Positions 1 through 64,000 of a stretch of DNA of 64,000 nucleotides are shown here, one piece after another; within the stretch, counting starts at the first letter, position 1; every line of letters begins with the position of its first letter. Under the pieces are notes generated by a model that ran no database searches, was not told the origin of the DNA, and saw only the letters and a program-made list of their open reading frames with translations. The position numbers and the translations under genes are program-made. Source of the stretch: Candidatus Saccharibacteria bacterium (lineage in GTDB: Bacteria > Patescibacteriota > Saccharimonadia > Saccharimonadales > Saccharimonadaceae). The DNA is taken from the NCBI GenBank assembly GCA_016432585.1, contig CP066696.1:186001-250000 (forward strand). The letters run 5' to 3'.

Positions 1-243
1 GTTGCGCAGGATGCCAAGCTGTTTTTGGTAGATAAGGGCTACGATCCGCGACTAGGTGCTAGGCCTATGCGACGTATTGTCCAGCGTGCTGTTGAAAATA
101 CTGTCGCCAAGCAGATGCTTTCGGGTAGTGTTGCGCCAGGTAGTGTTATAACAATCAGCCTTGATCAAGTAGAACAGATTTTAGGGTCTCAGCGAGACGC
201 TGATCAAATTGTGGCTGATAGTACAAATCAACCGACAATATAG
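1..243 (+). CDS. Clp-family AAA+ ATPase, C-terminal end (partial)
   Basis: Only the last 80 codons are present and the gene begins before the window. The reading frame is open from base 1. The motif KGYDPRLGARPMRR is the conserved start of the C-terminal D2-small domain of class I Clp/HSP100 ATPases (ClpB, ClpC), which drives hexamer assembly of the unfoldase. The terminal tail is short and polar and has no obvious adaptor-binding extension. ClpC and ClpB cannot be separated from this piece. The assignment to the Clp family is firm and the subfamily is open. Confidence 0.85.
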   Translation, partial: VAQDAKLFLVDKGYDPRLGARPMRRIVQRAVENTVAKQMLSGSVAPGSVITISLDQVEQILGSQRDADQIVADSTNQPTI

Positions 244-268
244 CGACCGAATACCATATACTACTAAC

Positions 269-649
269 ATGAACATTTATATTTCTCACTGTGGCGGCGA
301 TTACGACTATGAGAATGAGCTGTATGTACCGATTAAAGAATCGGATTTATCCCGGATTCATCATTTCTTTTTGCCACACGAGGCGCAAAATATCGATACG
401 GACGCCGTGACTGAACTAAAACATACTGATATTCTTGTGGCCGAAGCGTCATTTCCATCTACGGGCCAGGGTATTGAGCTAGCTCAGGCGAAAGCTGCAA
501 ACGTGCCAATCATCTGCTTCTATAAAAAGGGGGTAAAAACATCGAGTTCGCTAAGGTTCGTTACGAATAAGGTCGTTGAGTATACCGACATGTCCGATCT
601 TCTTACTAAGCTTCGGGTAGAGCTGGATCTGCTTGCTAGTCGCGGATAA
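269..649 (+). CDS. Nucleoside 2-deoxyribosyltransferase-like protein
   Basis: A 126-residue protein starting at the ATG at 269; an earlier in-frame start at 209 would overlap the Clp gene. An N-terminal Rossmann-like strand (NIYISHCGG) is followed by DILVAEASFPSTGQGIELAQA, which resembles the substrate-binding loop and catalytic Glu region of nucleoside 2-deoxyribosyltransferases and the DNPH1/Rcl nucleotide N-glycosidases. Those enzymes cleave or exchange the N-glycosidic bond of deoxynucleosides or their monophosphates. A salvage or housecleaning role fits the nearby Nudix gene. The last 14 bases overlap the convergent Nudix gene. The fold is likely and the exact substrate is unknown. Confidence 0.65.
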   Translation: MNIYISHCGGDYDYENELYVPIKESDLSRIHHFFLPHEAQNIDTDAVTELKHTDILVAEASFPSTGQGIELAQAKAANVPIICFYKKGVKTSSSLRFVTNKVVEYTDMSDLLTKLRVELDLLASRG

Positions 650-1202
650 ACTTGGCTGTTTGTTTGAGTGCTTTTCGGTAGTAGGCGTAAGTGGGTAAAA
701 GCCACCCGAGACTCTTGATATAATGTCGACGAATAAGCCACCAGGCGCTTTTTAGGGGAATGAAGCCTACCCAGGCGACTTCGTCTTCTTGCGGTGCTAA
801 TTTGTAATCTTCTTTCGGAAGCCGTGCCGCGAATGTGTAAACGATAGAGCGGCTTGTTTTGAATATCGAGCCCGCTCGCCAGCGATGATTATATTTAGAT
901 GTGCCAAGAAAAATAAGATCATCTGCCGAGAGCAGAATGCCGGTCTCTTCGAATACTTCGCGAATAGCGGTTCGTTGTGGTGTCTCGCCGCTATCAACAA
1001 ACCCGCCAGCGCCGATATCAATTTTATCGGGGTGGCGAAACGCGGTATGGCTGCGCTTTTGAATAAGGATTCGACCCGAGGGGGTGAATAAAATAACATG
1101 CGCACCTCGATGCCATAGGCCGCGAAGGTTGGCGTCGTTGGGATCGCTCTTTTCGCCGGTCGGGCGGTTGTGCTTGTCGATAATGTCGATCGGACGAAGC
1201 AT
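636..1202 (-). CDS. Nudix hydrolase (IDI/YfcD-like)
   Basis: A 188-residue protein with a complete Nudix box at about residues 66-88 (GFVDSGE, REVFEETGI), which coordinates Mg2+ and hydrolyses nucleoside-diphosphate-X compounds. The N-terminus (RPIDIIDKHNRPTG, then a WHRGAHV segment) resembles the isopentenyl-diphosphate isomerase/YfcD branch of the superfamily. The catalytic Cys typical of true isomerases is not evident, so hydrolase is preferred. Its start codon overlaps the stop of the upstream gene by one base, suggesting translational coupling. The C-terminal 40 residues are basic and aromatic and have no recognised function. Confidence 0.8.
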   Translation of the reverse strand: MLRPIDIIDKHNRPTGEKSDPNDANLRGLWHRGAHVILFTPSGRILIQKRSHTAFRHPDKIDIGAGGFVDSGETPQRTAIREVFEETGILLSADDLIFLGTSKYNHRWRAGSIFKTSRSIVYTFAARLPKEDYKLAPQEDEVAWVGFIPLKSAWWLIRRHYIKSLGWLLPTYAYYRKALKQTAKFIRD

Positions 1203-1600
1203 TATTCTAACGTTTCGGATTGCTCAACGGTAAGGATACCGTCGCTAACATATTTGCTATCAGAAGCTTCCTTGAGGCTACCACTGATTCGCACACGCTT
1301 TTCGCTGCCCGCAAGGCTAGAAACAGAGATGTCGGAACGGCTATCGCTAATACTGTAGTGTTTGCCATCGTCGGTCTCGATTCCAATTGCGCACTCAAGC
1401 GTTTGCGGGCCGCTAGTATCGCGGTGGCTCAAGCAAACGATCTTTCCTTCGACCGACGCCTCGTACATGTCGGGATTAAGGGTTTTGCCTTGTTGGAACC
1501 CAAGGCCGTAGCCAACAAACAGTGAGATAACCGAAGCCGCGGCGATAGCTCCGGCAACAATGAACATTTTGGGCTGAAGTCGTTTTTTGCTTTTAACCAT
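1202..1600 (-). CDS. Single-pass membrane protein of unknown function
   Basis: A 132-residue protein with a basic N-terminus (KSKKRLQPK) followed by one hydrophobic helix at about residues 12-34. The polar remainder is predicted to lie outside the membrane. The soluble part is rich in beta-strand-like sequence and has two cysteines (IVCLSH and LECAIG) about 14 residues apart that could form a disulfide. It is co-transcribed with the Nudix gene, as the stop and start overlap at 1202. No family was recognised. Confidence 0.6.
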   Translation of the reverse strand: MVKSKKRLQPKMFIVAGAIAAASVISLFVGYGLGFQQGKTLNPDMYEASVEGKIVCLSHRDTSGPQTLECAIGIETDDGKHYSISDSRSDISVSSLAGSEKRVRISGSLKEASDSKYVSDGILTVEQSETLE

Positions 1601-1751
1601 ATCTAAAACTTATTGTAATCGTTTACGCTTAAAATATAAAGTGGCAATAAAAAAGTGAGTAAAATCACAATTACATATTGCATGTGTCAAATGAGGGGAG
1701 TAGTATAACTCAGTAGTTTAATAACAAATTCTTATTGGATCGGACACGTAC

Positions 1752-3038
1752 ATGGAATTAATTGCAATTATTGCAGCAGCGTTTTTTGCCTTCGGGTATT
1801 TTCTTATCACGCTAGAACAAAAGTTCAACACTCACAAATCGGCGATCGCTCTTACTATGGCAGGCGTATTATGGTTACTTACCGCAGTGTTCCTCTCGCA
1901 CGACAAAGAGGTGTTAAAACATGCGCTTTCACATGCGGGTGCTGAGATATTTAACATCGTTGCGTTTCTTTTGGCGGCTCTAGCGCTTATTGAAATACTT
2001 GTTCATTACCGCTTCTTCGACCTCATACGAGCTAAGATGATTAAGCTGAAGATACGCGATAAGCAACAGTTTCTTCTTGTCCTTCTTCTTACATTCTCGT
2101 TTTCGGCGATCCTCGATAACATTGCGATCACTATTGCAATGTTGCAGATTGCTCTAAGATTCTTCAAGGGGCGTAACATGATTATTGCCGCCGCGGGTAT
2201 TGTTATTGCCGCGAATGCCGGTGGTGCATGGTCTCCTGTTGGAGATATTACAACAATTATGTTGTGGCTCGGCGGTAAGTTTACAGCAATTGAAATTATC
2301 CAGTATGCATTCTTGCCATCGGCTGTTCTTGCGCTTGTTGCTGGTACGCTGCTTTATCGCAAGCTCGACGACACTAACTTTGAAAAGCGCGAAAAAGACG
2401 ATACGTTGCAACCAAGTATTGGTGAAAAGGTCGTTATTTCTATGGCGCTCGTTAGCTTTATTATGCCGCTTGCCGTTAGCTTTATTGGCTTGCCTCCGTA
2501 CATGGGACTATTCCTTGGCCTTGGCCTTACGTGGTGTGCGATTGAGTATGCAAAGCAACGTAAGAGTAGTAACAACCCAACGCATATGACGGCGAACATC
2601 GAAAAAATTGTTCAGACCGTCGATATCTCATCGATCAAGTATATTATGGGTATTTTGCTTGCTGTTATGGCGCTTTCAACGCTTGGTGTGCTGCAGTGGG
2701 TTTCAAGCGTGGTTGTTGGTTCCGATCCATCAACATCACACCTTATTCTTACGAACATGGGTCTTGGGTTTCTTTCGGGAATTGTCGATAACGCCTCGCT
2801 TGTTGCAATCGCCATGAATACATTGCCAATGCATGACCCAGAGCTGTGGGCGCTTACCGCTATTGCGGCGGGTAACGGTGGATCATTGTTTGTCATTGCT
2901 AGCGCGGCCGGTGTTGTTGCAATGGGTGGTTACAAACAGCTGACTATTGGAGACTACTTTAAAGTGGCCACGCTCCCTGTGCTCATTGGCCTTCTTGCAG
3001 CGTTTGGCGTGTGGTACCTGCAGTTCCTATTCCTCTAG
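1752..3038 (+). CDS. nhaD: NhaD-type Na+/H+ antiporter
   Basis: A 428-residue integral membrane protein with about 10-12 hydrophobic segments. The diagnostic motifs are FSAILDNIAITIAM, near residues 116-130, and NAGGAWSPVGDITT, near residues 155-168. Both are signatures of the NhaD/arsenical-pump (IT) superfamily and belong to the paired re-entrant ion-binding region, and the second half carries a similar pattern (SGIVDNASLVA, GNGGSLF). NhaD exchanges cytoplasmic Na+ or Li+ for protons and so supports pH and salt homeostasis. The length is normal for the family. It stands alone with its own leader of about 150 bases. Confidence 0.9.
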   Translation: MELIAIIAAAFFAFGYFLITLEQKFNTHKSAIALTMAGVLWLLTAVFLSHDKEVLKHALSHAGAEIFNIVAFLLAALALIEILVHYRFFDLIRAKMIKLKIRDKQQFLLVLLLTFSFSAILDNIAITIAMLQIALRFFKGRNMIIAAAGIVIAANAGGAWSPVGDITTIMLWLGGKFTAIEIIQYAFLPSAVLALVAGTLLYRKLDDTNFEKREKDDTLQPSIGEKVVISMALVSFIMPLAVSFIGLPPYMGLFLGLGLTWCAIEYAKQRKSSNNPTHMTANIEKIVQTVDISSIKYIMGILLAVMALSTLGVLQWVSSVVVGSDPSTSHLILTNMGLGFLSGIVDNASLVAIAMNTLPMHDPELWALTAIAAGNGGSLFVIASAAGVVAMGGYKQLTIGDYFKVATLPVLIGLLAAFGVWYLQFLFL

Positions 3039-3070
3039 TGTGATAAATAGCTCCATGTTACACTATATAT

Positions 3071-3220
3071 ATGGAGCAAGAGCCCGAGCGCGAACTACTC
3101 TCATATACGGTAAAGCGTATAGGGTATAAGCTGCGCGCATCGAGCCATCTTGCATTTCTTGTTGTTTCCGCGGTACTCATTATCGCAACGATGATCGTTT
3201 TGGTTATTAAAACGCTATAA
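3071..3220 (+). CDS. Small single-TM protein (49 aa)
   Basis: An open frame from the ATG at 3071 to the TAA at 3220 encodes 49 residues. A charged N-terminus (MEQEPERELL) leads to a basic stretch and one hydrophobic helix (LAFLVVSAVLIIATMIVLV) ending two residues before a short KTL tail. It lies between nhaD and the thioredoxin gene, 8 bases before the latter, so it may be the first gene of the thioredoxin-ccdA unit. Short tail-anchored proteins of this build recur in this window (7116, 47635). No homologue was recognised. Confidence 0.55.
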   Translation: MEQEPERELLSYTVKRIGYKLRASSHLAFLVVSAVLIIATMIVLVIKTL

Positions 3221-3227
3221 TTAGAAT

Positions 3228-3704
3228 ATGAATAAACGAGCTATTATTGTTGTCGTGGGAATTATCGCGCTGATAGGCGGATCGGTAGGATATGTTTTAT
3301 TGAATAAAAAAGACGCCGCTGCTCCGGTGGTGTCGGATTCAACAAAACAGGATACAGATTCTAATGACATAGCAACGCCTAGCCAGCCCACGAAAAAGGG
3401 TGAGTATGTGGATTACTCTAATGAGGCGCTTCGCTCTGCCTCGGGTACAAAATTACTATTTTTCCATGCGCCCTGGTGTCCTCAATGTCGCGCAATCGAA
3501 GAAAGTATCGAAAGGGGTGGCGTTCCAAGTAACGTAACGGTCTTGAAAGTTGATTACGATTCAAACCAGGCGCTTCGTCAAAAATATGGAGTTACCCTAC
3601 AGACGACCTTCGTGAAGGTAGATGCTAATGGTGATAAAGTAAAAAGCTACACCGCATACGAAGAGCCGACTTTTGATGCGGTAAAACGAGAACTCTTGCC
3701 GTGA
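3228..3704 (+). CDS. Membrane-anchored thioredoxin-like protein
   Basis: A 158-residue protein with an N-terminal membrane anchor (about residues 4-24), a low-complexity polar linker and a thioredoxin fold. The redox motif APWCPQC sits at about residues 81-87. TTFVKVD occupies the place of the usual cis-Pro strand; the cis-Pro itself appears to be replaced by Thr, which is unusual for this fold. The protein is expected to face outward and to exchange disulfides with extracellular substrates. The next gene encodes a CcdA-type electron transporter and overlaps by 4 bases, so the pair probably forms a reductant relay across the membrane. Confidence 0.8.
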   Translation: MNKRAIIVVVGIIALIGGSVGYVLLNKKDAAAPVVSDSTKQDTDSNDIATPSQPTKKGEYVDYSNEALRSASGTKLLFFHAPWCPQCRAIEESIERGGVPSNVTVLKVDYDSNQALRQKYGVTLQTTFVKVDANGDKVKSYTAYEEPTFDAVKRELLP

Positions 3705-4438
3705 TTGAGCTTTTTATTGTTTCGTTTATTGCCGGTGTCTTAACGGTACTTGCGCCGTGCATCTTGCCGCTGATTCCGGTCATTTTGGGTGGTAGCGCGC
3801 TTCACGATAGCTCAGAGTCAAAGCAGTCGTTAAAAAAGCCGGTCGTTATGATTGCAAGTCTCATTATCTCGATCGTTACTTTTACGCTTCTTCTTAAATT
3901 TACGACATCGCTACTAGGTGTGCCGGCTCAGGTGTGGAGTGGTATCGCAGGAGCAATAATCCTCTTATTTGGTATTTCAACTTTATTCCCGATTGTGTGG
4001 GAGAAAGCTATGGTGGCAACGGGAATGCAGGCTGCGGCCAGCAGGCTTATGAGCCGCTCGCAATCTGGTCACGGAGTTGTAAAAGATATCCTGCTTGGCG
4101 CGGCGCTTGGTCCTGTATTCAATAGCTGTAGCCCTACGTATGCGCTCATTGTTGCGGTGGTTTTGCCGGTGTCGTTTGGTGAGGGATTGGCGTATCTTAT
4201 GGCGTATTCTATTGGGCTTGGTGCCATTTTATTACTACTTGCCATATTCGGCCGCGCACTCGTGGTTAGGTTTAAATGGCTGAGCGCGCCTGGTGGAATA
4301 TTCCAGCGTAGTATTGGTGTGCTTTTTATCGTGGTTGGTCTTGCGGTTATTTTTGGTATCGACAAGCAAATACAGGCGTTCGTACTAGAGAGCGGCTGGT
4401 ATGATCCTGTGGTGAAAATTGAAGAAGCGCTTCGTTAA
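3701..4438 (+). CDS. ccdA: CcdA/DsbD-type transmembrane electron transporter
   Basis: A 245-residue membrane protein with six predicted helices. The family signature VLAPCILPLIPVI lies in helix 1 and the second redox Cys is in GPVFNSCSPTYALI, near residues 140-150. CcdA proteins carry electrons from cytoplasmic thioredoxin to extracytoplasmic thiol proteins through these two cysteines. The GTG start at 3701 overlaps the thioredoxin stop, the usual coupling for partners. No cytochrome c genes are in view, so the pathway more likely maintains exported thiols or pilin and surface disulfides than cytochromes. Confidence 0.85.
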   Translation: MIELFIVSFIAGVLTVLAPCILPLIPVILGGSALHDSSESKQSLKKPVVMIASLIISIVTFTLLLKFTTSLLGVPAQVWSGIAGAIILLFGISTLFPIVWEKAMVATGMQAAASRLMSRSQSGHGVVKDILLGAALGPVFNSCSPTYALIVAVVLPVSFGEGLAYLMAYSIGLGAILLLLAIFGRALVVRFKWLSAPGGIFQRSIGVLFIVVGLAVIFGIDKQIQAFVLESGWYDPVVKIEEALR

Positions 4439-4471
4439 TAGGCGTATAATTTAAGAAAAAGGGGGATTGTT

Positions 4472-4882
4472 ATGAATATTACAGATACGGGGCCGAATCC
4501 GCTTATTGTTAATATCGAGGACGCAACGTTAGAGAACGCGAACTACCGAACGACGCTTTGGACGGGTACTAAGTTGCAGGTAACATTAATGGCGATTCAG
4601 CCGGGGCATGATATCGGCCTTGAGGTACATGAGGATCATGACCAGTTTTTGCGAATCGAGGAGGGGGAGGCGACCGTCTATTTGGGCGACGCGAGGGATT
4701 CGCTAAAGACGCAATTGGCGCACAAAGACGACATTGTTATTGTACCTGCTGGCAAATGGCATAATCTTGTTAATGGTGGTAATGAGCCATTGAAGCTCTA
4801 TTCTATTTATGCACCTGCCGAGCATCCGCATGGTACGGTTCATGCTACAAAGGCAGATGCCGACGCAGATGAGAGCGACTAG
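4472..4882 (+). CDS. Cupin-domain protein
   Basis: A 136-residue single cupin. Metal-binding motif 1 is recognisable as EVHEDHDQFLRIEEGE, and motif 2 as PAGKWHNLVNGG. A GGGGG-type ribosome site lies before the ATG at 4472, and a TATAAT-like element occurs at 4445-4450. Cupins of this small type are often mannose-6-phosphate-isomerase-like or dioxygenase-like proteins of unknown substrate. The tail is very acidic (ADADADESD). Function beyond a metal-binding cupin is not assignable. Confidence 0.75.
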   Translation: MNITDTGPNPLIVNIEDATLENANYRTTLWTGTKLQVTLMAIQPGHDIGLEVHEDHDQFLRIEEGEATVYLGDARDSLKTQLAHKDDIVIVPAGKWHNLVNGGNEPLKLYSIYAPAEHPHGTVHATKADADADESD

Positions 4883-4997
4883 GCCTCGTTCGCGGAATTC
4901 GTACTCGTACTTATAAATTAACGGGCGCCTATATCGTAGCCAGTCGAAGGCGCTTAAGCTGTTGGCTTATTATAAAAAACATGCTACTATATGTCGT

Positions 4998-5084
4998 ATG
5001 TTAAGTAATAGTAATTACCCAACCATTGTGTCAGCTGTTTCCCTTGAAGAAGGGGTATCTTTGGCTGGTCTTGTCATTACTTAA
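4998..5084 (+). CDS. Possible leader peptide (28 aa)
   Basis: A short frame from the ATG at 4998 to the TAA at 5084 encodes 28 mostly hydrophobic residues (LSNSNYPTIVSAVSLEEG, then VSLAGLVIT). It is followed within 40 bases by a hairpin with a T-run and then by the RNHCP gene, an arrangement seen in attenuated operons. It lacks a run of any one amino acid that would identify the signal. It could also be chance. Confidence 0.3.
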   Translation: MLSNSNYPTIVSAVSLEEGVSLAGLVIT

Positions 5085-5122
5085 GAACTCACAATTTATC
5101 TAAAATAGCCTGCTATCCAGCG

Positions 5123-5147
5123 ACCAGTCAAAAGGCTGGTTTTTTTG
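5123..5147 (+). terminator. Small hairpin with T-run
   Basis: The arms ACCAG (5123-5127) and CTGGT (5136-5140) enclose an eight-base loop and are followed by seven T residues. The stem is short, so this is a weak intrinsic terminator or an attenuator upstream of the gene starting at 5163. Confidence 0.45.
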
Positions 5148-5162
5148 TGAAGCAAGGTTTTT

Positions 5163-5642
5163 GTGAACTGCCGTAATGAATACGTTAATTTTGAAAAGAA
5201 AAAAGAAAAAGAATGGAAAAAAGAGCATGCCGCAGGTGGGTTTAAGTGCGCGCACTGCAAGCGATGGGTGGTTATTAATACATACATGGGAACGGTCAAT
5301 CGAAACCATTGCAGTAGCTGCTTGTGGTCGAAACATGTCGATGAGGCAAAAGGTGATCGCAGGGCAAGTTGCCTTGGCGGTATGAGGCCGATTGGGCTAA
5401 CATTTAAGCACGAGGGGTACTCAAGGCAGGGCGAGATCATGCTTGTTCATGAATGCTCAACGTGTCAAAAGATATCTATTAATCGTGTTGCTGGTGACGA
5501 TGATAATGATGGAATTGTTGCCGTGTTTAACGACTCGCTTTCCGATTATGACTTGTCGTTACGCTTAAAGAAAATAGGCGTTAGGTTGCTCGATTTGAGC
5601 GACGAGGATGAGGTGAGAACGCAGCTATATGGGAATGTGTAG
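5163..5642 (+). CDS. RNHCP-domain zinc protein
   Basis: A 159-residue protein from a GTG start. The motif series FKCAHCKRW, GTVNRNHCSSCLWSKHVD, GDRRASC, and the later CSTC pair match the RNHCP domain, named for the Arg-Asn-His-Cys-Pro motif, which here reads RNHCSSC. The cysteines and histidines should bind zinc. The biochemical role of this family is not known to me, although it is common in Gram-positive and CPR genomes. The first 25 residues are strongly charged (EKKKEKEWKKE) and may be a nucleic-acid-binding or disordered extension. The C-terminal segment is acidic. Confidence 0.75.
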   Translation: MNCRNEYVNFEKKKEKEWKKEHAAGGFKCAHCKRWVVINTYMGTVNRNHCSSCLWSKHVDEAKGDRRASCLGGMRPIGLTFKHEGYSRQGEIMLVHECSTCQKISINRVAGDDDNDGIVAVFNDSLSDYDLSLRLKKIGVRLLDLSDEDEVRTQLYGNV

Positions 5643-5752
5643 GATGTTCGTGCTTAGTGGACGAACCTGAGTAAAATAACTAATCCAAAGAACGAAGTTG
5701 TATCGCCTATTGATCTTTGTAGGTGAATGAGCGGACAGTGTATAGTACTTAC

Positions 5753-6058
5753 ATGAAGATTCTAAAAAGTTCGCGAATGTTACTGTGCTTGTTGGTGGCG
5801 CTAAACCTGCTGGATGCCGGGCTTCATGTCGCAACAAACCAAGTAGAAGTGCTGCGAATCACGGGTAATATGTGTATGATTGTTGCCTCGGTTATAGTTC
5901 TAGCTAGGCCGCGATTAGACCATATTCTGGCCGCCGGACTGACGGTTTATTTGGTTTTGAATGGGATTTTTGTAGCTTTAAATAATATCGGCAATGCGGG
6001 CGCGGTTTTTATTATTGTAACAACGGTAGTAGCTGCAGCCTTTTTACGGCTTAAATAA
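5753..6058 (+). CDS. Small four-helix membrane protein
   Basis: A 101-residue protein from the ATG at 5753. An upstream GTG at 5723 is possible, but its extension does not look conserved in character. Four hydrophobic segments (MLLCLLVALNLL, MCMIVASVIVLA, ILAAGLTVYLVLNGIFVAL, AVFIIVTTVVAAAF) fill nearly the whole length and the protein ends in RLK. No family was recognised. It converges on the DUF1801-like gene with 3 bases between stops. Confidence 0.6.
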   Translation: MKILKSSRMLLCLLVALNLLDAGLHVATNQVEVLRITGNMCMIVASVIVLARPRLDHILAAGLTVYLVLNGIFVALNNIGNAGAVFIIVTTVVAAAFLRLK

Positions 6059-6061
6059 AGG

Positions 6062-6484
6062 CTATTTGTTGTACTGTTTTTTTGCGTCGACAAACGAGCG
6101 GTGAATGATTTCTTCAAGGACGGTCTGGTTGATATCTGCGAGTTTGTTGATATAGAGGCAGCCTTTGCTTGTTTTGTGTTTGCCAAGTTTTTCAAGAAGC
6201 TCTGTATAATCGTCGAAGCCGTGTGTGATATATAGCGTGAGGTTTTGTTTTCTCGGCGAGAAAGCGGTGAGCGGCCAGTCGCCTTCTTGGCTGCTTCTTT
6301 CGGACTTGTAGTGGTATTGGCCGAACCCGATAATACTCGCACCCCACATTTTGGGCTTTTCACCGGTTAGTTTTGTAAATAATTCAAGAAGTGCAAAGCT
6401 ATCTAGCCTTTTTGTCTCGTCGGTCACAGTATTAATAAAATCTTTAACGCTGGCGTTATTGACGGTTGTTTTAAGCTCGCTCAT
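6062..6484 (-). CDS. DUF1801 (YdhG-like) family protein
   Basis: A 140-residue protein from the ATG at 6484; an upstream in-frame ATG at 6511 adds nine residues. MWGASIIGFGQYHYKS, WPLTAFSPRKQNLTLYI and KGCLYINKLADIN are hallmarks of the DUF1801 fold, a small alpha/beta domain without a settled biochemical role. Some family members are annotated as iron-chaperone-like. It belongs to a pair with the next gene upstream on the same strand, which is a divergent member of the same family. Confidence 0.75.
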   Translation of the reverse strand: MSELKTTVNNASVKDFINTVTDETKRLDSFALLELFTKLTGEKPKMWGASIIGFGQYHYKSERSSQEGDWPLTAFSPRKQNLTLYITHGFDDYTELLEKLGKHKTSKGCLYINKLADINQTVLEEIIHRSFVDAKKQYNK

Positions 6485-6549
6485 GCCGATAGTATACAGG
6501 GTTTTATGCAATCAAAAAAGAAAGGGCGTGCCTATAAGCGTCTTGCTTT

Positions 6550-6924
6550 CTATGCTTTTGAAGCGTTGAAGTTCGTCGCTTCGCGCACGAGTGCTGTTAG
6601 CGCGGCCTCGTTGATACTATCGCCTTCGCGTAGTTCAAGCGCGCGGTCGGTTTGGCTTTGCAGCCGCGAATTAAAAAGTTTTTTTGGGTCACTCAAATGA
6701 ACGCCCTTTGGAAAGATGAGTTTTATGTTATCTTTCCAGATTTCGGCCATACAAACAATTCCGCTATGTGACCAAACGGGAAGTCCCGCTGGCCTCGACC
6801 GAGTTTTCCATTTTATTTCTTCAACTAAGGAGGGTTCCGCCTGCCGAATTATGGCTCGGAGTTGTGTTAGTGCCGTCTTTTTCCAGGTTTCTTGGGCGGC
6901 AATGATATCGTCTATTTCTTTCAT
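6550..6924 (-). CDS. DUF1801 family protein, second copy
   Basis: A 124-residue protein from the ATG at 6924. EEIKWKTRSRPAGLPVWSHSGIVCMAEIW followed by KLIFPKG (described here in two parts) corresponds to the DUF1801 core. Sequence identity to the neighbouring copy is low, so this is an old paralogue or an independent acquisition rather than a recent duplication. It has a conserved-looking C-terminal helix (LTALVREATNFN). Confidence 0.7.
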   Translation of the reverse strand: MKEIDDIIAAQETWKKTALTQLRAIIRQAEPSLVEEIKWKTRSRPAGLPVWSHSGIVCMAEIWKDNIKLIFPKGVHLSDPKKLFNSRLQSQTDRALELREGDSINEAALTALVREATNFNASKA

Positions 6925-7115
6925 ATCGCTTCTTTTATTGTAGTTGAACAAGGGGATGAAGTCTAATATGCTTGCAAGCGATAGAATTAATGGTGAAATT
7001 ACTGTATAATCACAGCGTATAAACCCGTCTCGCGGTCTGGCTATTGGTCAATGGCACAATCAGACTTACGGTAACAATAGAAGACCAGTCGATTAACTTT
7101 AAAAAGGAGATCACT

Positions 7116-7313
7116 ATGGCTGATCGCAAAGAAGAAGAAAAGCGCATCGAAAAGGAAGTGTACGAAAACTGGCGCGACCTTTCGAAGGACCACTGGAACC
7201 ACTGGCGTGCCTGGGGCTCATGGTTTAGCTGGGGTTCACCAGTTGGACTAGGGCTGTTCGTTGTGCTACTGGCGCTTGCCTTTGTCATTACGAAGTTCGC
7301 TATCGAACTTTAA
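7116..7313 (+). CDS. Small single-TM protein (65 aa)
   Basis: The ATG at 7116 follows a good ribosome site (AAAAGGAGA). The first half is highly charged and helical (DRKEEEKRIEKEV) with an aromatic Trp-rich hinge (WRAWGSWFSWG), then one hydrophobic helix (GLFVVLLALAFVITKFA). The build suggests a membrane-associated scaffold or regulator. No family was recognised. A strong terminator follows. Confidence 0.65.
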   Translation: MADRKEEEKRIEKEVYENWRDLSKDHWNHWRAWGSWFSWGSPVGLGLFVVLLALAFVITKFAIEL

Positions 7314-7324
7314 GGCGAGGCAAT

Positions 7325-7360
7325 ATATAAAACACCGCTCACCAAGGCGGTGTTTTATAT
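7325..7360 (+). terminator. Intrinsic terminator
   Basis: A 14-bp perfect stem (7325-7338 with 7347-7360) closes an eight-base loop and ends in T-rich sequence. It lies 12 bases after the small membrane protein gene and is symmetrical enough to serve both strands. Confidence 0.8.
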
Positions 7361-7499
7361 TTAGTTTAGGCAGGCTGCAAAAAGAAGTATTGTGACGATA
7401 ACCCCTGCTACAGTGCGAATAGTATGGAGGCGATTCCAAGGTTTTTCGAATCGGTTTCGTGCGTCGTGCGCGGCGCTTATATCGGCTTTTGCTAACTAG

Positions 7500-7904
7500 T
7501 TAAGGGAGGTTATTTATAGTGTCATGAACCATGTGCATAAATGTGTCGTTGGCGGCGTGGGCCTGGCTCAAGAACTCTTGGCGATCAACCCATGCAAATG
7601 ATGCATGTTCCCAGCTGATTGTGACCCTCGGACGTTCTAGAACGCGAGCTATGTAAAGACTGTACTGCGTGCCGTGAGCGGAATATTCGTTACCAGTATA
7701 AACGTGTCGAACGTCATTTGGAACGAGTAGTATATTGGCTTCTTCTAGAACTTCGCGAAGTGCAGCGCCAAGAGGATCTTCTCCATCTTCAATAGTCCCT
7801 CCGGGTAAATCGGGGTCATTAAGAAATGTCGGGTGATTAGCCCGCTTCATCAAAAGATAGCGATTGTCGCTATCGATGATAACTACTTTTGCAACTTGTT
7901 TCAT
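7500..7904 (-). CDS. Nudix hydrolase
   Basis: A 134-residue protein that is essentially one Nudix domain. The box runs from GGTIEDGE through REVLEEANI at about residues 35-57. The opening strand (VAKVVIIDSDNRYLLMKRA) and LPGG before the box are typical of the MutT/ADP-ribose group. Substrate specificity cannot be read from the sequence. It overlaps the upstream phosphatase gene by 4 bases (ATGA), so the two are probably translated together. Confidence 0.8.
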   Translation of the reverse strand: MKQVAKVVIIDSDNRYLLMKRANHPTFLNDPDLPGGTIEDGEDPLGAALREVLEEANILLVPNDVRHVYTGNEYSAHGTQYSLYIARVLERPRVTISWEHASFAWVDRQEFLSQAHAANDTFMHMVHDTINNLP

Positions 7905-8452
7905 GGAGTAACTATAGCAGAGGATGGCACTATTTTTATTATATGCGCATTGGGCAGCCGTTCTATTCCGGAACGTTCTTTGCCGGTAGTGTAGGCAACG
8001 ACGCTGCGCCCGAATTGATTGTGCGACACGATAAGGATGTTATCTTCAGTGCGGCTTTTGGCAAACTCTAAAAGCTGAATCGCACGTTGCTTCATTTGCG
8101 CTTCGCTCTCGGCGCCCGCTGCTATATATTGATCGTCGGATACGCCATGCTGGAGCGAAGTGGGCTTACCCTCGAAGTTGCCCCTGTACCGCTCTATCGC
8201 CTCTTTTCTAATAACGATTTTATCTTCAGGATAGTTAATTATTTTAGCTATTTCTTTGGCAGTATTTAAGGCGCGCCTTAACGGTGATGAAATAAGCAAG
8301 TCGATGTGAAGACCCGAATCTTGTAGTTCAAGCCCGGCTTGCTTGGCTTGCTGAATGCCTAGGGCGGTAAGTTCTACGTCGGTATGGCCAGCGCAAATAT
8401 GTTTTTGATTTGCCTCGCTTTCGCCGTGGCGAATAAAATAAATGTTTTGCAT
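7901..8452 (-). CDS. Histidine phosphatase (phosphoglycerate-mutase-like)
   Basis: A 183-residue protein with the catalytic RHGE motif at about residues 8-11 (FIRHGESEAN), the second catalytic-site region (SSPLRRALNTA) and the conserved late His (IVSHNQFG). This is the 2H histidine phosphatase superfamily, which acts through a phosphohistidine on sugar phosphates, nucleotides or proteins. Family length is about 200, so it is complete. Its pairing with a Nudix gene is a frequent arrangement in nucleotide clean-up. Confidence 0.8.
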   Translation of the reverse strand: MQNIYFIRHGESEANQKHICAGHTDVELTALGIQQAKQAGLELQDSGLHIDLLISSPLRRALNTAKEIAKIINYPEDKIVIRKEAIERYRGNFEGKPTSLQHGVSDDQYIAAGAESEAQMKQRAIQLLEFAKSRTEDNILIVSHNQFGRSVVAYTTGKERSGIERLPNAHIIKIVPSSAIVTP

Positions 8453-8565
8453 ATGAACTTATTATGACACAGCTTTGGTGGTATTAATTTTGTCGTATGG
8501 CGGTTGGATTGTTTATTGTATACTACGATTATGTACGAACAGCTTGTTGCTGAGTGGTTGCAACT

Positions 8566-10443
8566 ATGTCAAATGGCATAGACCACTTGCCTTGGGGTTT
8601 TTCAGAGGTCGAACCAGGGCGCGAGGAGACATATCGCACCCGTGGTTGGAACGAAAATGTACTTCACGTGTATCCCCGCACGTTTAACGAGGTTCGACCA
8701 GACGGCGAAGAGCACCGTGGCCTCGGGACGATTCGTGGCATTATCGAAAAACTCGATTGGATAAAAGAATCTGGCAATACTGCAATTTGGCTTGGACCTA
8801 TTTATGAATCGCCAGGATTAGACGGTAACTATGATATCTCGGATTACTATAAAGTAAACTCCGAGCTAGGCACCCTAGACGACGTGAAGGAACTTATCGA
8901 CGCGGCTCATGATCGTGACATTAGGGTTATTTTCGATCTTGTTCCAAACCATACATCCGATCAGAGTGAGTGGTTTAAGGCATCTAGTGACCCTACTCAT
9001 CCCGATCACGAGAGGTATCGCGACTACTATATTTGGCGCGATCCTATCGAGGGTGAACTGCCCGAAAATATTGTGGGCGGCGACCGGCTTGAAGGGTTGC
9101 CGAGCGGTTTGACCGTGCCGAATAACTGGTCAAGTATTTTTTCGCTTCCTCAGATTGATATAGTGCGTGAACGATATGGCGGTGAGATTCCGGAAGGAGT
9201 TGCTATTCCTGCTCTCACGGCCTGGGTGTGGAATGAGGCGCGTCAGCAGTTTTATCTTGCTGAGTTTATGAAAGAGCAGCCAACGCTTCAGTGGAAAAAT
9301 CCTGCGGTAAGCGAAGAGATTAAGGATGTTGTACGTTTTTGGCTTGATCTTGGAGTAGATAGTTTTCGTGTCGACGTGATGAACCATATAGGGAAGGATA
9401 CGGAGTTTCAAAACGAAGAGCCAGCTCCGGTTGGCTCAGAGATTGGTGCGTATAACCCGGGTGTTACGAGTCCGCACGACCAGTGGAAACAAGAGCGGCT
9501 GGTTAGCCATTGGCCCGAGCTGGGCGAATATGTGACAGACCTACTTTCGGTGCTCGACGAAGAGCGATACGCAGGAAGGAATATTCGCTTTATTCTTGAA
9601 GACTGGATGTCGGCACTAGGCGACGACACGCGACTAGACGAATTGCGACCAGACAAGGCAACGGTTTTTAACTTTGAAACTCTTTTAAACACCAATCGGG
9701 CCGGTTGGGTGGCAGGCAACATGGGAAGACTGATTCGAAAATATTATGAGCACATAGAATCGCTACCGGGCGCCGTTCCGAATCAGGTAACAGGAAATCA
9801 CGACACCGACACAATTAGAACGCGGCTTGGCTCGGCGGCGACTGCGCGTGCGGCGCATTTTATGTTGGCGGCGCTACCGGGTGCGTTGTATACCTGGCAG
9901 GGTGATATGATGGGGCGGGCAAATGTTATCGTACCGAAAAATTTACAGCAAGATGGTGATATAGGCAAGCGAGACGGCGAGCGAATACCGATGCAGTGGG
10001 ACGCTTCGGAAAACGGCGGCTTTTCAAGGGCGAGTTCGGAAAAGTTGTGGCTTCCTTCGGTAGATCCAGATATTTATCAAGGTGATAATATTGAATTGCA
10101 ATCCCGGGATCCAAATTCGCCGTATCGGTTGGTTGCGAGTGTTTTACTGCGCAGACTTAGCGATGCGGCACTTCGCGATGGTGGCGTACGAATGCTTCGC
10201 ACGGATCATGCAGACGTACTAGCGTTTGCACGTAACGACCCCACAAATCCAAGACGGCAAGTTATTTCGGTTACTAATTTTTCTCAGGATACTGTTTCGG
10301 CATCAATTTATGATACAGAGCAATTTGGTGGCGAGGTAACGCTTTCGTCGCTGGGTAGTTACCGAACCGGCAGGGAAGTTGATCTTGGTCGCTCGATCGA
10401 ACTTTTGCCAGACGAGTCGTATCTTATAGACAGCTCTCGTTAG
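8566..10443 (+). CDS. GH13 alpha-amylase-family glycoside hydrolase
   Basis: A 625-residue protein from the ATG at 8566. The (beta/alpha)8 barrel signatures are in order: DLVPNHTS (region I), DSFRVDVMNH with the nucleophile Asp270 (region II), FILEDWM with the acid/base Glu345 (region III) and TGNHDTDT with Asp413 (region IV). A C-terminal beta domain follows. The overall layout resembles oligo-1,6-glucosidase, alpha-glucosidase and trehalose-synthase/sucrose-hydrolase members acting on short alpha-glucosides. No signal peptide is seen, so it should be cytoplasmic. With the TreT-like gene at 55 kb it hints at trehalose or maltooligosaccharide turnover. The precise substrate is uncertain. Confidence 0.85.
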   Translation: MSNGIDHLPWGFSEVEPGREETYRTRGWNENVLHVYPRTFNEVRPDGEEHRGLGTIRGIIEKLDWIKESGNTAIWLGPIYESPGLDGNYDISDYYKVNSELGTLDDVKELIDAAHDRDIRVIFDLVPNHTSDQSEWFKASSDPTHPDHERYRDYYIWRDPIEGELPENIVGGDRLEGLPSGLTVPNNWSSIFSLPQIDIVRERYGGEIPEGVAIPALTAWVWNEARQQFYLAEFMKEQPTLQWKNPAVSEEIKDVVRFWLDLGVDSFRVDVMNHIGKDTEFQNEEPAPVGSEIGAYNPGVTSPHDQWKQERLVSHWPELGEYVTDLLSVLDEERYAGRNIRFILEDWMSALGDDTRLDELRPDKATVFNFETLLNTNRAGWVAGNMGRLIRKYYEHIESLPGAVPNQVTGNHDTDTIRTRLGSAATARAAHFMLAALPGALYTWQGDMMGRANVIVPKNLQQDGDIGKRDGERIPMQWDASENGGFSRASSEKLWLPSVDPDIYQGDNIELQSRDPNSPYRLVASVLLRRLSDAALRDGGVRMLRTDHADVLAFARNDPTNPRRQVISVTNFSQDTVSASIYDTEQFGGEVTLSSLGSYRTGREVDLGRSIELLPDESYLIDSSR

Positions 10444-10447
10444 TTTT

Positions 10448-10978
10448 TTAATTGTCAGCGGAGCGCATTTTTTGCCGAGCTGCCCTGAGTAGCTCTGAAT
10501 CTCGAAGTTGAATAAACGAGCCGTCGTAATTTTCTGGCATATCTTGTTGTAGTAGCTGAATAGCGACTTCGATATCGCTTGCCCAAAAAACTTCAAATCC
10601 TTCATCGATTTCGCTCTGAGTAAACGCGGGCGGCTGTTGCTCGCCAACTTGTTCTGCAAGATAACAGTGCGATATCTGCTTCATGTTCCATTTATCGCGG
10701 TATTCAATAATTTCGCCAATTTCAGACGTGATTGATGCTCTGCATCCGATCTCTTCCAGGAGCTCCCTTTGCAACGCTAACTTCATGTCCTCACCCTCTT
10801 CAACGCCGCCACCCGGCAGTTTGTGATAGTTGTGGGCGGTGGCTTTTAGTAAGGCTACTTCGCCGGCAGCATTTAGTACAACGGCGCGCGCCGCGTGGCG
10901 CAGCTTAAAGTTTTGTGGATTCAGGTCTTCTTTTTTAGGGTAAATGTCAGACTCATGAATTGTAAGCAAATGTATCAT
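10448..10978 (-). CDS. Nudix hydrolase
   Basis: A 176-residue protein. After an N-terminal extension of about 30 residues (HLLTIHESDIYP and onward) comes a MutT-like domain with LPGGGVEEGE and RELLEEIGC, the complete Nudix box. The middle contains YRDKWNMKQISHCYLAE, typical of a group of uncharacterised Nudix proteins in Gram-positive bacteria. It ends 4 bases from the convergent GH13 gene. Confidence 0.8.
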   Translation of the reverse strand: MIHLLTIHESDIYPKKEDLNPQNFKLRHAARAVVLNAAGEVALLKATAHNYHKLPGGGVEEGEDMKLALQRELLEEIGCRASITSEIGEIIEYRDKWNMKQISHCYLAEQVGEQQPPAFTQSEIDEGFEVFWASDIEVAIQLLQQDMPENYDGSFIQLRDSELLRAARQKMRSADN

Positions 10979-11027
10979 GGCACAAGTATAGCATCCTCAT
11001 TTTTTACTATGATTCCAGGTTATTGAG

Positions 11028-11594
11028 CTATTGAGAGTAATTTTGTTTTATGTATTCTAGTAGCTCGGGAAATTCGGTGCGCTCAATAAAATGTTTGCCG
11101 CCATGGATTTTGATATGCTCTGCGTTTAATTGCTGCGCAATAAAATCAAACTCCTCTTGTGGAATGTATGGATCATCATCGCCGCTGAAGAGTGCGATCT
11201 TGGACTGATTGGCTGTTATAGTATTCCACCGCCACGGTGCGTTGTAGTAGCCGCTTTCTTGTTCAGATTCATCGTTCAAATCCGTATAGCATGGCGATAC
11301 GAGGATTGATCCGAGTATTTGGTTATTCTCGGCATGGCGCATAGCGGCTACCGCCCCCGATGACCAGCCGATAATAACGTCATTTTCACCCGCTTTTACG
11401 TGCTCTTTAAGAAAGGGGAGCCAATATTCCGAGCGTGCAATAATTGAATCCGGCATTGTTTCAAAAAATGTTTCATATCCTAAGGCCTCAAGCTGGGCTT
11501 TGAGCCAGGGCGCCCAAGCAAATGACCAATGAGTGGTCTGATTTCCGTGGATAAAGATAAAACGAGTAGGTAGGCGGAGGGTCTTATTGATCAT
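11028..11594 (-). CDS. RBBP9/YdeN-like serine hydrolase
   Basis: A 188-residue alpha/beta hydrolase. FIFIHGN forms the oxyanion region, GWSSG at residues 76-80 is the nucleophile elbow with Ser78, LFSGDDDPYIP carries the acid, and HGGKHF the catalytic His. The small size and HGNxxxxW pattern match the RBBP9/YdeN serine hydrolases, which are cytoplasmic esterase-like proteins with few known substrates. The start ATG at 11594 has no competitor. Confidence 0.75.
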   Translation of the reverse strand: MINKTLRLPTRFIFIHGNQTTHWSFAWAPWLKAQLEALGYETFFETMPDSIIARSEYWLPFLKEHVKAGENDVIIGWSSGAVAAMRHAENNQILGSILVSPCYTDLNDESEQESGYYNAPWRWNTITANQSKIALFSGDDDPYIPQEEFDFIAQQLNAEHIKIHGGKHFIERTEFPELLEYIKQNYSQ

Positions 11595-11698
11595 GTTCTA
11601 AGCATACAATAAGAGCTAGAAATAGCGTAAGTTTATTGGGTAACAACAATTTCTATACATAAGAGAAATGGCGCGACATGATCTATCGGGTTGGAATT

Positions 11699-12139
11699 TT
11701 ATTGGCGGTTGTAGGTGTTTAAAAAATCCGAGTAGTAGTTAGGTAAGCGTTCGGCTAAGGCTGCCGGTTCGATAAACTTATATGCTTGGATTTCGTCATT
11801 GGGCAAAACAAAACTCGTATCTTCGGCAACTAATTCACCGTATTCGTAAATTAAGAATAGCGTATCGTCGCTTTCTTTGTGAATAGTTCCAATAATCTTT
11901 AGAGCTTGCTTTGCGATTGTAAGGTTTAATTCTTCGCCTACTTCACGAACTCCTGCATCTTCTGGACTTTCGCCCTCATCGACCCCACCACCTGGCAATT
12001 GCCATGTTTTCTTGTATGTAGGTTTAGCGACGAGTACATTACCCGATTTAGATTTAATAATCACTTTCACGACTATCATTTTCTTCGGTTGTTTGGAGAG
12101 CCAAATCTGATGTTCTGCTGTGCTAAATTCTTTACTCAT
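11699..12139 (-). CDS. Nudix hydrolase
   Basis: A 146-residue protein with the Nudix box LPGGGVDEGE through REVGEELNL at about residues 47-72. The N-terminus (LSKQPKKMIVVKVIIKSKSGN) is basic. It is the fourth Nudix gene within the first 12 kb, and the low identity among them points to different substrates rather than recent duplication. Confidence 0.8.
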   Translation of the reverse strand: MSKEFSTAEHQIWLSKQPKKMIVVKVIIKSKSGNVLVAKPTYKKTWQLPGGGVDEGESPEDAGVREVGEELNLTIAKQALKIIGTIHKESDDTLFLIYEYGELVAEDTSFVLPNDEIQAYKFIEPAALAERLPNYYSDFLNTYNRQ

Positions 12140-12206
12140 ACTCTATATCTTAGCAAACAAAATAGACTTTATAAGAATAGGTATTATGGTGCGTGTGTTG
12201 TGTAAG

Positions 12207-12665
12207 TTAGAGGTATTCTAAGCCTTCAAGTTCTGCATTAATGACACCAATAGCCCTTGTCAACGGGTAGCTTTTGGGTATATGTAAAAAGCAATAAGGT
12301 ATTTTGGGATACTTTGATGTGAACAGGTAACTGACTAAATTGCAATATGAATTGCCTGCTCTTTTGGCGATTTTGAAGTGTGTGCTCTCATGCAAAAATG
12401 GTGTGACGGTGACGCTATGGTTACCTTTTTTGTCGTTATGAAATTGACTAGTAAAGGTAGTTTCGATACGGATCTTGCTTGCGTCGGCACCTGAATATAC
12501 GCCCATACCTAATACATAATCAAAATCATTGAACTTCACTCTTTCGATAAAAGCCTTTATCTCTGCTTCATTCGAAGCCAAGACGTATTTTGCCATGCCA
12601 GTATTCAGCTCTGCCAGTATTTCTTCTGAGATATTGCCCTTAAAACCGAATACAAGAATATTCAT
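12207..12665 (-). CDS. Pyroglutamyl-peptidase I-like (C15 family-like) protein
   Basis: A 152-residue protein, shorter than typical pyrrolidone-carboxyl peptidases (about 200). AGNSYCNLVSYL places a Cys at residue 108 and CFLHIPKSY a His at 128, matching the order and context of the catalytic Cys and His of the C15 family. RIETTF near residue 66 may hold the catalytic Glu. The family removes N-terminal pyroglutamate. The N-terminal strand (NILVFGFKG) is consistent with the fold, but the substrate pocket is trimmed, so the activity may differ. Confidence 0.5.
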   Translation of the reverse strand: MNILVFGFKGNISEEILAELNTGMAKYVLASNEAEIKAFIERVKFNDFDYVLGMGVYSGADASKIRIETTFTSQFHNDKKGNHSVTVTPFLHESTHFKIAKRAGNSYCNLVSYLFTSKYPKIPYCFLHIPKSYPLTRAIGVINAELEGLEYL

Positions 12666-12766
12666 TCATATATCATAACAAAACAAAAGTTTTCATTTAA
12701 ACATAAGTGCTATGGTACAACACTATGTATGAAATTAGAACCAAACTAGTTGCCTAGAGAACTTAC

Positions 12767-13183
12767 TCAAACTAGTTTAAGCACAAGCTTAAAGACAAAT
12801 TTCCAATTCATTTCGTAGATTAGCTGCTTGGATGCATGTTCGTATAACGGGTAGCTTAATTCTCCTACGACAAGAGTTCCTGCATATGAGTCGTTGTGGA
12901 ACAATTCATTACGAAGCTGTCTTAAGGTATGGAGCTGTTTGGCCTCGGAATCTGTGATGTAGCGGTCGCCTCTAGCCTGTTCGATGGCTGCGTACAGTCC
13001 AAGCTTATCCTGGGAGTCTGCTTCTATTTTATATTTCAGGCTGGACTCGGCTAATACAAATAAGCAGGCCAAAGCAGCAGTATAACTTTCATTTTTGTAA
13101 CACTGATCTGCTTCTTGAGCTAAATCAGCGAATAGCTGGTGATGCACTACGATATTATTGATTAACTTTGTACTAGTATTCAT
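12767..13183 (-). CDS. HEPN-like helical protein
   Basis: A 138-residue helical protein from the ATG at 13183; in-frame starts extend to 13258 but the extension looks unrelated. YKNESYTAALACLFVLAES and LRQLRNELFHND contain a repeated helix pattern and the Rx4H motif RNELFH that marks HEPN RNase domains. HEPN proteins are common toxins and defence effectors, and DUF4145-type relatives occur in restriction operons. It sits at the edge of the restriction-like island and is divergent from vsr. The fold is an inference from one motif and the helical pattern. Confidence 0.45.
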   Translation of the reverse strand: MNTSTKLINNIVVHHQLFADLAQEADQCYKNESYTAALACLFVLAESSLKYKIEADSQDKLGLYAAIEQARGDRYITDSEAKQLHTLRQLRNELFHNDSYAGTLVVGELSYPLYEHASKQLIYEMNWKFVFKLVLKLV

Positions 13184-13300
13184 ACAATCACCATATCCTA
13201 ACACTACAAGAAAGCATATAGTCATCGGCTCTTCGTTGATGACAGTTTTGATTACCAACTTTCTGTCGTTTATTTCATAATGGGATGGAGGAGGTCATAA

Positions 13301-13722
13301 ATGGCAGATGTCTTTGAACCAGAAAAGCGTTGTGAGATCATGCGACTTGTAAAAAGTAAAAACTCCAAGGTAGAACTACGTGTGTTTCGTTATTTGAGAA
13401 GAAGGGGCGTCTATTTCCAGAAACACTACAAGCGCGCTTCTGGAACACCAGACATTGCGTTGCCACGCAAGAAGCTAGCAGTCTTTATTGATGGAGATTT
13501 CTGGCACGGCAGGACATTCGAGGTTTTAAAGCAGGCACACCCTGATCCTGATGACTATTGGGTTAGGAAAATGTGTACTAATATGGAGCGTGATGCGCGT
13601 CAGGAGGTGACCTTATTAGTAGTGGTTGGAAAATTCTTCGGACATGGGAGTCTGACATTAATCGTAAAAAATACAGCTTGGGCGAGTCTAAGAAAGATCG
13701 AGCTGCTTCTCGTCCAAGATAG
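13301..13722 (+). pseudogene. vsr: Vsr-type mismatch endonuclease, frameshifted
   Basis: The first 103 codons encode a good Vsr nuclease: MRLVKSKNSKVELRVFRYL, GTPDIALP, and VFIDGDFWHG, with the catalytic Asp in GTPDIALP and the metal-site neighbours in FWHG. The current frame then runs to 13729 with a tail unlike the family. Moving to the frame that begins with GAC at 13609 restores GWKILRTWESDINRKK, which is the expected Vsr C-terminus, ending at the TAG at 13720-13722. A one-base loss near 13607-13609 explains this. Vsr nicks the T:G mismatches left by deaminated 5-methylcytosine, so it fits the C5 methylase at 17.5 kb. The gene may be inactivated, or the frameshift may be a sequencing error. 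Confidence 0.8.
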
Positions 13723-13773
13723 ATTCTAACTGTTTAATATTTGGCATATATCGCAATGGAGAGTATATGCTGC

Positions 13774-13802
13774 TTGACTATGTGCAAATAAGGGCGTATA
13801 TT
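13774..13802 (+). promoter_or_regulatory. Predicted sigma70-type promoter of the island operon
   Basis: TTGACT (13774-13779) and TATATT (13797-13802) are separated by exactly 17 bases, with the first gene of the operon starting 42 bases downstream. This is the best promoter match in the island and would drive the genes from 13844 to about 17633. Confidence 0.6.
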
Positions 13803-13843
13803 GCAAATATAGGCAACATTTACGTTATACGAAAAGATAGGTC

Positions 13844-14059
13844 ATGGATAACAAAGCAAAATCAGAAAGATTCAAGCGACTAGCGGCCAGTCGGACCAAT
13901 GAAGTTCTCGATAAATTGAGGATTCTAGGAAACTGCGCGGACAGTCGTTCTTACGCGTATACTGAAGAAGAAATAGACAGGATATTTCGAGCGATTGACG
14001 AACAGTCAAAGATTATAAAATCCAAATTTAAAAAACCAAGGAAGGGCTTTAAGCTGTAG
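13844..14059 (+). CDS. Small island protein (71 aa)
   Basis: A basic, helical 71-residue protein (RFKRLAASRTNEVLDKLRILGNC, then YTEEEIDRIFRAIDEQ and a Lys-rich tail). I recall very similar short proteins, with the pattern RTNxVLxxLRxLGNCxxxxxYxYxExxxxxIF, beside restriction and plasmid genes in many bacteria, but they have no assigned function. It is the first gene after the predicted promoter and lies 10 bases before the winged-helix gene. The basic tail suggests nucleic-acid binding. Confidence 0.6.
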   Translation: MDNKAKSERFKRLAASRTNEVLDKLRILGNCADSRSYAYTEEEIDRIFRAIDEQSKIIKSKFKKPRKGFKL

Positions 14060-14069
14060 GTATTCTGAT

Positions 14070-14687
14070 ATGCACGAGCAAGACGTTAAACTAAGTAGAG
14101 GCGAAAAAATCTTAATAGTTCTGTATGAGCTGTCGGGTAAAAGCGGCAAGTCGATACGTTATGAAGATATAGTCGTAAAAGCATTCAAGAAGTTTCCTCA
14201 GGACTTTCATCTCAAAGGGTATCCGGAATACCCGGAATCGGGAGACTTGGTGCACAAGCCCTTGTACGATTACAAGAAGAAGGGATTGGTCGTCGCAGGA
14301 CAAAAGATGTTCGCTCTAACACCAAAAGGTCTTGTCGCTGTAGAAAAGCTCATAAGTCTAATCGATGGGCTGAACGTAGTTAATACCGAGAGGTTCAGCA
14401 GAGATATCGAAAAGGAAGTGAGCAGAGCTGTCAAGACTCAGGGCTTCGCACTATTCGTTGACGGTGAAGCAGACAAAATAATTGACACCGACTATTTCAA
14501 TTACTTAGGTACGACGGTTCGCACGCCGAGAAACGAATTTATAGGCCGAATGAAAACGATGAAGGACGTAATAGCTGTCGTAGTAGATATCGATAATCCT
14601 AAGTATATGAAATTAGCCGAATACCACAGCTTTCTGGAAAAGAAGTTCAGTGATCTGGTTGCCCTAAAGACGGAGATAAAGAAATGA
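14070..14687 (+). CDS. Winged-helix-like island protein
   Basis: A 205-residue protein. The N-terminal 90 residues (LSRGEKILIVLYEL, IRYEDIVVKAFKKFP, ALTPKGLVAVEKL) have the helix-turn-helix-wing pattern of a winged-helix DNA-binding or protein-interaction domain. The C-terminal half is alpha/beta without a recognised motif. Its stop overlaps the ATPase start by 4 bases (ATGA), so the two products are probably made stoichiometrically and may form a complex. Confidence 0.55.
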   Translation: MHEQDVKLSRGEKILIVLYELSGKSGKSIRYEDIVVKAFKKFPQDFHLKGYPEYPESGDLVHKPLYDYKKKGLVVAGQKMFALTPKGLVAVEKLISLIDGLNVVNTERFSRDIEKEVSRAVKTQGFALFVDGEADKIIDTDYFNYLGTTVRTPRNEFIGRMKTMKDVIAVVVDIDNPKYMKLAEYHSFLEKKFSDLVALKTEIKK

Positions 14688-16495
14688 CTGCTAAAGAAGT
14701 TCGCATAAAAGAAGAAGAGAACATCATTCACGATAATGCATTGGATATTTTCGGAAACACTTTTAGTTTTGATCATGTCAAGGGGCTGTCTGAATGGCTC
14801 AAGAACTCGGTTGATGCGTACAAACGGTCTAATGTAGCGGATAAGGATCAACAGATTTACATCAGATTTACCGACGGTAAGAAGAGCGATGCTTTGATAG
14901 AGTGTATCGACTTTAACGGAATGTCAGAAGTGGATATAAACAAGGCCTTAAAGTTGTGGTTTGACCCAGAAGCATCGAAGCGAGGTAATATAACCTTAAA
15001 AACTTTTGGTGGACATGGCAATGGTGGAAAATTTTACATGCGCCAGATGTTCAGCAAATCTCACTACATCACGTATAAAAACGGATATCTAAATGTATTT
15101 GGATTCAGTGAGAATAGAAAGTATGGCTTTGCCGACGGGCTACAGAATAAAAAGATATCACCTAAAGAAGCGCTGGAATATGCGGGTCTCGGTGAATCGT
15201 ACATTTCAAAACAGCAAAGGGATAAAGTTCTAAAAGGTGAAACTGGGTTTACGGTTGTCAGGGGGATCGGTCCGTCGAATATGAAGAATGTATTGAAATG
15301 GAGATTTCTTTCAAATTCACTGGCCAATCACCCGCAATCTCAGAGAATTCTCGATCGCGTTCCATTGGATATAGTCGCTAACGGGGTATCTGTAATTCAA
15401 AATCTAAAAGGAGAAAAAGTTGAGCCCTATCCGGGATTTGAGCTGATCGAGCCCATACTCATTCCAGAGGAGCTTGTATATGAGTCGGATGCAGAGAGAA
15501 TAAGTGTCACATTGTCAAATAGCAAGTATCCTCCAGGACTGCTGAAGCTATCCACTTCGTCGTTGCCTATGCATAAGGGCAGTAAAAGAGGAGAAATGAA
15601 CCGTATAGATGTTCTTGGTGAAATAGGTGTCATCGGTTCGTACAAGATGAATGAGATCGGTCACGCATTTCGAATGCCACAGGCCGTGTTTATATATGGT
15701 GAAATAGAATGTCCGATTCTTGAAGATCCATCGAACGATGCAGTGCAGAACGACCGTAGTAAACTGGTTGAGAATCCGACCACTAAAGCACTTCTTGACT
15801 GGATTGATGCTCGAGTTCTTGACTTATGTAAAAAAATCGCTGAAAAAGAGCAACAAGAACGTGCGGAAAAAATGAAAGACGTAAGTTCATACCTCAATAA
15901 CTACTTGAACCAATGGAAAGACAAGTTTATGTCTAAGATTCTTGCAGAGGTTTTGACGGGTGATGGACCTGGCGCAGGTACCGGTACCGGTGGTAGCGGT
16001 GGGAGTGGAACTAATACGGGCACAGGGGGTGGCACTCCGAAGCCACCACTTCCAGGACCGGACGGAGGCAACGACGGGGGAGGCGACAAGCCTACTAAAG
16101 CCAAGCGTTCGCCAAAAGTTTTGCTCTCAAGCTTAGATAAAGATCCTTTTCCTCCATTTGAGAATGTTGATCTGTCACCTCGCCAGCATGCGGTTTATCA
16201 GCGCGTACAAGATGTTGACGAAGGCATTTATTGGATTAATACATCCGCGCCTCTTGCCGAAAATATCTTAAAGCGTTTCGGTCAGGACTCCTCTCGTTTC
16301 AGAGACTATCTTTTCCAAAGATATGTCGACATCTTTATTAAGGAGGCTTTAGCAAACCTTGAAAAAAATGATCCCAACGAGTTTAATGCTTCTGCGGTTG
16401 AAGAGAAAATCAGCGAGGTTATTCGACGTGTGCATGAAACTGCGTCGGAAGACTTAAGCTCGTTTCTATTCGAAGATACTTTTGTGACGGACTAA
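14684..16495 (+). CDS. MORC/MutL-like GHKL ATPase
   Basis: A 603-residue protein with an N-terminal GHKL (Bergerat) ATPase fold. The N box is LKNSVDAY with Asn41 and Asp44, the G1 region is DFNGMS at residues 76-81, and the G2 lid is GGHGNGGKF at 109-117. The remaining 480 residues hold an S5-like transducer region, a helical segment rich in Lys and Glu, and a Gly/Thr/Pro linker (GAGTGTGGSGGSGTNTGTGG) at about residues 427-446 before an acidic helical tail. GHKL ATPases of this MORC type occur in restriction-modification operons with C5 methylases and Vsr. They are thought to act as ATP-gated clamps. The Gly-rich linker implies two mobile halves. Confidence 0.75.
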   Translation: MTAKEVRIKEEENIIHDNALDIFGNTFSFDHVKGLSEWLKNSVDAYKRSNVADKDQQIYIRFTDGKKSDALIECIDFNGMSEVDINKALKLWFDPEASKRGNITLKTFGGHGNGGKFYMRQMFSKSHYITYKNGYLNVFGFSENRKYGFADGLQNKKISPKEALEYAGLGESYISKQQRDKVLKGETGFTVVRGIGPSNMKNVLKWRFLSNSLANHPQSQRILDRVPLDIVANGVSVIQNLKGEKVEPYPGFELIEPILIPEELVYESDAERISVTLSNSKYPPGLLKLSTSSLPMHKGSKRGEMNRIDVLGEIGVIGSYKMNEIGHAFRMPQAVFIYGEIECPILEDPSNDAVQNDRSKLVENPTTKALLDWIDARVLDLCKKIAEKEQQERAEKMKDVSSYLNNYLNQWKDKFMSKILAEVLTGDGPGAGTGTGGSGGSGTNTGTGGGTPKPPLPGPDGGNDGGGDKPTKAKRSPKVLLSSLDKDPFPPFENVDLSPRQHAVYQRVQDVDEGIYWINTSAPLAENILKRFGQDSSRFRDYLFQRYVDIFIKEALANLEKNDPNEFNASAVEEKISEVIRRVHETASEDLSSFLFEDTFVTD

Positions 16496-16496
16496 T

Positions 16497-17633
16497 ATGA
16501 ACGATGAAGTAAAACACGACATGCACGATTCTGCTCGACAAGGATACTACAACGAAGAAACGGCCGTTGACCTTGATATATTAGAAGACAAGGTAGAGGT
16601 AGAGCTAGTGTCTATTGATCTTACTTCTACTATAGAAAAAAAACCGATAAGGTACGAAGTGTTTAAGCTGCTCGCTGAAAAATATAATATCGTCGAAATT
16701 GCTCAAAAACTTCAGGTTTCTGAGAGCAAAGTTGAAGATATTATTCAGAAAGACAAGCAAAAAATAAAGATTAAAGAACTATGGGTTAATTGCCTAGATA
16801 ACTATCGAAGTGGCCATACTCTTCAGGAGATTGGCGATAAACATGGCATCACTCGTGAACGAGTTAGACAGATCGTTAAAAAACAGCTTTATGTAGAAAA
16901 CGGTTATGGTCCTGCCGAGAGCAGATTCCATGCCAAAGATATTAATGACCAGCTTAAGGCTATCGTCTCAGGTTCGTATAAGTATAGAAGCAAAGAGTTA
17001 GTATTAGAGAAAATTGATTCCGCCAAACGTTCAGGTATAGATCCTCAGTATTTTGAGTCTGTTAATGTGTATGCAGTCACAGTGGGGGTTGAGACCGCAA
17101 GTCTAAAGGAATTTGCACCAGATGTTTACGCGGTTATTGTTGCTAACACTCAAGCTGCTTCACGTAAATGGCATAAATATTACTCTGATTGCAGAATGTG
17201 TCACAAGACCGAATATAAGCATAGAGGCTACGGATACTGTGTAGGGTGTTACACGATAAGCCCTGAATTCAAAGAACTTCAGAAGAATTCACATATGAAG
17301 TATCGTGACAGGAACTTGGCAAAGAATAAGATCTATGCAGAAGATTATTTCAATCGCCCAGAAGTCATTGAGAGGATAGAGAAAGATTACGATCTTAAGT
17401 ATTTTGACGGTAATCGTAAGGCAGCTTTAGTACGTGATGACCATAAATGTGTTAGCTGTGGGATGACGATGGACGAAAAAGATAAGACTGGAAGACCTAA
17501 AGTCCGGGTGTGGCACATAAACGGCGACAAGAGTGATAATGCTTTAAGTAACCTGGGGACTTACTGTCTTAGCTGCTACACTAAAGAAATCAGGCTCGAG
17601 CCGATCAACCGCCATAGCCGGCGCGGCAAGTAG
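16497..17633 (+). CDS. HTH-HNH endonuclease, candidate restriction nuclease
   Basis: A 378-residue protein starting one base after the ATPase stop. Two helix-turn-helix units are visible, IVEIAQKLQVSESKV at about residues 64-78 and a sigma70-region-4-like GHTLQEIGDKHGITRERVRQI at about 105-124. A zinc knuckle (CRMCH, then CVGC) follows near 235-255. The C-terminal HNH nuclease has CVSCGMTMDEKDK, VWHINGDKSDNALSNLG and YCLSC, giving the H-N-N catalytic pattern and the zinc cysteines. It is the only obvious DNA-cleaving subunit beside Vsr and the C5 methylase, so I infer it is the restriction subunit. The last 90 bases overlap the convergent methylase gene. Confidence 0.7.
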   Translation: MNDEVKHDMHDSARQGYYNEETAVDLDILEDKVEVELVSIDLTSTIEKKPIRYEVFKLLAEKYNIVEIAQKLQVSESKVEDIIQKDKQKIKIKELWVNCLDNYRSGHTLQEIGDKHGITRERVRQIVKKQLYVENGYGPAESRFHAKDINDQLKAIVSGSYKYRSKELVLEKIDSAKRSGIDPQYFESVNVYAVTVGVETASLKEFAPDVYAVIVANTQAASRKWHKYYSDCRMCHKTEYKHRGYGYCVGCYTISPEFKELQKNSHMKYRDRNLAKNKIYAEDYFNRPEVIERIEKDYDLKYFDGNRKAALVRDDHKCVSCGMTMDEKDKTGRPKVRVWHINGDKSDNALSNLGTYCLSCYTKEIRLEPINRHSRRGK

Positions 17634-18614
17634 AGATTCTTTCACTTTCATTGCAACGGCCTGGGCTACGGGAGGCGAAACGGCATTGCCAATTTGTTTG
17701 TACGCTGCAGTAACCTGTTGTGGGAATGTGTAATCATCAGGAAAGCCCTGAAGTCTGGCATATTCTCGAATGGTCAATTTTCTGATACCACGACTGTTTA
17801 GAAGAGCACCTATTCGGTTCACAGATCCCAGTGGTCTTACTACGTCTTGTATCAAATTTCGTTCACGCCCCATATTACCAACGACACAGGTAGTTGAAAT
17901 ACCGCTAGGATCAAGCACCCGATAGCCAAAGCCGTGGCCTTTATCTTTGTGCCTCTGTTTATGCTTCTCGAGGCCGTCAAGATATCTTTGAGATAGATAA
18001 TAGAAGTCATGCACATCCCCATGCTCGAGAATATCAGCAACTTTTGGCTGCATGTCTGAAGGTTCAGGAAAGGTAAAGTCCACATCATCTCTGAATCCAA
18101 CAATATAAATACGCTTACGATCCTGAGGCAAGCCGTAGTCTTTCGAATTCAATACCTTGTAGTGTACATGATATCCAAGCTCATTCTCTAAGCCGTCACG
18201 AATACGTTCGAAGGTATTTCCTTTGTCGTGATTCATTAGATTTTTAACATTTTCCAACACGAATGCTTTAGGCCTTTTTTCTTTCAGTATTCTTAGTACG
18301 TCCCAGAAAAGTGTGCCTCTCGCGTCTGCGAAACCGTGCAGTTTTCCAATTTTTGAAAATGGCTGACAAGGAAAACCGGCTGTCAAAACGTCGCAATCGG
18401 GGATTTCTGAAGCGTCTACCTTCTGTATGTCACGTAAGTCTAACGAGCCTTCGCCGAAGTAGTTGTCATAAGTGATTTTGCATGTTTTATCAAAGTCGTT
18501 AGAATAGACCGTTTTAAAACCAGCCTGTTCAAAACCGAGTCTAAAGCCGCCAACACCGGCGAACAATTCTACGATTGTTGGAGATTCTACTTGTGGATAG
18601 CCATCATCATTCAT
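17544..18614 (-). CDS. dcm: DNA (cytosine-5) methyltransferase
   Basis: A 356-residue enzyme with all the landmark motifs: I (VELFAGVGGFRLGFEQAGF, residues 15-33), IV with catalytic Cys83 in AGFPCQPFS, VI (ENVKNL, 121-126), VIII (QDRKRIYIVGF), and X (QIGNAVSPPVAQAV). It transfers a methyl group from AdoMet to carbon 5 of cytosine at a specific site set by the region between motifs VIII and IX, here about 90 residues. The final 26 residues after motif X are encoded in the overlap with the HNH gene and are not part of the conserved fold. The recognition sequence cannot be read from sequence alone. Confidence 0.92.
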   Translation of the reverse strand: MNDDGYPQVESPTIVELFAGVGGFRLGFEQAGFKTVYSNDFDKTCKITYDNYFGEGSLDLRDIQKVDASEIPDCDVLTAGFPCQPFSKIGKLHGFADARGTLFWDVLRILKEKRPKAFVLENVKNLMNHDKGNTFERIRDGLENELGYHVHYKVLNSKDYGLPQDRKRIYIVGFRDDVDFTFPEPSDMQPKVADILEHGDVHDFYYLSQRYLDGLEKHKQRHKDKGHGFGYRVLDPSGISTTCVVGNMGRERNLIQDVVRPLGSVNRIGALLNSRGIRKLTIREYARLQGFPDDYTFPQQVTAAYKQIGNAVSPPVAQAVAMKVKESLLAAPAMAVDRLEPDFFSVAAKTVSPQVT

Positions 18615-18835
18615 CTTACTTGAGACTATACCTTATTTACCTCTAGTACAAGCTATTTTGTCTTCTATCTGAATATTTTATCAATTCTTATCCGGAAAAC
18701 TATTGTTGTTCTTTTATCATCAATAAATTAAAAAACATCTCGTTTCTTATGAATATCATAAATAAGTCGAGCAAGCGCAGCTCACTTTCTCCTCTCATCA
18801 ATTAATTCTTGTTCGTTTGCATCTGTCATAATTGA

Positions 18836-19460
18836 ATCTTATTTTTTTGCTACAACTGCACAGGGAAGCGTCCATGTAGTCAAAAAGGTGTGGTGAGTGA
18901 AGACGTCCTATTCGAGCAATTAAACGATCTCCTCGACAGTTATGAGATCACTCCCAGGCTTCACGAATGGGGCCTGAAAGCCATCAAATGATATTGCTAA
19001 GCAAGAAATAGAACAGCGCGACGATATCCAGAAAATGCAGTTCATGTCGATCGATAATATGCAGAAAAAGCTGGATCATTTATTGGAGCTTGTAACTAAC
19101 GATGTTATTTCAAGCGACGATTATCTACAGAAGACTGAATCTTTGAAGCATGAGCTAGCTGAGCGTCAAGATGAGCAAAAGGAAGCAGCGAGACGAGCGC
19201 GCAATTGGTACGAGATAATCGGACTGACACTCGATCGGCTTAATAATGCGACAGAACGTTTCGCTAAAGGTGATTTCGGTGTCCGAAGAGGCATTCTGCT
19301 AGCGGTAGGCTATAACCCAGTATTAATGGATAAAAAGATACTGATAACCCCTAGTGAATGGATGATTCCTATGCAGCGAGAGCTACCTGCTATTAAGAAA
19401 CTTTTGGGAAGGTTAGAACCGAACCCCAACAGATCAGAAAAGCCTCAGAAGAGGCAATAA
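18836..19460 (+). pseudogene. Serine recombinase, C-terminal remnant
   Basis: The frame from 18836 to 18991 encodes the zinc-ribbon end of a large serine recombinase (YNCTGKRPCSQKGVVSEDV, then LNDLLDSYEI and HEWGLKAIK) and stops at a TGA. One frame over, from 18987, the text continues with NDIAKQEIEQRDDIQKM, the coiled coil (KKLDHLLELVTNDVISSDDY) and RRGILLAVGYNPVLMDKKILI, the usual end of these recombinases, to the TAA at 19460. A +1 slip near 18985-18990 joins the two. The N-terminal catalytic domain is absent; the 220 bases before it up to the methylase hold no recognisable coding sequence. It is a dead integrase fragment at the edge of the island. Confidence 0.75.
19437..19455 (-). terminator. 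Terminator after tRNA-Arg
   Basis: GCCTC and GAGGC arms (19442-19455) with a four-base loop are followed on the minus strand by a T-run. This ends the tRNA-Arg(UCU) transcript and lies within the end of the recombinase remnant. Confidence 0.6.
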
Positions 19461-19468
19461 TGTCAACG

Positions 19469-19544
19469 TGGTACCCCGGGTTGGAATCGAACCAACGGCC
19501 AAAAGCTTAGAAGTCTCTTGCTCTATCCACTGAGCTACCGGGGC
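19469..19544 (-). tRNA. tRNA-Arg (anticodon UCU)
   Basis: A cloverleaf on the minus strand: acceptor GCCCCGG paired to CCGGGGT, a D stem GCTC/GAGC, anticodon loop CTTCTAA giving UCU, and T-loop TTCGATT in a GTTGG/CCAAC stem. The CCA end is encoded (19471-19469). One A-G mismatch closes the anticodon stem. It sits directly beside the recombinase remnant, a possible integration landmark. Confidence 0.85.
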
Positions 19545-19681
19545 GCACAGGTGTATTATAGCGGATACTGGTAGTATCGGCCAATACAAGGGGTGATTTG
19601 GGTTTGCTGGCTATCATAAAGTGCGGTAAAATTATAACCATAAACATGTAATATGCCGACGAGGCAAGGTGCAGAAAGAAT

Positions 19682-20707
19682 ATGGCTCGATTGCCAGTTC
19701 CGGGTAGTGATGCGGATTCGTGGGGTGACTTGCTCAACGATTATCTTTTGCAGGCTCATACCTCGACCGGAGCTCTAAAGCCCGATAGTGTCGGCTCTTC
19801 GCAGCTGCAGGCCGATGCTGTTACGAGTGCTAATATTGCCGATGATTCGATCGCACAGTCAAAAGTGCAAGATCTTGTAAGTGATCTAGCGGCGACAGAA
19901 AAAACTGCAAATAAAGGTGTGGCAAACGGTTACGCGCCACTTGATGGTAGTGGCAAGGTGCCAGATGCGAACCTGCCTGCCGGAAGCGTTCCGAGTGATG
20001 CAACGACAATTTCGAAGGGTGTTGTTCAGCTTGCGGGCGACTTGGGCGGCACTGCAGCCGCCCCGACTGTTCCCGGGCTTGCTGATAAGGCGGCTGATAT
20101 AGCGGTTGTTCATATTGCCGGAACAGAAACGGTGACGGGCGACAAAAACTTTACAGGGGCTTTGCAGCATAGTGGTAATGCCGTTGTTGATACGACCGAT
20201 TCGCGACTGACAAATGCACGTACGCCTACTGCGCATAAAACGTCGCATGCTATCGGTGGATCCGATGTTCTCACGGCAAGTGACATTGGCGCGGTTGCAA
20301 TGGCCGGGGCAAATATTGCGACGCTTGCCGACTCATCGATTCAATTTTTGCGCGTCAATGTGCCGGACGATGGTAGTTCAACGGCCACATGGCCCGATCG
20401 TCTCGCTTTTTTCTTCGATGGAACGCGTACGGGATATCATAACGAATACGGCGAGCTCCGTGCTCGTCCGGGAAAGAGTAATACGATCGCTCTTCGCGCA
20501 ATGGGCTGGAGTGGTGGGTCGTCGAACGATATCTTTCAGGTAACGGCAGCCGACAGCTCGACTGTTCGCTTTGCTGTATCCGAAACGGATATCACGGCAA
20601 ATGTCCCTATTGTTTCGCCTAACCTTCCGGCTAAAATTACGGTGAGCGATACGGCTCCTTCTAGCCCGGCCGATGGTGATATCTGGTTTGATACCAGTGG
20701 GGCATAG
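19682..20707 (+). CDS. Phage-tail-fibre-like protein with MARLPxPG N-terminal module
   Basis: A 341-residue protein with no signal peptide. It begins with MARLPVPGSDADSWGDLLNDYL, a module also found at 54823 (MARLPQPGADEGLWGEILNDYL, which is described there). Repetitive, Gly/Ala/Asp-rich beta sequence follows (NGYAPLDGSGKVPDANLPAG, VQLAGDLGGTAAAPTVPGL, then TSHAIGGSDVLTASDIG), typical of phage tail fibres and collar-like repeats, then a beta-rich region and a closing DGDIWFDTSGA. The pattern suggests a trimeric fibre attached by its N-terminus to something else. Phage structural or adhesive roles are both possible. Confidence 0.6.
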   Translation: MARLPVPGSDADSWGDLLNDYLLQAHTSTGALKPDSVGSSQLQADAVTSANIADDSIAQSKVQDLVSDLAATEKTANKGVANGYAPLDGSGKVPDANLPAGSVPSDATTISKGVVQLAGDLGGTAAAPTVPGLADKAADIAVVHIAGTETVTGDKNFTGALQHSGNAVVDTTDSRLTNARTPTAHKTSHAIGGSDVLTASDIGAVAMAGANIATLADSSIQFLRVNVPDDGSSTATWPDRLAFFFDGTRTGYHNEYGELRARPGKSNTIALRAMGWSGGSSNDIFQVTAADSSTVRFAVSETDITANVPIVSPNLPAKITVSDTAPSSPADGDIWFDTSGA

Positions 20708-20710
20708 TTT

Positions 20711-21478
20711 GTGAGCGTTCGCCAGACTTTTTTGTTCGATGAAGGTCCAGACGGGGCAGTGCCAACTCCCTCTGGGGATCTTATCGAAGCGACGGGCATT
20801 ACCTACACTACCAGCGCCAAGCATGGTTCATTCGCACTGTTAGGCAGTGCTGTGGGAAGTCAATTTATTGGTATTCAAAATTCAGGGACAGTCAACCATT
20901 CTGGCTCGTTATATGTTCGGCCTACAACTCAGGCGGATAGCTCGAACCGGGTCCTTAACATTGCAACGGCCACGAATACTATCATTTTTGCCGTTCGCAT
21001 TCATTCAAATGGTCATTTTCAGCTTGTACGCGGTGCGAGTATGGTAGCCGAGACTACATTTAGTTGGGTGGCTAATCAATGGTACCGGTTAGATTGGCAG
21101 TACGATCAAACAGTTCTTGCGACGCCATCTGTTGCGATGCGGTTTTTTGCCGACCCAGATAGCGCAACGCCCACCGAAACGCTGAGCGATACGAGCTCGG
21201 CTGTTCCTGCGAACATGGGCAAATGGCGCATGGGTTTGATATCGGGATCGGCGGCCGTTGCAACCGCAAGTATCGACACCTTTCGGGTTGCCGACGGCTT
21301 AGAATGGATTGGCCCGTATGTTCCCGCGGTACGCGACGGCAAAGGAAAAGTATGGGATGCAGGATCGGGGACGTGGATCCCATTTGTTCCCAAGGCCTAT
21401 GCTGGGGGTGTGCCCGTTACGGCAAAAGCCAAAGTATGGGATGCAGGATCGGGCACCTGGATAACGACAACGTCGTAA
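20711..21478 (+). CDS. LamG/concanavalin-like beta-sandwich protein
   Basis: A 255-residue protein that begins at a GTG three bases after the previous stop. Alternating beta-strand segments (SGSLYVRPTTQ, ILNIATATNTIIFAVRIHSNG, WYRLDWQYDQ) resemble a LamG/concanavalin-like sandwich that binds carbohydrate. The C-terminus carries two copies of KVWDAGSGTWI about 35 residues apart, a motif I know only as an occasional tail repeat of phage structural proteins. Coupled with the fibre-like gene it forms a two-gene unit, mirrored at 53443-54823. Confidence 0.55.
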   Translation: MSVRQTFLFDEGPDGAVPTPSGDLIEATGITYTTSAKHGSFALLGSAVGSQFIGIQNSGTVNHSGSLYVRPTTQADSSNRVLNIATATNTIIFAVRIHSNGHFQLVRGASMVAETTFSWVANQWYRLDWQYDQTVLATPSVAMRFFADPDSATPTETLSDTSSAVPANMGKWRMGLISGSAAVATASIDTFRVADGLEWIGPYVPAVRDGKGKVWDAGSGTWIPFVPKAYAGGVPVTAKAKVWDAGSGTWITTTS

Positions 21479-21853
21479 TTATTTTTGACGGCCTATAGTG
21501 CCAAGATGTGTGTGGTGAAAGCCGGTGACATGCTTTAGCCCAAAGCCCAGTGCGCGGTCGCTAAAGATATGAAATAGCCACAGGAGGCTAATAAAAAGAA
21601 CTGCCTGATTGTCGGTAAGGATATAGACGCCAGTTAGGACTGCTGGTCCGATAAGGCTGTGGCCGATATTGTAAAAAAACGCGCCGATACGATTGTTGAT
21701 AAAATACCCCATGGCGCTGATATCGAAAAGGCCAAAAAGAACAATAAGCCAGTACCATTCAAAGTTTGCGACGCTGATATAAAAAGCGGCCACAAGTACT
21801 GCGGCAATAAAGTACTCGGCGCTGACGATTCGTTTCATTAGTGGATTATGCAT
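21479..21853 (-). CDS. DUF4260-like membrane protein
   Basis: A 124-residue membrane protein from the ATG at 21853 with four hydrophobic helices. The tail RALGFGLKHVTGFHHTHLG, ending in IGRQK, matches the conserved end of the DUF4260 family, and the NRIGAFFYNIGHSL segment is also typical. No function is known for the family. The stop codon abuts that of the convergent LamG-like gene. Confidence 0.7.
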   Translation of the reverse strand: MHNPLMKRIVSAEYFIAAVLVAAFYISVANFEWYWLIVLFGLFDISAMGYFINNRIGAFFYNIGHSLIGPAVLTGVYILTDNQAVLFISLLWLFHIFSDRALGFGLKHVTGFHHTHLGTIGRQK

Positions 21854-21864
21854 ATGCTTAGTAT

Positions 21865-21909
21865 ACCAAAGTAAAAACCGTACCACTACAGTACGGTTTT
21901 TACTTTGGT
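21865..21909 (-). terminator. Terminator whose stem starts in the tRNA-Gly ACCA end
   Basis: A 19-bp perfect inverted repeat (21865-21883 with 21891-21909, seven-base loop) with a T-run in each orientation. On the minus strand its first arm begins with the discriminator base and CCA of tRNA-Gly. It also separates that gene from the DUF4260-like gene. Confidence 0.8.
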
Positions 21910-21980
21910 GCGGGCGGCGAGAATCGAACTCGCATCGCTTGCTTGGAAGGCAGGCATATTAGCCATTATACGACGCCCGC
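21906..21980 (-). tRNA. tRNA-Gly (anticodon UCC)
   Basis: Acceptor GCGGGCG pairs with CGCCCGC, anticodon loop CTTCCAA gives UCC between paired GCCTG-type arms, and the T-loop is TTCGATT. CCA is encoded at 21908-21906. It is transcribed leftward. Confidence 0.9.
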
Positions 21981-22029
21981 AGACTTTACAAATTATACCA
22001 GATTGTGCCGTATAATATAAATCATAACC

Positions 22030-22389
22030 ATGAATACAAATAATTTTTCGAACGAAGAACTGCCCAAGCCCTTTCACTCCAGCCAGTACGCTGAGGCGGC
22101 GAGTGGTGGATCTATGGGGTCAACGAGCGCACAATCGTTTCAACAGCGTATCCAAATAGACCGCAACCGCCAATCGGTGCGCAAGTATCGTGATTCACAC
22201 ATTGGTCGGGCTATTCCCCTCCGATCCGGCGATGCGATAATTGCTTCGCGAATCCCGGAGCCTCAAAAAGATACGTCACCGACTGCCCAGCGCCAAGAAA
22301 AGAACGCGACAAGCCAACCGATCAGCATAGTAAAGCCTCAACCCGGCTTTAAAGAACCGCCACATCGTGGATTCAATCCTTTTAAATAA
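22030..22389 (+). CDS. Disordered hypothetical protein (119 aa)
   Basis: A 119-residue protein rich in Gln, Ser, Pro and Arg with no hydrophobic segment. The central stretch RIQIDRNRQSVRKYRDSHIG is basic, and the C-terminus has PQPGFKEPPHRGFNPFK. It looks intrinsically disordered. A weak hairpin follows (arms 22396-22402 and 22418-22424). No family was recognised. Confidence 0.5.
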   Translation: MNTNNFSNEELPKPFHSSQYAEAASGGSMGSTSAQSFQQRIQIDRNRQSVRKYRDSHIGRAIPLRSGDAIIASRIPEPQKDTSPTAQRQEKNATSQPISIVKPQPGFKEPPHRGFNPFK

Positions 22390-22429
22390 TCACCTAGCGT
22401 AACCTATGGTATAAACATTACGCTGGGCG

Positions 22430-22453
22430 ATTGCCCAAGATGTTCCCGGGCAA
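22430..22453 (-). terminator. Hairpin downstream of GC-rich gene
   Basis: TTGCCC (22430-22435 region) and GGGCAA (22448-22453) form a stem on the minus strand, about 40 bases after the stop of the GC-rich gene. It has no clear T-run. The stem is short and its role as a terminator is tentative. Confidence 0.4.
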
Positions 22454-22494
22454 CGCACTCTCGTAGAAGAGTTCAGCGGCGGGGCTTGGGCGGT

Positions 22495-22761
22495 TCAGTT
22501 GGATGGAGGTGGAGGCGTGACGCCGTAGAGTTCCATGTACGTCTCGCACAGTCCCTTGGCGACGCCGATCTTCACCTTGATGGTGAACGAAGACAGGCGG
22601 CGCGCCTGCGCGTCCTTGATGTCTTCCATAGAAGCAATCAGTACTCCCAGGTCGGTAGCCTGTGTGTCGCTTGCGGTGTCGGGATCGAAGTGTTCGTCGA
22701 TCGCCTTCGCGTAGCGGATCAGGGTGTCTCTGGGGTTTTCGCAAGATCTTTGTGATCTCAT
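22495..22761 (-). CDS. GC-rich small protein A (88 aa)
   Basis: An 88-residue helical protein (LIRYAKAIDEHFDPD, LIASMEDIKDAQARRL, KGLCETYMELYG) with a Pro tail. Third codon positions are almost all G or C, in contrast to the neighbours. It has its own promoter (22803-22831) in an AT-rich spacer. No family was recognised. Together with the next gene it forms a pair of foreign-looking single-gene units on the same strand. Confidence 0.6.
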   Translation of the reverse strand: MRSQRSCENPRDTLIRYAKAIDEHFDPDTASDTQATDLGVLIASMEDIKDAQARRLSSFTIKVKIGVAKGLCETYMELYGVTPPPPSN

Positions 22762-22802
22762 GGCGGTACTCTTTCGTATGAAGTCCGAATCTGAACAGTA
22801 TA

Positions 22803-22831
22803 ATTATAACACATTAAATATATAAACACAA
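22803..22831 (-). promoter_or_regulatory. Promoter of GC-rich protein A gene
   Basis: On the minus strand, TTGTGT (22831-22826) and a perfect TATAAT (22808-22803) are 17 bases apart. The gene starts about 40 bases further on, just after the hairpin of the upstream GC-rich unit. Confidence 0.55.
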
Positions 22832-22844
22832 ACACAGGGATTCT

Positions 22845-22879
22845 GGCCAGGTGCTTGCCGTGTGGCGAAGCACCTGGCC
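22845..22879 (-). terminator. GC-rich hairpin, 12-bp stem
   Basis: The arms GGCCAGGTGCTT (22845-22856) and AAGCACCTGGCC (22868-22879) are perfectly complementary with an 11-base loop. It is 8 bases after the stop of GC-rich protein B. No T-run follows, unlike the terminators of native genes here. Confidence 0.65.
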
Positions 22880-22886
22880 TCACGAA

Positions 22887-23153
22887 TCAGTCGGAGCGTG
22901 GCGGGGAAGATGTGTAGATGATCTGGCCGTCGCTGGTCAGATGCCCGATCTCGCGCCGGCTCTGCATCGCTGTCCGTACGACGAATACCCGCACTCCGTC
23001 GTCAGCGGGCTCACTGATATCGATCAGGAGCCCCTGAACAAGGCCGGCTATGTTCTGTCCCGGTGGATGCTGCAGTAATACGGGGAGCGCCCGCTTGGCC
23101 GCCTCCATCAGCAGGACATCGCTGTCGGCTGGCCTTTGCTTCCTCTTTCGCAT
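22887..23153 (-). CDS. GC-rich small protein B (88 aa)
   Basis: The start at 23153 is set by a strong ribosome site (AGGAGGTTGCT immediately before ATG); an upstream in-frame ATG at 23201 lacks one. The 88 residues begin with a basic patch (RKRKQRP), a helix (LLMEAAKRALPVLLQ) and end in beta-like sequence (VRVFVVRTAM, IIYTSS). Codon use is GC-rich at third positions. The 11 bases AGGAGGTTGCT recur upstream of the GC-rich gene at 52641. Function unknown. Confidence 0.6.
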   Translation of the reverse strand: MRKRKQRPADSDVLLMEAAKRALPVLLQHPPGQNIAGLVQGLLIDISEPADDGVRVFVVRTAMQSRREIGHLTSDGQIIYTSSPPRSD

Positions 23154-23239
23154 AGCAACCTCCTGTAGGGGGTATACGCACGTACGATGTAAGAGTAGCA
23201 TAAAACAAATAAAAAGGCTTCTCGAAGCAGAGATTCACG

Positions 23240-23647
23240 TTAGTCTAGTGTAATTTCGCTTCTGACAACCTTTTCGAAGAAGAGTTTCGTTCCGGGGTAG
23301 AGGAGGAGTTGAAGAGCTTCTTCGGCATTGTACCATCCGAATCGAGAGGATTCTTCGTCGAGCGTCACCGTATGACCCCTTGTTTCAACGAGCCAAAATG
23401 AAACAGTCTTCACCTTTGTATCAGCAGGTTGCGTAAGAACAACCCTAAGTGGCTTTACGTCTAAACCCGTCTCTTCTTTAACTTCTCTTTTAACACTATT
23501 CTCTTCGGTTATGTCAGAGTTTTCGCATCGTCCATGTGGTGGCGCCCAATGACCTTTCATTTGTTCTCGTGCATCTTCAAGGAAGAGAAATTTGCCCTCG
23601 CTATTTTTAACGATAGCAACAATTCCGTGGGTAGACAGGTCGTTCAT
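23240..23647 (-). CDS. Nudix hydrolase
   Basis: A 135-residue single-domain Nudix protein. WAPPHGRCENSD replaces the usual PGG-E start of the box, followed by KREVKEETGLDV, which keeps the metal-binding Glu cluster. The shift GGxxE to HGRCE near the first Gly is a variation seen in some dihydroneopterin-triphosphate-like members. It is the fifth Nudix gene in 24 kb. Confidence 0.75.
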   Translation of the reverse strand: MNDLSTHGIVAIVKNSEGKFLFLEDAREQMKGHWAPPHGRCENSDITEENSVKREVKEETGLDVKPLRVVLTQPADTKVKTVSFWLVETRGHTVTLDEESSRFGWYNAEEALQLLLYPGTKLFFEKVVRSEITLD

Positions 23648-23667
23648 TTAATTAGTATAGCAAAACT

Positions 23668-23691
23668 AAAAGACACCAAAGCGGTGTCTTT
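23668..23691 (-). terminator. Intrinsic terminator
   Basis: Ten-bp arms AAAAGACACC (23668-23677) and GGTGTCTTTT (23682-23691) with a T-run in both directions. It ends the tRNA-His transcript on the minus strand. Confidence 0.75.
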
Positions 23692-23706
23692 TACGTATGA
23701 TTTCTA

Positions 23707-23784
23707 TGGGGCGAATGATGGGGATTGAACCCACTACCTTCGGAACCACAACCCGACGCTCTAACCAAATGAGCTACATTCGCC
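23707..23784 (-). tRNA. tRNA-His (anticodon GUG)
   Basis: The extra G at position -1 pairs with discriminator C73, diagnostic of tRNA-His. The anticodon stem TCGGG/TCCGA encloses TTGTGGT, giving GUG. CCA is encoded (23709-23707). Confidence 0.9.
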
Positions 23785-23821
23785 AAACATCAGCTATTGT
23801 AGCACATTCGAAAGGGTAAAT

Positions 23822-25357
23822 CTATATTTCGCGGATCGTTTCGATTTCGGCGCCAAGGGTGTTGAGGCGATTTGCAAAATCCTCGTAACCTCGGTTTATC
23901 GAATAGACGTCGCGGAGTGTGGATTTGCCGGGCGTTGCAAGCATGGCCAGCAAAATAACCACCGAAGGGCGAAGTGCAGGGGGTGCTACGACATCCGCTT
24001 CTTTCCACTTTGTTGGGCCCGTAATATACACGCGGTGAGGATCGACAAGCTCTATTTGCGCATTGAGTTTTGTTAGCTCTGTAAAGTAAATCGCGCGGTT
24101 TTCGTACGACCAGTCATGCACGAGCGTTCGGCCATGCGCAACCGTGGCAATAAGGCCAAGAAATGGCAGGTTGTCCATGTTGACGCCAGGGAACGGCATG
24201 CTGTGAAGCTTATCTTTTGGTGCGTGAAGGGTGGATCGCTTTAGCGTGATATCAACAAGTCGAGTTCCGCCATTGCGCGCCTTGTATTCTGGTGTCATTT
24301 CGTACTTAAGCCCCATGCCGGTAAGGATAGCGAGCTCAAGTTCGGTAAACTCGATAGGCACGCGGGTGATCGTGATTTCTGAATCGGTAACAATACCTGC
24401 TGCAATAAGGCTCATGGCCTCGATAGGGTCTTCGCTTGGGTGGTATTCGATATCTTTGTCGATATGTTTCAGACCGGTGATTGTAAGGGTGGTCGAGCCG
24501 ATTCCTTCGATTTTAACGCCAAGTTTTTTAAGGAAGAAACAGACATCCTGTACCATGTAATTTGGACTGGCGTTGCGGATAGTTGTTGTGCCGTCGTAAA
24601 GTGCGGCGGCCATAATAACGTTTTCGGTAACCGTGTCGCCGCGCTCGGTAAGAAGAATCGTTTTATCAACTTTTTGCTTGTGCACGACAGCGTGGTAATA
24701 ATCGGTGTTTGGTTTTGCTTCAACATCCATACCGAATGGCTTAAGGCCAACAAGGTGTGGCTCGACGGTGCGCGTTCCAAGGTTGCAGCCGCCAGCAAAT
24801 GGTAGTTTAAAGTCGTTGTATTGGTGCAAAAGTGGACCAAGGAACATGATAACGGTGCGTGTACGCTTGGCGGCGGTGATATCCATTTTTTCGAGCTCGA
24901 GGCGTTTTGGGGGAATAATCTCAAGATCGTTACTGTCGCCAATCCAGCGAGTTTTTACGCCGATACTTTGAAGTACCTCGATAATTCGGTTTACCTCTTC
25001 AATACGAGCGACGCGGCGAAGGGTTGTTTTACCCTTGTTTAAAAGCGCGGCACACAAAAGGCCAACGGCCGCATTTTTGCTGGTCTTTACCTCTATGGTG
25101 CCCGAAAGGCGCTTGCCGCCGTTAACGCGAAAGTTGAGTTTGCCAGTTTGGTTAAGCGTAACGATATTGCTAGAGAGCACATCGCTGATTCGCGCAATCA
25201 TCTCGAGGCTGATGTTTTGTCCACCCTTTTCAATACGGTTAACGGCGCTTTGGCTAGTGCCGAGTTCTTTGGCGAGCTCGGTTTGTGTAAGGCCGCGGTG
25301 AATACGCGCCTCTTGAATAAGTGCTCCGATTTTCATCTTGTAGTCATCAGTAGTCAT
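23822..25357 (-). CDS. murA: HTH-MurA fusion: UDP-GlcNAc enolpyruvyl transferase with XRE domain
   Basis: A 511-residue protein, about 80-90 longer than MurA. Residues 9-65 are a Cro/C1-type helix-turn-helix (HRGLTQTELAKELGTSQSAV, then NRIEKG). The rest is MurA: Lys94-Asn95 in the substrate loop, catalytic Cys191 in FAGGCNLGTR, the NMDNLP segment with the general-base Asp and the GYEDFANRLNTLGA end. MurA adds enolpyruvate to UDP-GlcNAc in the first committed step of peptidoglycan synthesis; Cys here implies fosfomycin sensitivity. The HTH could bind DNA and make the enzyme its own regulator. The divergent glyA promoter carries a 10-bp inverted repeat. The fusion is unusual and the murA function is well supported. 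Confidence 0.85.
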   Translation of the reverse strand: MTTDDYKMKIGALIQEARIHRGLTQTELAKELGTSQSAVNRIEKGGQNISLEMIARISDVLSSNIVTLNQTGKLNFRVNGGKRLSGTIEVKTSKNAAVGLLCAALLNKGKTTLRRVARIEEVNRIIEVLQSIGVKTRWIGDSNDLEIIPPKRLELEKMDITAAKRTRTVIMFLGPLLHQYNDFKLPFAGGCNLGTRTVEPHLVGLKPFGMDVEAKPNTDYYHAVVHKQKVDKTILLTERGDTVTENVIMAAALYDGTTTIRNASPNYMVQDVCFFLKKLGVKIEGIGSTTLTITGLKHIDKDIEYHPSEDPIEAMSLIAAGIVTDSEITITRVPIEFTELELAILTGMGLKYEMTPEYKARNGGTRLVDITLKRSTLHAPKDKLHSMPFPGVNMDNLPFLGLIATVAHGRTLVHDWSYENRAIYFTELTKLNAQIELVDPHRVYITGPTKWKEADVVAPPALRPSVVILLAMLATPGKSTLRDVYSINRGYEDFANRLNTLGAEIETIREI

Positions 25358-25363
25358 ACATTT

Positions 25364-25403
25364 ATTATATCACATGCGATATAAATGCAAACAGTGATAT
25401 AAT
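25364..25403. promoter_or_regulatory. Divergent murA/glyA promoter with inverted repeat
   Basis: ATTATATCAC (25364-25373) and GTGATATAAT (25394-25403) are perfect inverted repeats 20 bases apart. The outer six bases of each arm are a perfect TATAAT -10 box, reading leftward for HTH-murA and rightward for glyA. A symmetric site of this kind over both -10 boxes would let one bound protein repress both genes. The HTH domain of the adjacent MurA fusion is the obvious candidate. Confidence 0.55.
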
Positions 25404-25426
25404 AGAAACCACATAGGAGAAACGTC

Positions 25427-26704
25427 ATGAAAGACACACTAATTGCCGACTTAATAGCAGGTGAAGAGCAGCGCGAGCGCGATGGTCTTGAACTAATTCC
25501 GAGCGAGAACTACGTTTCGCGCGATGTGCTTACCGCACTGGGAAGTATTTTTACCAATAAATACTCCGAGGGCTACCCAGGAAAGCGATATTACGGGGGT
25601 CAGGAATATACTGATCAAATAGAGCAGCTCGCGATTGATCGGGCAAAACAACTGTTTAAGGCCGATCACGCCAATGTTCAGCCGCACTCTGGCGCACCTG
25701 CAAACGAGGCCGTTTACAACGCTTGGCTAGAGCCAGGCGATACTGTGCTGGCGATGGACTTGTCGCACGGCGGCCACCTAACGCACGGCGCGCCTGTTAC
25801 GCGTAGCGCACAGCTATATAACTTTGTACGATATAAAATGAAAGATATCGAGACGGGTGAGATAGACTACGATGAGCTTCGCGAGCTTGCTCTTAAGCAC
25901 AAGCCAAAGATTATTCTGGCTGGCTTTAGCGCCTACCCGCGCGAACTCGACTACGAAAAGTTTGCTGCTATTGGTAATGAGGTAGGGGCAATGCTTATGG
26001 CCGATATGGCGCATATTGCAGGGCTTATTGTTGCGGGCGAAGCCGAAAACCCATTCGACCATGGTTTTCATGTTATTACTACCACTACACATAAAACACT
26101 TCGCGGTCCACGCGGTGGTCTGATCCTCTCCCGTGGTACTGTAGGGAACCCTCTTAAAAAACCCGAGAAAACGCTCGAAAATATCCCAACACTTATCGAC
26201 CGTTCAATCTTCCCTGGTATGCAGGGCGGTCCGCACATGCATGTTATTGCTGCAAAAGCAGTCGCATTTGGCGAGGCTTTAAAGCCAGAGTTTAAGCAGT
26301 ACGCTGCGCAAATCGTAAAGAATGCTAGTACCTTGGCAGATGAACTGCAAAAGCGTGGATTCAAGCTAGTAACTGGCGGAACAAGCAATCACCTTATTCT
26401 TGCCGATGTTTACAAAAGCTTTGGTGTCGACGGCAAGGTAGTAGAGCGTGCGCTCGATAAAATGGGCTTAACCCTGAATGCAAATAGTGTTGCCGACGAC
26501 CCACTGCCACCATTCCGCCCAAGTGGTATCCGCTTGGGAACGCCCGCAATCACCACTCGTGGGCTAAAAGAAGAGCATATGGCGCAAATAGCCGACTGGA
26601 TGAAGCAGGCGGTAGATGCACGAGACGACGAAGCGACGCTTGCGAAACTACGCGAAGAAGTGCGAGTGTTTGTGCAGCAGTTCCCGTTGCCGAGTGATCA
26701 GTAG
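25427..26704 (+). CDS. glyA: Serine hydroxymethyltransferase
   Basis: A 425-residue enzyme, the normal length. The signatures LIPSENYVSRDVLTALGS, NKYSEGYPGKRYYGG and TTTHKTLRGPRGG, with PLP-binding Lys223, identify SHMT, which interconverts serine and glycine and charges tetrahydrofolate with one-carbon units. With folD at 38.7 kb it supplies a minimal folate cycle. It has a good ribosome site (TAGGAGAA) and starts right after the shared promoter. Confidence 0.95.
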   Translation: MKDTLIADLIAGEEQRERDGLELIPSENYVSRDVLTALGSIFTNKYSEGYPGKRYYGGQEYTDQIEQLAIDRAKQLFKADHANVQPHSGAPANEAVYNAWLEPGDTVLAMDLSHGGHLTHGAPVTRSAQLYNFVRYKMKDIETGEIDYDELRELALKHKPKIILAGFSAYPRELDYEKFAAIGNEVGAMLMADMAHIAGLIVAGEAENPFDHGFHVITTTTHKTLRGPRGGLILSRGTVGNPLKKPEKTLENIPTLIDRSIFPGMQGGPHMHVIAAKAVAFGEALKPEFKQYAAQIVKNASTLADELQKRGFKLVTGGTSNHLILADVYKSFGVDGKVVERALDKMGLTLNANSVADDPLPPFRPSGIRLGTPAITTRGLKEEHMAQIADWMKQAVDARDDEATLAKLREEVRVFVQQFPLPSDQ

Positions 26705-26722
26705 GTTTCATAAGTAGCTATA

Positions 26723-26761
26723 TTTAAAAAGAATCACTCATATCGAGCGATTCTTTTTAAA
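26723..26761. terminator. Bidirectional terminator
   Basis: A 13-bp stem (26723-26735 with 26749-26761) with T-rich ends on both strands lies between glyA and the convergent metalloprotease gene. Confidence 0.75.
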
Positions 26762-26772
26762 TTAACTAACAG

Positions 26773-28467
26773 CTAGTCGGCAAGCTGCGATTTTATGTCT
26801 AGTCCACCCCGGCGGAACATTAATTCTGCAGGATCTGTTTTTTCGGTAAAATCGTTTATACCTAACGCAATAGCAGACCAGTCATCGTGATCATAAGGGT
26901 CGTTGGCTCCGTGGGAGTAGTCGTCCTCCCCGCTGAGCTGAAAGTTATAGTTCATGACGCTAATATATGTAGTCAATGGATTCTGGTTGAGCTCCTTGTC
27001 AATTTCAGAATACACACATTGCGTTGCTTGGTTGGGATACCTCAAGTAGGATTCATCTCCGGGATTACTCAAGCATAAATTATGGCCTAGCTCGTGGAGT
27101 ATAGTACCGGCTACTGCCGCATCAACACTCCGTGGGGGGTTAAAGGGGTGATTTGTATTGTACTCGCTAGTTAAGTCTTCGATTCTTTGTATTGAAATAA
27201 TACTATCATCGTCTCCAACGAGGGAATTTCCGGTAGAGCCAGGGACGTCGCTATTTGTCTGGTCGTCAATATACTTCATATAATCTTTGCCAGTAATCAT
27301 ATAGTGCCATATATTCCTCCTGTCGGCAGAAAACTCCGCATCGGTCGTCGAAGTGCCATTTTTTAAATCGAAAAAGTCCACCTGATCTTCAGTTGGGAGG
27401 AAGTATAAATTACCTGTTGGGGCAGACAGTTGCTTGCCACCCCCATATTGACCCACATCGAAGTGAGGTATAATATCTTGTGCTTCGTATGTACTTGCGA
27501 TTGTATTGATTTGGCCTGTCGTCGGCTTATAATCTCGAACGCCGTCATTTATCCAGTCGATTTCTACGTAGAGATCTTTTTGTAGTGGCTTGGGATACGC
27601 GCATGCGCTTAGATCACTTTTACAATAAGTATCACTACGATTAGAATACCACTGAGATTCTTTAAGGTCGTCGATTCCATCTCCATCCGTATCTTCATGA
27701 TTGACGGCGTCTGAGGTGCCTTGGGTTAGTTCGCGGCCTATGCTAAGTTCATCCCCGTCGACATCTTCATCGCCGCGGATTTGTGCGCCCTGGTAGTTTT
27801 CGTAATCTTGAGGGGTTGTTAATGTCCAGTTGGCTGCTAGAAAATTCTCGCGCCTATACATTGAGCCGCCGTCGTCGGGATGTGGAACTGATATCCACTG
27901 CGAAGAATTATCTTCGTAAGCTGTGATTACCTTCGGGTCGCAAGTCCCGGAGCCTGTAGGAGTCCACGCTTTTTCGGTCGCAATGACGACTTTCCAAATG
28001 CTATCACCCGCTATCTGTGTGCCATAAAAAGTGCCGGCATCTGCAAATTCGATGTGAGCGTCGGATGTATCTTCAACCCATGTAACCTCGACCATATCTC
28101 GCTGCCTGTGTGTCTCGCCGCTTTCTATCCATGTACGTTCCGTGACAGCCCACGCTCCTTGGTTAAGCGCCGTCTCGAACGAAGATTGAGCCGCGTCGCG
28201 GTCGGCAATGCCATATGCAGAGCTGGACCAGCTAGCGTCATTCAGGAGCTTATCTTTCCATGTTGCTGTAATGTTTGTTGAGCCACAATTAAACGAGTAG
28301 TAATCCGTGTCAATTATTAGATCGTCGGTTGTTACATATGCACCATCATAGATCGTGGTAGCGCTGGTATTAGAGGTGAAGGGTGGTAAGAGGCTAGTTA
28401 GGGATGACACCCCTAACAATAGTCCGATAATTGCCATTTTATGTCGATAAAGTTTTTGTTGCATCAA
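26773..28467 (-). CDS. Secreted zinc metalloprotease (metzincin-like)
   Basis: A 564-residue protein with an N-terminal signal-type helix (MAIIGLLLGVSSLTSLL). The active-site motif HELGHNLCLS starts at His458 and is followed, about 50 residues on, by SVMNYNFQ, a Met-turn. This is the metzincin signature. Acidic Ca2+-binding repeats (DVDGDELS, DTDGDGIDDL) of thrombospondin-3 type precede it in the middle. Likely a secreted protease, perhaps acting on host or pilin proteins given its position next to the pilin cluster. The third zinc ligand of the extended motif is not a clear His; DES follows, so it may be Asp. The assignment to a zincin is strong. Confidence 0.75.
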   Translation of the reverse strand: MMQQKLYRHKMAIIGLLLGVSSLTSLLPPFTSNTSATTIYDGAYVTTDDLIIDTDYYSFNCGSTNITATWKDKLLNDASWSSSAYGIADRDAAQSSFETALNQGAWAVTERTWIESGETHRQRDMVEVTWVEDTSDAHIEFADAGTFYGTQIAGDSIWKVVIATEKAWTPTGSGTCDPKVITAYEDNSSQWISVPHPDDGGSMYRRENFLAANWTLTTPQDYENYQGAQIRGDEDVDGDELSIGRELTQGTSDAVNHEDTDGDGIDDLKESQWYSNRSDTYCKSDLSACAYPKPLQKDLYVEIDWINDGVRDYKPTTGQINTIASTYEAQDIIPHFDVGQYGGGKQLSAPTGNLYFLPTEDQVDFFDLKNGTSTTDAEFSADRRNIWHYMITGKDYMKYIDDQTNSDVPGSTGNSLVGDDDSIISIQRIEDLTSEYNTNHPFNPPRSVDAAVAGTILHELGHNLCLSNPGDESYLRYPNQATQCVYSEIDKELNQNPLTTYISVMNYNFQLSGEDDYSHGANDPYDHDDWSAIALGINDFTEKTDPAELMFRRGGLDIKSQLAD

Positions 28468-28589
28468 CTATTCCTATTTATGTTAGGTTTGTTGTTTTAA
28501 GTATAGCGTATAGCTCCTTTACGTACATGCTTAAATATAACTAGTATTCAGCTAATACGAGGAAGCAAATTACCTCTTTTGAATATTAA

Positions 28590-28633
28590 ATACAATAAAC
28601 AAGTCGCTTAATTAAGCGACTTGTTTATTGTAT
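28590..28633. terminator. 44-bp perfect palindrome
   Basis: A 22-base sequence is followed immediately by its exact reverse complement (28590-28611 and 28612-28633), centred on TTAATTAA. It lies between the pilin genes and the divergent metalloprotease. On either strand it would be a long stem with a tiny loop and a U-rich 3' arm, so terminator function is likely. No gene lies within 28468-28721 otherwise. Confidence 0.6.
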
Positions 28634-28721
28634 CTCCGACTACAGGCTCTAAATGGTAGATAGATTGTGCATTTCAGGAAACGGGGCATGTCTATTTAAC
28701 TAGGATTATCTTGTAGCTGGA

Positions 28722-29186
28722 TTATGATGCTGGGTTTGTAAATGTTGAACTGGATGTTGCGGATCCAACGTACACTATTGTGGTCGAGACGGCTCCTGTA
28801 GAGAAATCCCAATAAGTAATGCGCCCACCGGTTGCAGTCGTGGCCGACGTGCCTACGTAAGCCCAGGTGACGGTTGTTGTACCGGTCGTTGACGTCAGCG
28901 CTGTTGTTTGAGGGATGACGCTCACTCCTGATGGCAGCTTCGTGCTCGTGCTACCTGTCGTGAAATCGGTAGTTAGTCCTGGATAGCGACCCGTATCGGC
29001 GTTGTATGCCTCGGCAACTTTTTTTGCTGCAATAGCATTTGTTTGTGCCTTCGTTGTGTTCGCACGCGCCGTGATACCGCTATAGGCAACGATTGTGATT
29101 GCTGCAAGTATCGCTATTACTACGATTACAATAAGTAGCTCGACAATTGTGAATCCGTTTTGCTTATTTTTTATAGGTGATATCAT
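28722..29186 (-). CDS. Type IV pilin, tandem copy 1
   Basis: A 154-residue prepilin from the ATG at 29186. The leader ends QNG and is cleaved before FTIVELLIVIVVIAIL, the canonical class III signal with Glu at +5. The rest is a small beta-rich head with TGRYPGLTTDFTTGS and TSTKLPSGVSV. Copy 2 (29277) matches it over most of the length, especially TWAYVGTSATTATGGRITYW. Recognised by PilD-like peptidase and assembled into type IV pili. Confidence 0.85.
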   Translation of the reverse strand: MISPIKNKQNGFTIVELLIVIVVIAILAAITIVAYSGITARANTTKAQTNAIAAKKVAEAYNADTGRYPGLTTDFTTGSTSTKLPSGVSVIPQTTALTSTTGTTTVTWAYVGTSATTATGGRITYWDFSTGAVSTTIVYVGSATSSSTFTNPAS

Positions 29187-29276
29187 AGATTCCTTAAGTA
29201 TTCCTAAGTGCTTTAATGAATATAGTCTCTGCATTATTACTGCGAGAGACTATATTTTTATAGTTTGCAGCCTAGA

Positions 29277-29750
29277 CTATGAGGCTGGGTTTGTAAATGT
29301 TGAGCCAGAAGTTGCGTTACCGACGTAAATGATAGTCGTTGAAACTGCTCCCGTTGTGAAATCCCAATAAGTAATGCGCCCACCGGTTGCTGTTGTTGCT
29401 GACGTACCCACGTAAGCCCAAGTGACGGTTGTTGTACCTGATGTCGATGTAAGGGCGGTTGATTGTGGAACAACAGTTACGCCGGATGGTAGCTTGGTAC
29501 TTGTGCTACCTGTTGTGAAGTCACCCGTAAGACCTGGGTAACGCCCGGTATCTGCATTGTACGCCTCGGCGACCTTTTGTACAGCTACAGCGTTTGTTTG
29601 CGCCTTCGTTGTGTTAGCGCGAGCTGTGATACCGCTGTAGGCAACAATTGTGATTGCCGCCAAGATTGCGATCACGACGATCACGATCAAAAGTTCGACG
29701 ATTGTAAAACCGCGGTCCTTCTTCATTGTTTTAATGTTGCTAAGAGTCAT
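29277..29750 (-). CDS. Type IV pilin, tandem copy 2
   Basis: A 157-residue prepilin (the ATG at 29726, MKKDRG, is an alternative start). The cleavage site is DRG before FTIVELL. It is nearly identical to copy 1 in the helix and head, differing in scattered residues (AVAVQKVAE for AIAAKKVAE). A recent tandem duplication or ongoing gene conversion is likely. The pair gives two near-identical major-pilin candidates. Confidence 0.85.
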   Translation of the reverse strand: MTLSNIKTMKKDRGFTIVELLIVIVVIAILAAITIVAYSGITARANTTKAQTNAVAVQKVAEAYNADTGRYPGLTGDFTTGSTSTKLPSGVTVVPQSTALTSTSGTTTVTWAYVGTSATTATGGRITYWDFTTGAVSTTIIYVGNATSGSTFTNPAS

Positions 29751-29852
29751 CTTAATTTTTGCCCCCTATTAATACTATTTGTATCCATAATACTATTGTC
29801 GAAATATAAGCGCAAGCTCTTTTCTATTTGTATACACCGACTGTGTGTATAA

Positions 29853-31877
29853 TTACTGCTCTGCAATGAATGATATTTCGTCTAGCGACATCCACGCTGC
29901 ATCACCACCACCTTCTATAGTGATATTGCCGTTAGAGGCGATATCGATTCGTGCATGGTGAGAGTTGGCAACGCTAGAGAAGATCATTTTTTTACTTGGC
30001 CTATAACCGGCTGGTAAGTTGGCGAGGATCGTACCGTTTGCTACCGTACCACTCTTTATTAGACCCTTTACCGTAACGATGTCGTCGGATGATTTGGTAT
30101 ACTGCGGGCTATTGTAGATAGTGTTATTGTAGGCAACCCAGCTGTTTTGCATTGTGAGGTTAGTCCATCCACTGTACGAAGTTGGGTAGAACATAGCGTT
30201 TGTTGATATGTACGTGGTCACGGCAGACCTTGTAACGACATCTGTTGGCTTTATATCGTAGCTGGCAAATGCCGTTCCGGATGTGACTCCTGGAAGAATA
30301 GTCTGTTTTGGAGGTTGCATTGCGGCTGGGATAGGGCCTCCAATTATCGTGTGAGTTGGTGAGGTTGGCCCGTTTCGCACTAGTCCTTTTACGTGGGTGC
30401 GACCGCTGCCGTCCGACGCGACACTAAGAGGGGCGTACCCGGAGCCATAGTTTATCCAGCTGTTTTGCATAGTAAGGTTTGTCCATGAATCATCGGCCAG
30501 AAATCTAATTGAATCTAGCGACATCCATGTGGCTGTACCCTGCATGAATCTAACTTCGCCATTAGGCAAAACGTCGATTCGGCCGTAGCCGCTACCGGCG
30601 TTGTACGCGCCAACATAGAAGATGAGGCGTTCGTCGGGGCGGTAACCCTCGGGGAGGGTAAAGATAGGTGTGTCCCAGGTTGCCGTACCATCTTTTATCA
30701 GGCCTTTTAGTACAACAACGCCATCTTGAGTGCGTGTGAATGCGCGCGTGGCAAATGTGCTAGCGTAGTCTACCCAGCCACTTGGCGATGAAATAGCGGT
30801 CCAAAGAGGCAGTGTAATTATATCCGTTGTTTCAGATGACGTGTAGGTGCTGTTAGACGCTGTTATTTTGAACGAGATGGTTGCTCCACGCCATGCTGTT
30901 ACGGTATATGAGGTTGCGTTCTCGTCGAGAGTGGCATTTGTCCAGCTGCCGCCATTTATACTGTACGAGACATTGTACTGACTGGCGAGGGCGAGGTCGT
31001 TCCAGCTAAATACTGCACGATCGGGACGATCCGAAGGCTGGGAATGCGTAACGGTAGGGGCGTTAAGCGGGGTGGCTTCGGCGGTAATGTTGTTGATTTT
31101 TGTTGCTCGAACAGATGCCGATGATGTGATTGGTCTTCCTGCAGTGGTTTTGGAGCCACTTACCGTCACGTCGATTGTGGTCGCCGTGGTTGCCTGTTCT
31201 TTTGGTATTTCGGTGCTGCTGTTTGGATCGCTGTAGTACTTTACGTCGAGCGACTGAACGTTATCCATAACCTTCATGTCCTCAGTTTGACAACGACTGG
31301 CCGTGTAGCCTGGGCTACAGGTATTTTGCTGCCAAGGTGTATACGGTGCGCTGGCGCAGATTGTTTGTGCATCTACCGGGTTATTGTTATTCCAATCTGG
31401 CACAACGACACGACGCCAAAGAGCGTTGTTTTTTATATAATAAATGACCTTGATAAGGAAAATACGGTTGTAGGTTTCTTGGTCGCCACACGGATACGGT
31501 TGATTTGCGTAGTAGATAAGCCAGCGCGTGTCGCTTCGGGGGTTTTCGTCGGTTGCGACCGAGCTAAGAATAAGCGTGTTTTGAGTGTTAGTAAATGCCC
31601 CTGTGCCGTCGTTTATGCCCTGCGGAGAAGGGAGGGCTTCGGTGGTGTTAAGAAACTGCACACTTAAGCGCGCATCTTGTTCTATGCGGTCAAGAGAATC
31701 CTGGGCTTCGTAGGTAAGGTTGTTTTGATCACGCGTTACAAGCACGTCGCCGACCATCGAGACCATAAGGGCGACAAACCCGCTGATGGTAATAATAACC
31801 AGCGGTGCAATAACCAGCATCTCGATAAGGGTGAATCCTTGTGATCGGTTGTGGTTAGTTGTTGACGAAAAGCGCAT
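29853..31877 (-). CDS. Prepilin fused to fibronectin-like and tail-fibre-like repeats (674 aa)
   Basis: The N-terminus is a prepilin (HNRSQG before FTLIEMLVIAPLVIITISG), followed by a beta-rich part with an FN3-like segment near residue 270-350. After that come three copies, each about 110 residues, of a module with DGVVVLKGLIKDGT, ILANLPAGYRP or FTLPEGYRP, and WMSLDEISF. Such modules are well known at the distal ends of phage tail fibres. The protein is much larger than a minor pilin, so it likely forms a pilus-tip adhesin. It overlaps the next pilin gene by 23 bases. Confidence 0.7.
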   Translation of the reverse strand: MRFSSTTNHNRSQGFTLIEMLVIAPLVIITISGFVALMVSMVGDVLVTRDQNNLTYEAQDSLDRIEQDARLSVQFLNTTEALPSPQGINDGTGAFTNTQNTLILSSVATDENPRSDTRWLIYYANQPYPCGDQETYNRIFLIKVIYYIKNNALWRRVVVPDWNNNNPVDAQTICASAPYTPWQQNTCSPGYTASRCQTEDMKVMDNVQSLDVKYYSDPNSSTEIPKEQATTATTIDVTVSGSKTTAGRPITSSASVRATKINNITAEATPLNAPTVTHSQPSDRPDRAVFSWNDLALASQYNVSYSINGGSWTNATLDENATSYTVTAWRGATISFKITASNSTYTSSETTDIITLPLWTAISSPSGWVDYASTFATRAFTRTQDGVVVLKGLIKDGTATWDTPIFTLPEGYRPDERLIFYVGAYNAGSGYGRIDVLPNGEVRFMQGTATWMSLDSIRFLADDSWTNLTMQNSWINYGSGYAPLSVASDGSGRTHVKGLVRNGPTSPTHTIIGGPIPAAMQPPKQTILPGVTSGTAFASYDIKPTDVVTRSAVTTYISTNAMFYPTSYSGWTNLTMQNSWVAYNNTIYNSPQYTKSSDDIVTVKGLIKSGTVANGTILANLPAGYRPSKKMIFSSVANSHHARIDIASNGNITIEGGGDAAWMSLDEISFIAEQ

Positions 31878-32247
31878 GTGTCACCTCCTCTTGTGGTGAA
31901 CCGTAGGTTACCGTTACCTGTATTTTTGACGTTGGGGAACTTGCTCCGAACGGACACGATATAACAACAGAAATAGATGGGTTTGTTAGTCCGCTACCAG
32001 AAGGGATTGTGGGAGTTGGCGATGGGCTAGAAGTTGCTACACAGGGGTCGCTAGTGGTTGCAGAATAACGTCGCAAGTTGTCGTAGGCGATAGTTGCCGC
32101 TTTTGTTCGAGTGCGTGCGTTGCCGCCGTCTTTAATAATAATCGAGTATAACTGGTAGCCTGTGCCTATAAATGCCGCTGCGATAAACAGGGTGATAAGT
32201 AGCTCGACGGCCGAAAAGCCAGATTGTTTTTGATGTTTTCGTATCAT
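31855..32247 (-). CDS. Minor pseudopilin
   Basis: A 130-residue prepilin-like protein: QKQSG before FSAVELLITLFIAAAFIG, then a small Ser/Thr/Pro-rich head (CVATSSPSPTPTIPSG). It is sandwiched between two other pilin genes and overlaps both (23 bases downstream, 4 bases upstream), marking an operon of minor pilins that would initiate or cap a pilus. Confidence 0.8.
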   Translation of the reverse strand: MIRKHQKQSGFSAVELLITLFIAAAFIGTGYQLYSIIIKDGGNARTRTKAATIAYDNLRRYSATTSDPCVATSSPSPTPTIPSGSGLTNPSISVVISCPFGASSPTSKIQVTVTYGSPQEEVTHALFVNN

Positions 32248-32816
32248 TGGTGTTTACTTGTTATTTTTTGTACGGTGGTCGTAGATTCGAGTTTATAGAA
32301 AAGATTGAATTTACGGCAATCGGTACCCGCGGTAGAACAAAGTGTTCCATTTCCCTGAAGGGGCTGATAAACGTATGTTTTTATGTCGGGGTTGGGGACA
32401 GAGGTGTTTGTAGCCATGGTAAGACTCATTGCGGCTGATTCGATAACGCCAGGTGCGCGAAGTGCCTTGGCGTCGAGGTCACGAAGCGCCTTGCGGACAT
32501 CTGCCTCGGTTGCCATAAATTCGATTGGGGGATACTGGCCGCCTTCGTAGGGCACCGATCCACTGTAAACAATTGGCGTCGCCATGTGGGTAGAGGCAAG
32601 TGTCGCGATAGGTGCGTTTAGATTTGCAGCGTCAGACCCGGCTTTGTAATAATTCTCAAGGCTCGTTGCTATTACTGTCGCGTCTGTTTTGCGTTCTTCG
32701 TCGCGTGCGGCAGCCTGGCTGCTTCGAAGGCTGGCCACCGTAAGTGTGAGGAGCACCACCATAATAGTCATAGTAATAAGCAGCTCAATAAGGGTGAAGC
32801 CAGTTTTACGATTCAT
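32244..32816 (-). CDS. Minor pseudopilin
   Basis: A 190-residue prepilin with a very short leader (MNRKTG) before FTLIELLITMTIMVVLLTL. The head begins with SSQAAARDEERKTDA and contains a cysteine pair (LCSTAGTDC) that may form a loop. It is first in the minor pilin operon, which reads 32816 to 29853. Confidence 0.8.
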   Translation of the reverse strand: MNRKTGFTLIELLITMTIMVVLLTLTVASLRSSQAAARDEERKTDATVIATSLENYYKAGSDAANLNAPIATLASTHMATPIVYSGSVPYEGGQYPPIEFMATEADVRKALRDLDAKALRAPGVIESAAMSLTMATNTSVPNPDIKTYVYQPLQGNGTLCSTAGTDCRKFNLFYKLESTTTVQKITSKHQ

Positions 32817-32859
32817 ATCTTATAGCATAAGAGGTTTGGTGCAAGGGTGCAAGTAGAAA

Positions 32860-33879
32860 TTAAATCTCTAGCGGCTCTTGCTCGATAGTAATACGAAACT
32901 TGTCGCGGACAGCCCCGATTATTTCGTCGCGAGCAGCGGCAAGGTCGGCATAATTTTTCGCGGATTCATTAATAAGTACGAGGGCATTTTTATCGTGCAC
33001 CCGCATACCATAGAGGGTTTTACCCTTATAGCCAGCCTGCTCTATTAGCCAGCCGGTCGGCACTTTAAACCGGCCATCGGGCATATCGTAGGTTGGCATG
33101 TCGGGATATTGTACCTGAAGATCGTTAAGCTGCCACTTTTCGATAATAGCGTTCTTGAAAAACGAGCCAGTATTTGGCGTTTCGGCTGGGTCGGGAAGCT
33201 TGTTCTTGCGGATATCTATAACAACGTCGCGTATTGTTTGCGCGGTATATATAGTAATATTGTGTTCGTCGAGATAGTTTTGAACTGCTGTATAAAACGG
33301 TGGCTGAGGCGACGCTTTATAGAGCCGAAGGGTAATACTGGTAATAACATAGCGCCCAGATTCGCTTCCACGAAAAATACTATGGCGATATGAAAAGCCG
33401 CAGTCAGCGTTTTCGAGAAGAATAAAAGCGTCGTTCTGAATATCGTAGGCTTCAAGCGAAACTAGGGAATCTGCAATTTCTTGGCCATAGGCGCCCACGT
33501 TTTGCACGGGCGCAGCACCGGCTGTTCCTGGAATTGCCGACATGGCTTCGATGCCCGAAAGATTCATATCAACGGTTTTTTTAACGATTTCATCCCAGTT
33601 TTCGCCTGCACCGATCTTTATCCGCACTTGCCCCGGCTCGTCGGATACGACCTCGAAGCCGGGAATACGGTTACGCACCACGATACCAGCAAAGCCTTCG
33701 TCGTGCACAATCACATTGCTACCGCCACCAAGGATAAAAATAGGAAGATTCTGCTTTTTAGCGTTGCGGCAGACTTCGGCTACTTCGTCGGGCGTATGTA
33801 CTTCTGTCATAAACCGTGCGTTGCCGCCAAGGCGCATGGTCGTGTAATTTCGCAGGGGAATATTAGTGTGAACGTCCAT
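32860..33879 (-). CDS. murB: UDP-N-acetylenolpyruvoylglucosamine reductase
   Basis: A 339-residue MurB of the E. coli type. FILGGGSNVIVHDEGFAG is the FAD-binding signature, AIPGTAGAAPVQNVGAYGQE the second, SYRHSIFR a third, and TGSFFKNAII carries the proton-donating Ser region. It reduces the MurA product to UDP-MurNAc with NADPH. Next to a MurA elsewhere in the window it shows that this lineage makes its own peptidoglycan precursors. Confidence 0.92.
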   Translation of the reverse strand: MDVHTNIPLRNYTTMRLGGNARFMTEVHTPDEVAEVCRNAKKQNLPIFILGGGSNVIVHDEGFAGIVVRNRIPGFEVVSDEPGQVRIKIGAGENWDEIVKKTVDMNLSGIEAMSAIPGTAGAAPVQNVGAYGQEIADSLVSLEAYDIQNDAFILLENADCGFSYRHSIFRGSESGRYVITSITLRLYKASPQPPFYTAVQNYLDEHNITIYTAQTIRDVVIDIRKNKLPDPAETPNTGSFFKNAIIEKWQLNDLQVQYPDMPTYDMPDGRFKVPTGWLIEQAGYKGKTLYGMRVHDKNALVLINESAKNYADLAAARDEIIGAVRDKFRITIEQEPLEI

Positions 33880-33984
33880 TTGCCCTTATTATAGCTAAAA
33901 CGGTAATGATATACCATATATAATATATTGGCGAAAATCGTGGCTTATACGGACGCGAAGTGTTATAATTACCTCTGTGTTTAC

Positions 33985-34061
33985 GCACCCGTAGCTCAGC
34001 GGATTAGAGCACTGGTCTTCGGAACCAGGTGTCGCAAGTTCGAATCTTGCCGGGTGTACCA
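33985..34061 (+). tRNA. tRNA-Arg (anticodon UCG)
   Basis: Acceptor GCACCCG pairs with CGGGTGT, anticodon loop CTTCGGA gives UCG, T-loop TTCGAAT; CCA is encoded at 34059-34061. A TATAAT box at 33964-33969 sits at promoter distance. Confidence 0.9.
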
Positions 34062-34078
34062 TTTGAATTTTTACATAT

Positions 34079-35611
34079 ATGAATACATTAAATACGATAG
34101 GCCAACAGTTTGCTGACGCACTAGCAGCGGCAACCACCCAAAATGATATTGCGGCGGTCGCTCGTAATAGTGGCCAAAAAGTTCATGTCACCGGTGCTGG
34201 CCGCACGCTGACATTTGCCTACGAACAGCTCCGCAATGCAGCGGAATATACCGAAGAGCATTTATTGCTACAGCGCGCTGTTCAGCGTTTTTACCGCCGT
34301 GTCTTTTTGTCTCGTGATATAAAACTTGTTGGGGCAAGTGGCGAAGATCTTATTATTGAGCTAACACTCGCTGGTTACCTAGAGAACGACTCGGTTCTTA
34401 CGTCTACAATTTCCGAAGTAAACGCCCTTGCAACGAAATACTATGCGGCTCATGCCCAATACGCAAAAGAAGCTTGGACATTAAATGTCCTCGCGGTAGA
34501 GGTAGAGCGCCTTCTGAATATGGACTTAAAGCGTGATGTCTTTACGCAATTTGCCTACGATTACTTTTTAGAGACGATTGATCAAACGAAGTTGTTTGGC
34601 AAGCCCGTTGCCGATTTTGAACTTTCGTTGTTCGTTGCCGTTCACCGGGCACTTCTAAAATCGGATTCGGCGACGATCCGTACAGCGCTTCTTCATAGGT
34701 ATCAGCAAGAGCCGGGCACTGGCGCGTATTCTCAGACGAACGAGATGATCGACCGTATTCTCGATTCTAGTACGACCGACATGGTATTTCGTCTGGTCGG
34801 CAAGCGTGGTGCACCTCTCAGGATTTTGTGGCGCCTTATCGACGAGCACGAAAATGCAACGACGCTTCTTCGCTCGCGTGAACAGTTTCTTTCAGCGTAT
34901 GAATCTCAGATTGAAACCGAATATTCACAGATCAATAGCCGTATAAACAAAGGTATTATCAAAAGTGTTATCTTTCTGATTATCACGAAAGTATTGATAG
35001 GCGTGTCGATCGAGGTGCCATACGACTATATGGTGCATGGGGCTATTTTGTGGTTGCCGCTTGCCATTAACCTTTTGTTCCCGCCAATTTACATGATCTT
35101 GCTACGCTTCACATTACGCTTGCCGGGATCGGCGAATACGACAGCGCTATCAGATACGGTTGATAATCTTTTGTACGGTGAAAACCGTGTTGCGTCGGCA
35201 AACTACAGGGCAAAACGCGGCTTTGGCCTAGCGTTCAACGTTGCTTACGCCCTGTTCTTTATTCTTGTATTTGGCGGTGCGGCGCTATGGCTGCTGACGC
35301 TTGGCTTCTCGCTACTTCACCTTTTCATCTTCTTTATCTTCCTTTCAACCGCAAGCTTCCTTGGTTTCCGCTTGTCTCGCCAGATTCGCGAACTAGAAGT
35401 GGTCGAAGGTCAAGAGGATGGCATTACGATTGTTCGCGACTTCCTTTATATCCCGTTTGTTGTCGTGGGGCGCTGGCTTAGTGAAAAATACTCTCGTATA
35501 AATATAGTAGCCATGATTCTTGATATGGTTATTGAGCTGCCACTTAAGACGATTCTTCACCTTATTCGCCAGTGGGGAATGTTTATTACGAGCAAAAAAG
35601 ACGAACTGTAA
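34079..35611 (+). CDS. Large membrane protein of unknown function (510 aa)
   Basis: A 510-residue protein with a soluble, helical N-terminal half (about 290 residues; FYRRVFLSRDIK, YAKEAWTLNVLAVEVERLL) and a C-terminal half with about four hydrophobic segments (SVIFLIITKVLIGV, ILWLPLAINLLFPPIYMILL, LAFNVAYALFFILVFGGAALWLL, FIFFIFLSTASFLGF). The N-terminus is cytoplasmic in most models. It is compatible with CPR-conserved hypothetical proteins but I cannot name a family. It starts 18 bases after tRNA-Arg. Confidence 0.65.
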   Translation: MNTLNTIGQQFADALAAATTQNDIAAVARNSGQKVHVTGAGRTLTFAYEQLRNAAEYTEEHLLLQRAVQRFYRRVFLSRDIKLVGASGEDLIIELTLAGYLENDSVLTSTISEVNALATKYYAAHAQYAKEAWTLNVLAVEVERLLNMDLKRDVFTQFAYDYFLETIDQTKLFGKPVADFELSLFVAVHRALLKSDSATIRTALLHRYQQEPGTGAYSQTNEMIDRILDSSTTDMVFRLVGKRGAPLRILWRLIDEHENATTLLRSREQFLSAYESQIETEYSQINSRINKGIIKSVIFLIITKVLIGVSIEVPYDYMVHGAILWLPLAINLLFPPIYMILLRFTLRLPGSANTTALSDTVDNLLYGENRVASANYRAKRGFGLAFNVAYALFFILVFGGAALWLLTLGFSLLHLFIFFIFLSTASFLGFRLSRQIRELEVVEGQEDGITIVRDFLYIPFVVVGRWLSEKYSRINIVAMILDMVIELPLKTILHLIRQWGMFITSKKDEL

Positions 35612-35693
35612 TACTTATAAAAATACTGTAATTGACATGTTGTTCGCGTAAGCTTAAGCTTAAATAAAGCTAACTATACGAGGGCTAAAAAAC

Positions 35694-36284
35694 ATGAAGA
35701 TAATGGCAAAATATATAGGTGCGACATTAGCCCTTGTGGCGGTTGTTGGGTTGGTGATTCCGGCGGTTACTAAGGCTGTCGAGACGGATGAGACAACGCA
35801 AACTCAAACAACAACAGAGTCGGAGCGCGAAAAGCTACGGCAGAGTGCGCAAGATCGAATTGAAGATAGAAAAGAGCGCCTAAGCGACGCCAAGCAAAAG
35901 CTTTGCGAGGCGCGAAAAGAGCGAATCACGCGGAGTATTAAGCGTGTTTCTAGTAGAGGCGAACGACACCTTAAAGTTTTTGCGACCATTACCGATCGAG
36001 TGACGACTTTCTATAAAAACAAGGGAAAGACGCTCTCGAATTACGATATATTGGTTGCGGATGTAGCCGCTAAAAAGACAGCGGCCGAGGTAGCGGTTCG
36101 TGCGACGGCAGCCTACGAGAATACTTTTGACTGTTCGGGTGATGATCCAAAAGGCGTCCTGAAATCATTCAGAACGACAGTTGCCGCTCAGCGCGAAGCC
36201 ATGAAAAAGTTTCGTACGGCAATAAAAAATCTTATCGTTGGGGTAAAATCTGTTCAGGCAGAGGAGGTGCGGAGCAATGAGTAA
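35694..36284 (+). CDS. Secreted coiled-coil protein
   Basis: A 196-residue protein with a signal-type helix (YIGATLALVAVVGLVIPAV) and a highly charged helical body (SEREKLRQSAQDRIEDRKERL), with two cysteines (KLCEARKER, FDCSGDD). It has coiled-coil character and ends before a pilin-like gene that overlaps it by 8 bases. The pair may form a surface or pilus accessory module. No family recognised. Confidence 0.6.
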   Translation: MKIMAKYIGATLALVAVVGLVIPAVTKAVETDETTQTQTTTESEREKLRQSAQDRIEDRKERLSDAKQKLCEARKERITRSIKRVSSRGERHLKVFATITDRVTTFYKNKGKTLSNYDILVADVAAKKTAAEVAVRATAAYENTFDCSGDDPKGVLKSFRTTVAAQREAMKKFRTAIKNLIVGVKSVQAEEVRSNE

Positions 36285-36573
36285 GAAATATCTAAAAAAA
36301 GGCTTTTCGGTAGTAGAGATTATTATTGTAGTAGCCGTCGTGGCGATAGTTGGCGCTCTTGGTGTGGTCGGATACAATCAGTGGAAATCTGCGAATACAG
36401 CCACCGACACCAGTGGAGTGGTTGAAAGCCAAGATTCTTTGGCAGAAATTGCCGTCCCTACCGTTACTAGTACAGAAGATCTTGATACGGCGACCAAGGC
36501 GCTCGACGATATAAACCTTGCCGAAGATTCATCAGATCTCGACGAGATTGACGCCGAGGCGACGGGCTTTTAA
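36277..36573 (+). CDS. Small pilin-like protein
   Basis: A 98-residue protein with a class III prepilin signal (KYLKKG before FSVVEIIIVVAVVAIVGALG) including the Glu at +5. The short head is acidic (DLDEIDAEATGF) and lacks the pilin beta sheet, so it may serve as an assembly adaptor rather than a structural pilin. It follows the secreted coiled-coil gene with an 8-base overlap. Confidence 0.7.
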   Translation: MSKKYLKKGFSVVEIIIVVAVVAIVGALGVVGYNQWKSANTATDTSGVVESQDSLAEIAVPTVTSTEDLDTATKALDDINLAEDSSDLDEIDAEATGF

Positions 36574-36628
36574 CCTCGGTAGTATTTACAAAACGCCCTC
36601 TATTTGCTATAGTCATTAAAGTTCATAT

Positions 36629-36705
36629 GGGCCAGTAGCTCAGCTGGTTAGAGCACCTGCCTCTTAAGCAGGGTGTCGTGGGTTCAAGCCCCACCTGGCC
36701 CTCCA
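36629..36705 (+). tRNA. tRNA-Lys (anticodon CUU)
   Basis: Acceptor GGGCCAG pairs with CTGGCCC, anticodon loop CTCTTAA gives CUU, T-loop TTCAAGC, CCA encoded at 36703-36705. A terminator follows at 36715. Confidence 0.9.
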
Positions 36706-36714
36706 TGCAAAGAA

Positions 36715-36748
36715 CGTCGACATTTTCGCTACCGGTCGGCGTTTTTTG
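36715..36748 (+). terminator. Terminator after tRNA-Lys
   Basis: CGTCGAC (36715-36721) pairs with GTCGGCG (36735-36741) with one G-U pair, followed by a T-run. It ends the tRNA-Lys transcript. Confidence 0.7.
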
Positions 36749-36807
36749 TTTGGCAAGAAGTGGCAATTGTTGTAATAAATTGAGTAATAAGATAATCTTA
36801 AATTAAG

Positions 36808-37716
36808 ATGACAAGACGTTCGCAGATAATAGAAGAGGTTCTGGCAGACCTTGAGCGTTTGAAAAATGACAGGTCACAAGACTTGGATTTGCAATATGCC
36901 GTGCAAGAGAATATTCGCTTTTTCGAGGCAGCGAAACACCCGTTTTCATTTCTGAGATGGCAACTGTTCGTGGCCCCGAATATTGATGCTTCTCGATTGC
37001 TTGAGTTGGCAGATCTGTCGCTGCCTAAGTGGGAGACGGTTCTTTACGAAGGCTTACGACGTATGGAGCGTAAAAAATTTCCAGGGCTTTTGACGCCACT
37101 CGTTAAAACACTAGTAAGTATGCCAGGGATAGTGTATCTCGACGTGGGATGTGGCGCGATGGAGACCGAGCGTCAGGTTATTGAATTGTTAAGCAAGCGT
37201 AATGATACAGCTCCGCGTGTTTTCGTTGGTGTTGATCAGTCGCCGGCTTCTTATGATGTTATCAATGAGACATTTAGTGAAATTATTGACCGTGTAGAGA
37301 TTGTAAAAATCGCAGACCGTGACCGCGAATCGCTTCTTGCGGCGCTTAAGCCGGGCAGTAAGCATCGTATTGTTTTTGTTGAGGCCGATGCGCTAGAGCT
37401 GGAAAAATGGCTCTCTGCTCAGGAGGTAGATATCGTTTATTCCTCTCGATTCAAACATCATCTTCCAGAAGCCCTAAAGCGGCAAATGGATGAGAGTTTG
37501 AAAAAAGTTGGCAAGTTTGTATTAGAATATGATGATTATCGTACGTCTCTTTCGTGGATCCAGCAAACGCTAGCCGCATGGTCGCGTCCTGTATTGCTGA
37601 ACGGTGCTCTTCTTTCACGTTTACGGCAGCCATCTAAGAAGGAACTAAAAGCCCAGAGAGGCAAGGGCGACATACATTTTTTCAGTCCACCCGGGTCGTA
37701 CATTAAACATCTTTAG
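36808..37716 (+). CDS. SAM-dependent methyltransferase-like protein
   Basis: A 302-residue protein. VYLDVGCGAMETE near residues 110-122 is motif I of class I methyltransferases, and VFVGVDQSPASYDVI is the acidic end of strand 2. A 100-residue helical N-terminal extension and a basic C-terminus (LRQPSKKELKAQRG) precede a terminal segment. The later motif is EADALELEKWL. The substrate is unknown. The following 60 bases hold a GC-rich hairpin. Confidence 0.7.
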   Translation: MTRRSQIIEEVLADLERLKNDRSQDLDLQYAVQENIRFFEAAKHPFSFLRWQLFVAPNIDASRLLELADLSLPKWETVLYEGLRRMERKKFPGLLTPLVKTLVSMPGIVYLDVGCGAMETERQVIELLSKRNDTAPRVFVGVDQSPASYDVINETFSEIIDRVEIVKIADRDRESLLAALKPGSKHRIVFVEADALELEKWLSAQEVDIVYSSRFKHHLPEALKRQMDESLKKVGKFVLEYDDYRTSLSWIQQTLAAWSRPVLLNGALLSRLRQPSKKELKAQRGKGDIHFFSPPGSYIKHL

Positions 37717-37738
37717 TACTGATTTTTGGAAAGTTCTG

Positions 37739-37775
37739 CCCCCGGTGAGTGGCGCTTGCGCCGCCTCACCGGGGG
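37739..37775 (-). terminator. GC-rich hairpin, 11-bp stem with second stem inside
   Basis: CCCCCGGTGAG (37739-37749) pairs with CTCACCGGGGG (37765-37775), and an inner GGCGC/GCGCC stem continues the helix to a two-base loop. It lies directly after the stop of the GC-rich gene at 37780. No T-run follows. Confidence 0.65.
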
Positions 37776-37779
37776 TTGA

Positions 37780-38022
37780 TCAGAGGTTCATCACGTCCAT
37801 TGGCCGCGAGGAGTGCAGTTTCGCGGCGACCCGAACGACCGCCATGACGAGGTTCTGATTGCTGAAGTTGTGGGCCGCAGGCTCCTTGAGTTTCGTGTAT
37901 TCCACGATTCTCGTAGGAGTGTGGGCCTCTCCCAGCTTCAGCAGTACCAGCAGATGCCGCGCCACCAGCAGGTGGGGGTTGGCATTGCGGGTTGCCTCGT
38001 CCGTACGCGAGATGGCCGTCAT
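37780..38022 (-). CDS. GC-rich small protein C (80 aa)
   Basis: An 80-residue helical protein (TRNANPHLLVARHLLVLLKLG, then VMAVVRVAAKLHSS). The start is not settled: ATG at 38022 lies two bases after AGGAGG, and a GTG at 38025 overlaps that site. It is G/C-rich at third codon positions and flanked by AT-rich sequence, like the other GC-rich genes. Function unknown. Confidence 0.55.
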   Translation of the reverse strand: MTAISRTDEATRNANPHLLVARHLLVLLKLGEAHTPTRIVEYTKLKEPAAHNFSNQNLVMAVVRVAAKLHSSRPMDVMNL

Positions 38023-38043
38023 CACCTCCTGAAGCTCGTCACT

Positions 38044-38073
38044 CTAGGGGATAGAGACTTCCAAACCCGACAT
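38044..38073 (-). CDS. Possible 9-codon leader peptide of GC-rich gene C
   Basis: ATG (38073) to TAG (38046-38044) encodes MSGLEVSIP after a good ribosome site (GGGAGG, six bases before). It ends 21 bases upstream of the start of the next gene. It could couple or attenuate translation of that gene. The evidence is only its position and spacing. Confidence 0.25.
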   Translation of the reverse strand: MSGLEVSIP

Positions 38074-38154
38074 TACAGCCTCCCGAAAGGGTAGTAGAAC
38101 TTCCAATCACTGACGAGAATAGCCAAGTTCCATGACGGTCAATATCGAGGTAGA

Positions 38155-38182
38155 AAAAACCAGCTGCGATGAGCTGGTTTTT
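38155..38182 (-). terminator. Intrinsic terminator
   Basis: Eleven-bp arms AAAAACCAGCT (38155-38165) and AGCTGGTTTTT (38172-38182) with a T-run on either strand. It separates the GC-rich cassette from the DUF5684-like gene that converges on it. Confidence 0.75.
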
Positions 38183-38190
38183 GTTAGCGG

Positions 38191-38682
38191 TTAGGCTGTT
38201 TTTTCGGTTGGCGTTTTGGCTGGTTTTTTGCCTTTCCATTTTGAATCATCAACAGCGAGCCAAATGAGCCAAACGATAGGAAGGAAAATGGCGAGTAGTA
38301 CAAATGCACCTTCCTTGCCGAATTTAAGACCAACGTTGTACATGGCGATAATCATAAATACTGCCGCAATGATATTAACGACAGGGATAAGGGCGATAAC
38401 AGCCCAGTAGCCTTTTTGCTCGCCCATTTCAAGAAGTACCCAGTTGTTGTAAACGGGTACCCAGGCTTTCCATGTCTCGACCCCTGCTTTTTTAAAGATA
38501 CGACTAAGAAGAAGAGAGGAGATAACGTAGGTTATCACGACTGCAAACAGCATAAAAACGATAAAAAAGAGAATCGCACCCGCAACTGCCGTTTGTTCGG
38601 CCGGGGTGAGGTTGGCTGAAGTGTTGTAATAGTAGTCGGCGTCGTACGAATAAGACTGTGCAAGTAGCGTTGTTATGTTCAC
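38191..38682 (-). CDS. DUF5684-like membrane protein
   Basis: A 163-residue protein with four hydrophobic segments. The stretch WKAWVPVYNNWVLLEMG and GYWAVIALIPVVNIIAAVFM is the DUF5684/signal-peptidase-I-like repeat core, and a basic tail (KWKGKKPAKTPTEKTA) follows. An N-terminal Tyr-rich segment (YSYDADYYYN) precedes the first helix. The family is common in Gram-positive and CPR genomes with no assigned function. Confidence 0.7.
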   Translation of the reverse strand: MNITTLLAQSYSYDADYYYNTSANLTPAEQTAVAGAILFFIVFMLFAVVITYVISSLLLSRIFKKAGVETWKAWVPVYNNWVLLEMGEQKGYWAVIALIPVVNIIAAVFMIIAMYNVGLKFGKEGAFVLLAIFLPIVWLIWLAVDDSKWKGKKPAKTPTEKTA

Positions 38683-38739
38683 GAAGTATCTCCTTAGTTA
38701 TCTGGGTTTTATTTTAGCACGGTGGTAAAATAGTACATA

Positions 38740-39567
38740 ATGACAAAAATACTGAACGGTTCCGAATTAGTTGGATATATTAAAGAGCGCCAAGCACGCC
38801 AGGTACGGGCGTTGCGCCAAGCGTCTCGCGTTTTTCCACGGCTTGTCGTTATTAAAAGCAAGAGCGCGTCGCCTGTTATTGATACCTACGTTCGTATGAA
38901 AGGGCGCTATGGCGACGATATATTGATTGAGACGGTCGTTGAAACCCTCGATGAATCAGAGATGCCGGCAGCGATTGAGCGCGCCAATAACGATGATGCT
39001 GTTCATGGTATTATTGTACAGCTTCCGCTAGACGACCCGGCAAAAACCGATGAAATTGTTAATAGTATCACACCCGAAAAAGACGTTGACGGGCTTGGTG
39101 TACACACGAAATTTGAAAGTGCTACCGCAAAAGCAATTCACTGGTTGCTGGCAGGATATGCTATCGATCTAAAGGGTAAAAAAATAGCAATCGTGGGGAA
39201 CGGACGGCTTGTTGGCGCACCCTTGGCAAAAATATGGCGCGATAGCGGCTACGACGTTACGGTATTAACACGGGCGAGTGCCGATATAGCCGGTGTATTA
39301 AAGGATAGCGCGGTTATCGTAACGGCTACCGGTGTGCCTCACCTTATAACCACCGACATGATTGGAATTGGTGCGGTTGTTGTTGATGCGGGAACTGCTA
39401 GCGAGGATGGTGTTATTGTAGGGGATATTGACGATTCTGTCCGCACTCGAGACGATCTAACCGTCACGCCCGAAAAAGGCGGCGTTGGACCACTAACGAT
39501 TGCGGCATTATTCGACAATGTTATTGCGAGTGCCCAGGCTGTCGCCGAGCAAAAAACTAAAAACTAA
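38740..39567 (+). CDS. folD: Methylenetetrahydrofolate dehydrogenase/cyclohydrolase
   Basis: A 275-residue FolD. YVRMK (catalytic Lys in the YxxxK pattern), HGIIVQLPL, the nucleotide-binding GNGRLVGAPLAK and PEKGGVGPLT are all present. It oxidises methylene-THF to methenyl-THF and hydrolyses that to formyl-THF. In place of the usual GRSxxVGxP the motif reads GRLVGAP. The gene works with glyA at 25.4 kb. Slightly shorter than the usual 285. Confidence 0.9.
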   Translation: MTKILNGSELVGYIKERQARQVRALRQASRVFPRLVVIKSKSASPVIDTYVRMKGRYGDDILIETVVETLDESEMPAAIERANNDDAVHGIIVQLPLDDPAKTDEIVNSITPEKDVDGLGVHTKFESATAKAIHWLLAGYAIDLKGKKIAIVGNGRLVGAPLAKIWRDSGYDVTVLTRASADIAGVLKDSAVIVTATGVPHLITTDMIGIGAVVVDAGTASEDGVIVGDIDDSVRTRDDLTVTPEKGGVGPLTIAALFDNVIASAQAVAEQKTKN

Positions 39568-39935
39568 GCAATTCCAAGAGCTTCTTTGACGCGTCCAACA
39601 ACTTGGCGAGGCGTAAGGTCGGCTTTTACGATGTAGCTGTGAATACCCATGTTACGCAGCTCTTTTGGAGCTTCTTCTTCGCCAAGATTGGTAAGGATAA
39701 TAACAGGGATAGTTTTACCCCAGTCGTGCTTGCGAATTTCGGTAAGGGCCTCGGCACCGTTCATGCTTGGCATTTGAAGATCAAGTAAGATTATATCTGG
39801 GTGGAACCCTTGGACTAACGCGACACCCCGCTCGCCGTTGTCGGCGATTTGCACCTCGAAGCCGTCCGCTTCAAACTTCATGCGGTACATCTGGTTAATT
39901 ACTGGATCGTCTTCGATGATGGCTATTTTGGTCAT
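39564..39935 (-). CDS. Single-domain response regulator (CheY-like)
   Basis: A 123-residue receiver domain without an output domain. Acidic pocket residues are in EDDP (positions 8-10), the phosphorylated Asp52 in ILLDLQMPSMNG, and the conserved Lys in YIVKADL. With no effector domain it must signal by protein-protein contact. A candidate partner is the histidine kinase at 45.5 kb. Its stop overlaps the folD stop by 4 bases. Confidence 0.85.
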   Translation of the reverse strand: MTKIAIIEDDPVINQMYRMKFEADGFEVQIADNGERGVALVQGFHPDIILLDLQMPSMNGAEALTEIRKHDWGKTIPVIILTNLGEEEAPKELRNMGIHSYIVKADLTPRQVVGRVKEALGIA

Positions 39936-40100
39936 GTTAGTCGGTTGCCTCTTCGTTATTTTATAACGTCTATGTTTTTCTTTACTTTTTCATTTTATCA
40001 CTATATGACGTCTTGGAAAATGCAAGTATGATATGTTCGTGGCTGAATATGTTCTACGTACGATATACATATATTCTCAAAGTATGCAAACTAGGCTATA

Positions 40101-40208
40101 GTGACAGCAGATAGAGGCCTTTTGCTAAAGCTGCTCGAAAATCAAGGACTATCAAACGCAAAGGCTTCGTCTGTTCTGATAAATAACAAACTGAGAAAGT
40201 GTGGTTAG
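40101..40208 (+). CDS. Small peptide upstream of the lyase (35 aa), uncertain
   Basis: A frame from the GTG at 40101 to the TAG at 40206-40208 encodes 35 residues (VTADRGLLLKLLENQG, then SNAKASSVLI) ending in LRKCG, only 6 bases before the lyase start. It has no good ribosome site. If real, its C-terminal Cys-Gly end would be of interest beside a ThiF/E1-like gene. The chance of a random frame is considerable. Confidence 0.3.
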   Translation: MTADRGLLLKLLENQGLSNAKASSVLINNKLRKCG

Positions 40209-40214
40209 ACAACA

Positions 40215-41768
40215 ATGAAGACCTTATCACCAGTATTTTTTGGCGAACAGCGCCTTACGATTAAAGATGTCGTCGCTTTGGCGCGACGCGAGCGAGAAGC
40301 GCGCTTGTCGGATGCGGCTCCGTTTCGTAAAAAGATTGTTGCCGGTGTTGAATTTATGGATCGTGTTCTTCGCGAAGACGGTGTTATTTATGGGGTAACA
40401 ACAGGATATGGTGATTCGCATAGCGTGAGTGTTCCAGCGCATTTGGTGGCAGATTTGCCTCACCAGTTGTATACCTACCATGGTGTGGGATTAGGGCGAT
40501 TTTTAGATGAACAAGAGACCCGCGCTGTTCTTGTGAGCCGTTTGACTTCATTAAGTATTGGACTTTCTGGTGTAAGTTGGGAGCTATTGAACGGGTTAGA
40601 AACACTTTTGCGTCATGATATTTTACCTATGATTCCTGCCGAGGGTTCAGTAGGTGCCAGTGGGGACTTAACGCCACTTTCGTATGTAGCGGCAGTACTT
40701 TGTGGTGAACGCGAAGTAATGTACAAAGGCGAGCAGCGTCTAAGTAGGGATGTTCTTGCCGAGGTTGGTATGACTCCTTTGAAACTTCGACCAAAAGAAG
40801 GTCTTGCGCTTATGAATGGCACGGCGGTTATGACAGCTCTTGCGTGCCTTGCATGGGAGAGAGCGGACTACCTTAGTAAACTCGCAACGCGCCTTACAGC
40901 ATTTAGCGTTACGGCGCTCGATGGTAATGTGTACCACTTTAACGAGACACTATTCGATGCTAAGCCGCATCCGGGACAGCAGCGGATTGCCGCGCAGCTG
41001 CGCTCCGACCTTGTTGCTGACCGGCCTGGTCGCAACGAAAAACGCCTGCAAGATCGTTACTCACTACGCTGCGCGCCGCACGTTATCGGCGTGCTCGAAG
41101 ATGCCTTGCCTTACTTCCAAACGCTTATTGAAAACGAGCTGAACAGCGTCAACGACAACCCTCTTGTCGACCCCGAGCACGAGCAAATCCTTCACGGCGG
41201 ACATTTTTATGGCGGGCATATTGCGTTTGCAATGGACAGCATGAAAAACACTATCGCCAACGTTGCTGACCTTCTCGATCGCCAAATGGCTCTCCTTGTC
41301 GACGCGAGATATAACCACGGTTTGCCTGCTAACCTATCGGGCGCAACAGGCGACCGAAAAGCAATTAACCACGGATTGAAGGCATTGCAAATCAGCGTGT
41401 CGGCGTGGACGGCCGAAGCCTTAAAGCTCACCATGCCAGCCTCGGTATTTTCGCGCTCTACGGAATGCCACAACCAAGACAAGGTAAGTATGGGAACGAT
41501 TGCAGCCCGTGATTGTCTGCGCGTTCTTGAGTTGACCGAGCAAGTGGTTGCGGCGATGCTGATTGCCACAAGGCAGGGTGTTGAGCTTCGGCGTCAGACA
41601 GATCCGTCTGTTGTTCTAACCGGCGAACCAGCAAAAATGTACGAAGATCTTGAAAAGCGAATTCCATTTATCGAAGAAGACCGCGCTCTCGACAAAGAGC
41701 TTATAGGACTGATAGGAAATATCAGGGAGCAGGCATGGAACCTTTACGACGACAAGTCGAACAAGTAG
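40215..41768 (+). CDS. Aromatic amino acid ammonia-lyase/aminomutase (MIO enzyme)
   Basis: A 517-residue MIO enzyme. Ala148-Ser149-Gly150 in GSVGASGDLTPL cyclises to the electrophilic methylidene-imidazolone that removes ammonia from histidine, phenylalanine or tyrosine. FNQDKV-type HNQDKVSMG later in the chain follows the phenylalanine/tyrosine branch rather than the QEDHVSM of HutH. The substrate selectivity pair is Tyr88-His89 (YTYHGVGLG), unlike Ser-His, Phe-Leu or His-Leu. With no other Hut genes nearby, a biosynthetic role is more likely than histidine catabolism. Confidence 0.85.
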   Translation: MKTLSPVFFGEQRLTIKDVVALARREREARLSDAAPFRKKIVAGVEFMDRVLREDGVIYGVTTGYGDSHSVSVPAHLVADLPHQLYTYHGVGLGRFLDEQETRAVLVSRLTSLSIGLSGVSWELLNGLETLLRHDILPMIPAEGSVGASGDLTPLSYVAAVLCGEREVMYKGEQRLSRDVLAEVGMTPLKLRPKEGLALMNGTAVMTALACLAWERADYLSKLATRLTAFSVTALDGNVYHFNETLFDAKPHPGQQRIAAQLRSDLVADRPGRNEKRLQDRYSLRCAPHVIGVLEDALPYFQTLIENELNSVNDNPLVDPEHEQILHGGHFYGGHIAFAMDSMKNTIANVADLLDRQMALLVDARYNHGLPANLSGATGDRKAINHGLKALQISVSAWTAEALKLTMPASVFSRSTECHNQDKVSMGTIAARDCLRVLELTEQVVAAMLIATRQGVELRRQTDPSVVLTGEPAKMYEDLEKRIPFIEEDRALDKELIGLIGNIREQAWNLYDDKSNK

Positions 41769-41785
41769 GTGATTAATCTAACGCT

Positions 41786-43222
41786 ATGAAAAAAGACGAT
41801 TTTGCCGCCAAAAAGACGCTCGATTTGTTTCACCGTGCCGCCAGGGACATACCAGCCTACAAAGATTTTCTACAGAAGCACGATGTCCAGCCCGAAACGA
41901 TACGGACGATCGAAGACTTTAAGGCGCGCGTGCCGATAACAGATAAAAGCAATTACATCACCCAGTACCCATTCCACATGCTTTGTTGGAATGGGGATTT
42001 GTTCTCTAACCAAATTATTGCCTCGAGCTCGGGAACAATGGGGCAATCGTACCTATGGCCTAGGGGTGTGACACAAGATAACGAAGGAATCGACGCACAC
42101 GAGGTGATTTATAGGGATATTTTTAACACCGACAAACTAAAAACGTTGGTTGTCGTTTGTTTCTCTATGGGCGAATGGGTAGCAGGGCTGTTTACGGCGA
42201 CTGCCACAATGGGCGTAGCGGGGCGTGGTTATAAAATAAATGTTGTGACGCCGGGGCTTGAGCGCCCAGCCGCTATAAAAAGCATTAAAGCTCTTGGTCA
42301 TTATTACGATCAGATTATTATTGCGGGCTACCCGCCGTTTTTAAAAGATGTTTTAGACGAGGGGACAAAATCGGGAATTAACTGGTCGAAGCTGAACATA
42401 AAGCTTTTGATGGCGGGCGAGGGTATTAGCGAAGAGTGGCGCAACTATACCCTAAAGGAAGTGCATGCGCATAACCCATACGCCGATGCAATCAATATTT
42501 ATGGCTGTGCCGATGCAACGATGCTGGGATATGAAACACCGGCATCAATATTAATCAGGCGTCTTTATAACCGCAGGCCGCGGCTTCGCCAAGACGTGTT
42601 TGGAACGAGCAATCTTTCGTCGCTCGTGCAGTATCATCCGGAGCGCCGTTATTTCGAGGCAGTAGACGGCCAGCTGATCGTAACAGCAGAAACAGGTATT
42701 CCGCTTATTAGATACGACACGCAGGATAGGGGCGGGATCTACACTTTTGATGAGCTCGTGCAACCGATACAGGGGCGGTTTAATGACATGTCACACCATA
42801 TCGAACCTGGTCTTGATAACTGGAAAAAGCTGCCGTTCATATATCTTCAGGGTCGTCCTAGCTCTGTGACGACGATTTACAGCGTGAATGTCTATGCCGA
42901 AAACGTTAAGGCAGCGCTTCTCGACAAGCAGATACGTCGGCTTGTAACGGGGCGTTTTACGATGGACACAAAGTATCTACCAAACATGGATCAGTATTTT
43001 GTTCTTAATGTAGAACTTGCCGAAGGCGCAGTCATTAAGCAGGCAGACCGCAAACTTTTTCAAGAGATTGTCATTAAAAAAATACGCAGGCTTAATGCTG
43101 AGTATAATTTTTTGTATAAATCTATCGGCAAAAAGGCCGAGCCTAAAATCGAATTTATCGAGTGGGGCAATACGGAATATTTTGCTCGCGGCGTAAAACA
43201 TAAATGGGTAAAAAAGGGGTAG
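41786..43222 (+). CDS. PaaK-like adenylate-forming ligase
   Basis: A 478-residue ANL-superfamily enzyme of the phenylacetate-CoA ligase type. The phosphate-binding loop is ASSSGTMGQ at residues 79-87, the substrate region includes YGCADATMLGYETP, and LIRYDTQDRG is the A7-like motif with the catalytic Asp. It activates a carboxylic acid as an acyl-adenylate. The aryl-acrylate formed by the adjacent lyase is a natural substrate guess. It begins 18 bases after the lyase stop. Confidence 0.75.
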   Translation: MKKDDFAAKKTLDLFHRAARDIPAYKDFLQKHDVQPETIRTIEDFKARVPITDKSNYITQYPFHMLCWNGDLFSNQIIASSSGTMGQSYLWPRGVTQDNEGIDAHEVIYRDIFNTDKLKTLVVVCFSMGEWVAGLFTATATMGVAGRGYKINVVTPGLERPAAIKSIKALGHYYDQIIIAGYPPFLKDVLDEGTKSGINWSKLNIKLLMAGEGISEEWRNYTLKEVHAHNPYADAINIYGCADATMLGYETPASILIRRLYNRRPRLRQDVFGTSNLSSLVQYHPERRYFEAVDGQLIVTAETGIPLIRYDTQDRGGIYTFDELVQPIQGRFNDMSHHIEPGLDNWKKLPFIYLQGRPSSVTTIYSVNVYAENVKAALLDKQIRRLVTGRFTMDTKYLPNMDQYFVLNVELAEGAVIKQADRKLFQEIVIKKIRRLNAEYNFLYKSIGKKAEPKIEFIEWGNTEYFARGVKHKWVKKG

Positions 43223-43223
43223 T

Positions 43224-44471
43224 ATGGGCCAGGGAAGATTGACCACGACAAACCACGAGAGCGTGTGGCCGGATAGCCTGCGACGCGCTGCAAAACGTAC
43301 GCGGCTCGATAGCGACGGTTGGCGGCCTATTGTTATTGAAATGAAGCATGCAAAGGCCGCTGCGCAGCTCGATACACTTATTAATGACCATCCTATTCAT
43401 AAGATTGTCGACAACTACGACGAACAGTACGCCGAACTAATTGTTAGCCGGCATCCGCAGTTATACCAGGCGACACTTGCGGTAAAGCAGGAATCGCTAA
43501 AGCCATATCTTCACAAACACTACGACGGTAAAGAGCCTTGGCAGCTTGGCTCGTGGGCGTATTTTCCATGGAGCGGCACGCTCGTTCATTTGCTTGAAAA
43601 GGAGCTATTCTTAGAATCTCGAACTATCCGCAACAAAGACCTTATCACCGTCGCCGAGCAGCAAAAGTATGCTGATTTTACTGTTGGATGTGCCGGCATG
43701 AGTGTCGGAAGCAACGTGGCGTTGTCGCTTGCAATATCGGGCGGGTCGCAAAAAATTAAACTCGCGGATGGTGCGGTAATTAGCGCCTCTAACCTTAACC
43801 GAATCATGGCAGGCGTCCAAGAAGTGGGCAATTCTAAATCTGCTGTCATCGCCCGCAAATTGTACGAAATGAACCCGTACATGGAGGTGGAATGCAACCT
43901 CGATAATATCACCGAAAAAACGATCGATAGTTTTTTTGAACAGCCATGGTCGCTGCGCGTTGTTGTCGATGAAATCGATGATTTAAAAACGAAAATATTA
44001 CTAAGAATAGAAGCACGCAAGCGGGGTATTCCGGTTGTTATGGCAACCGATTTGGGCGATGACGTCATGCTGGATATTGAGCGATTCGATCTTAATAAAA
44101 AACTTCCTCTTTTTCATGGGCTTGTTCCAAATGTCGAGGAGCTGCTAACAAAAGAAGTAAGTAAGCGCGAATGGCTAAAGTATGCAACGGCGATTATTGG
44201 GCCGCACAATACGCCGCTTCGCATGCAACAATCGTTATTAAAAATAGGGACGAAACTAGTGACCCAGCCTCAGCTTGGTCCTACGGCGGCAATGTCCGGA
44301 GTTGCCGTGGCGTATGCTGTTCGCCAACTTGCAACAGGCGAAAAGTTACGTAGTGGCCGAACACTTATCTCGCTCGATAAACACCTGCGTTCCGATTTAG
44401 TGACGCTACGATACCGACGCTCGCACAAAAAACATACGCGTCAGCTAAAGCGTGCGCTAGATGCTATGTAG
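43224..44471 (+). CDS. ThiF/E1-like adenylyltransferase
   Basis: A 415-residue protein. The nucleotide fold starts at about residue 154 with VGCAGMSVGSNVAL, and LADGAVISASNLNR carries the conserved Asp and Arg that bind ATP. The N-terminal 150 residues are a separate helical domain. No CxxC zinc sites or obvious catalytic Cys of E1 type are found. It adenylates a C-terminal carboxylate of a peptide or small protein in known relatives. It begins one base after the ligase stop. ThiF-nitroreductase fusions (as in mycobacterial MoeY) make the next gene a natural partner. Confidence 0.75.
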   Translation: MGQGRLTTTNHESVWPDSLRRAAKRTRLDSDGWRPIVIEMKHAKAAAQLDTLINDHPIHKIVDNYDEQYAELIVSRHPQLYQATLAVKQESLKPYLHKHYDGKEPWQLGSWAYFPWSGTLVHLLEKELFLESRTIRNKDLITVAEQQKYADFTVGCAGMSVGSNVALSLAISGGSQKIKLADGAVISASNLNRIMAGVQEVGNSKSAVIARKLYEMNPYMEVECNLDNITEKTIDSFFEQPWSLRVVVDEIDDLKTKILLRIEARKRGIPVVMATDLGDDVMLDIERFDLNKKLPLFHGLVPNVEELLTKEVSKREWLKYATAIIGPHNTPLRMQQSLLKIGTKLVTQPQLGPTAAMSGVAVAYAVRQLATGEKLRSGRTLISLDKHLRSDLVTLRYRRSHKKHTRQLKRALDAM

Positions 44472-45438
44472 TCAGCTCTTCGACTTCTAGGCGTGGAGAT
44501 GAGCGTACGAAATGCGCCGGCTTGCCGATACGAAGCATCGATTGAAGTCGGTCTGAAGTGCCGAGCATTTTTTCGATATCTTCATGAAAACTCGCGGCCT
44601 CAACTGGTGCTGCAAGTGTACATTGGGCAAGACCACTGTCGGCAATTTTTAGGGCAACCCGCAAATATGCCCGCCCAGCTTGTAGCCAAAAACTCGGCAC
44701 GTCTCCTGTTGTCCCGATAAAAACGAGTGCCGAAGCATCGTTAACACGTTGTTGGTCGTGTCGGGCTTTAAGTGGCAGTCCAATACCCATTTTTATAGAT
44801 AATTTGCCAAATATAGAGCCAATCATGCCTTCGCCTAGCGTATAGCCATGCATTCCTGTGCGCGAGGGCGACCAGTTATAGTGAACGAGATGATACAGTT
44901 CCTTGCGGAAATCTGGGCTACTAAGCGCGAGTGACATCGCCTTGAATGTGTATTCGCCAACGCGGCGTATCGATGCTTCATCTTGCATAAAGTGAACGTT
45001 GACGCCTTCTAAATCAGCGACTGCTTGTTGGCACTGCGCGATAAGACTTTGCGGGACTTCAGCTGGCTGCATTTTTTCGCGGTACGTGTGGCGCTTTTTA
45101 AGTGCGCTTAAAATGGCGGGTTGTTCAGGTTTGTTGCTGGTTGTTATTTTTAGCACAGCAATAGTTCCTTGTAGCGAGCTGGTCTGCGTGCTGACGAGTT
45201 CGGCGTTTAGTCCCAACCCCTCGGCGGCTTGTAGCGCTGCTTCGAGGCATATGCCAAAGCTAAGCCATGTTTCGCGCCCTGTAGGATCACCAGGTCCAAG
45301 AACCCGATCGAGCTCGACGGCTATCGAAACAAGGTTGCCATCTACAATAAACTTCCATGGCTGAGCGTTATGTGCCGAAGGCGCAAGCCGGGCGTAGTCG
45401 AGGAGTTCAGAGATATGAGAAGGGATTTCTTGCTTCAT
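44464..45438 (-). CDS. Acg-like nitroreductase-family protein
   Basis: A 324-residue protein. LLDYARLAPSAHNAQPWKF is the FMN-binding opening of the nitroreductase fold, and IADSGLAQCTLAAPVE is near the second FMN contact. Size and segments resemble the Acg/Rv2032 group. It lies on the opposite strand and its last 8 bases overlap the ThiF gene stop. It may oxidise or reduce the cluster product. Divergent regulation is probable since it faces the operon tail to tail. Confidence 0.75.
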   Translation of the reverse strand: MKQEIPSHISELLDYARLAPSAHNAQPWKFIVDGNLVSIAVELDRVLGPGDPTGRETWLSFGICLEAALQAAEGLGLNAELVSTQTSSLQGTIAVLKITTSNKPEQPAILSALKKRHTYREKMQPAEVPQSLIAQCQQAVADLEGVNVHFMQDEASIRRVGEYTFKAMSLALSSPDFRKELYHLVHYNWSPSRTGMHGYTLGEGMIGSIFGKLSIKMGIGLPLKARHDQQRVNDASALVFIGTTGDVPSFWLQAGRAYLRVALKIADSGLAQCTLAAPVEAASFHEDIEKMLGTSDRLQSMLRIGKPAHFVRSSPRLEVEELTT

Positions 45439-45498
45439 GCGTGCCTAACTTTATAAAACTTTATAGTTTTACTATAACATCGTAGTATTATAAGTGTA

Positions 45499-47673
45499 AT
45501 GCTTGAGCTTATAATACTTCTCATCTCCGTAGTTGCTAACTTTGGGCTGGCCATGGTTGTTATCGCTAAAAACCCGCACGGGCGCGTCAACCGGAACTTT
45601 GCACTTTTAGCCCTGTCGCTAGTTGTATGGCTAATTGCGAATTATATCTCTACGCACCCTATATTTCTTGATCAGTTAACATGGATTCGAGTCGCTATGG
45701 CGACAGCCAGCATTCTATCGATGTCCATGCTGCTTTTGACGAACGTTTTTCCGCAGGGCGAGGCATATCGCAAGAACCTTGCAAGGCTTGTCATTGTATC
45801 TGGCTGCGTTGTAGCATTGTTAGCGTTAACCCCCTTGGTTTTTAGTGGTCTTGAAGTATCTGGCTCCTCGGTCACCCCAATACCCGGACTGGGCATGGCG
45901 TTGTTTATGCCGTTTGTTTTCGCCTCCTTATCTGGCAGCATCTATATCCTTTTTCGACGCTTTCGGTTACTAAAGGGGAGACTTAAAGAACAGGTACGAT
46001 ATGCGCTTATCGGGGTTATGGTTACCTTTACGCTTCTTGTACTTCTTAACTTTGTTGTTATCATCGTATTTCGTAATACGTCGTTTATCTTTCTGTCGCC
46101 ACTTTTCGGCTTGGTGTTTACGGCGAGTTTTGCCTACGGAATTATACGACTCAAGCTCTTTGATATTCGTTTGATTATCGCGAGATTCGTTGCTTATCTC
46201 TTGCTTTTGCTTGTTGCGGGTCTGCTTTATGGTTTTTTGGGGGCGGCGCTATCTTTTTTCATCATAGGTGTGCAACCAAGCCTTGCGCAGATTCTTGTTT
46301 CGACATCGGTCGTCGGGTTTCTGGTTCTCTTCGTTCAGCCACTTCGCAAGTTCTTCAACTACATTACAAGGACGATCTTTTACCAAGACGATTACGATAC
46401 AAAAAGCGTCCTGGATAACCTGGCGACTGTACTTGTGCATTCTACCGAGACCAAACCATTGGCAGCGGTGTCGCTAGCAATTTTAAAGAAGGCGCTTAAA
46501 TCTGATTTTATTACATTGGTACTTATGGACGAAACGGCCAAAGATGGCACGAAGCTGCTTGGTGATGACCATAACTCCTCGGTTTTTTCTAGCATAACTC
46601 CACAGCAATTTCGCCGTCATGTTGCCGATATCATGAGCTTCGATTTAATTGAGGCGCCGGCTGATCATTTTCATGGAGAGATGCAAAAAGCAGGTGTGTC
46701 GATTATTGTACGCTTAGAGACGAAGAGTGAGATTGTCGGCTATTGTATCTTTGGTTACAAGACGACAGGAAGTGCCTATTCCGAACGTGATATTGATTTA
46801 ATACGAATAGCAAGCGACGAGCTAGCGGTGGCGATTCAGAATACTCTGCGCTTCGAGCAGATTCAAGGGTTTAACGACACGCTTCAACAGCGTATTGAGG
46901 ATGCGACAAAGGAACTGCGCGAAAGTAATGCGCAGCTTCAACGCCTCGACGAGGCAAAAGATGAGTTTGTGAGCATGGCCTCTCACCAGCTGCGCACACC
47001 GCTGACTAGCGTAAAGGGGTATATCAGCATGGTGCTAGAGGGGGACGCTGGCAAGATCACTTCTATGCAGCGTCAGTTGTTAAGTGAGGCATTTATTAGC
47101 AGTGAGCGCATGGTGCACCTTATTAGTGACTTCTTGAACGTGTCGCGTTTGCAAACGGGAACGTTTATTCTTGAAAAGAAGTCTGTTGATCTTGCAAAGA
47201 TAGTGACGCAAGAGGTCGAGAGTTTGCAAACAACCGCTCATGCTCATAACTTGAAACTCCACTATCGTGCTCCGTCGTATTTTCCTGTGCTCAATATCGA
47301 TGAAGGTAAGATACGGCAAGTGCTTATGAACTTTATCGATAATGCAATCTATTACTCTGAAGAAAATACGACGATTAGTATTACGCTAGGTGTTGATGCC
47401 GGTTATGCAGTCCTTGAGGTGAGAGACACTGGTATCGGCGTGCCAAAGGAAGAACAAGCACATCTGTTCTCGAAGTTCTTTAGGGCAACCAACGCACGCA
47501 AGCAGCGCCCCGATGGTACGGGTGTTGGTTTGTTTCTTGCGAAGAAAGTTATTACGGCGCACGGCGGCTCAATGGTGTTCTCATCTATCGAGAACGAAGG
47601 CAGTACGTTTGGATTCCGTTTGCCAATTAAAAAACTAAGCGCCAGTAGCGATACGAACAAGCTCGATAAGTAG
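45499..47673 (+). CDS. Multi-pass sensor histidine kinase
   Basis: A 724-residue protein: seven or eight hydrophobic segments in the first 255 residues (7TM-His-kinase type sensor), a GAF-like segment at about 310-450, a coiled coil, then HisKA with His496 in MASHQLRTPLTSVKG, the N box NFIDNAIYYS, and the ATP lid motifs RDTGIGVP and DGTGVGLFLAKKV. It probably senses a hydrophobic or membrane signal and phosphorylates a response regulator, with the CheY-like protein at 39.6 kb a candidate. Its last 39 bases overlap the convergent small gene. Confidence 0.85.
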   Translation: MLELIILLISVVANFGLAMVVIAKNPHGRVNRNFALLALSLVVWLIANYISTHPIFLDQLTWIRVAMATASILSMSMLLLTNVFPQGEAYRKNLARLVIVSGCVVALLALTPLVFSGLEVSGSSVTPIPGLGMALFMPFVFASLSGSIYILFRRFRLLKGRLKEQVRYALIGVMVTFTLLVLLNFVVIIVFRNTSFIFLSPLFGLVFTASFAYGIIRLKLFDIRLIIARFVAYLLLLLVAGLLYGFLGAALSFFIIGVQPSLAQILVSTSVVGFLVLFVQPLRKFFNYITRTIFYQDDYDTKSVLDNLATVLVHSTETKPLAAVSLAILKKALKSDFITLVLMDETAKDGTKLLGDDHNSSVFSSITPQQFRRHVADIMSFDLIEAPADHFHGEMQKAGVSIIVRLETKSEIVGYCIFGYKTTGSAYSERDIDLIRIASDELAVAIQNTLRFEQIQGFNDTLQQRIEDATKELRESNAQLQRLDEAKDEFVSMASHQLRTPLTSVKGYISMVLEGDAGKITSMQRQLLSEAFISSERMVHLISDFLNVSRLQTGTFILEKKSVDLAKIVTQEVESLQTTAHAHNLKLHYRAPSYFPVLNIDEGKIRQVLMNFIDNAIYYSEENTTISITLGVDAGYAVLEVRDTGIGVPKEEQAHLFSKFFRATNARKQRPDGTGVGLFLAKKVITAHGGSMVFSSIENEGSTFGFRLPIKKLSASSDTNKLDK

Positions 47674-47856
47674 CCAAACAACAACGATAGCGACGCCCGC
47701 GGTAATAAGTACGGGCTTTGCGATACGCTTTTTCTCGAACCACCACTGCTGAATTTTGTTGCGCTTTACGGCGCTAATACGTGTGACAACCGGTCGCGTG
47801 ACACTAGCGTCTTGGCCGGTATATACTTTGTTGCGTTTTTTCTTCTGTTTTGCCAT
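47635..47856 (-). CDS. Small C-terminal-TM protein (73 aa)
   Basis: A basic N-terminal half (AKQKKKRNKVYTGQDA, then KRNKIQQWWFEKKRIAK) followed by one hydrophobic helix (VLITAGVAIVVVWLLIELV) near the C-terminus. It is convergent with the histidine kinase and overlaps it by 39 bases. The build resembles the proteins at 3071 and 7116. Function unknown. Confidence 0.65.
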   Translation of the reverse strand: MAKQKKKRNKVYTGQDASVTRPVVTRISAVKRNKIQQWWFEKKRIAKPVLITAGVAIVVVWLLIELVRIATGA

Positions 47857-47878
47857 AGATGACTATAGTATAAACAAA

Positions 47879-47907
47879 AATCACCCCCGTGTAAAACGAG
47901 GGTGATT
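47879..47907 (-). terminator. Terminator-like hairpin
   Basis: AATCACCC (47879-47886) pairs with GGGTGATT (47900-47907) around an interior with CCG/CGA partial pairing. It separates the LPKTG protein gene from the small TM gene. The T-run is modest. Confidence 0.55.
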
Positions 47908-47949
47908 GATCTGAGGCTAAATCGCTTCAGTAAGTTGAGCGGTCAGTCT

Positions 47950-49245
47950 CTATAGTGAGCGGCGGCTAGCTATGTAGTAGGCGATAGCAGCGATAAGTGA
48001 GGCAGCACCAACGACGGCAACAAGGCCATCACCAGCACCAGTCTTTGGAAGCTCTTTTGGAGTTTCTGGGACTTCAGGTTTTTCCTTACAGCGATCGTCG
48101 CCAACAGGGATACCTGGCTTACATTCATTTGGTTTCTCGACACAAGTTTTGCTGACAGTTACTGTCGCAGTGTCGCTCTTGCTGCCGTTGTTAGTTTCGG
48201 CAGTTGCGGTATTAACAAGGGTGTTAACGCCACATTTTTCGAGCTTGCTGTTGTCAACAACTTTCGCTTTGAACTTTACGTATACAGCAGCACCTGGGTT
48301 GTAGTCGCCAAGGTTGATACCTCGTGCAGTAACGTTGTCGCTGGCAAGCGTCCATTTGTTACCTGTGTTCGAGTTTGAGTAGTAAGTACTACCCTTTACG
48401 TACTCTAGGCCAGCAGGAAGCTTGTCTTTAATGATAACGTCCTTCTGGAGGCTCGTACCGATGTTCTTGTACTTGATCTTGTATTCTACTTCTTCGTTTG
48501 GAAGAGCGGTAATAGTTTCGGCATATTTGTTCTCGCCAGGTTTACCAACTTGCTTCGAGATTTCGAAGTTAGGCTGGTCAACGCGGAACTTGAACGTTAC
48601 ATAACCAGCAAACTCGTTACAGCCAGGAAGCTTACCGTCGAGGGCGCTGTACCCAAGTGGTGTTCCGGTGGTGTAAAGGTTGTTTGGCAATGTTTTACCG
48701 TTTACTGCGCCGTTACTGTAGATCTTTGCAGAATCAGGAACGTAGCGAAGTGCGTAGTTGCCGCTTGCTAGTCCGTAGGCTTCGTCCCAAACCTGTGCTG
48801 GGTTGGCGTTTGAGGCACCAACAAAACCAGTAATTCGAGCTTTTTCGCCAGCTTTTACAGAAGCAGGCATCTGTACACGCATAAATGCGTTTTTGGCGAT
48901 ACCTTTATAGTCGTGAGCGGCGTCGTTAAGACTGCTTTTCGCGTTGTTGTGGTAAAACACCGTTACGGCGTATTCTTTACCTGGCTGCAGGGTAACCTGC
49001 TCGCCATAGGTGCTGTTAGGTGCTGAGGCTTCTTTGATTTCAACAAAGTTGCGCTCGTCGCCCCACTGCGGGTTATTGGTGATAGAGTTGAACGTTACGT
49101 AGTCGGCAGGATTCTGCACGGTAAACGTTGGACGATCCGGGCCCCAGGCAAACAATGCTGCCGGAACCAATACGGCTGCTGCAACGATCGCAAGACCTGC
49201 AGCACGCTTTGGTGCTCGCTTGATAGCGTCGATGATTTTCTTCAT
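47950..49245 (-). CDS. LPKTG-anchored surface protein with DUF11-like repeats
   Basis: A 431-residue protein from the ATG at 49245, set by AGGAG six bases upstream. It has a signal peptide (RAAGLAIVAAAVLVPAALFAW), a beta-rich ectodomain including a DUF11-type domain (EVEYKIKYKNIGTSLQKDV, then LPAGLEYVKGSTYYS), a Cys-containing Pro-rich stalk, and a sortase signal ELPKTG with a hydrophobic helix and RRSL tail. Sortase would link it to the cell wall. Two cysteine clusters near the end (KTCVEKPNECK, DDRCKEK) are unusual. No sortase gene is in the window. Confidence 0.85.
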   Translation of the reverse strand: MKKIIDAIKRAPKRAAGLAIVAAAVLVPAALFAWGPDRPTFTVQNPADYVTFNSITNNPQWGDERNFVEIKEASAPNSTYGEQVTLQPGKEYAVTVFYHNNAKSSLNDAAHDYKGIAKNAFMRVQMPASVKAGEKARITGFVGASNANPAQVWDEAYGLASGNYALRYVPDSAKIYSNGAVNGKTLPNNLYTTGTPLGYSALDGKLPGCNEFAGYVTFKFRVDQPNFEISKQVGKPGENKYAETITALPNEEVEYKIKYKNIGTSLQKDVIIKDKLPAGLEYVKGSTYYSNSNTGNKWTLASDNVTARGINLGDYNPGAAVYVKFKAKVVDNSKLEKCGVNTLVNTATAETNNGSKSDTATVTVSKTCVEKPNECKPGIPVGDDRCKEKPEVPETPKELPKTGAGDGLVAVVGAASLIAAIAYYIASRRSL

Positions 49246-49404
49246 ACACTCTCCTTTACTAGTACTCCACATACTAGAATTAATGGATTTGATAAAATTA
49301 TACAACATATTACTTAAAAAGTAAATGCTTATGCTCAGTGAAATTTAAATTATTAATGTACCATTTTCGGGGCAAATCAGATCATTACAAAACATTGGGG
49401 TTGT

Positions 49405-49462
49405 CCAAGGAGCTACTAGCCAACTGCGAGCATAAATGCCCAGGCAGGGAATAGCTCCTTGG
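49405..49462. other. Large stem-loop in the LPKTG/GC-rich intergenic region
   Basis: CCAAGGAGCTA (49405-49415) and TAGCTCCTTGG (49452-49462) form an 11-bp stem around a 36-base loop that can fold further (GCAT and GCC arms). The interval 49246-49569 holds this and the next hairpin but no gene. It may be a structured RNA, a second terminator or a recombination site. Confidence 0.35.
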
Positions 49463-49494
49463 GGAAGTACATGCACTGTTATGTGCGCACCTCA

Positions 49495-49543
49495 CCGCGA
49501 GGCGACCGTTGGCGACACTGGGTCGCTTCGGGCCACCTCGCGG
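49495..49543 (-). terminator. GC-rich terminator hairpin
   Basis: CCGCGAGG (49495-49502) pairs with CCTCGCGG (49536-49543), continued by CGACC/GGTCG inside. It is placed about 27 bases after the stop of the GC-rich gene at 49570. It lacks a T-run. Confidence 0.6.
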
Positions 49544-49569
49544 CGTGGTGTTCCTTCGAACCGAGCCTC

Positions 49570-51285
49570 CTAGGAGGCGTCAGTCCGACGACGCTGCCGC
49601 GACACCCCTAGTCCCAGAGGGAAGAGGAAGAACGCGGCGAGGAGAGCGAGTCCGAGCCCTCCGCCGGTACCTGACGATGAGGCCAGGGTCATGGCGGCGG
49701 GTTCGACGTCGCCGTCAGCCGGGGCCGTGTTCGACGGCTCCGGCTCGGGGATCGGGTCACGCGTCGGCTCCTGGGTCGCCCCGGGTGCCGGCTCGGTGTT
49801 CTCGTCCCCAGGCTGATCCGTCGGATCGGCCGGGTTGGGTTCCACGGGGTCGGTCGTCTCGACCGGTCCCGGAGGCTCCTCCTGAGTCGGGTCGTCCGAA
49901 GGGACGATGACCGGACCCTTGGTCTCCGAAGGCGTCGGCGACGGTGAGGTCGACGGCGTCGTGCTCGGAGACGGGGTGGTAGAAGGAGTGGTGCTCGGCG
50001 TCGGCGATGGTGAGGTCGAAGGCGTCGAGCTGGGTGTCGATGACGGGGTCGTCGACGGGGTGGTGCTCGGCGTCGGCGACGGTGAGGTCGACGGCGTCGT
50101 GCTCGGAGACGGGCTCGTCGTGGACGGCGTCGGGGACGCAGTCGTTGACGGGCTTGTCGGTCCGGGCGAAGTGGGTACCGGAGGCTGGGGCGGAGTGATC
50201 TTCACGACTCCTGTGCAGAAGTTCGTGCATTCCGTCAGGACTCCAGTGCACTTCTTTGCCGCCTCGGTGTTGGCGACGGGCTTGCCGTCCTTCATCACCG
50301 GGACGGTGAGGATGACGCGGACCTGGGAACGTGCGTCCCCGAAGTCCTGAATTGCGCCAGTCTCGATACCGCGTGTGTTGATCAGCGCGCCCGTAGTGCG
50401 GACGATCGGCAGCTTGTCGGCCGCCGCGCCCACGTTGGGTCGCACTGCGTCACGGGCCTGCTGGTCCGTGACTGTGGAGTTGATCACCAGGATGACACGA
50501 GTGTCGAGCCCGGTGGTCTTCTCCAGGTTGGCGTACTGCTGCGCGTCTTCCCACGTTCCGATGTGCTCGGAACGCTGGTTGTAGGCAGCGATGTACGCGG
50601 TCTTCTTGGCTTCCGGCAGAGCGTTGACGCGCTCGACCAGGTTGCCCCACGAGGTGACCGCACCCTTGCCGTCGTCGAGCGACGGGCGCAGGGTGGTGTC
50701 GTTCGTGGTGTCCGCGCCCGCGACGGGCTTGGACTCGGTGGTAGCCGGGTCGTTGGACACGAGGTCCACCGTCTCGGCCTCGCCCCCACGGTTGTACGTG
50801 AGGGACGACGGGATGTTCTGCGGCGCGCCGTTGTCGACGCTCGAACTCGTGATACCCACCATGGCGATGTTGAACACCACCAGGAAGGCACTGAGCCCGA
50901 ACGCCACCCACGCCACGTTCCTCGCCTTGGCGGCGTGGAACGCGATGGTGGCGACGGCCGCACCGACGCAGAGCAGAACGACGATGAACTGGACGAACCC
51001 GTTGATGGGGGCCTCGATGAGGCCGACCAACGTAACGAGGAACGCCAGCGTGAACGCCGTGAGCCCTGCTGCGACCACTCGCTGCGAGAATGCCCATGCA
51101 CCGAACGCCGTCAGCAAGCCGACGACGAACAGTGGCAGGAATCCCAGCGGAGTGAACGCCGTCAGCAGGACGCTGAGCGACGTCAGCCCGAAGGCTGCCG
51201 CGGTGTAGGGGAGGCCCCGCTTGGCGAAGATCGCCGCGGGGACCACCAGAAGGACAGAGAGCAGGATCCACCAGGCGATAGCCAC
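49570..51285 (-). CDS. GC-rich membrane protein with Ser/Thr/Pro stalk (571 aa)
   Basis: A 571-residue protein from a GTG at 51285 with a strong ribosome site (AGGAGGA, four bases before). The N-terminal 145 residues have about five hydrophobic helices (WILLSVLLVVPAAIF, FLPLFVVGLLTAFGAWAF, TAFTLAFLVTLVGLI, FIVVLLCVGAAVATIAF, AFLVVFNIAMVGI). An outside domain of about 200 residues with a Cys trio (KCTGVLTECTNFC) follows, then a 100-residue Ser/Thr/Pro stalk (SPSTTPSTSPSPTPSTTP repeats), an acidic part and a final helix (LGLALLAAFFLFPLGLGV) with a basic tail. It looks like a cell-envelope stalk protein. Codon use is G/C-rich. Function unknown. Confidence 0.65.
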   Translation of the reverse strand: MAIAWWILLSVLLVVPAAIFAKRGLPYTAAAFGLTSLSVLLTAFTPLGFLPLFVVGLLTAFGAWAFSQRVVAAGLTAFTLAFLVTLVGLIEAPINGFVQFIVVLLCVGAAVATIAFHAAKARNVAWVAFGLSAFLVVFNIAMVGITSSSVDNGAPQNIPSSLTYNRGGEAETVDLVSNDPATTESKPVAGADTTNDTTLRPSLDDGKGAVTSWGNLVERVNALPEAKKTAYIAAYNQRSEHIGTWEDAQQYANLEKTTGLDTRVILVINSTVTDQQARDAVRPNVGAAADKLPIVRTTGALINTRGIETGAIQDFGDARSQVRVILTVPVMKDGKPVANTEAAKKCTGVLTECTNFCTGVVKITPPQPPVPTSPGPTSPSTTASPTPSTTSPSPSTTPSTSPSPTPSTTPSTTPSSTPSSTPSTSPSPTPSTTPSTTPSPSTTPSTSPSPTPSETKGPVIVPSDDPTQEEPPGPVETTDPVEPNPADPTDQPGDENTEPAPGATQEPTRDPIPEPEPSNTAPADGDVEPAAMTLASSSGTGGGLGLALLAAFFLFPLGLGVSRQRRRTDAS

Positions 51286-51325
51286 GGGGTCCTCCTCCTT
51301 TCTGAACCGAAGTTCGGTAGGTGGA

Positions 51326-52123
51326 CTAGCTGTGGGCCGGGGTGGATCGGTTGTTCTTGCCCTGAAGCTTGAACGTCCAGCCGGCCAGCGCGAGCGCCCG
51401 GTTCAGCTTCTCGATCGACGTGTTGTCGGGGAGAATCTGAACGAGGACGGCGAGCAGGTCGAGCTGCTTGTCGCTGAGGCCAGCCTCGAGCCGCGACCGG
51501 ATGTCGTCGGCGCCGAGGTCGTTCAGCAGGGTGACGATCGCCGGGTTGAGCCCGGTGGCGTCCTCGAGGGCCTTGACCCTCTGGTGGACGCCATCGATCC
51601 GCTCGTCGACCTTCACGAACTTCTCGTTCGTGCGGCCTTCGAGCTCGTCGATGATCTCCTGGGCCCTGGCGAGCAGGGCATCCAGGTCGACACCGCCGTT
51701 GTCGCCGCCACCGTTTCCACCGCCGTTGCCGCCGCTACCACCGCTCGCCGCCACGGGGGCGGGAACGGGGATGACGACGGGGATGGGCGAGGGTGCCGGG
51801 ACGGGCACGGGGGTGGTGCCGGTGATCAGGGTCTCGGCGGCGCTCAGGAGGTTGTCGATCTTGTCGACGGACCCCTCGAGCACCGCGAGGGTGACCGTGG
51901 TCCGGGTGGCCTTGGTCTGGTTCCACGCGGTAGCCGCCTCGTCGAGCCGCCGGGCGGCCTTGTCGAGGTTGGCGTCACGCTGGTCCAGCTCGGCGACCTT
52001 GTCGGTGTCGAGCACGCGGTCGTGCTTGACCTCCAGTCGAGTCGCCTCGAGGAGGAGCAGCAGCGACTGGTGCCGACCGTGCTGGGTACGCAGAGCGTTG
52101 GTGAGCGTGTTGAGGGTGCGCAT
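51326..52123 (-). CDS. GC-rich helical coiled-coil protein (265 aa)
   Basis: A 265-residue protein from the ATG at 52123, with AAAGGA seven bases before it. Coiled-coil-like helices (SLLLLLEATRLEVKHDRV, DQRDANLDKAARRLDEAA) flank a Pro-Val and Gly-Asn linker (PVPAPSPIPVVIPVPAPV, then SGGNGGGNGGG), and a C-terminal helical domain follows. It is 40 bases upstream of the 571-aa gene on the same strand, so the two probably form an operon of surface-associated proteins. Not recognised. Confidence 0.6.
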   Translation of the reverse strand: MRTLNTLTNALRTQHGRHQSLLLLLEATRLEVKHDRVLDTDKVAELDQRDANLDKAARRLDEAATAWNQTKATRTTVTLAVLEGSVDKIDNLLSAAETLITGTTPVPVPAPSPIPVVIPVPAPVAASGGSGGNGGGNGGGDNGGVDLDALLARAQEIIDELEGRTNEKFVKVDERIDGVHQRVKALEDATGLNPAIVTLLNDLGADDIRSRLEAGLSDKQLDLLAVLVQILPDNTSIEKLNRALALAGWTFKLQGKNNRSTPAHS

Positions 52124-52206
52124 CGGGGGTCCTTTCGGGAGCCGATCGTTGTGTCGTCGCCGGGCGTGTTGCCGGCAACGGCGAGCGTACTCTTTCGAGA
52201 TAGCCA

Positions 52207-52332
52207 GCATGTAAAAGATTACTCCACGTAATCTCCTACATGCCAGCCACCTCAAAAGAGAAGGAAATAACAGTTGCATGTACATATCTACGGAGAAAGA
52301 TTTCTCGACGTAGTGCTGCAAACTGCAGCACG
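52207..52332 (-). promoter_or_regulatory. Structured leader of the GC-rich surface operon
   Basis: Two stems lie upstream of the ATG at 52123: GCATGTA/TACATGC (52207-52213 with 52237-52243) with an inner AGATTAC/GTAATCT stem, and an 8-bp perfect GTGCTGCA/TGCAGCAC stem (52314-52321 with 52325-52332). A perfect 12-base palindrome (52168-52179) also precedes the gene. The interval 52124-52640 contains no gene. A regulatory leader is an inference from fold alone. Confidence 0.35.
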
Positions 52333-52640
52333 GCTCACATAAACAAGTTTACGTGTGCGGTGCTACAGTCTACGGCGATGTACTGTAATGATCCGATTTG
52401 TTAACGTTCCCGTCCGCATTTCATACACACGAATGATGTATCTAATTTATCACAAAAGCCCACAAATGTCAATACTTAGGTAAGGCGCGAACAGTGGTGA
52501 AATTGTTTACGGTTACAATATATAATTGACATATTTACATTTATTATGTTTAAATATAAATAAGTCGCACCACAAGGAGGTTGCTTTAACACGACCAGAT
52601 GTTGTGTACCTGCGATAGCACTTCGACCGAATGAGGAAGA

Positions 52641-53186
52641 ATGACCCAGACCATGAGGGTTGGAAACACCCTGCTTAACCGCCTTCTCCGGGGAGAGGCT
52701 CGTCTTCACGAGCTGATCGACATGCCGGAGTTCGCGGGCGCTATGGTTACGGCCCGTGAGGCCGTGATCCAGGCGTTCATGTCGGCACAGACCGGCAAGG
52801 GCAGGCGCAAGGCCACTCCGGGCTACATGCTCGGGCTCGACGAGAACATGTCGAGTCTGGCACGGTTCGTTCACGACCACCTCGGCAAGGATGCACGCAC
52901 GCGCGTGTTCTCGCCGGCTGGTCTGACCGAGGCTGTTCGCTCCTGGGACATCCGCCACAAGGAGACCGCTGCGGACATCGTCCGTCGCGAGATCATCATG
53001 CGCGTCCTGATCACCATGAAGGGCGCGCACGAGGTCTACTACATGGCGGACGGCAGCTGGAACATGTACCAGAGTGTGATGGATGGTCTCGACGAGATCG
53101 AGGCCGCCACCCGCAGCTACCAGGAGAACGGCGGATTCCACCGCTTTCCCCAGCAGGCCACGCGTAAGCGTGTGCTCGTGAGGTAG
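52641..53186 (+). CDS. GC-rich protein D (181 aa)
   Basis: A 181-residue helical protein (NTLLNRLLRGEARLHELID, then AREAVIQAFMSAQTG, LARFVHDHLGK, DIVRREIIMRVLITMKGA) without signal or TM segment. The gene starts at the ATG at 52641 after GAGGAAG. Codon use is G/C-rich, in contrast to its AT-rich leader, which contains AGGAGGTTGCT as upstream of protein B and a TTGACA box at about 52527. A long hairpin ends it. No family was recognised; the opposite strand also has a long open frame but no ribosome site or sensible composition. Confidence 0.6.
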   Translation: MTQTMRVGNTLLNRLLRGEARLHELIDMPEFAGAMVTAREAVIQAFMSAQTGKGRRKATPGYMLGLDENMSSLARFVHDHLGKDARTRVFSPAGLTEAVRSWDIRHKETAADIVRREIIMRVLITMKGAHEVYYMADGSWNMYQSVMDGLDEIEAATRSYQENGGFHRFPQQATRKRVLVR

Positions 53187-53204
53187 CGTTCGTCGTCGAA
53201 GTGA

Positions 53205-53246
53205 GGTAGGCGACGCGGAGGCCAAGTTGGCTCCGCGTCGCCTACC
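53205..53246 (+). terminator. GC-rich hairpin with 16-bp perfect stem
   Basis: Arms 53205-53220 and 53231-53246 are exact complements (GGTAGGCGACGCGGAG and its partner) with a 10-base loop containing CCA/TGG. It lies 19 bases after the stop of GC-rich protein D. No T-run follows, unlike native terminators. Confidence 0.7.
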
Positions 53247-53319
53247 AGACGACACCCCGAATAGGGGCTTTTTATTTCCAAAATAATCTGTTACAATAGC
53301 AAACGTTAATTTAACAAAT

Positions 53320-53394
53320 GGTCTCATCGTCTAACGGTTAGGACACCAGGTTTTCATCCTGGCAATCCGGGTTCGATTCCCGGTGAGATCACCA
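53320..53394 (+). tRNA. tRNA-Glu (anticodon UUC)
   Basis: Acceptor GGTCTCA with one G-U pair to TGAGATC, anticodon stem CCAGG/CCTGG enclosing TTTTCAT gives UUC, T-loop TTCGATT, CCA encoded at 53392-53394. Confidence 0.9.
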
Positions 53395-53435
53395 TAGAAA
53401 AAGCACCATCAATTGTATGGTGCTTTTTCTATGGT
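53391..53435 (+). terminator. Terminator whose stem starts in the tRNA-Glu ACCA end
   Basis: A 19-bp perfect inverted repeat (53391-53409 with 53417-53435, seven-base loop CAATTGT) begins with the tRNA discriminator A and CCA. It contains a T-run in each orientation. The same design occurs at tRNA-Gly (21865-21909). Confidence 0.8.
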
Positions 53436-53442
53436 CTATAGG

Positions 53443-54222
53443 TTATTGTAATTCTACCAATATGCCGCTTGTTTTCAAGAAAGGCCGCAGTATCGTGCCG
53501 TCACCGCGACGCCAGCGTGAGGCGTCGAAAGCGAACCCGGGAGGATCGTCGCCGTTGACGACGGTTGTGCCTACGATTGAGGTTTGATTTGCGCCGCTGC
53601 CAGTAAGGTCGCTGACTGGTGTTGCGATCGAACTTTGATTGAACGCCCATAATGCCGACGGATCAGAGGTAAGCCAATTTTGTAAAGAGGTCTCGAGCCC
53701 TGCTGCCTCGAGCGCTGTATCCCCCGCACCATCTGCCGACCAAGGAAGGGCATTTGCCCATGCTGCGCGGGCTGCAATACGGCCGTCGAGGTTGTCGGTT
53801 TCTGTTTCGTAGGTAAACCGGATACTTCCGTCGGTGCCAGGACTTGTCCAATCTGTCATAGGTGAGGCGCCGGCTTGGTGTGTCCAGATTCCGCTGGTAA
53901 AGTTATAGAGCGAGAATCGTGGGGTTGCGGTGCCCTGCGCTTTACGAACGACAACCAAGTACCAGACATTAGCGGTTAAGGAGGTGGCGTCGCTTGATCT
54001 GCTTGGGAGTTCAAACCATGTCAAGACGTTACCGCTCTGCCATAAAAGGAACGAACCAAGTGCCGTGCCGGCGGCATTGTGAGGATTGAAAATCGGACGA
54101 TAATTACTAACGGAGGTTCTTTTAATAATAGCCGCAACAGTACCGTATTGAAGTCCCGAAAGGGCGCCCGTTGAGAAGATTATATCGTCATCTGTCGCAT
54201 TGCTGAATTCGCGGACGGCCAC
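53443..54222 (-). CDS. LamG-like beta-sandwich protein
   Basis: A 259-residue beta-rich protein from the GTG at 54222. SGLQYGTVAAIIKRT, WYLVVVRKAQGTATPRFSLY and DGRIAARAAWANALPWS resemble a LamG/concanavalin sandwich. It lies one base after the stop of the fibre-like gene, mirroring the 19.7-21.5 kb pair. Low direct similarity to the 20711 protein, so the parallel is of architecture. Confidence 0.55.
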   Translation of the reverse strand: MAVREFSNATDDDIIFSTGALSGLQYGTVAAIIKRTSVSNYRPIFNPHNAAGTALGSFLLWQSGNVLTWFELPSRSSDATSLTANVWYLVVVRKAQGTATPRFSLYNFTSGIWTHQAGASPMTDWTSPGTDGSIRFTYETETDNLDGRIAARAAWANALPWSADGAGDTALEAAGLETSLQNWLTSDPSALWAFNQSSIATPVSDLTGSGANQTSIVGTTVVNGDDPPGFAFDASRWRRGDGTILRPFLKTSGILVELQ

Positions 54223-54223
54223 G

Positions 54224-54823
54224 CTACGCCTCCATCATCCATACATCGCCGTTGTCCATATTGGTCGGCTCGATAGTGCCGCCAATCCAAAATACCATCT
54301 GGGCGTTTGGCCGCGCTTCGCTGCCAGTAGCGACGGCGACAGTCGCCACGGGCGACAGTGTCCAGCTGTTGTCGCCACTGAGAAACGTATCGGCGCTTGG
54401 GGTTCCCGACCCAAGCTGCGCTAGGGGGACATATCCCGAGCCGTTTAGGTCTGCTTTGGTGGCAAGGCCTGGCACGGTGGGTGCAGTAGCAGTTCCGCCA
54501 AGATCGCCAGCAAGCTGCACAGTTCCCGGGGTCGAAGCAGTGGCGAGAGCGGCACTGGGGACGTCATCCCACTTGAAGCCGCCACTACTAAGGCTGTCAC
54601 GGGTGAGGATTTGGCCGTTGGTCCCCGTACCGTCGGCAAGTTTGTCGATGGTAATTGCGCCGTCTTGTAGCTTGGTGCCGGCGATAGAGGCATCTTGGAT
54701 GGCCGACGAAGTAATGGCGTCGTTTTTGACTGTGCCGTCACTATTATGAGATACGACAAGATAGTCGTTGAGAATCTCTCCCCATAGGCCTTCGTCTGCA
54801 CCGGGCTGTGGCAATCGTGCCAT
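54224..54823 (-). CDS. Phage-tail-fibre-like protein with MARLPxPG module, second copy
   Basis: A 199-residue protein beginning MARLPQPGADEGLWGEILN, a clear paralogue of the N-terminal module at 19682. It also shares VQLAGDLGGTATAPTVPGL, followed by GYVPLAQLGSGTPSADTFL and SGDNSWTLS, typical of phage tail-fibre collar repeats. It has no signal peptide. The following LamG-like gene completes a two-gene unit. The paralogous N-terminus suggests a docking module shared by exchangeable fibres. Confidence 0.6.
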   Translation of the reverse strand: MARLPQPGADEGLWGEILNDYLVVSHNSDGTVKNDAITSSAIQDASIAGTKLQDGAITIDKLADGTGTNGQILTRDSLSSGGFKWDDVPSAALATASTPGTVQLAGDLGGTATAPTVPGLATKADLNGSGYVPLAQLGSGTPSADTFLSGDNSWTLSPVATVAVATGSEARPNAQMVFWIGGTIEPTNMDNGDVWMMEA

Positions 54824-55187
54824 TTGCTACCATACTCCTATTACTATGGATTTAGTTTAGCATGAGCGTTGTCCCGGGGAGTAGTGTTTTTGCGAATGGA
54901 TCGGACGGATTCTTAATATCATTGTCGTGAAAACAACGATATGAAAAATTGCAAATCATCTGTAGTAATGTTTTCACATACTTTTTTGAAGACTATTTGA
55001 TAATGCTTGTGCTTGAATACGTACACATATCAGGCAGATAATGGCGGAGCTACCGCAAGTTATCAGTCGGAATACCGACACGTTTTGCGAATCCAACACA
55101 TCCACAAAATATGCATGAGCACACGTTTTTAAGCGTGGGCGTAACTTCGATAGCTGTATAAAAACGCAACTTTAAGGAGTATGTAAA
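54824..55187 (+). promoter_or_regulatory. Intergenic region with several stem-loops
   Basis: Between the fibre-like gene and the TreT-like gene 364 bases hold no gene. Candidate stems include GTCGG/CCGAC near 55066-55080, a CACG/CGTG arm near 55120-55135, and a GATAA/TTATC pair near 55039-55066. AAGGAG sits 7 bases before the ATG at 55188. A structured 5' leader is possible but nothing recognisable (such as a known riboswitch core) is seen. Confidence 0.3.
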
Positions 55188-56888
55188 ATGAGTACAGCTG
55201 ATCAACTAAAAACCGAAAAAAGCGAGCGCCGCTTAACGGCCGAAGCGCGTGACCTTACCGATCTTGAGTGGTGTCACGAGGCGGATAGAGAGGGCGAAGT
55301 TTTCTCGGTACGCCGTAACCCCGAGACGTTTTACGAAGTTATTATCGAAAGTAGAGTGCCGTTTGAGCAACGTAGGCAGGAAACACCGCCCGCTATGTGG
55401 GAGCTTATGGAGGCCGAGGTTGCGCCTATTAGAGGTAAAAAAGGATTTGTTCTTAGTTCAACCATAGAAGGCGGCGGCGTGGCTATGCAAGAACCGCCAG
55501 CGCTGGATCTGTTGAATGAAATGGGCGCCGATGTGACGTGGCTTGTATCCGACAATGACCCCGAGGCGTTTATTACGACGAAGAAAATGCACAACCTTCA
55601 GCAAGATGTGCTGGGCGCGGGCGAAACCTTTACCGCCGAGGATAAAGCGAAGCATAAAGAGTACGGCCTAAAGAACTTCCGTGGCATGATGGAGAACGTT
55701 CCGGGTTTTGCAGAGGCCGACTTTTACTGGATTGAGGATCCTCAACTTGCGGCGATGATTCCGGAACTGATGAAAATCAACCCGAACGCAACCTTTATTT
55801 ACCGTAATCATATTCAAACCGACCGCGACAAAATGGCCGAACCTGGCTCGCCCCAGAATCTTATTTATGAATATCTGCGCGATGAGTGTGCTGTTGGCAA
55901 GGTGGATGCCTACGTGGCGCACCCCGTAGAACAGTTTGTTCCGTACGGTACCGAACATGTTGTGGCGATGCCGCCAACAAGCGAGCTGCACGAAGATCTT
56001 AACCGTGAAGTGAGCGAAGAGGAAAAACAAGAGAAGCTTCAGTGGCTTGACGGCCAGGTAATGAAGCAGAACTTTTTACGCCGTTATGCAAACCGTGAAC
56101 AGTACATGCGCGAACATGGCGAAGAACCAAGCGACGAAGAGTATTACAAAGACGACCAGCCGCTATTTGATAGGAGCCGCAAGTGGCTAACTGGCTTTGC
56201 CCGGTTTGATAAGGCGAAGGGGCAAGAGTTTAATATGCGCCTTCAAATGTTGATTACCGACAAGCTGGTTAGTCTAGGTGCGCCTGAAGAGCTGATTCCG
56301 CACACGATTATTACGGGCAATGGCGCCACTGATGACCCTGATCGCAATAAAGTACTCGCCGAGATGATTGAACTTCGGGGCACCCGCTATGCCGATTATG
56401 CGAAATACATTACGGTCGTGGGGCTAGAACATGACTTTACCGCAGTAAACGTGCTACTTGCAAATAGTATGTACACCGAAAACTTCTCGGTTGCTGAAGG
56501 GTTCGAACACCGTCGCACCGAAGGAATGCTGAAAGGTACGCCGTCGCTTTCGAGTAACGCAGGTGGCTTGCCACTTCAGGGTAAAGATGGCGAGGGTGGA
56601 TTTGTCGCCGATCTTGAGCGTATGGACGAAGAGCTTGACCGTATCGCAGACGAAGTTGTTGCAGATATCTTAGATGAAGCAAGGTATGCGGCTCGCAGAG
56701 AGGCGACATTGCAGTGGGCCGAAGAGTTTAGTAAACAGGAATTGACCACTGTCGCCAATGTAACGCGATTTGCTCGAATTGTGAATGGCAAGGGTGATAG
56801 GAAGTGGAAGATTGGCGAAATGCTGAAGGACCGAGAGGCCGAGGGGCGACGATACACCCAGGAGATGGGCGCTCGCGCAGCACAATAG
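55188..56888 (+). CDS. TreT-like trehalose glycosyltransferring synthase (GT4)
   Basis: A 566-residue GT-B glycosyltransferase. LSSTIEGGGVAMQEPP at the start is the acceptor-site loop, FIYRNHIQTDRD a nucleotide region, and NFSVAEGFEHRRTEGMLK with SSNAGGLPLQGKDGEGGF is the donor-binding C-terminal motif. This layout matches TreT, which makes trehalose from a nucleotide sugar and glucose. An extra helical tail follows. The exact donor and acceptor are uncertain. No partner genes are adjacent. Confidence 0.7.
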   Translation: MSTADQLKTEKSERRLTAEARDLTDLEWCHEADREGEVFSVRRNPETFYEVIIESRVPFEQRRQETPPAMWELMEAEVAPIRGKKGFVLSSTIEGGGVAMQEPPALDLLNEMGADVTWLVSDNDPEAFITTKKMHNLQQDVLGAGETFTAEDKAKHKEYGLKNFRGMMENVPGFAEADFYWIEDPQLAAMIPELMKINPNATFIYRNHIQTDRDKMAEPGSPQNLIYEYLRDECAVGKVDAYVAHPVEQFVPYGTEHVVAMPPTSELHEDLNREVSEEEKQEKLQWLDGQVMKQNFLRRYANREQYMREHGEEPSDEEYYKDDQPLFDRSRKWLTGFARFDKAKGQEFNMRLQMLITDKLVSLGAPEELIPHTIITGNGATDDPDRNKVLAEMIELRGTRYADYAKYITVVGLEHDFTAVNVLLANSMYTENFSVAEGFEHRRTEGMLKGTPSLSSNAGGLPLQGKDGEGGFVADLERMDEELDRIADEVVADILDEARYAARREATLQWAEEFSKQELTTVANVTRFARIVNGKGDRKWKIGEMLKDREAEGRRYTQEMGARAAQ

Positions 56889-56899
56889 AAAAATACTAC

Positions 56900-56933
56900 A
56901 AATAAATACCCCGTAGAATGCGGGTATTTATTT
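56900..56933. terminator. Bidirectional terminator
   Basis: AAATAAATACCC (56900-56911) pairs with GGGTATTTATTT (56922-56933), with T-rich ends on both strands. It separates the TreT-like gene from the convergent M20 peptidase gene and overlaps the latter's stop. Confidence 0.75.
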
Positions 56934-58012
56934 TAGAGCGATTGTTGCGGCAAAAGCCAACGTTCGATAAGTTTGTAGTAATTGCCCAAATCTTCGGCGA
57001 GAAGCCATTCTTCGTCGGCGTGACGACCATGGCCGTAGGGTTCGGTTATGATGCAAGGGATGTCGTACTCGGCGAAATGCCGACCGTCGGTGGCGCCGTA
57101 CGATTCTACGTATTCGGGCTCACCGCCTCTTTGTTTGCGGTAGGCATCGAGAAACGGTGTGACGTATGGCGAATTTTTATCGAGCAGCAAAGGATAGCCC
57201 TCGTGAGAAATGGTAAATTCTAACGAGTATTCCTCGGCAATTTGCGCTGCCAGCGAACGGCAAAGGTTAAGCTCGTCGAGGCTGAATGTTCTAAAATCAG
57301 CAGTAGCGACCGCATAGTCGGCAATTTGATTGATCGCATTGCCAGCGTTGAGCGTATTGATTGTAAGCGTGGAGTCGTCGCTAGAAGTCAGAGGATAGGC
57401 ATTGCGAAGCATCTGAAGCGCGTCCATAAGGCGATGCAATGCATTTTCGCCCTCCCATGGACGTGACCCATGGGCACTTTTGCCATTTGCGATAAACTCT
57501 ATCCCCAAAAGACCTTTGGCGCGCTCTTCAATTTTCCAATCCCCACCACCGTCTGGTATGAAAGCAACCTTCGGACGAAGCCCCAAAGCGAACACGTCGG
57601 CAATGCATGCGCCGCCTATCTCTTCATCGGTTGTTATAAGAAATCCGATATTAAGATTGGAAAGTTTGTCGGCGTGATTTTTAATAAACTCAAGGTAGCA
57701 GGCGGCGGCAAACTTCATGTCGTACGATCCGCGACCGTAAAGCCGCCCATCGGTTTTTTGGATGGTGAACATTTCGGGGCTTGCGGGAACGACATCTAGG
57801 TGGGCGAGCAAAAGAATATCAGGGGTCATGGTGTTCTGTGTTGTCGCAAGAAACCAAGGGTTTGGCGTGTCGCAATTTTCGTGAATGTAGAGGTTTAGTC
57901 CGTCGAATTTGCCGCGTACGAGCTTTAAGATTTCATGACAGGCGGCAGAGTTGCTGCTGACGCTAGGGATAGAGACTAGCTGTGATAGGGTCTTTTCAAG
58001 ATTTTCTTGCAC
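56933..58012 (-). CDS. M20-family metallopeptidase (ArgE/DapE-like)
   Basis: A 359-residue dinuclear zinc peptidase. LLAHLDVVP (first metal His and Asp), GRGSYDMKFA (bridging Asp), TTDEEIGG (catalytic Glu and ligand Glu), and the late GHGRHADEEW (final ligand His) are all present, as is the lid domain in the middle. Relatives hydrolyse N-acyl amino acids or dipeptides, including ArgE, DapE and carboxypeptidase G2. With no amino acid biosynthesis genes nearby, peptide scavenging is the likely role. Confidence 0.85.
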   Translation of the reverse strand: MQENLEKTLSQLVSIPSVSSNSAACHEILKLVRGKFDGLNLYIHENCDTPNPWFLATTQNTMTPDILLLAHLDVVPASPEMFTIQKTDGRLYGRGSYDMKFAAACYLEFIKNHADKLSNLNIGFLITTDEEIGGACIADVFALGLRPKVAFIPDGGGDWKIEERAKGLLGIEFIANGKSAHGSRPWEGENALHRLMDALQMLRNAYPLTSSDDSTLTINTLNAGNAINQIADYAVATADFRTFSLDELNLCRSLAAQIAEEYSLEFTISHEGYPLLLDKNSPYVTPFLDAYRKQRGGEPEYVESYGATDGRHFAEYDIPCIITEPYGHGRHADEEWLLAEDLGNYYKLIERWLLPQQSL

Positions 58013-58125
58013 CGTAGCGCTCCTTTCATAGAAAGACTAAAAATAAATAGAAACATTTAGTCTAGGCAATTACTTACTATACATCTATAGTATGTATTTT
58101 GCAAAATAGGGTGTACAATATCCCC

Positions 58126-59550
58126 ATGAGTGTTATTTTTAAACGTACCAAGATCTTGGCCACATTGGGGCCTCCAACAAATAATTATGAGACCATTGAA
58201 GCGCTTGCTAATGGTGGCGTAAACGGGTTCCGCCTGAACTTTAGCCATGGCAGCTACGAAGAGCGCGACCAGCAAATTGCATGGATCCGCGAAGCGAGTA
58301 AAAAGCACGGCAAGCCAGTTGCGATCCTTCAAGACCTTCAGGGTCCAAAAATCCGCCTTGGAATGCTAACGCAAAACACGCCGGTAGAAAAAGGCGACGA
58401 GCTCGTACTTGACCACGCTGCCGAACACGACGGTAAGTTTGTTGTTCCTGTGCAGTACAACCTCGCTGAAAAGGTAAAAGTTGGCGAGCCGATCTATATC
58501 TTTGACGGTAAAATCCGTACGACGGTTATCGAAATTCCATCTGCAACGGCAATTAAAGTACGTGTTGAAAACAGCGGAACGTTGATGAGCCGCAAAGGTA
58601 TCAACCTGCCAGACACCGACTTCGGTGGCGATATTCTTACCAAAAAAGATCACGAAGATATCGAATACGGTGCCGACAAAGATCTTGACTACGTAGCGCT
58701 TAGCTTCGTTCAATCCCCAGACGATATCAATAACCTTCGCCAGATTCTTGTGAGCCTTGGTTCAACTGCGCATATTATTGCAAAGATCGAAACTAAAGCC
58801 GCTATTAAAGAAGATGTCCTTGAAGAAATCGTAAAAGCTAGCGATGGTATTATGGTTGCCCGCGGAGACCTCGCTGTTGAGGCTGGTGCCGAGGTTGTGC
58901 CAATTGTTCAACGCCGTATTATTGCCCTTTGCCGCAAGTACGGAAAGCTAAGTATTGTTGCGACGCAAATGATGGCAAGCATGGTTGACAATCCAGAGCC
59001 AACCCGTGCCGAAGTAAGCGACGTGGCAAACGCGGTTATTCAAGGCGCTGATACCGTTATGCTTTCAGACGAAACGGCCAACGGTTCGTACCCGCTAGAG
59101 ACGGTTGCTGCTATGCGCAAAGTTATTTTGTTTGCTCAGCAGAACACTGTCGTTCCCGAACTTCGCCACGAAGTATTCCACATGAAGAACCCACAGCAAG
59201 ATGCAATTAGTGCCGCAGCGGTAAAACTTGCCGAGCAGCTAAAAGTTGACGCCATTGTTGCCGAGACAAAATCTGGTGCAACGGCGGCAAACATCGCAAC
59301 ACATCGCCCTAACCTGCCTATTATCAGCGTTACCAGCGATGCGCGTACTGCTCAGCAGCTTGCGCTTACCTACGCAAGTCAAAGCTTTGTTCGTCCAGAC
59401 GGCGAAAAAGCGGGACTTGATATTGCTAAAGAGCTGAAGGCAGATGGTTACTTTGGTGACACCGAAAAGGTGACAGTGGCCATTGTTAGCGGTCGCCAGC
59501 CAGGACTTGCCGGCGCTACTGACACGATTCGTGTTCGCGTGCTAGAATAA
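58126..59550 (+). CDS. pyk: Pyruvate kinase
   Basis: A 474-residue enzyme from the ATG at 58126. KRTKILATLGPP, RLNFSHGSYEER, AKIETKAAI (catalytic Lys and Glu) and MVARGDLAVEAG are diagnostic, and the C-terminal allosteric-type domain is present. It makes ATP and pyruvate from PEP. It leads the pyk-pgk-tpiA operon. Confidence 0.95.
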   Translation: MSVIFKRTKILATLGPPTNNYETIEALANGGVNGFRLNFSHGSYEERDQQIAWIREASKKHGKPVAILQDLQGPKIRLGMLTQNTPVEKGDELVLDHAAEHDGKFVVPVQYNLAEKVKVGEPIYIFDGKIRTTVIEIPSATAIKVRVENSGTLMSRKGINLPDTDFGGDILTKKDHEDIEYGADKDLDYVALSFVQSPDDINNLRQILVSLGSTAHIIAKIETKAAIKEDVLEEIVKASDGIMVARGDLAVEAGAEVVPIVQRRIIALCRKYGKLSIVATQMMASMVDNPEPTRAEVSDVANAVIQGADTVMLSDETANGSYPLETVAAMRKVILFAQQNTVVPELRHEVFHMKNPQQDAISAAAVKLAEQLKVDAIVAETKSGATAANIATHRPNLPIISVTSDARTAQQLALTYASQSFVRPDGEKAGLDIAKELKADGYFGDTEKVTVAIVSGRQPGLAGATDTIRVRVLE

Positions 59551-59576
59551 AACTAGCCATAAAAGCAAAGGGTGGG

Positions 59577-60803
59577 ATGAGCTTTTTTAAACAAACAATC
59601 AACACGGTGCAAATATCCGGCCACACGGTTCTCGTGCGGGTTGATTACAACGTTCCCTTAAACGAAGATGGCACGATTGCGGATGATTTTCGTATTCGTG
59701 CTAGTCTTCCCACAATTAAAAAACTACTTAAGGACAACTGTAAGGTTGTTCTTATTAGTCATTTAGGGCGGCCAGACGGTTGGGATGAAAAGTTGAGTCT
59801 AGAGCCGGTTGCCCAGCGGCTCGCCGAGCTTTTGGGCGAACCCGTTCGCTTTGTCGATAAGACAATTGGCGACAAGCCACGAATGGCAATTAAGCGCGCG
59901 CCAAAACGCAGCGTGATTGTACTTGAGAATCTACGTTTTTACCCTGGTGAAGAAGAAAATAGCGAGCAGTTTGCGCGAGATGTCGCCAAGACGTCGGGCG
60001 CGCGTTATTTTGTAGAGGATGGCTTTGGTGTGGTGCATCGCAAGCATGCTAGCACCGACGCAATGACCATGCAATTGCCAAGCGTTGCCGGGTTGCTGCT
60101 CGAGCGCGAATATACGACCATTACTAACGCCATGAAAAAACCTAAGCGCCCACTGATTGCCATGCTTGGTGGTGCAAAAATCAGTGACAAAGTAGAAATT
60201 ATTGAGGCGTTCGTGAAGGTTGCCGACACGATCATTATTACGGGTGCTATGGCGAATACGTTTTTGGCGTACAAAGGCTACGCAATGGGCAAGAGTGTCT
60301 ACGAGCCCAATCTTACTGCTACAATCGACGCGATTTACGAAGCAGCCAGGCAAAAGGTTGGCGCTGATAAAGTAGATGAATTTATTGTTTTGCCAACAGA
60401 TCTGGCCGTAGGCAAGGCGATTAGCACAGATGAGCCACGTCGCAACGTGACGCTAGATAGTGTTGCACCAGATGATATCGCCCTGGATATAGGAGATGAC
60501 AGTATTGATACAGCCGTGGCGCTTATCGAAAAAGCTAAAACCGTCGTTTGGAACGGAACGCTTGGCTATGCAACAATCCCTAACTTTGCGCACGGATCTG
60601 CCAGGGTGGCGCTGGCGCTGGCAACTCACCCCGACGTTACGTCTATTATTGGCGGTGGCGATACGGCGGATTTTGTATTGAAGTGGGATTCGCGCCAAGG
60701 CGAGAGCTTTACGCATGTTTCAACGGGGGGCGGCGCGAGCTTGGAGCTTATGGCTGGCAAAAAGCTGCCTGGGGTGCAAAGCCTGCTAGACGCCAAGGGC
60801 TAA
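59577..60803 (+). CDS. pgk: Phosphoglycerate kinase
   Basis: A 408-residue enzyme. VDYNVPLNEDG, SHLGRPDGWDE, ENLRFYPGEEEN, GGAKISDKVEI and GGGDTADFVLKWD, together with STGGGASLELM, are all PGK signatures. It transfers the 1-phosphate of 1,3-bisphosphoglycerate to ADP. The basic-patch motif reads DGFGVVHRKHAS rather than the more usual DAFGTAHRAHAS. Twenty-seven bases after pyk. Confidence 0.95.
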   Translation: MSFFKQTINTVQISGHTVLVRVDYNVPLNEDGTIADDFRIRASLPTIKKLLKDNCKVVLISHLGRPDGWDEKLSLEPVAQRLAELLGEPVRFVDKTIGDKPRMAIKRAPKRSVIVLENLRFYPGEEENSEQFARDVAKTSGARYFVEDGFGVVHRKHASTDAMTMQLPSVAGLLLEREYTTITNAMKKPKRPLIAMLGGAKISDKVEIIEAFVKVADTIIITGAMANTFLAYKGYAMGKSVYEPNLTATIDAIYEAARQKVGADKVDEFIVLPTDLAVGKAISTDEPRRNVTLDSVAPDDIALDIGDDSIDTAVALIEKAKTVVWNGTLGYATIPNFAHGSARVALALATHPDVTSIIGGGDTADFVLKWDSRQGESFTHVSTGGGASLELMAGKKLPGVQSLLDAKG

Positions 60804-60840
60804 TTGCGCTACACTAAGAGCAAATAAGCATAAGTGGTAT

Positions 60841-61614
60841 ATGGCTCTAGATAAAAAACTCATCGTTGGCAACTGGAAGATGAACCTCAACACTCATGAG
60901 GCAAGTTTGTATTTACACAAGCTATCTGGCATGGTGAGGGCGCATCGTGATGTTCAAATTGTACTGGCGCCAACACTTTTAGCACTGCAATCACTTAGCT
61001 TGCAGGTAGATCGCAGGGTATTTAAACTTGCCGTTCAAAATCTTTATTGGCGAGATCAAGGCGCTTTTACCGGCGAAGTCTCGGCCAGCCAGCTTCGCGG
61101 GGTTGCCGACTACGCAATTATTGGCCACTCCGAGCGCCGCCATATCTTTCACGAAGCCGACAAAGATATCCGCAACAAAGTACAGGCGGCTATTCGTAAC
61201 GAAATCAAGCCTATTTTATGTATCGGTGAAACGGTTACCGAGCGCATGGAAGGTGAAACAAACGCAGTGCTGCATGATCAGCTTGTTGGTGGACTTGCAA
61301 ACGTCACCAGCGAAGAACTACAGCATGTGGTGATCGCGTATGAGCCGGTTTGGGCAATTGGGACGGGCAATAACGCACTTCCCGAAGAGGTCAAGAAAGC
61401 GGCTGCGACTATTCGCGCCCAGTTAAAGCATTTATACGGGGCGCAGGCGGCAAAGGACATGGCTATTCTCTACGGTGGAAGCGTTACGGCGGACAGCGCA
61501 GCTGATTATTTAGCAACAGAGGGTATTAACGGATTGCTGGTCGGAGGCGCGAGTCTCGACGCACACGTTTTTGCCGAAATTATCAACAAGGCGCATAAGG
61601 GTTCGGTCGTTTAA
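60841..61614 (+). CDS. tpiA: Triosephosphate isomerase
   Basis: A 257-residue enzyme with GNWKMNLN (catalytic Lys), IGHSERR (His electrophile), AYEPVWAIGTG (catalytic Glu) and YGGSVTADSAADYL, GLLVGGASLDA (phosphate-binding loops). It interconverts DHAP and G3P. It follows pgk by 37 bases. The lower glycolysis set is encoded here without GAPDH or enolase in view. Confidence 0.95.
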   Translation: MALDKKLIVGNWKMNLNTHEASLYLHKLSGMVRAHRDVQIVLAPTLLALQSLSLQVDRRVFKLAVQNLYWRDQGAFTGEVSASQLRGVADYAIIGHSERRHIFHEADKDIRNKVQAAIRNEIKPILCIGETVTERMEGETNAVLHDQLVGGLANVTSEELQHVVIAYEPVWAIGTGNNALPEEVKKAAATIRAQLKHLYGAQAAKDMAILYGGSVTADSAADYLATEGINGLLVGGASLDAHVFAEIINKAHKGSVV

Positions 61615-61630
61615 GAAATAGGGGTGGGAA

Positions 61631-62884
61631 ATGAAAGATCTAGATTTTGATGAACTTGACAAAGCGGTGAACTCGCTTATGACAGGTACTAGTGGCGCTA
61701 AACAACCATCTCAGGATGAGTCGAACGCAGACGGGGAAAAGACGCTCGATATTACGCCAACGTTAGCGACAGATGCTGCTCCGTCGTTTGAAGACCTCGA
61801 TAAGGCAGTTGCCAAGACGACAGGTGCTCCTGTTGTAAGTTCGAGTCCAGCACCTGCTGCAGCAACCCCTGCTGTTCCCGCTGTACCGCTGCCTGCTGTG
61901 GACGCAACTCCTCAGCCGGTATCGTCTTCAGATGCACAAGCGCCCCTTGCGGCACGACGTGGCGGACGCTTCATGGATGTTGTGCATCCTTCTTCTGACA
62001 TGAAAAAGACAGTCATTCCTCCTCGCCCCGTATCGCGTGAAGGGGTAATGATCGGACGTACTGCTGCTGCGGCGCCTGCACCAGATGTTTCAGTAAGCGA
62101 TGATACGCCACAAACTGAAGCTCCTGTAGCTATAGAAACACCAGCCACGGAACCAACAGCTTCGAATAATGAATGGCCTGATCCACTAGAAATGGCAGAT
62201 TTCAAAGCACCAGCTGCTCCACAAATGACGAACGATAACCTGGCGGCAGATCTTCTGGCCGAAGCCGACAAGGCGGAGCATGAAGAAAAAACAGATGGTG
62301 CCACACCACCACTTACCTCGCCGTTTCTTTCGGGCGCTAAAGTAGAAAAAAGACCTCTTGGTAGCGCCGCTCCTACATATACCGAGGATGCGCCAACGGC
62401 TGAAAAAGAGGACAAGACGGTCGATGACCCCGATGCGCAACTTCCGGCGTCACCAAGTGACACGCCAGTACAGCTTCCCGAGGAGCTTCAGGGTGATCTC
62501 ATGGCTATCGAGGCAGATACACACATGGGTGTGCCTAAAACCGACGAATCACACCCTGTGACACCCGTAGAGGCGTTGCCTGAAGAGAAGACTGAACCTG
62601 AACCAGTGGTCGCTAAAGAAGAGAAGCCAAAAGAAAAGGCGAGCGAGCCAACAAGCGAGCGAACTGTTCCTACTGGTCCTGTGTCTATTCCGCAACAATA
62701 CCGCGAAGAACCTAGTACGACCGATCAAAAGGCTGGCACCATCTATGACACCGACTCATATCACAAGCCTCTTGCTCACCCTGCTAAAAAGAAGCCGGGT
62801 TGGACATGGGTGATTGCTATTATCGTTATATTGATCGTTGGTGCCGGTGGTGGTGCCGCGTTGTACTTCCTCGGTATCGTATAG
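61631..62884 (+). CDS. Acidic, Pro/Ala-rich C-terminally anchored protein
   Basis: A 417-residue protein rich in Ala, Pro, Asp, Glu and Thr with essentially no folded-domain signals until the end. It opens with the repeated pattern DELDKAVNSLM, later DLDKAVAKTTG. The C-terminus is a membrane helix (GWTWVIAIIVILIVGAGGGAALYFL) after KKKP, so the long acidic part faces the cytoplasm or the outside depending on orientation. Seventeen bases separate it from tpiA (ribosome site GGGGTGGGA). No family recognised. Confidence 0.6.
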   Translation: MKDLDFDELDKAVNSLMTGTSGAKQPSQDESNADGEKTLDITPTLATDAAPSFEDLDKAVAKTTGAPVVSSSPAPAAATPAVPAVPLPAVDATPQPVSSSDAQAPLAARRGGRFMDVVHPSSDMKKTVIPPRPVSREGVMIGRTAAAAPAPDVSVSDDTPQTEAPVAIETPATEPTASNNEWPDPLEMADFKAPAAPQMTNDNLAADLLAEADKAEHEEKTDGATPPLTSPFLSGAKVEKRPLGSAAPTYTEDAPTAEKEDKTVDDPDAQLPASPSDTPVQLPEELQGDLMAIEADTHMGVPKTDESHPVTPVEALPEEKTEPEPVVAKEEKPKEKASEPTSERTVPTGPVSIPQQYREEPSTTDQKAGTIYDTDSYHKPLAHPAKKKPGWTWVIAIIVILIVGAGGGAALYFLGIV

Positions 62885-62902
62885 TTCGGTATACTAGAGA
62901 TA

Positions 62903-64000
62903 ATGGATTTACTTAAAGACCTCAATCCCGCGCAGGCTGACGCGGTAAAAACGACGTCCGGCCCGCTTCTTATTTTGGCGGGTGCGGGCAGTGGCAAGAC
63001 AAAAACCTTGACGCACCGAATAGCATATTTGATTGCAAACGAAGGTGTATGGCCAAACGAAATATTAGCCGTAACGTTTACGAACAAAGCCGCTAAAGAA
63101 ATGCGCGAGCGTCTGGGGCATTTATTGCAGCAAGACGGTAGCGCCAGGCAATTTATGCCCTGGATGGGGACATTTCACGGTATTTGTGTGCGGCTGCTTC
63201 GTATGGACGGCGACAAAATCGGCATATCGCCAAACTACGTCATTTACGACGAAGACGATCGCCAAGGTCTCATAAAGCAGGCTATGAAACAGCTGTCGAT
63301 TACCGACAAGCAAATCAAACCGCGCGCAGTAAGTAGTGCGATTTCAAATGCAAAAAACGAACTTCGATCGCCCGAGGAATTTGCCGCGCATGCTAACTAT
63401 CCGTTCGAAAAAGAAGTTGCCAAGATCTATACGCTTTACGAAAAGATGCGCATCGAGGCTGGCGCGCTCGACTTTGACGACCTGCTAATAGAGGCGGTCC
63501 GCTTATTCCGCGATCACCCAGAAGTTCGTGCAAAATGGCGTACGCAGTTCAAGCACATTCTTATCGATGAGTACCAGGACACGAACGCCGCGCAGTACGC
63601 AATCGTTAAAAGTCTTGTCGGCGAAACACGTAATATTTGTGTTGTGGGCGACGACTGGCAATCTATTTATAGCTGGCGAGGGGCTGATTTTACGAATATT
63701 TTGAACTTTGAGCGGGACTTTCCTGGGGCAAAAATCGTGAAACTCGAACAAAACTACAGAAGTACAGGCTCAATCCTTGAGGCCGCGCATAGTGTTATCA
63801 CTAAAAACGTGCAACGATCCGAAAAAAAGCTTTGGACAGCCGAGCCTGCGGGCGCGCCCGTGCAGGTTCACCCTGTGTACGATGAAAGCGAAGAGGCGTA
63901 CATGGTTGCCAGCCGAATCAACGCGCAGGCAAGTATCGGTGCGCGCAAATATGGTGATTTTGCCGTGCTGTACCGTATGAACTCGCAAAGTTACACTCTA
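62903..64000 (+). CDS. pcrA: UvrD/PcrA-like SF1A helicase (partial)
   Basis: The first 366 codons run to the window edge. Motif I is LAGAGSGKTKTL (Walker A), Ia VTFTNKAAKEM, the GTFHGICVRLL segment follows, II is ILIDEYQDTN (Walker B), III VVGDDWQSIYSWRG and IV QNYRST. This is the UvrD/PcrA/Rep superfamily, a 3'-5' DNA helicase in repair and replication restart. The C-terminal half is outside the window, so pcrA versus uvrD cannot be settled. Confidence 0.9.
   Translation, partial: MDLLKDLNPAQADAVKTTSGPLLILAGAGSGKTKTLTHRIAYLIANEGVWPNEILAVTFTNKAAKEMRERLGHLLQQDGSARQFMPWMGTFHGICVRLLRMDGDKIGISPNYVIYDEDDRQGLIKQAMKQLSITDKQIKPRAVSSAISNAKNELRSPEEFAAHANYPFEKEVAKIYTLYEKMRIEAGALDFDDLLIEAVRLFRDHPEVRAKWRTQFKHILIDEYQDTNAAQYAIVKSLVGETRNICVVGDDWQSIYSWRGADFTNILNFERDFPGAKIVKLEQNYRSTGSILEAAHSVITKNVQRSEKKLWTAEPAGAPVQVHPVYDESEEAYMVASRINAQASIGARKYGDFAVLYRMNSQSYTL

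Follow-up and report, generated by a model that had tools for sequence, protein, structure and literature searches.

A candidate signal-synthesis cassette adjoining a sensor kinase in Saccharibacteria

How episymbiotic CPR bacteria might sense their kin or their hosts is an open question. One locus in a Saccharibacteria genome (GenBank contig CP066696.1) bears on it, since four small-molecule enzymes lie there between a response regulator and a histidine kinase, and we asked what such a locus would make and what would read the product. The window, a stretch of 64,000 nucleotides (positions 186,001 to 250,000 of the contig), was compared with related genomes, protein family models and predicted structures. 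From these comparisons we consider it fairly probable that the locus pairs a signal-synthesis cassette with a sensor of its own, with a predicted product, a putative ligand and a proposed role in signalling.

Layout of the locus and its conservation among relatives

The features, in window coordinates, are the following.

39564..39935, minus strand: single-domain response regulator (Response_reg 85 bits), at the edge of the variable slot
40215..41768, plus strand: MIO-type aromatic amino acid lyase (or aminomutase), accessory; 517 aa, Lyase_aromatic 524.8 bits
41786..43222, plus strand: PaaK-like adenylate-forming ligase, putative acyl-amino-acid ligase; 478 aa, assigned by AlphaFold2 and Foldseek
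43224..44471, plus strand: ThiF/E1-like protein, probably of the Rv1355c (TrzS) subfamily, putative cyclase; 415 aa, ThiF 73.5 bits
44464..45438, minus strand: Acg-like FMN oxidoreductase, putative desaturase; 324 aa, Nitroreductase 45.4 bits, NF047509 200.4 bits
45499..47673, plus strand: multi-TM histidine kinase, GAF-like, with HisKA and HATPase_c

The initial annotation had described four adjacent genes in a CPR bacterium. An ORF check of the window found all four present and intact, the named relatives are Candidatus Saccharibacteria, and the family names agree with the Lyase_aromatic, ThiF, Nitroreductase, Rv1355c, Acg and PaaK matches. The spacings, given as 18, 1 and -8 bases, were measured as 17 bases between lyase and ligase, 1 base between ligase and ThiF and an overlap of 8 between ThiF and the flavoprotein, the first differing by counting convention only; the flavoprotein gene is antisense to the ThiF gene and convergent with it. 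The extent of the unit had been captured in part: the enzymes are linked, but the single-domain response regulator and the multi-TM histidine kinase that flank the four-enzyme block, and belong to the unit, had been overlooked. A promoter scan gave a result close to chance (15 found versus 11.6 expected).

In 151 Saccharibacteria relatives, all detectable ThiF homologues lay beside the kinase (28/28, by coordinate comparison). The genomes with a long ThiF (n=17, the window included) keep the kinase in 17 cases, the PaaK-like ligase in 13 and an Acg-like flavoprotein beside ThiF in 10, and a chance grouping of the genes is therefore excluded. This clustered, rather than scattered, synteny supports the earlier suggestion of a linked small-molecule pathway.

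The locus recurs across Saccharibacteria, and the four enzymes make up its variable part. At 112 kinase loci, the slot contains many unrelated enzyme families, and in 70 of these loci a response regulator is encoded upstream of the kinase at a distance of four genes at most. The PaaK-ThiF pair is elsewhere swapped, in the slot between response regulator and kinase, for a LuxI-like protein plus ThiF; Autoind_synth scores in sister loci reached 32.7 bits (L045) and 38.2 bits (L116) against a cut-off of 24, with some sister proteins below the Pfam cut-off. In the organism's own genome Autoind_synth gave no hit, in a search whose control was equally silent, so that this does not count as absence. 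One slot protein is a LuxI/FeeM-ThiF fusion, and a FeeM domain was found in L118, while other slots hold LuxI-related acyltransferases without ThiF (profile comparison 97%, E 1e-10) or proteins of the SAM-methyltransferase fold. The LuxI-like sister proteins keep the R, D..D, R, E..R pattern typical of LuxI, which is invariant in seven of them, and they could be acyl-homoserine lactone synthases that use SAM or, like FeeM, N-acyl amino acid synthases. One ORF from Bacteroidota, about 240 aa long and next to ThiF, had no Pfam match and reached only 26-36% in profile comparison with the LuxI-like sets, and no convincing solved structure was found for the S3 profile.

Predicted chemistry of the four enzymes

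The lyase carries its ASG triad at residues 148-150. HutH lies within the same family, and HutH models scored 391-401 bits on the protein, which would favour histidine catabolism or an accidental grouping of unrelated metabolic genes. That reading is already refuted and has next to no probability left: the hutH equivalog score (391 bits) is well below its cut-off of 539, Gln421 occupies the site of HAL Glu414, a search of the organism's own genome returned no urocanase, and the linkage is kept in 17 genomes. The earlier reservation, that the lyase might prove a plain HutH beside other Hut genes, falls away. We also rejected the lyase as the core of the cluster. PF00221 occurs in 3 of the 393 genomes of the class, twice in the slot and once (G344) elsewhere, and the enzyme is a rare add-on, an exception rather than the core. 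In other loci its place is taken by aminotransferases, Phe/Leu-type (ELFV) dehydrogenases or an FkbO/Hyg5-type chorismatase; the accessory slot genes, the MIO lyase included, are of kinds that synthesise or process amino acids or aryl acids.

The ligase shares its fold with PaaK, and the PaaK equivalog model gave 60 bits against a cut-off of 646, which places it outside that family proper. Foldseek matched its AlphaFold2 model (pLDDT 85) to PaaK/BT_0428 (E 3e-20) and also to ClxA, McbA and GH3, at identities of about 12-16%. Adenylation motifs are present by eye. Beside ThiF in CPR loci, we counted a PaaK-like ligase 26 times, a LuxI/FeeM-type acyltransferase 15 times and both together never; because the two are mutually exclusive, formation of the acyl-amino acid is probably the task of the ligase. 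Chemical precedent comes from ClxA, an amide ligase (PMC12519233). The adenylate-forming fold is common to the window ligase, the PaaK-like amide ligases ClxA and NatL2, the amide synthetase McbA and the GH3 acyl-acid amido synthetases; the likeness is one of fold, at low identity in the structural matches, and not of acceptor.

For the ThiF-like protein, the Rv1355c-family model was the best of 18 NCBIfam models (300 bits versus 63 for the next). The score stays below the full-length cut-off of 476; the flavoprotein half is a separate gene in the window, and the pair matches the fused Rv1355c protein, in line with the mycobacterial fusion named in the initial annotation. Membership in this subfamily rather than in MoeB/ThiF/TcdA is thus probable. 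The E1-type ATP-binding residues G158, G162, D182, R193, K205 and D252 are invariant in 17 homologues, and D252 corresponds to TrzS D217 by motif position rather than by alignment to TrzS. We infer that this ThiF is a putative cyclase of an N-acyl amino acid to an oxazolone, an activity known for the subfamily. The statement that no pathway of this kind had been described holds for the four-part combination and fails for the pair, since ThiF and a flavin oxidase convert N-acyl amino acids to oxazolones in OxzAB, TyzACB and TrzAS (PMC10404671, PMC12856293).

The flavoprotein fits this scheme less well. It passes the Acg-family FMN oxidoreductase model (NF047509) at 200.4 bits against a cut-off of 199, and it is nearer to FDO-B (Acg, Rv3131) than to FDO-A (TyzC and the C-terminal half of TrzS), for which the Rv1355c model gave 71.9 bits; by the criterion of greater closeness to FDO-A than to FDO-B, it falls outside FDO-A. 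The members of the Acg/Rv3131 subfamily in Mycobacterium tuberculosis have no link to oxazolones (PMC10404671).

A different chemistry is conceivable, in which the ligase, as an ordinary aryl-CoA ligase, forms an aryl-CoA or a free adenylate, with ThiF modifying a peptide or some other acceptor; the product would then be neither an acyl-amino acid nor an oxazolone, although a signal-sensor unit would still be possible. The nearest solved structures of the ligase are indeed CoA ligases, and relatives of ThiF use carboxylates of many kinds. We regard this as rather unlikely, given that the best match of ThiF is the oxazolone cyclase Rv1355c and that ligase and N-acyltransferases exclude each other; no short conserved ORF was seen between the genes on a non-systematic inspection.

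Co-variation of the kinase sensor with the slot

The kinase has hydrophobic segments up to about residue 283, and HisKA_7TM scored above its cut-off in the homologue L034. Sensor identity (residues 1-230) was 0.259 between loci with the same slot genes and 0.191 between loci with different ones. The association had a z of 16-20 with kinase or FolD identity controlled for and was unchanged when similar sensors were collapsed (z 18.9), whereas the GAF region of the same kinase gave a z of about 0. Two close relatives in genus g8 illustrate this pattern: their kinases are 96% and their FolD proteins 95% identical, but the sensors share only 19% and the slot genes are unrelated. Thus, the sensor half (residues 1 to about 240) co-varies with the slot genes, in contrast to the remainder of the kinase. 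We read this pattern as the signature that a polymorphic signal-receptor locus leaves, ComQXPA being an example; in the present case the enzymes are small-molecule ones.

The association could also reflect the exchange of one DNA tract comprising the slot together with the 5' portion of the kinase gene, with no functional match of product and sensor, and it is precisely the portion bordering the slot that co-varies. Such hitch-hiking seems improbable, however, because the association persists between distant genomes (0.248 for the same slot versus 0.185 for different slots at FolD identity <0.54), where a shared tract would long since have been broken up had the two parts not been kept together, and is found in six slot families separately.

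Saccharibacteria live on host bacteria. A secondary-metabolite cluster would fit that way of life: an N-acyl amino acid or oxazolone would act on neighbours or the host as an antibiotic, lipid or manipulator, and the kinase would only regulate production through the product or a precursor, with no signalling within the species. Product feedback would also explain the co-variation, and the sensor might detect the substrate of the pathway instead of its product. For the known related products, namely tyrazolones, tryptazolones and stieleriacines, a role in signalling is not proven (PMC10404671, PMC12856293, PMC12479983). Against this stands the fact that slot enzymes of unrelated families, some of them autoinducer-synthase-like, all feed into one and the same kinase and response regulator; one would hardly expect an effector cluster to retain one sensor chassis across so many chemistries. 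We therefore consider this alternative unlikely, though it is the one to be taken most seriously.

The proposed cassette and known systems

The preferred reading is that the locus probably makes a small acyl-amino-acid signal that is read by the adjoining membrane sensor. The MIO lyase would remove the amino group from an aromatic amino acid and so yield an arylacrylic acid. The PaaK-like ligase would adenylate an acid and couple it to an amino acid, as the LuxI/FeeM-type acyltransferase is predicted to do in sister loci, a step proposed because the two enzymes are mutually exclusive. ThiF would then activate the N-acyl amino acid by adenylating its carboxylate and close the oxazolone, as is known in its subfamily, and the Acg-type flavoprotein, where present, might desaturate the oxazolone, a step against which its better fit to Acg/Rv3131 than to the TrzS half (200 versus 72 bits) counts. 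Finally, the product would leave the cell and be sensed by the adjacent kinase through its 7TM half, with output through the single-domain response regulator. The lack of an identified exporter argues against this cassette, as does the response regulator's lack of an output domain.

More tentatively, and with slightly less than even confidence, we propose that Saccharibacteria, parasites whose genomes measure about 1 Mb, communicate by a system that is chemically polymorphic and occupies one conserved place on the chromosome. Synthases and the matching 7TM half would be swapped there as a unit to give many private small-molecule signals; the window version would be an arylacryloyl-amino acid or oxazolone, a signal class not described so far. 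If true, whole biosynthetic routes, not peptide variants, would be the exchangeable part of polymorphic signalling, and a biological role would be suggested for oxazolone chemistry, which is physiologically still open in mycobacteria. Because named genes, predicted ligand chemistry and a paired receptor sit together in one small place, the locus is testable with three or four genes and one kinase.

Open-licence papers on oxazolones, quorum sensing and Saccharibacteria clusters contained nothing on this locus. Known systems of several kinds resemble it. OxzAB (Pseudoalteromonas rubra), TyzACB and TrzAS/Rv1356c-Rv1355c (Mycobacterium) probably share the ThiF subfamily, whose ATP-binding residues are kept in the window, have an Acg/nitroreductase-type flavoprotein beside ThiF as in the window, and use an acyltransferase partner as in the sister CPR loci. 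In contrast, the window has a PaaK-like ligase for the acyltransferase and a flavoprotein nearer to Acg/Rv3131, and adds the MIO lyase, sensor kinase and response regulator. In ComQXPA of Bacillus, the synthesis genes of the pherotype loci adjoin a multi-TM histidine kinase with a variable N-terminal sensor half, and both the kinase half and the response regulator are conserved (PMC4008528). The window locus is likened to it only in its way of working; it has small-molecule enzymes in place of ComQ and the ComX peptide, and its response regulator has no DNA-binding domain. The accessible part of a survey that began from known synthase queries reports 18 CPR LuxI homologues encoded next to sensory kinases (PMC7567580). 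There an autoinducer-synthase-like gene adjoins a sensor kinase, and our sister loci are of that kind, whereas that part of the report mentions neither the ThiF/PaaK/flavoprotein/MIO cassettes nor a slot with swapped genes nor a coupling of sensor and slot. The synthase sets of the polymorphic system proposed here would be LuxI-like, LuxI-ThiF, PaaK-ThiF-flavoprotein with or without the MIO lyase, methyltransferase-like and others.

The gene cluster and its changeable lyase

A tightly spaced four-gene group at 40101-45438 had been proposed as a pathway in the initial annotation; all four genes are intact at that position, and profile searches upheld their families.

Genes of the window locus
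39564-39935, -, single-domain response regulator, close by, beyond that interval
40215-41768, +, MIO-type (aromatic amino acid) lyase, intact ORF, family by profile search
41786-43222, +, PaaK-like ligase, intact ORF, fold by AlphaFold2 model and structure match
43224-44471, +, ThiF-like protein, intact ORF, family by profile search
44464-45438, -, Acg-like flavoprotein, intact ORF, family by profile search
45499-47673, +, histidine kinase with multi-TM sensor and GAF-like region, close by, beyond that interval

Gaps within the group are 17 and 1 bases, and the last pair overlaps by 8. The genome is a single contig of 952,504 bases, with named relatives in Candidatus Saccharibacteria. The gene at 47950-49308 is a candidate output target; its product resembles surface proteins and has a C-terminus of the sortase type, and with its homologues (cluster c5) it recurs near the kinase in 10 loci.

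A ThiF homologue was found in 28 of the 151 genomes searched, and comparison of coordinates with the kinase search placed the kinase next to it in all 28. The cluster is conserved and the MIO lyase is not: of the 17 genomes whose ThiF homologue is long, 13 have the ligase, 10 the flavoprotein and 2 the lyase. These two lyase genes share 34% identity and differ in orientation; one scores best with the BagA/FevW tyrosine ammonia-lyases and carries the ASG triad, and the nearest relative of the other is the tyrosine aminomutase SgTAM. On these grounds, two distinct MIO enzymes seem to have entered one and the same slot. Elsewhere their place is filled by an aminotransferase, an ELFV (Phe/Leu-type) dehydrogenase or an FkbO/Hyg5-like chorismatase, and we infer amino acid or aryl acid supply as the common theme. 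The chorismatase beside ligase, ThiF and flavoprotein genes in one locus (L174:5413-6528, -) points to hydroxybenzoate-type acids as ligase substrates.

The ThiF-sensor pairing reaches outside CPR. In seven Bacteroidota loci (L181, L183, L185, L189, L190, L194 and L196), ThiF, often fused to a flavin oxidase, adjoins a sensor kinase, which in L181, the one scanned, is of the 7TMR-DISM type; these loci also carry an unassigned ORF, about 240-290 aa long, as well as a second RR-kinase hybrid.

Slot contents and the kinase sensor

Homologues of the sensor and GAF part of the window kinase, which served as the query, were found in 106 of 151 genomes, and the fetched loci hold 112 kinases. The slot is the interval upstream of the kinase, bounded by the response regulator in 70 loci. 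Its contents are highly variable: LuxI-like plus ThiF, PaaK-like plus ThiF, fused LuxI/FeeM-ThiF, an acyltransferase alone, methyltransferase-like genes and others. Two of the LuxI-like proteins score above the Pfam threshold for autoinducer synthases, and seven share the LuxI-type conserved-residue pattern. LuxI homologues adjoining sensor kinases in CPR had been described in 2020 (PMC7567580). Outside the ThiF group the commonest slot gene, S1 (22 loci, mostly alone; for example L139:4156-5265, +), encodes a protein of SAM-methyltransferase fold without a good family match, a possible one-enzyme signal synthase.

If the slot enzymes make the kinase ligand, only the sensor half is expected to track slot type, and this is what the sensor half does. 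Sensor identity (residues 1-230) was 0.259 within slot families and 0.191 in other pairs, an excess that, with kinase identity controlled, was reached by none of 2000 label permutations, whereas the GAF region showed no slot association (716/2000). In 60-residue windows the effect was marked up to about residue 210, weakened at 201-260 and disappeared beyond, whether kinase or FolD identity was the control. When similar sensors were collapsed, z was 18.9 for the sensor, -0.5 for GAF and 2.4, a small rise, for the kinase domain, values that overstate significance because the permutation takes loci as independent; within-genus contrasts are unaffected. One such contrast is a recent exchange: two loci of genus g8 (L125 and L148, in genomes G089 and G007) share 96% kinase and 95% FolD identity but 19% identity in the 7TM sensor, and their slot genes are unrelated. 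Each of the 11 kinases with sensors nearest that of the window belongs to a ThiF locus, in 10 cases one with the PaaK-like ligase, and together they are spread across several families. Because slot families were built by BLAST linkage from greedy ORF calls, gene starts are approximate, as are some of the labels; one label (S0) pools several kinds of ThiF locus, and some ligase loci are labelled by flavoprotein or ligase instead, a mixing that can only dilute the association.

The co-variation could also result if one DNA tract were exchanged as a whole; slot and sensor would still be one unit, with ligand binding by the sensor putative. ComQXPA is a known case of sensor-half polymorphism (PMC4008528), and the CPR loci resemble it in this respect. 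In the literature as far as it was available, no description was found of a fixed slot that swaps whole enzyme routes along with the sensor half.

Predicted chemistry

The ThiF protein scores best with the Rv1355c subfamily and is probably a member; it stays below the full-length cut-off because a gene of its own encodes the flavoprotein half. Its E1-type ATP residues do not vary across 17 homologues. Rv1355c is TrzS, an enzyme that uses ATP to cyclise N-acyl-tryptophan and O2 to desaturate it (PMC12856293), and TyzACB and OxzAB perform the same reactions with tyrosine or phenylalanine (PMC10404671). These oxazolone enzymes are already known, and in their pathways an N-acyltransferase supplies the substrate. 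In the accessible literature no description was found of a PaaK-ThiF-flavoprotein route or of its MIO-bearing form.

A profile search gave no Pfam match for the ligase, and its AlphaFold2 model (pLDDT 85) matched PaaK and BT_0428 with E about 1e-20 and the amide-forming ClxA, McbA and GH3 more weakly. In CPR loci the ThiF partner is either the PaaK-like ligase (26 loci, 22 of them distinct, as four named loci come from genomes that the count includes elsewhere) or a LuxI/FeeM-like acyltransferase (15), and never both; on the simplest reading, the ligase would therefore stand in for the acyltransferase as an acyl-amino-acid ligase, a role for which ClxA, an amide ligase of the same fold, offers precedent (PMC12519233). 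Desaturation is the weakest step of the proposed chemistry, since profile scores make the flavoprotein Acg/Rv3131-type, not TrzS-like. In two loci an alpha/beta hydrolase is fused to the Acg-like domain or lies within the cassette (L037:3631-5532, -; L191:5631-6551, +), and it could release, degrade or open the predicted product.
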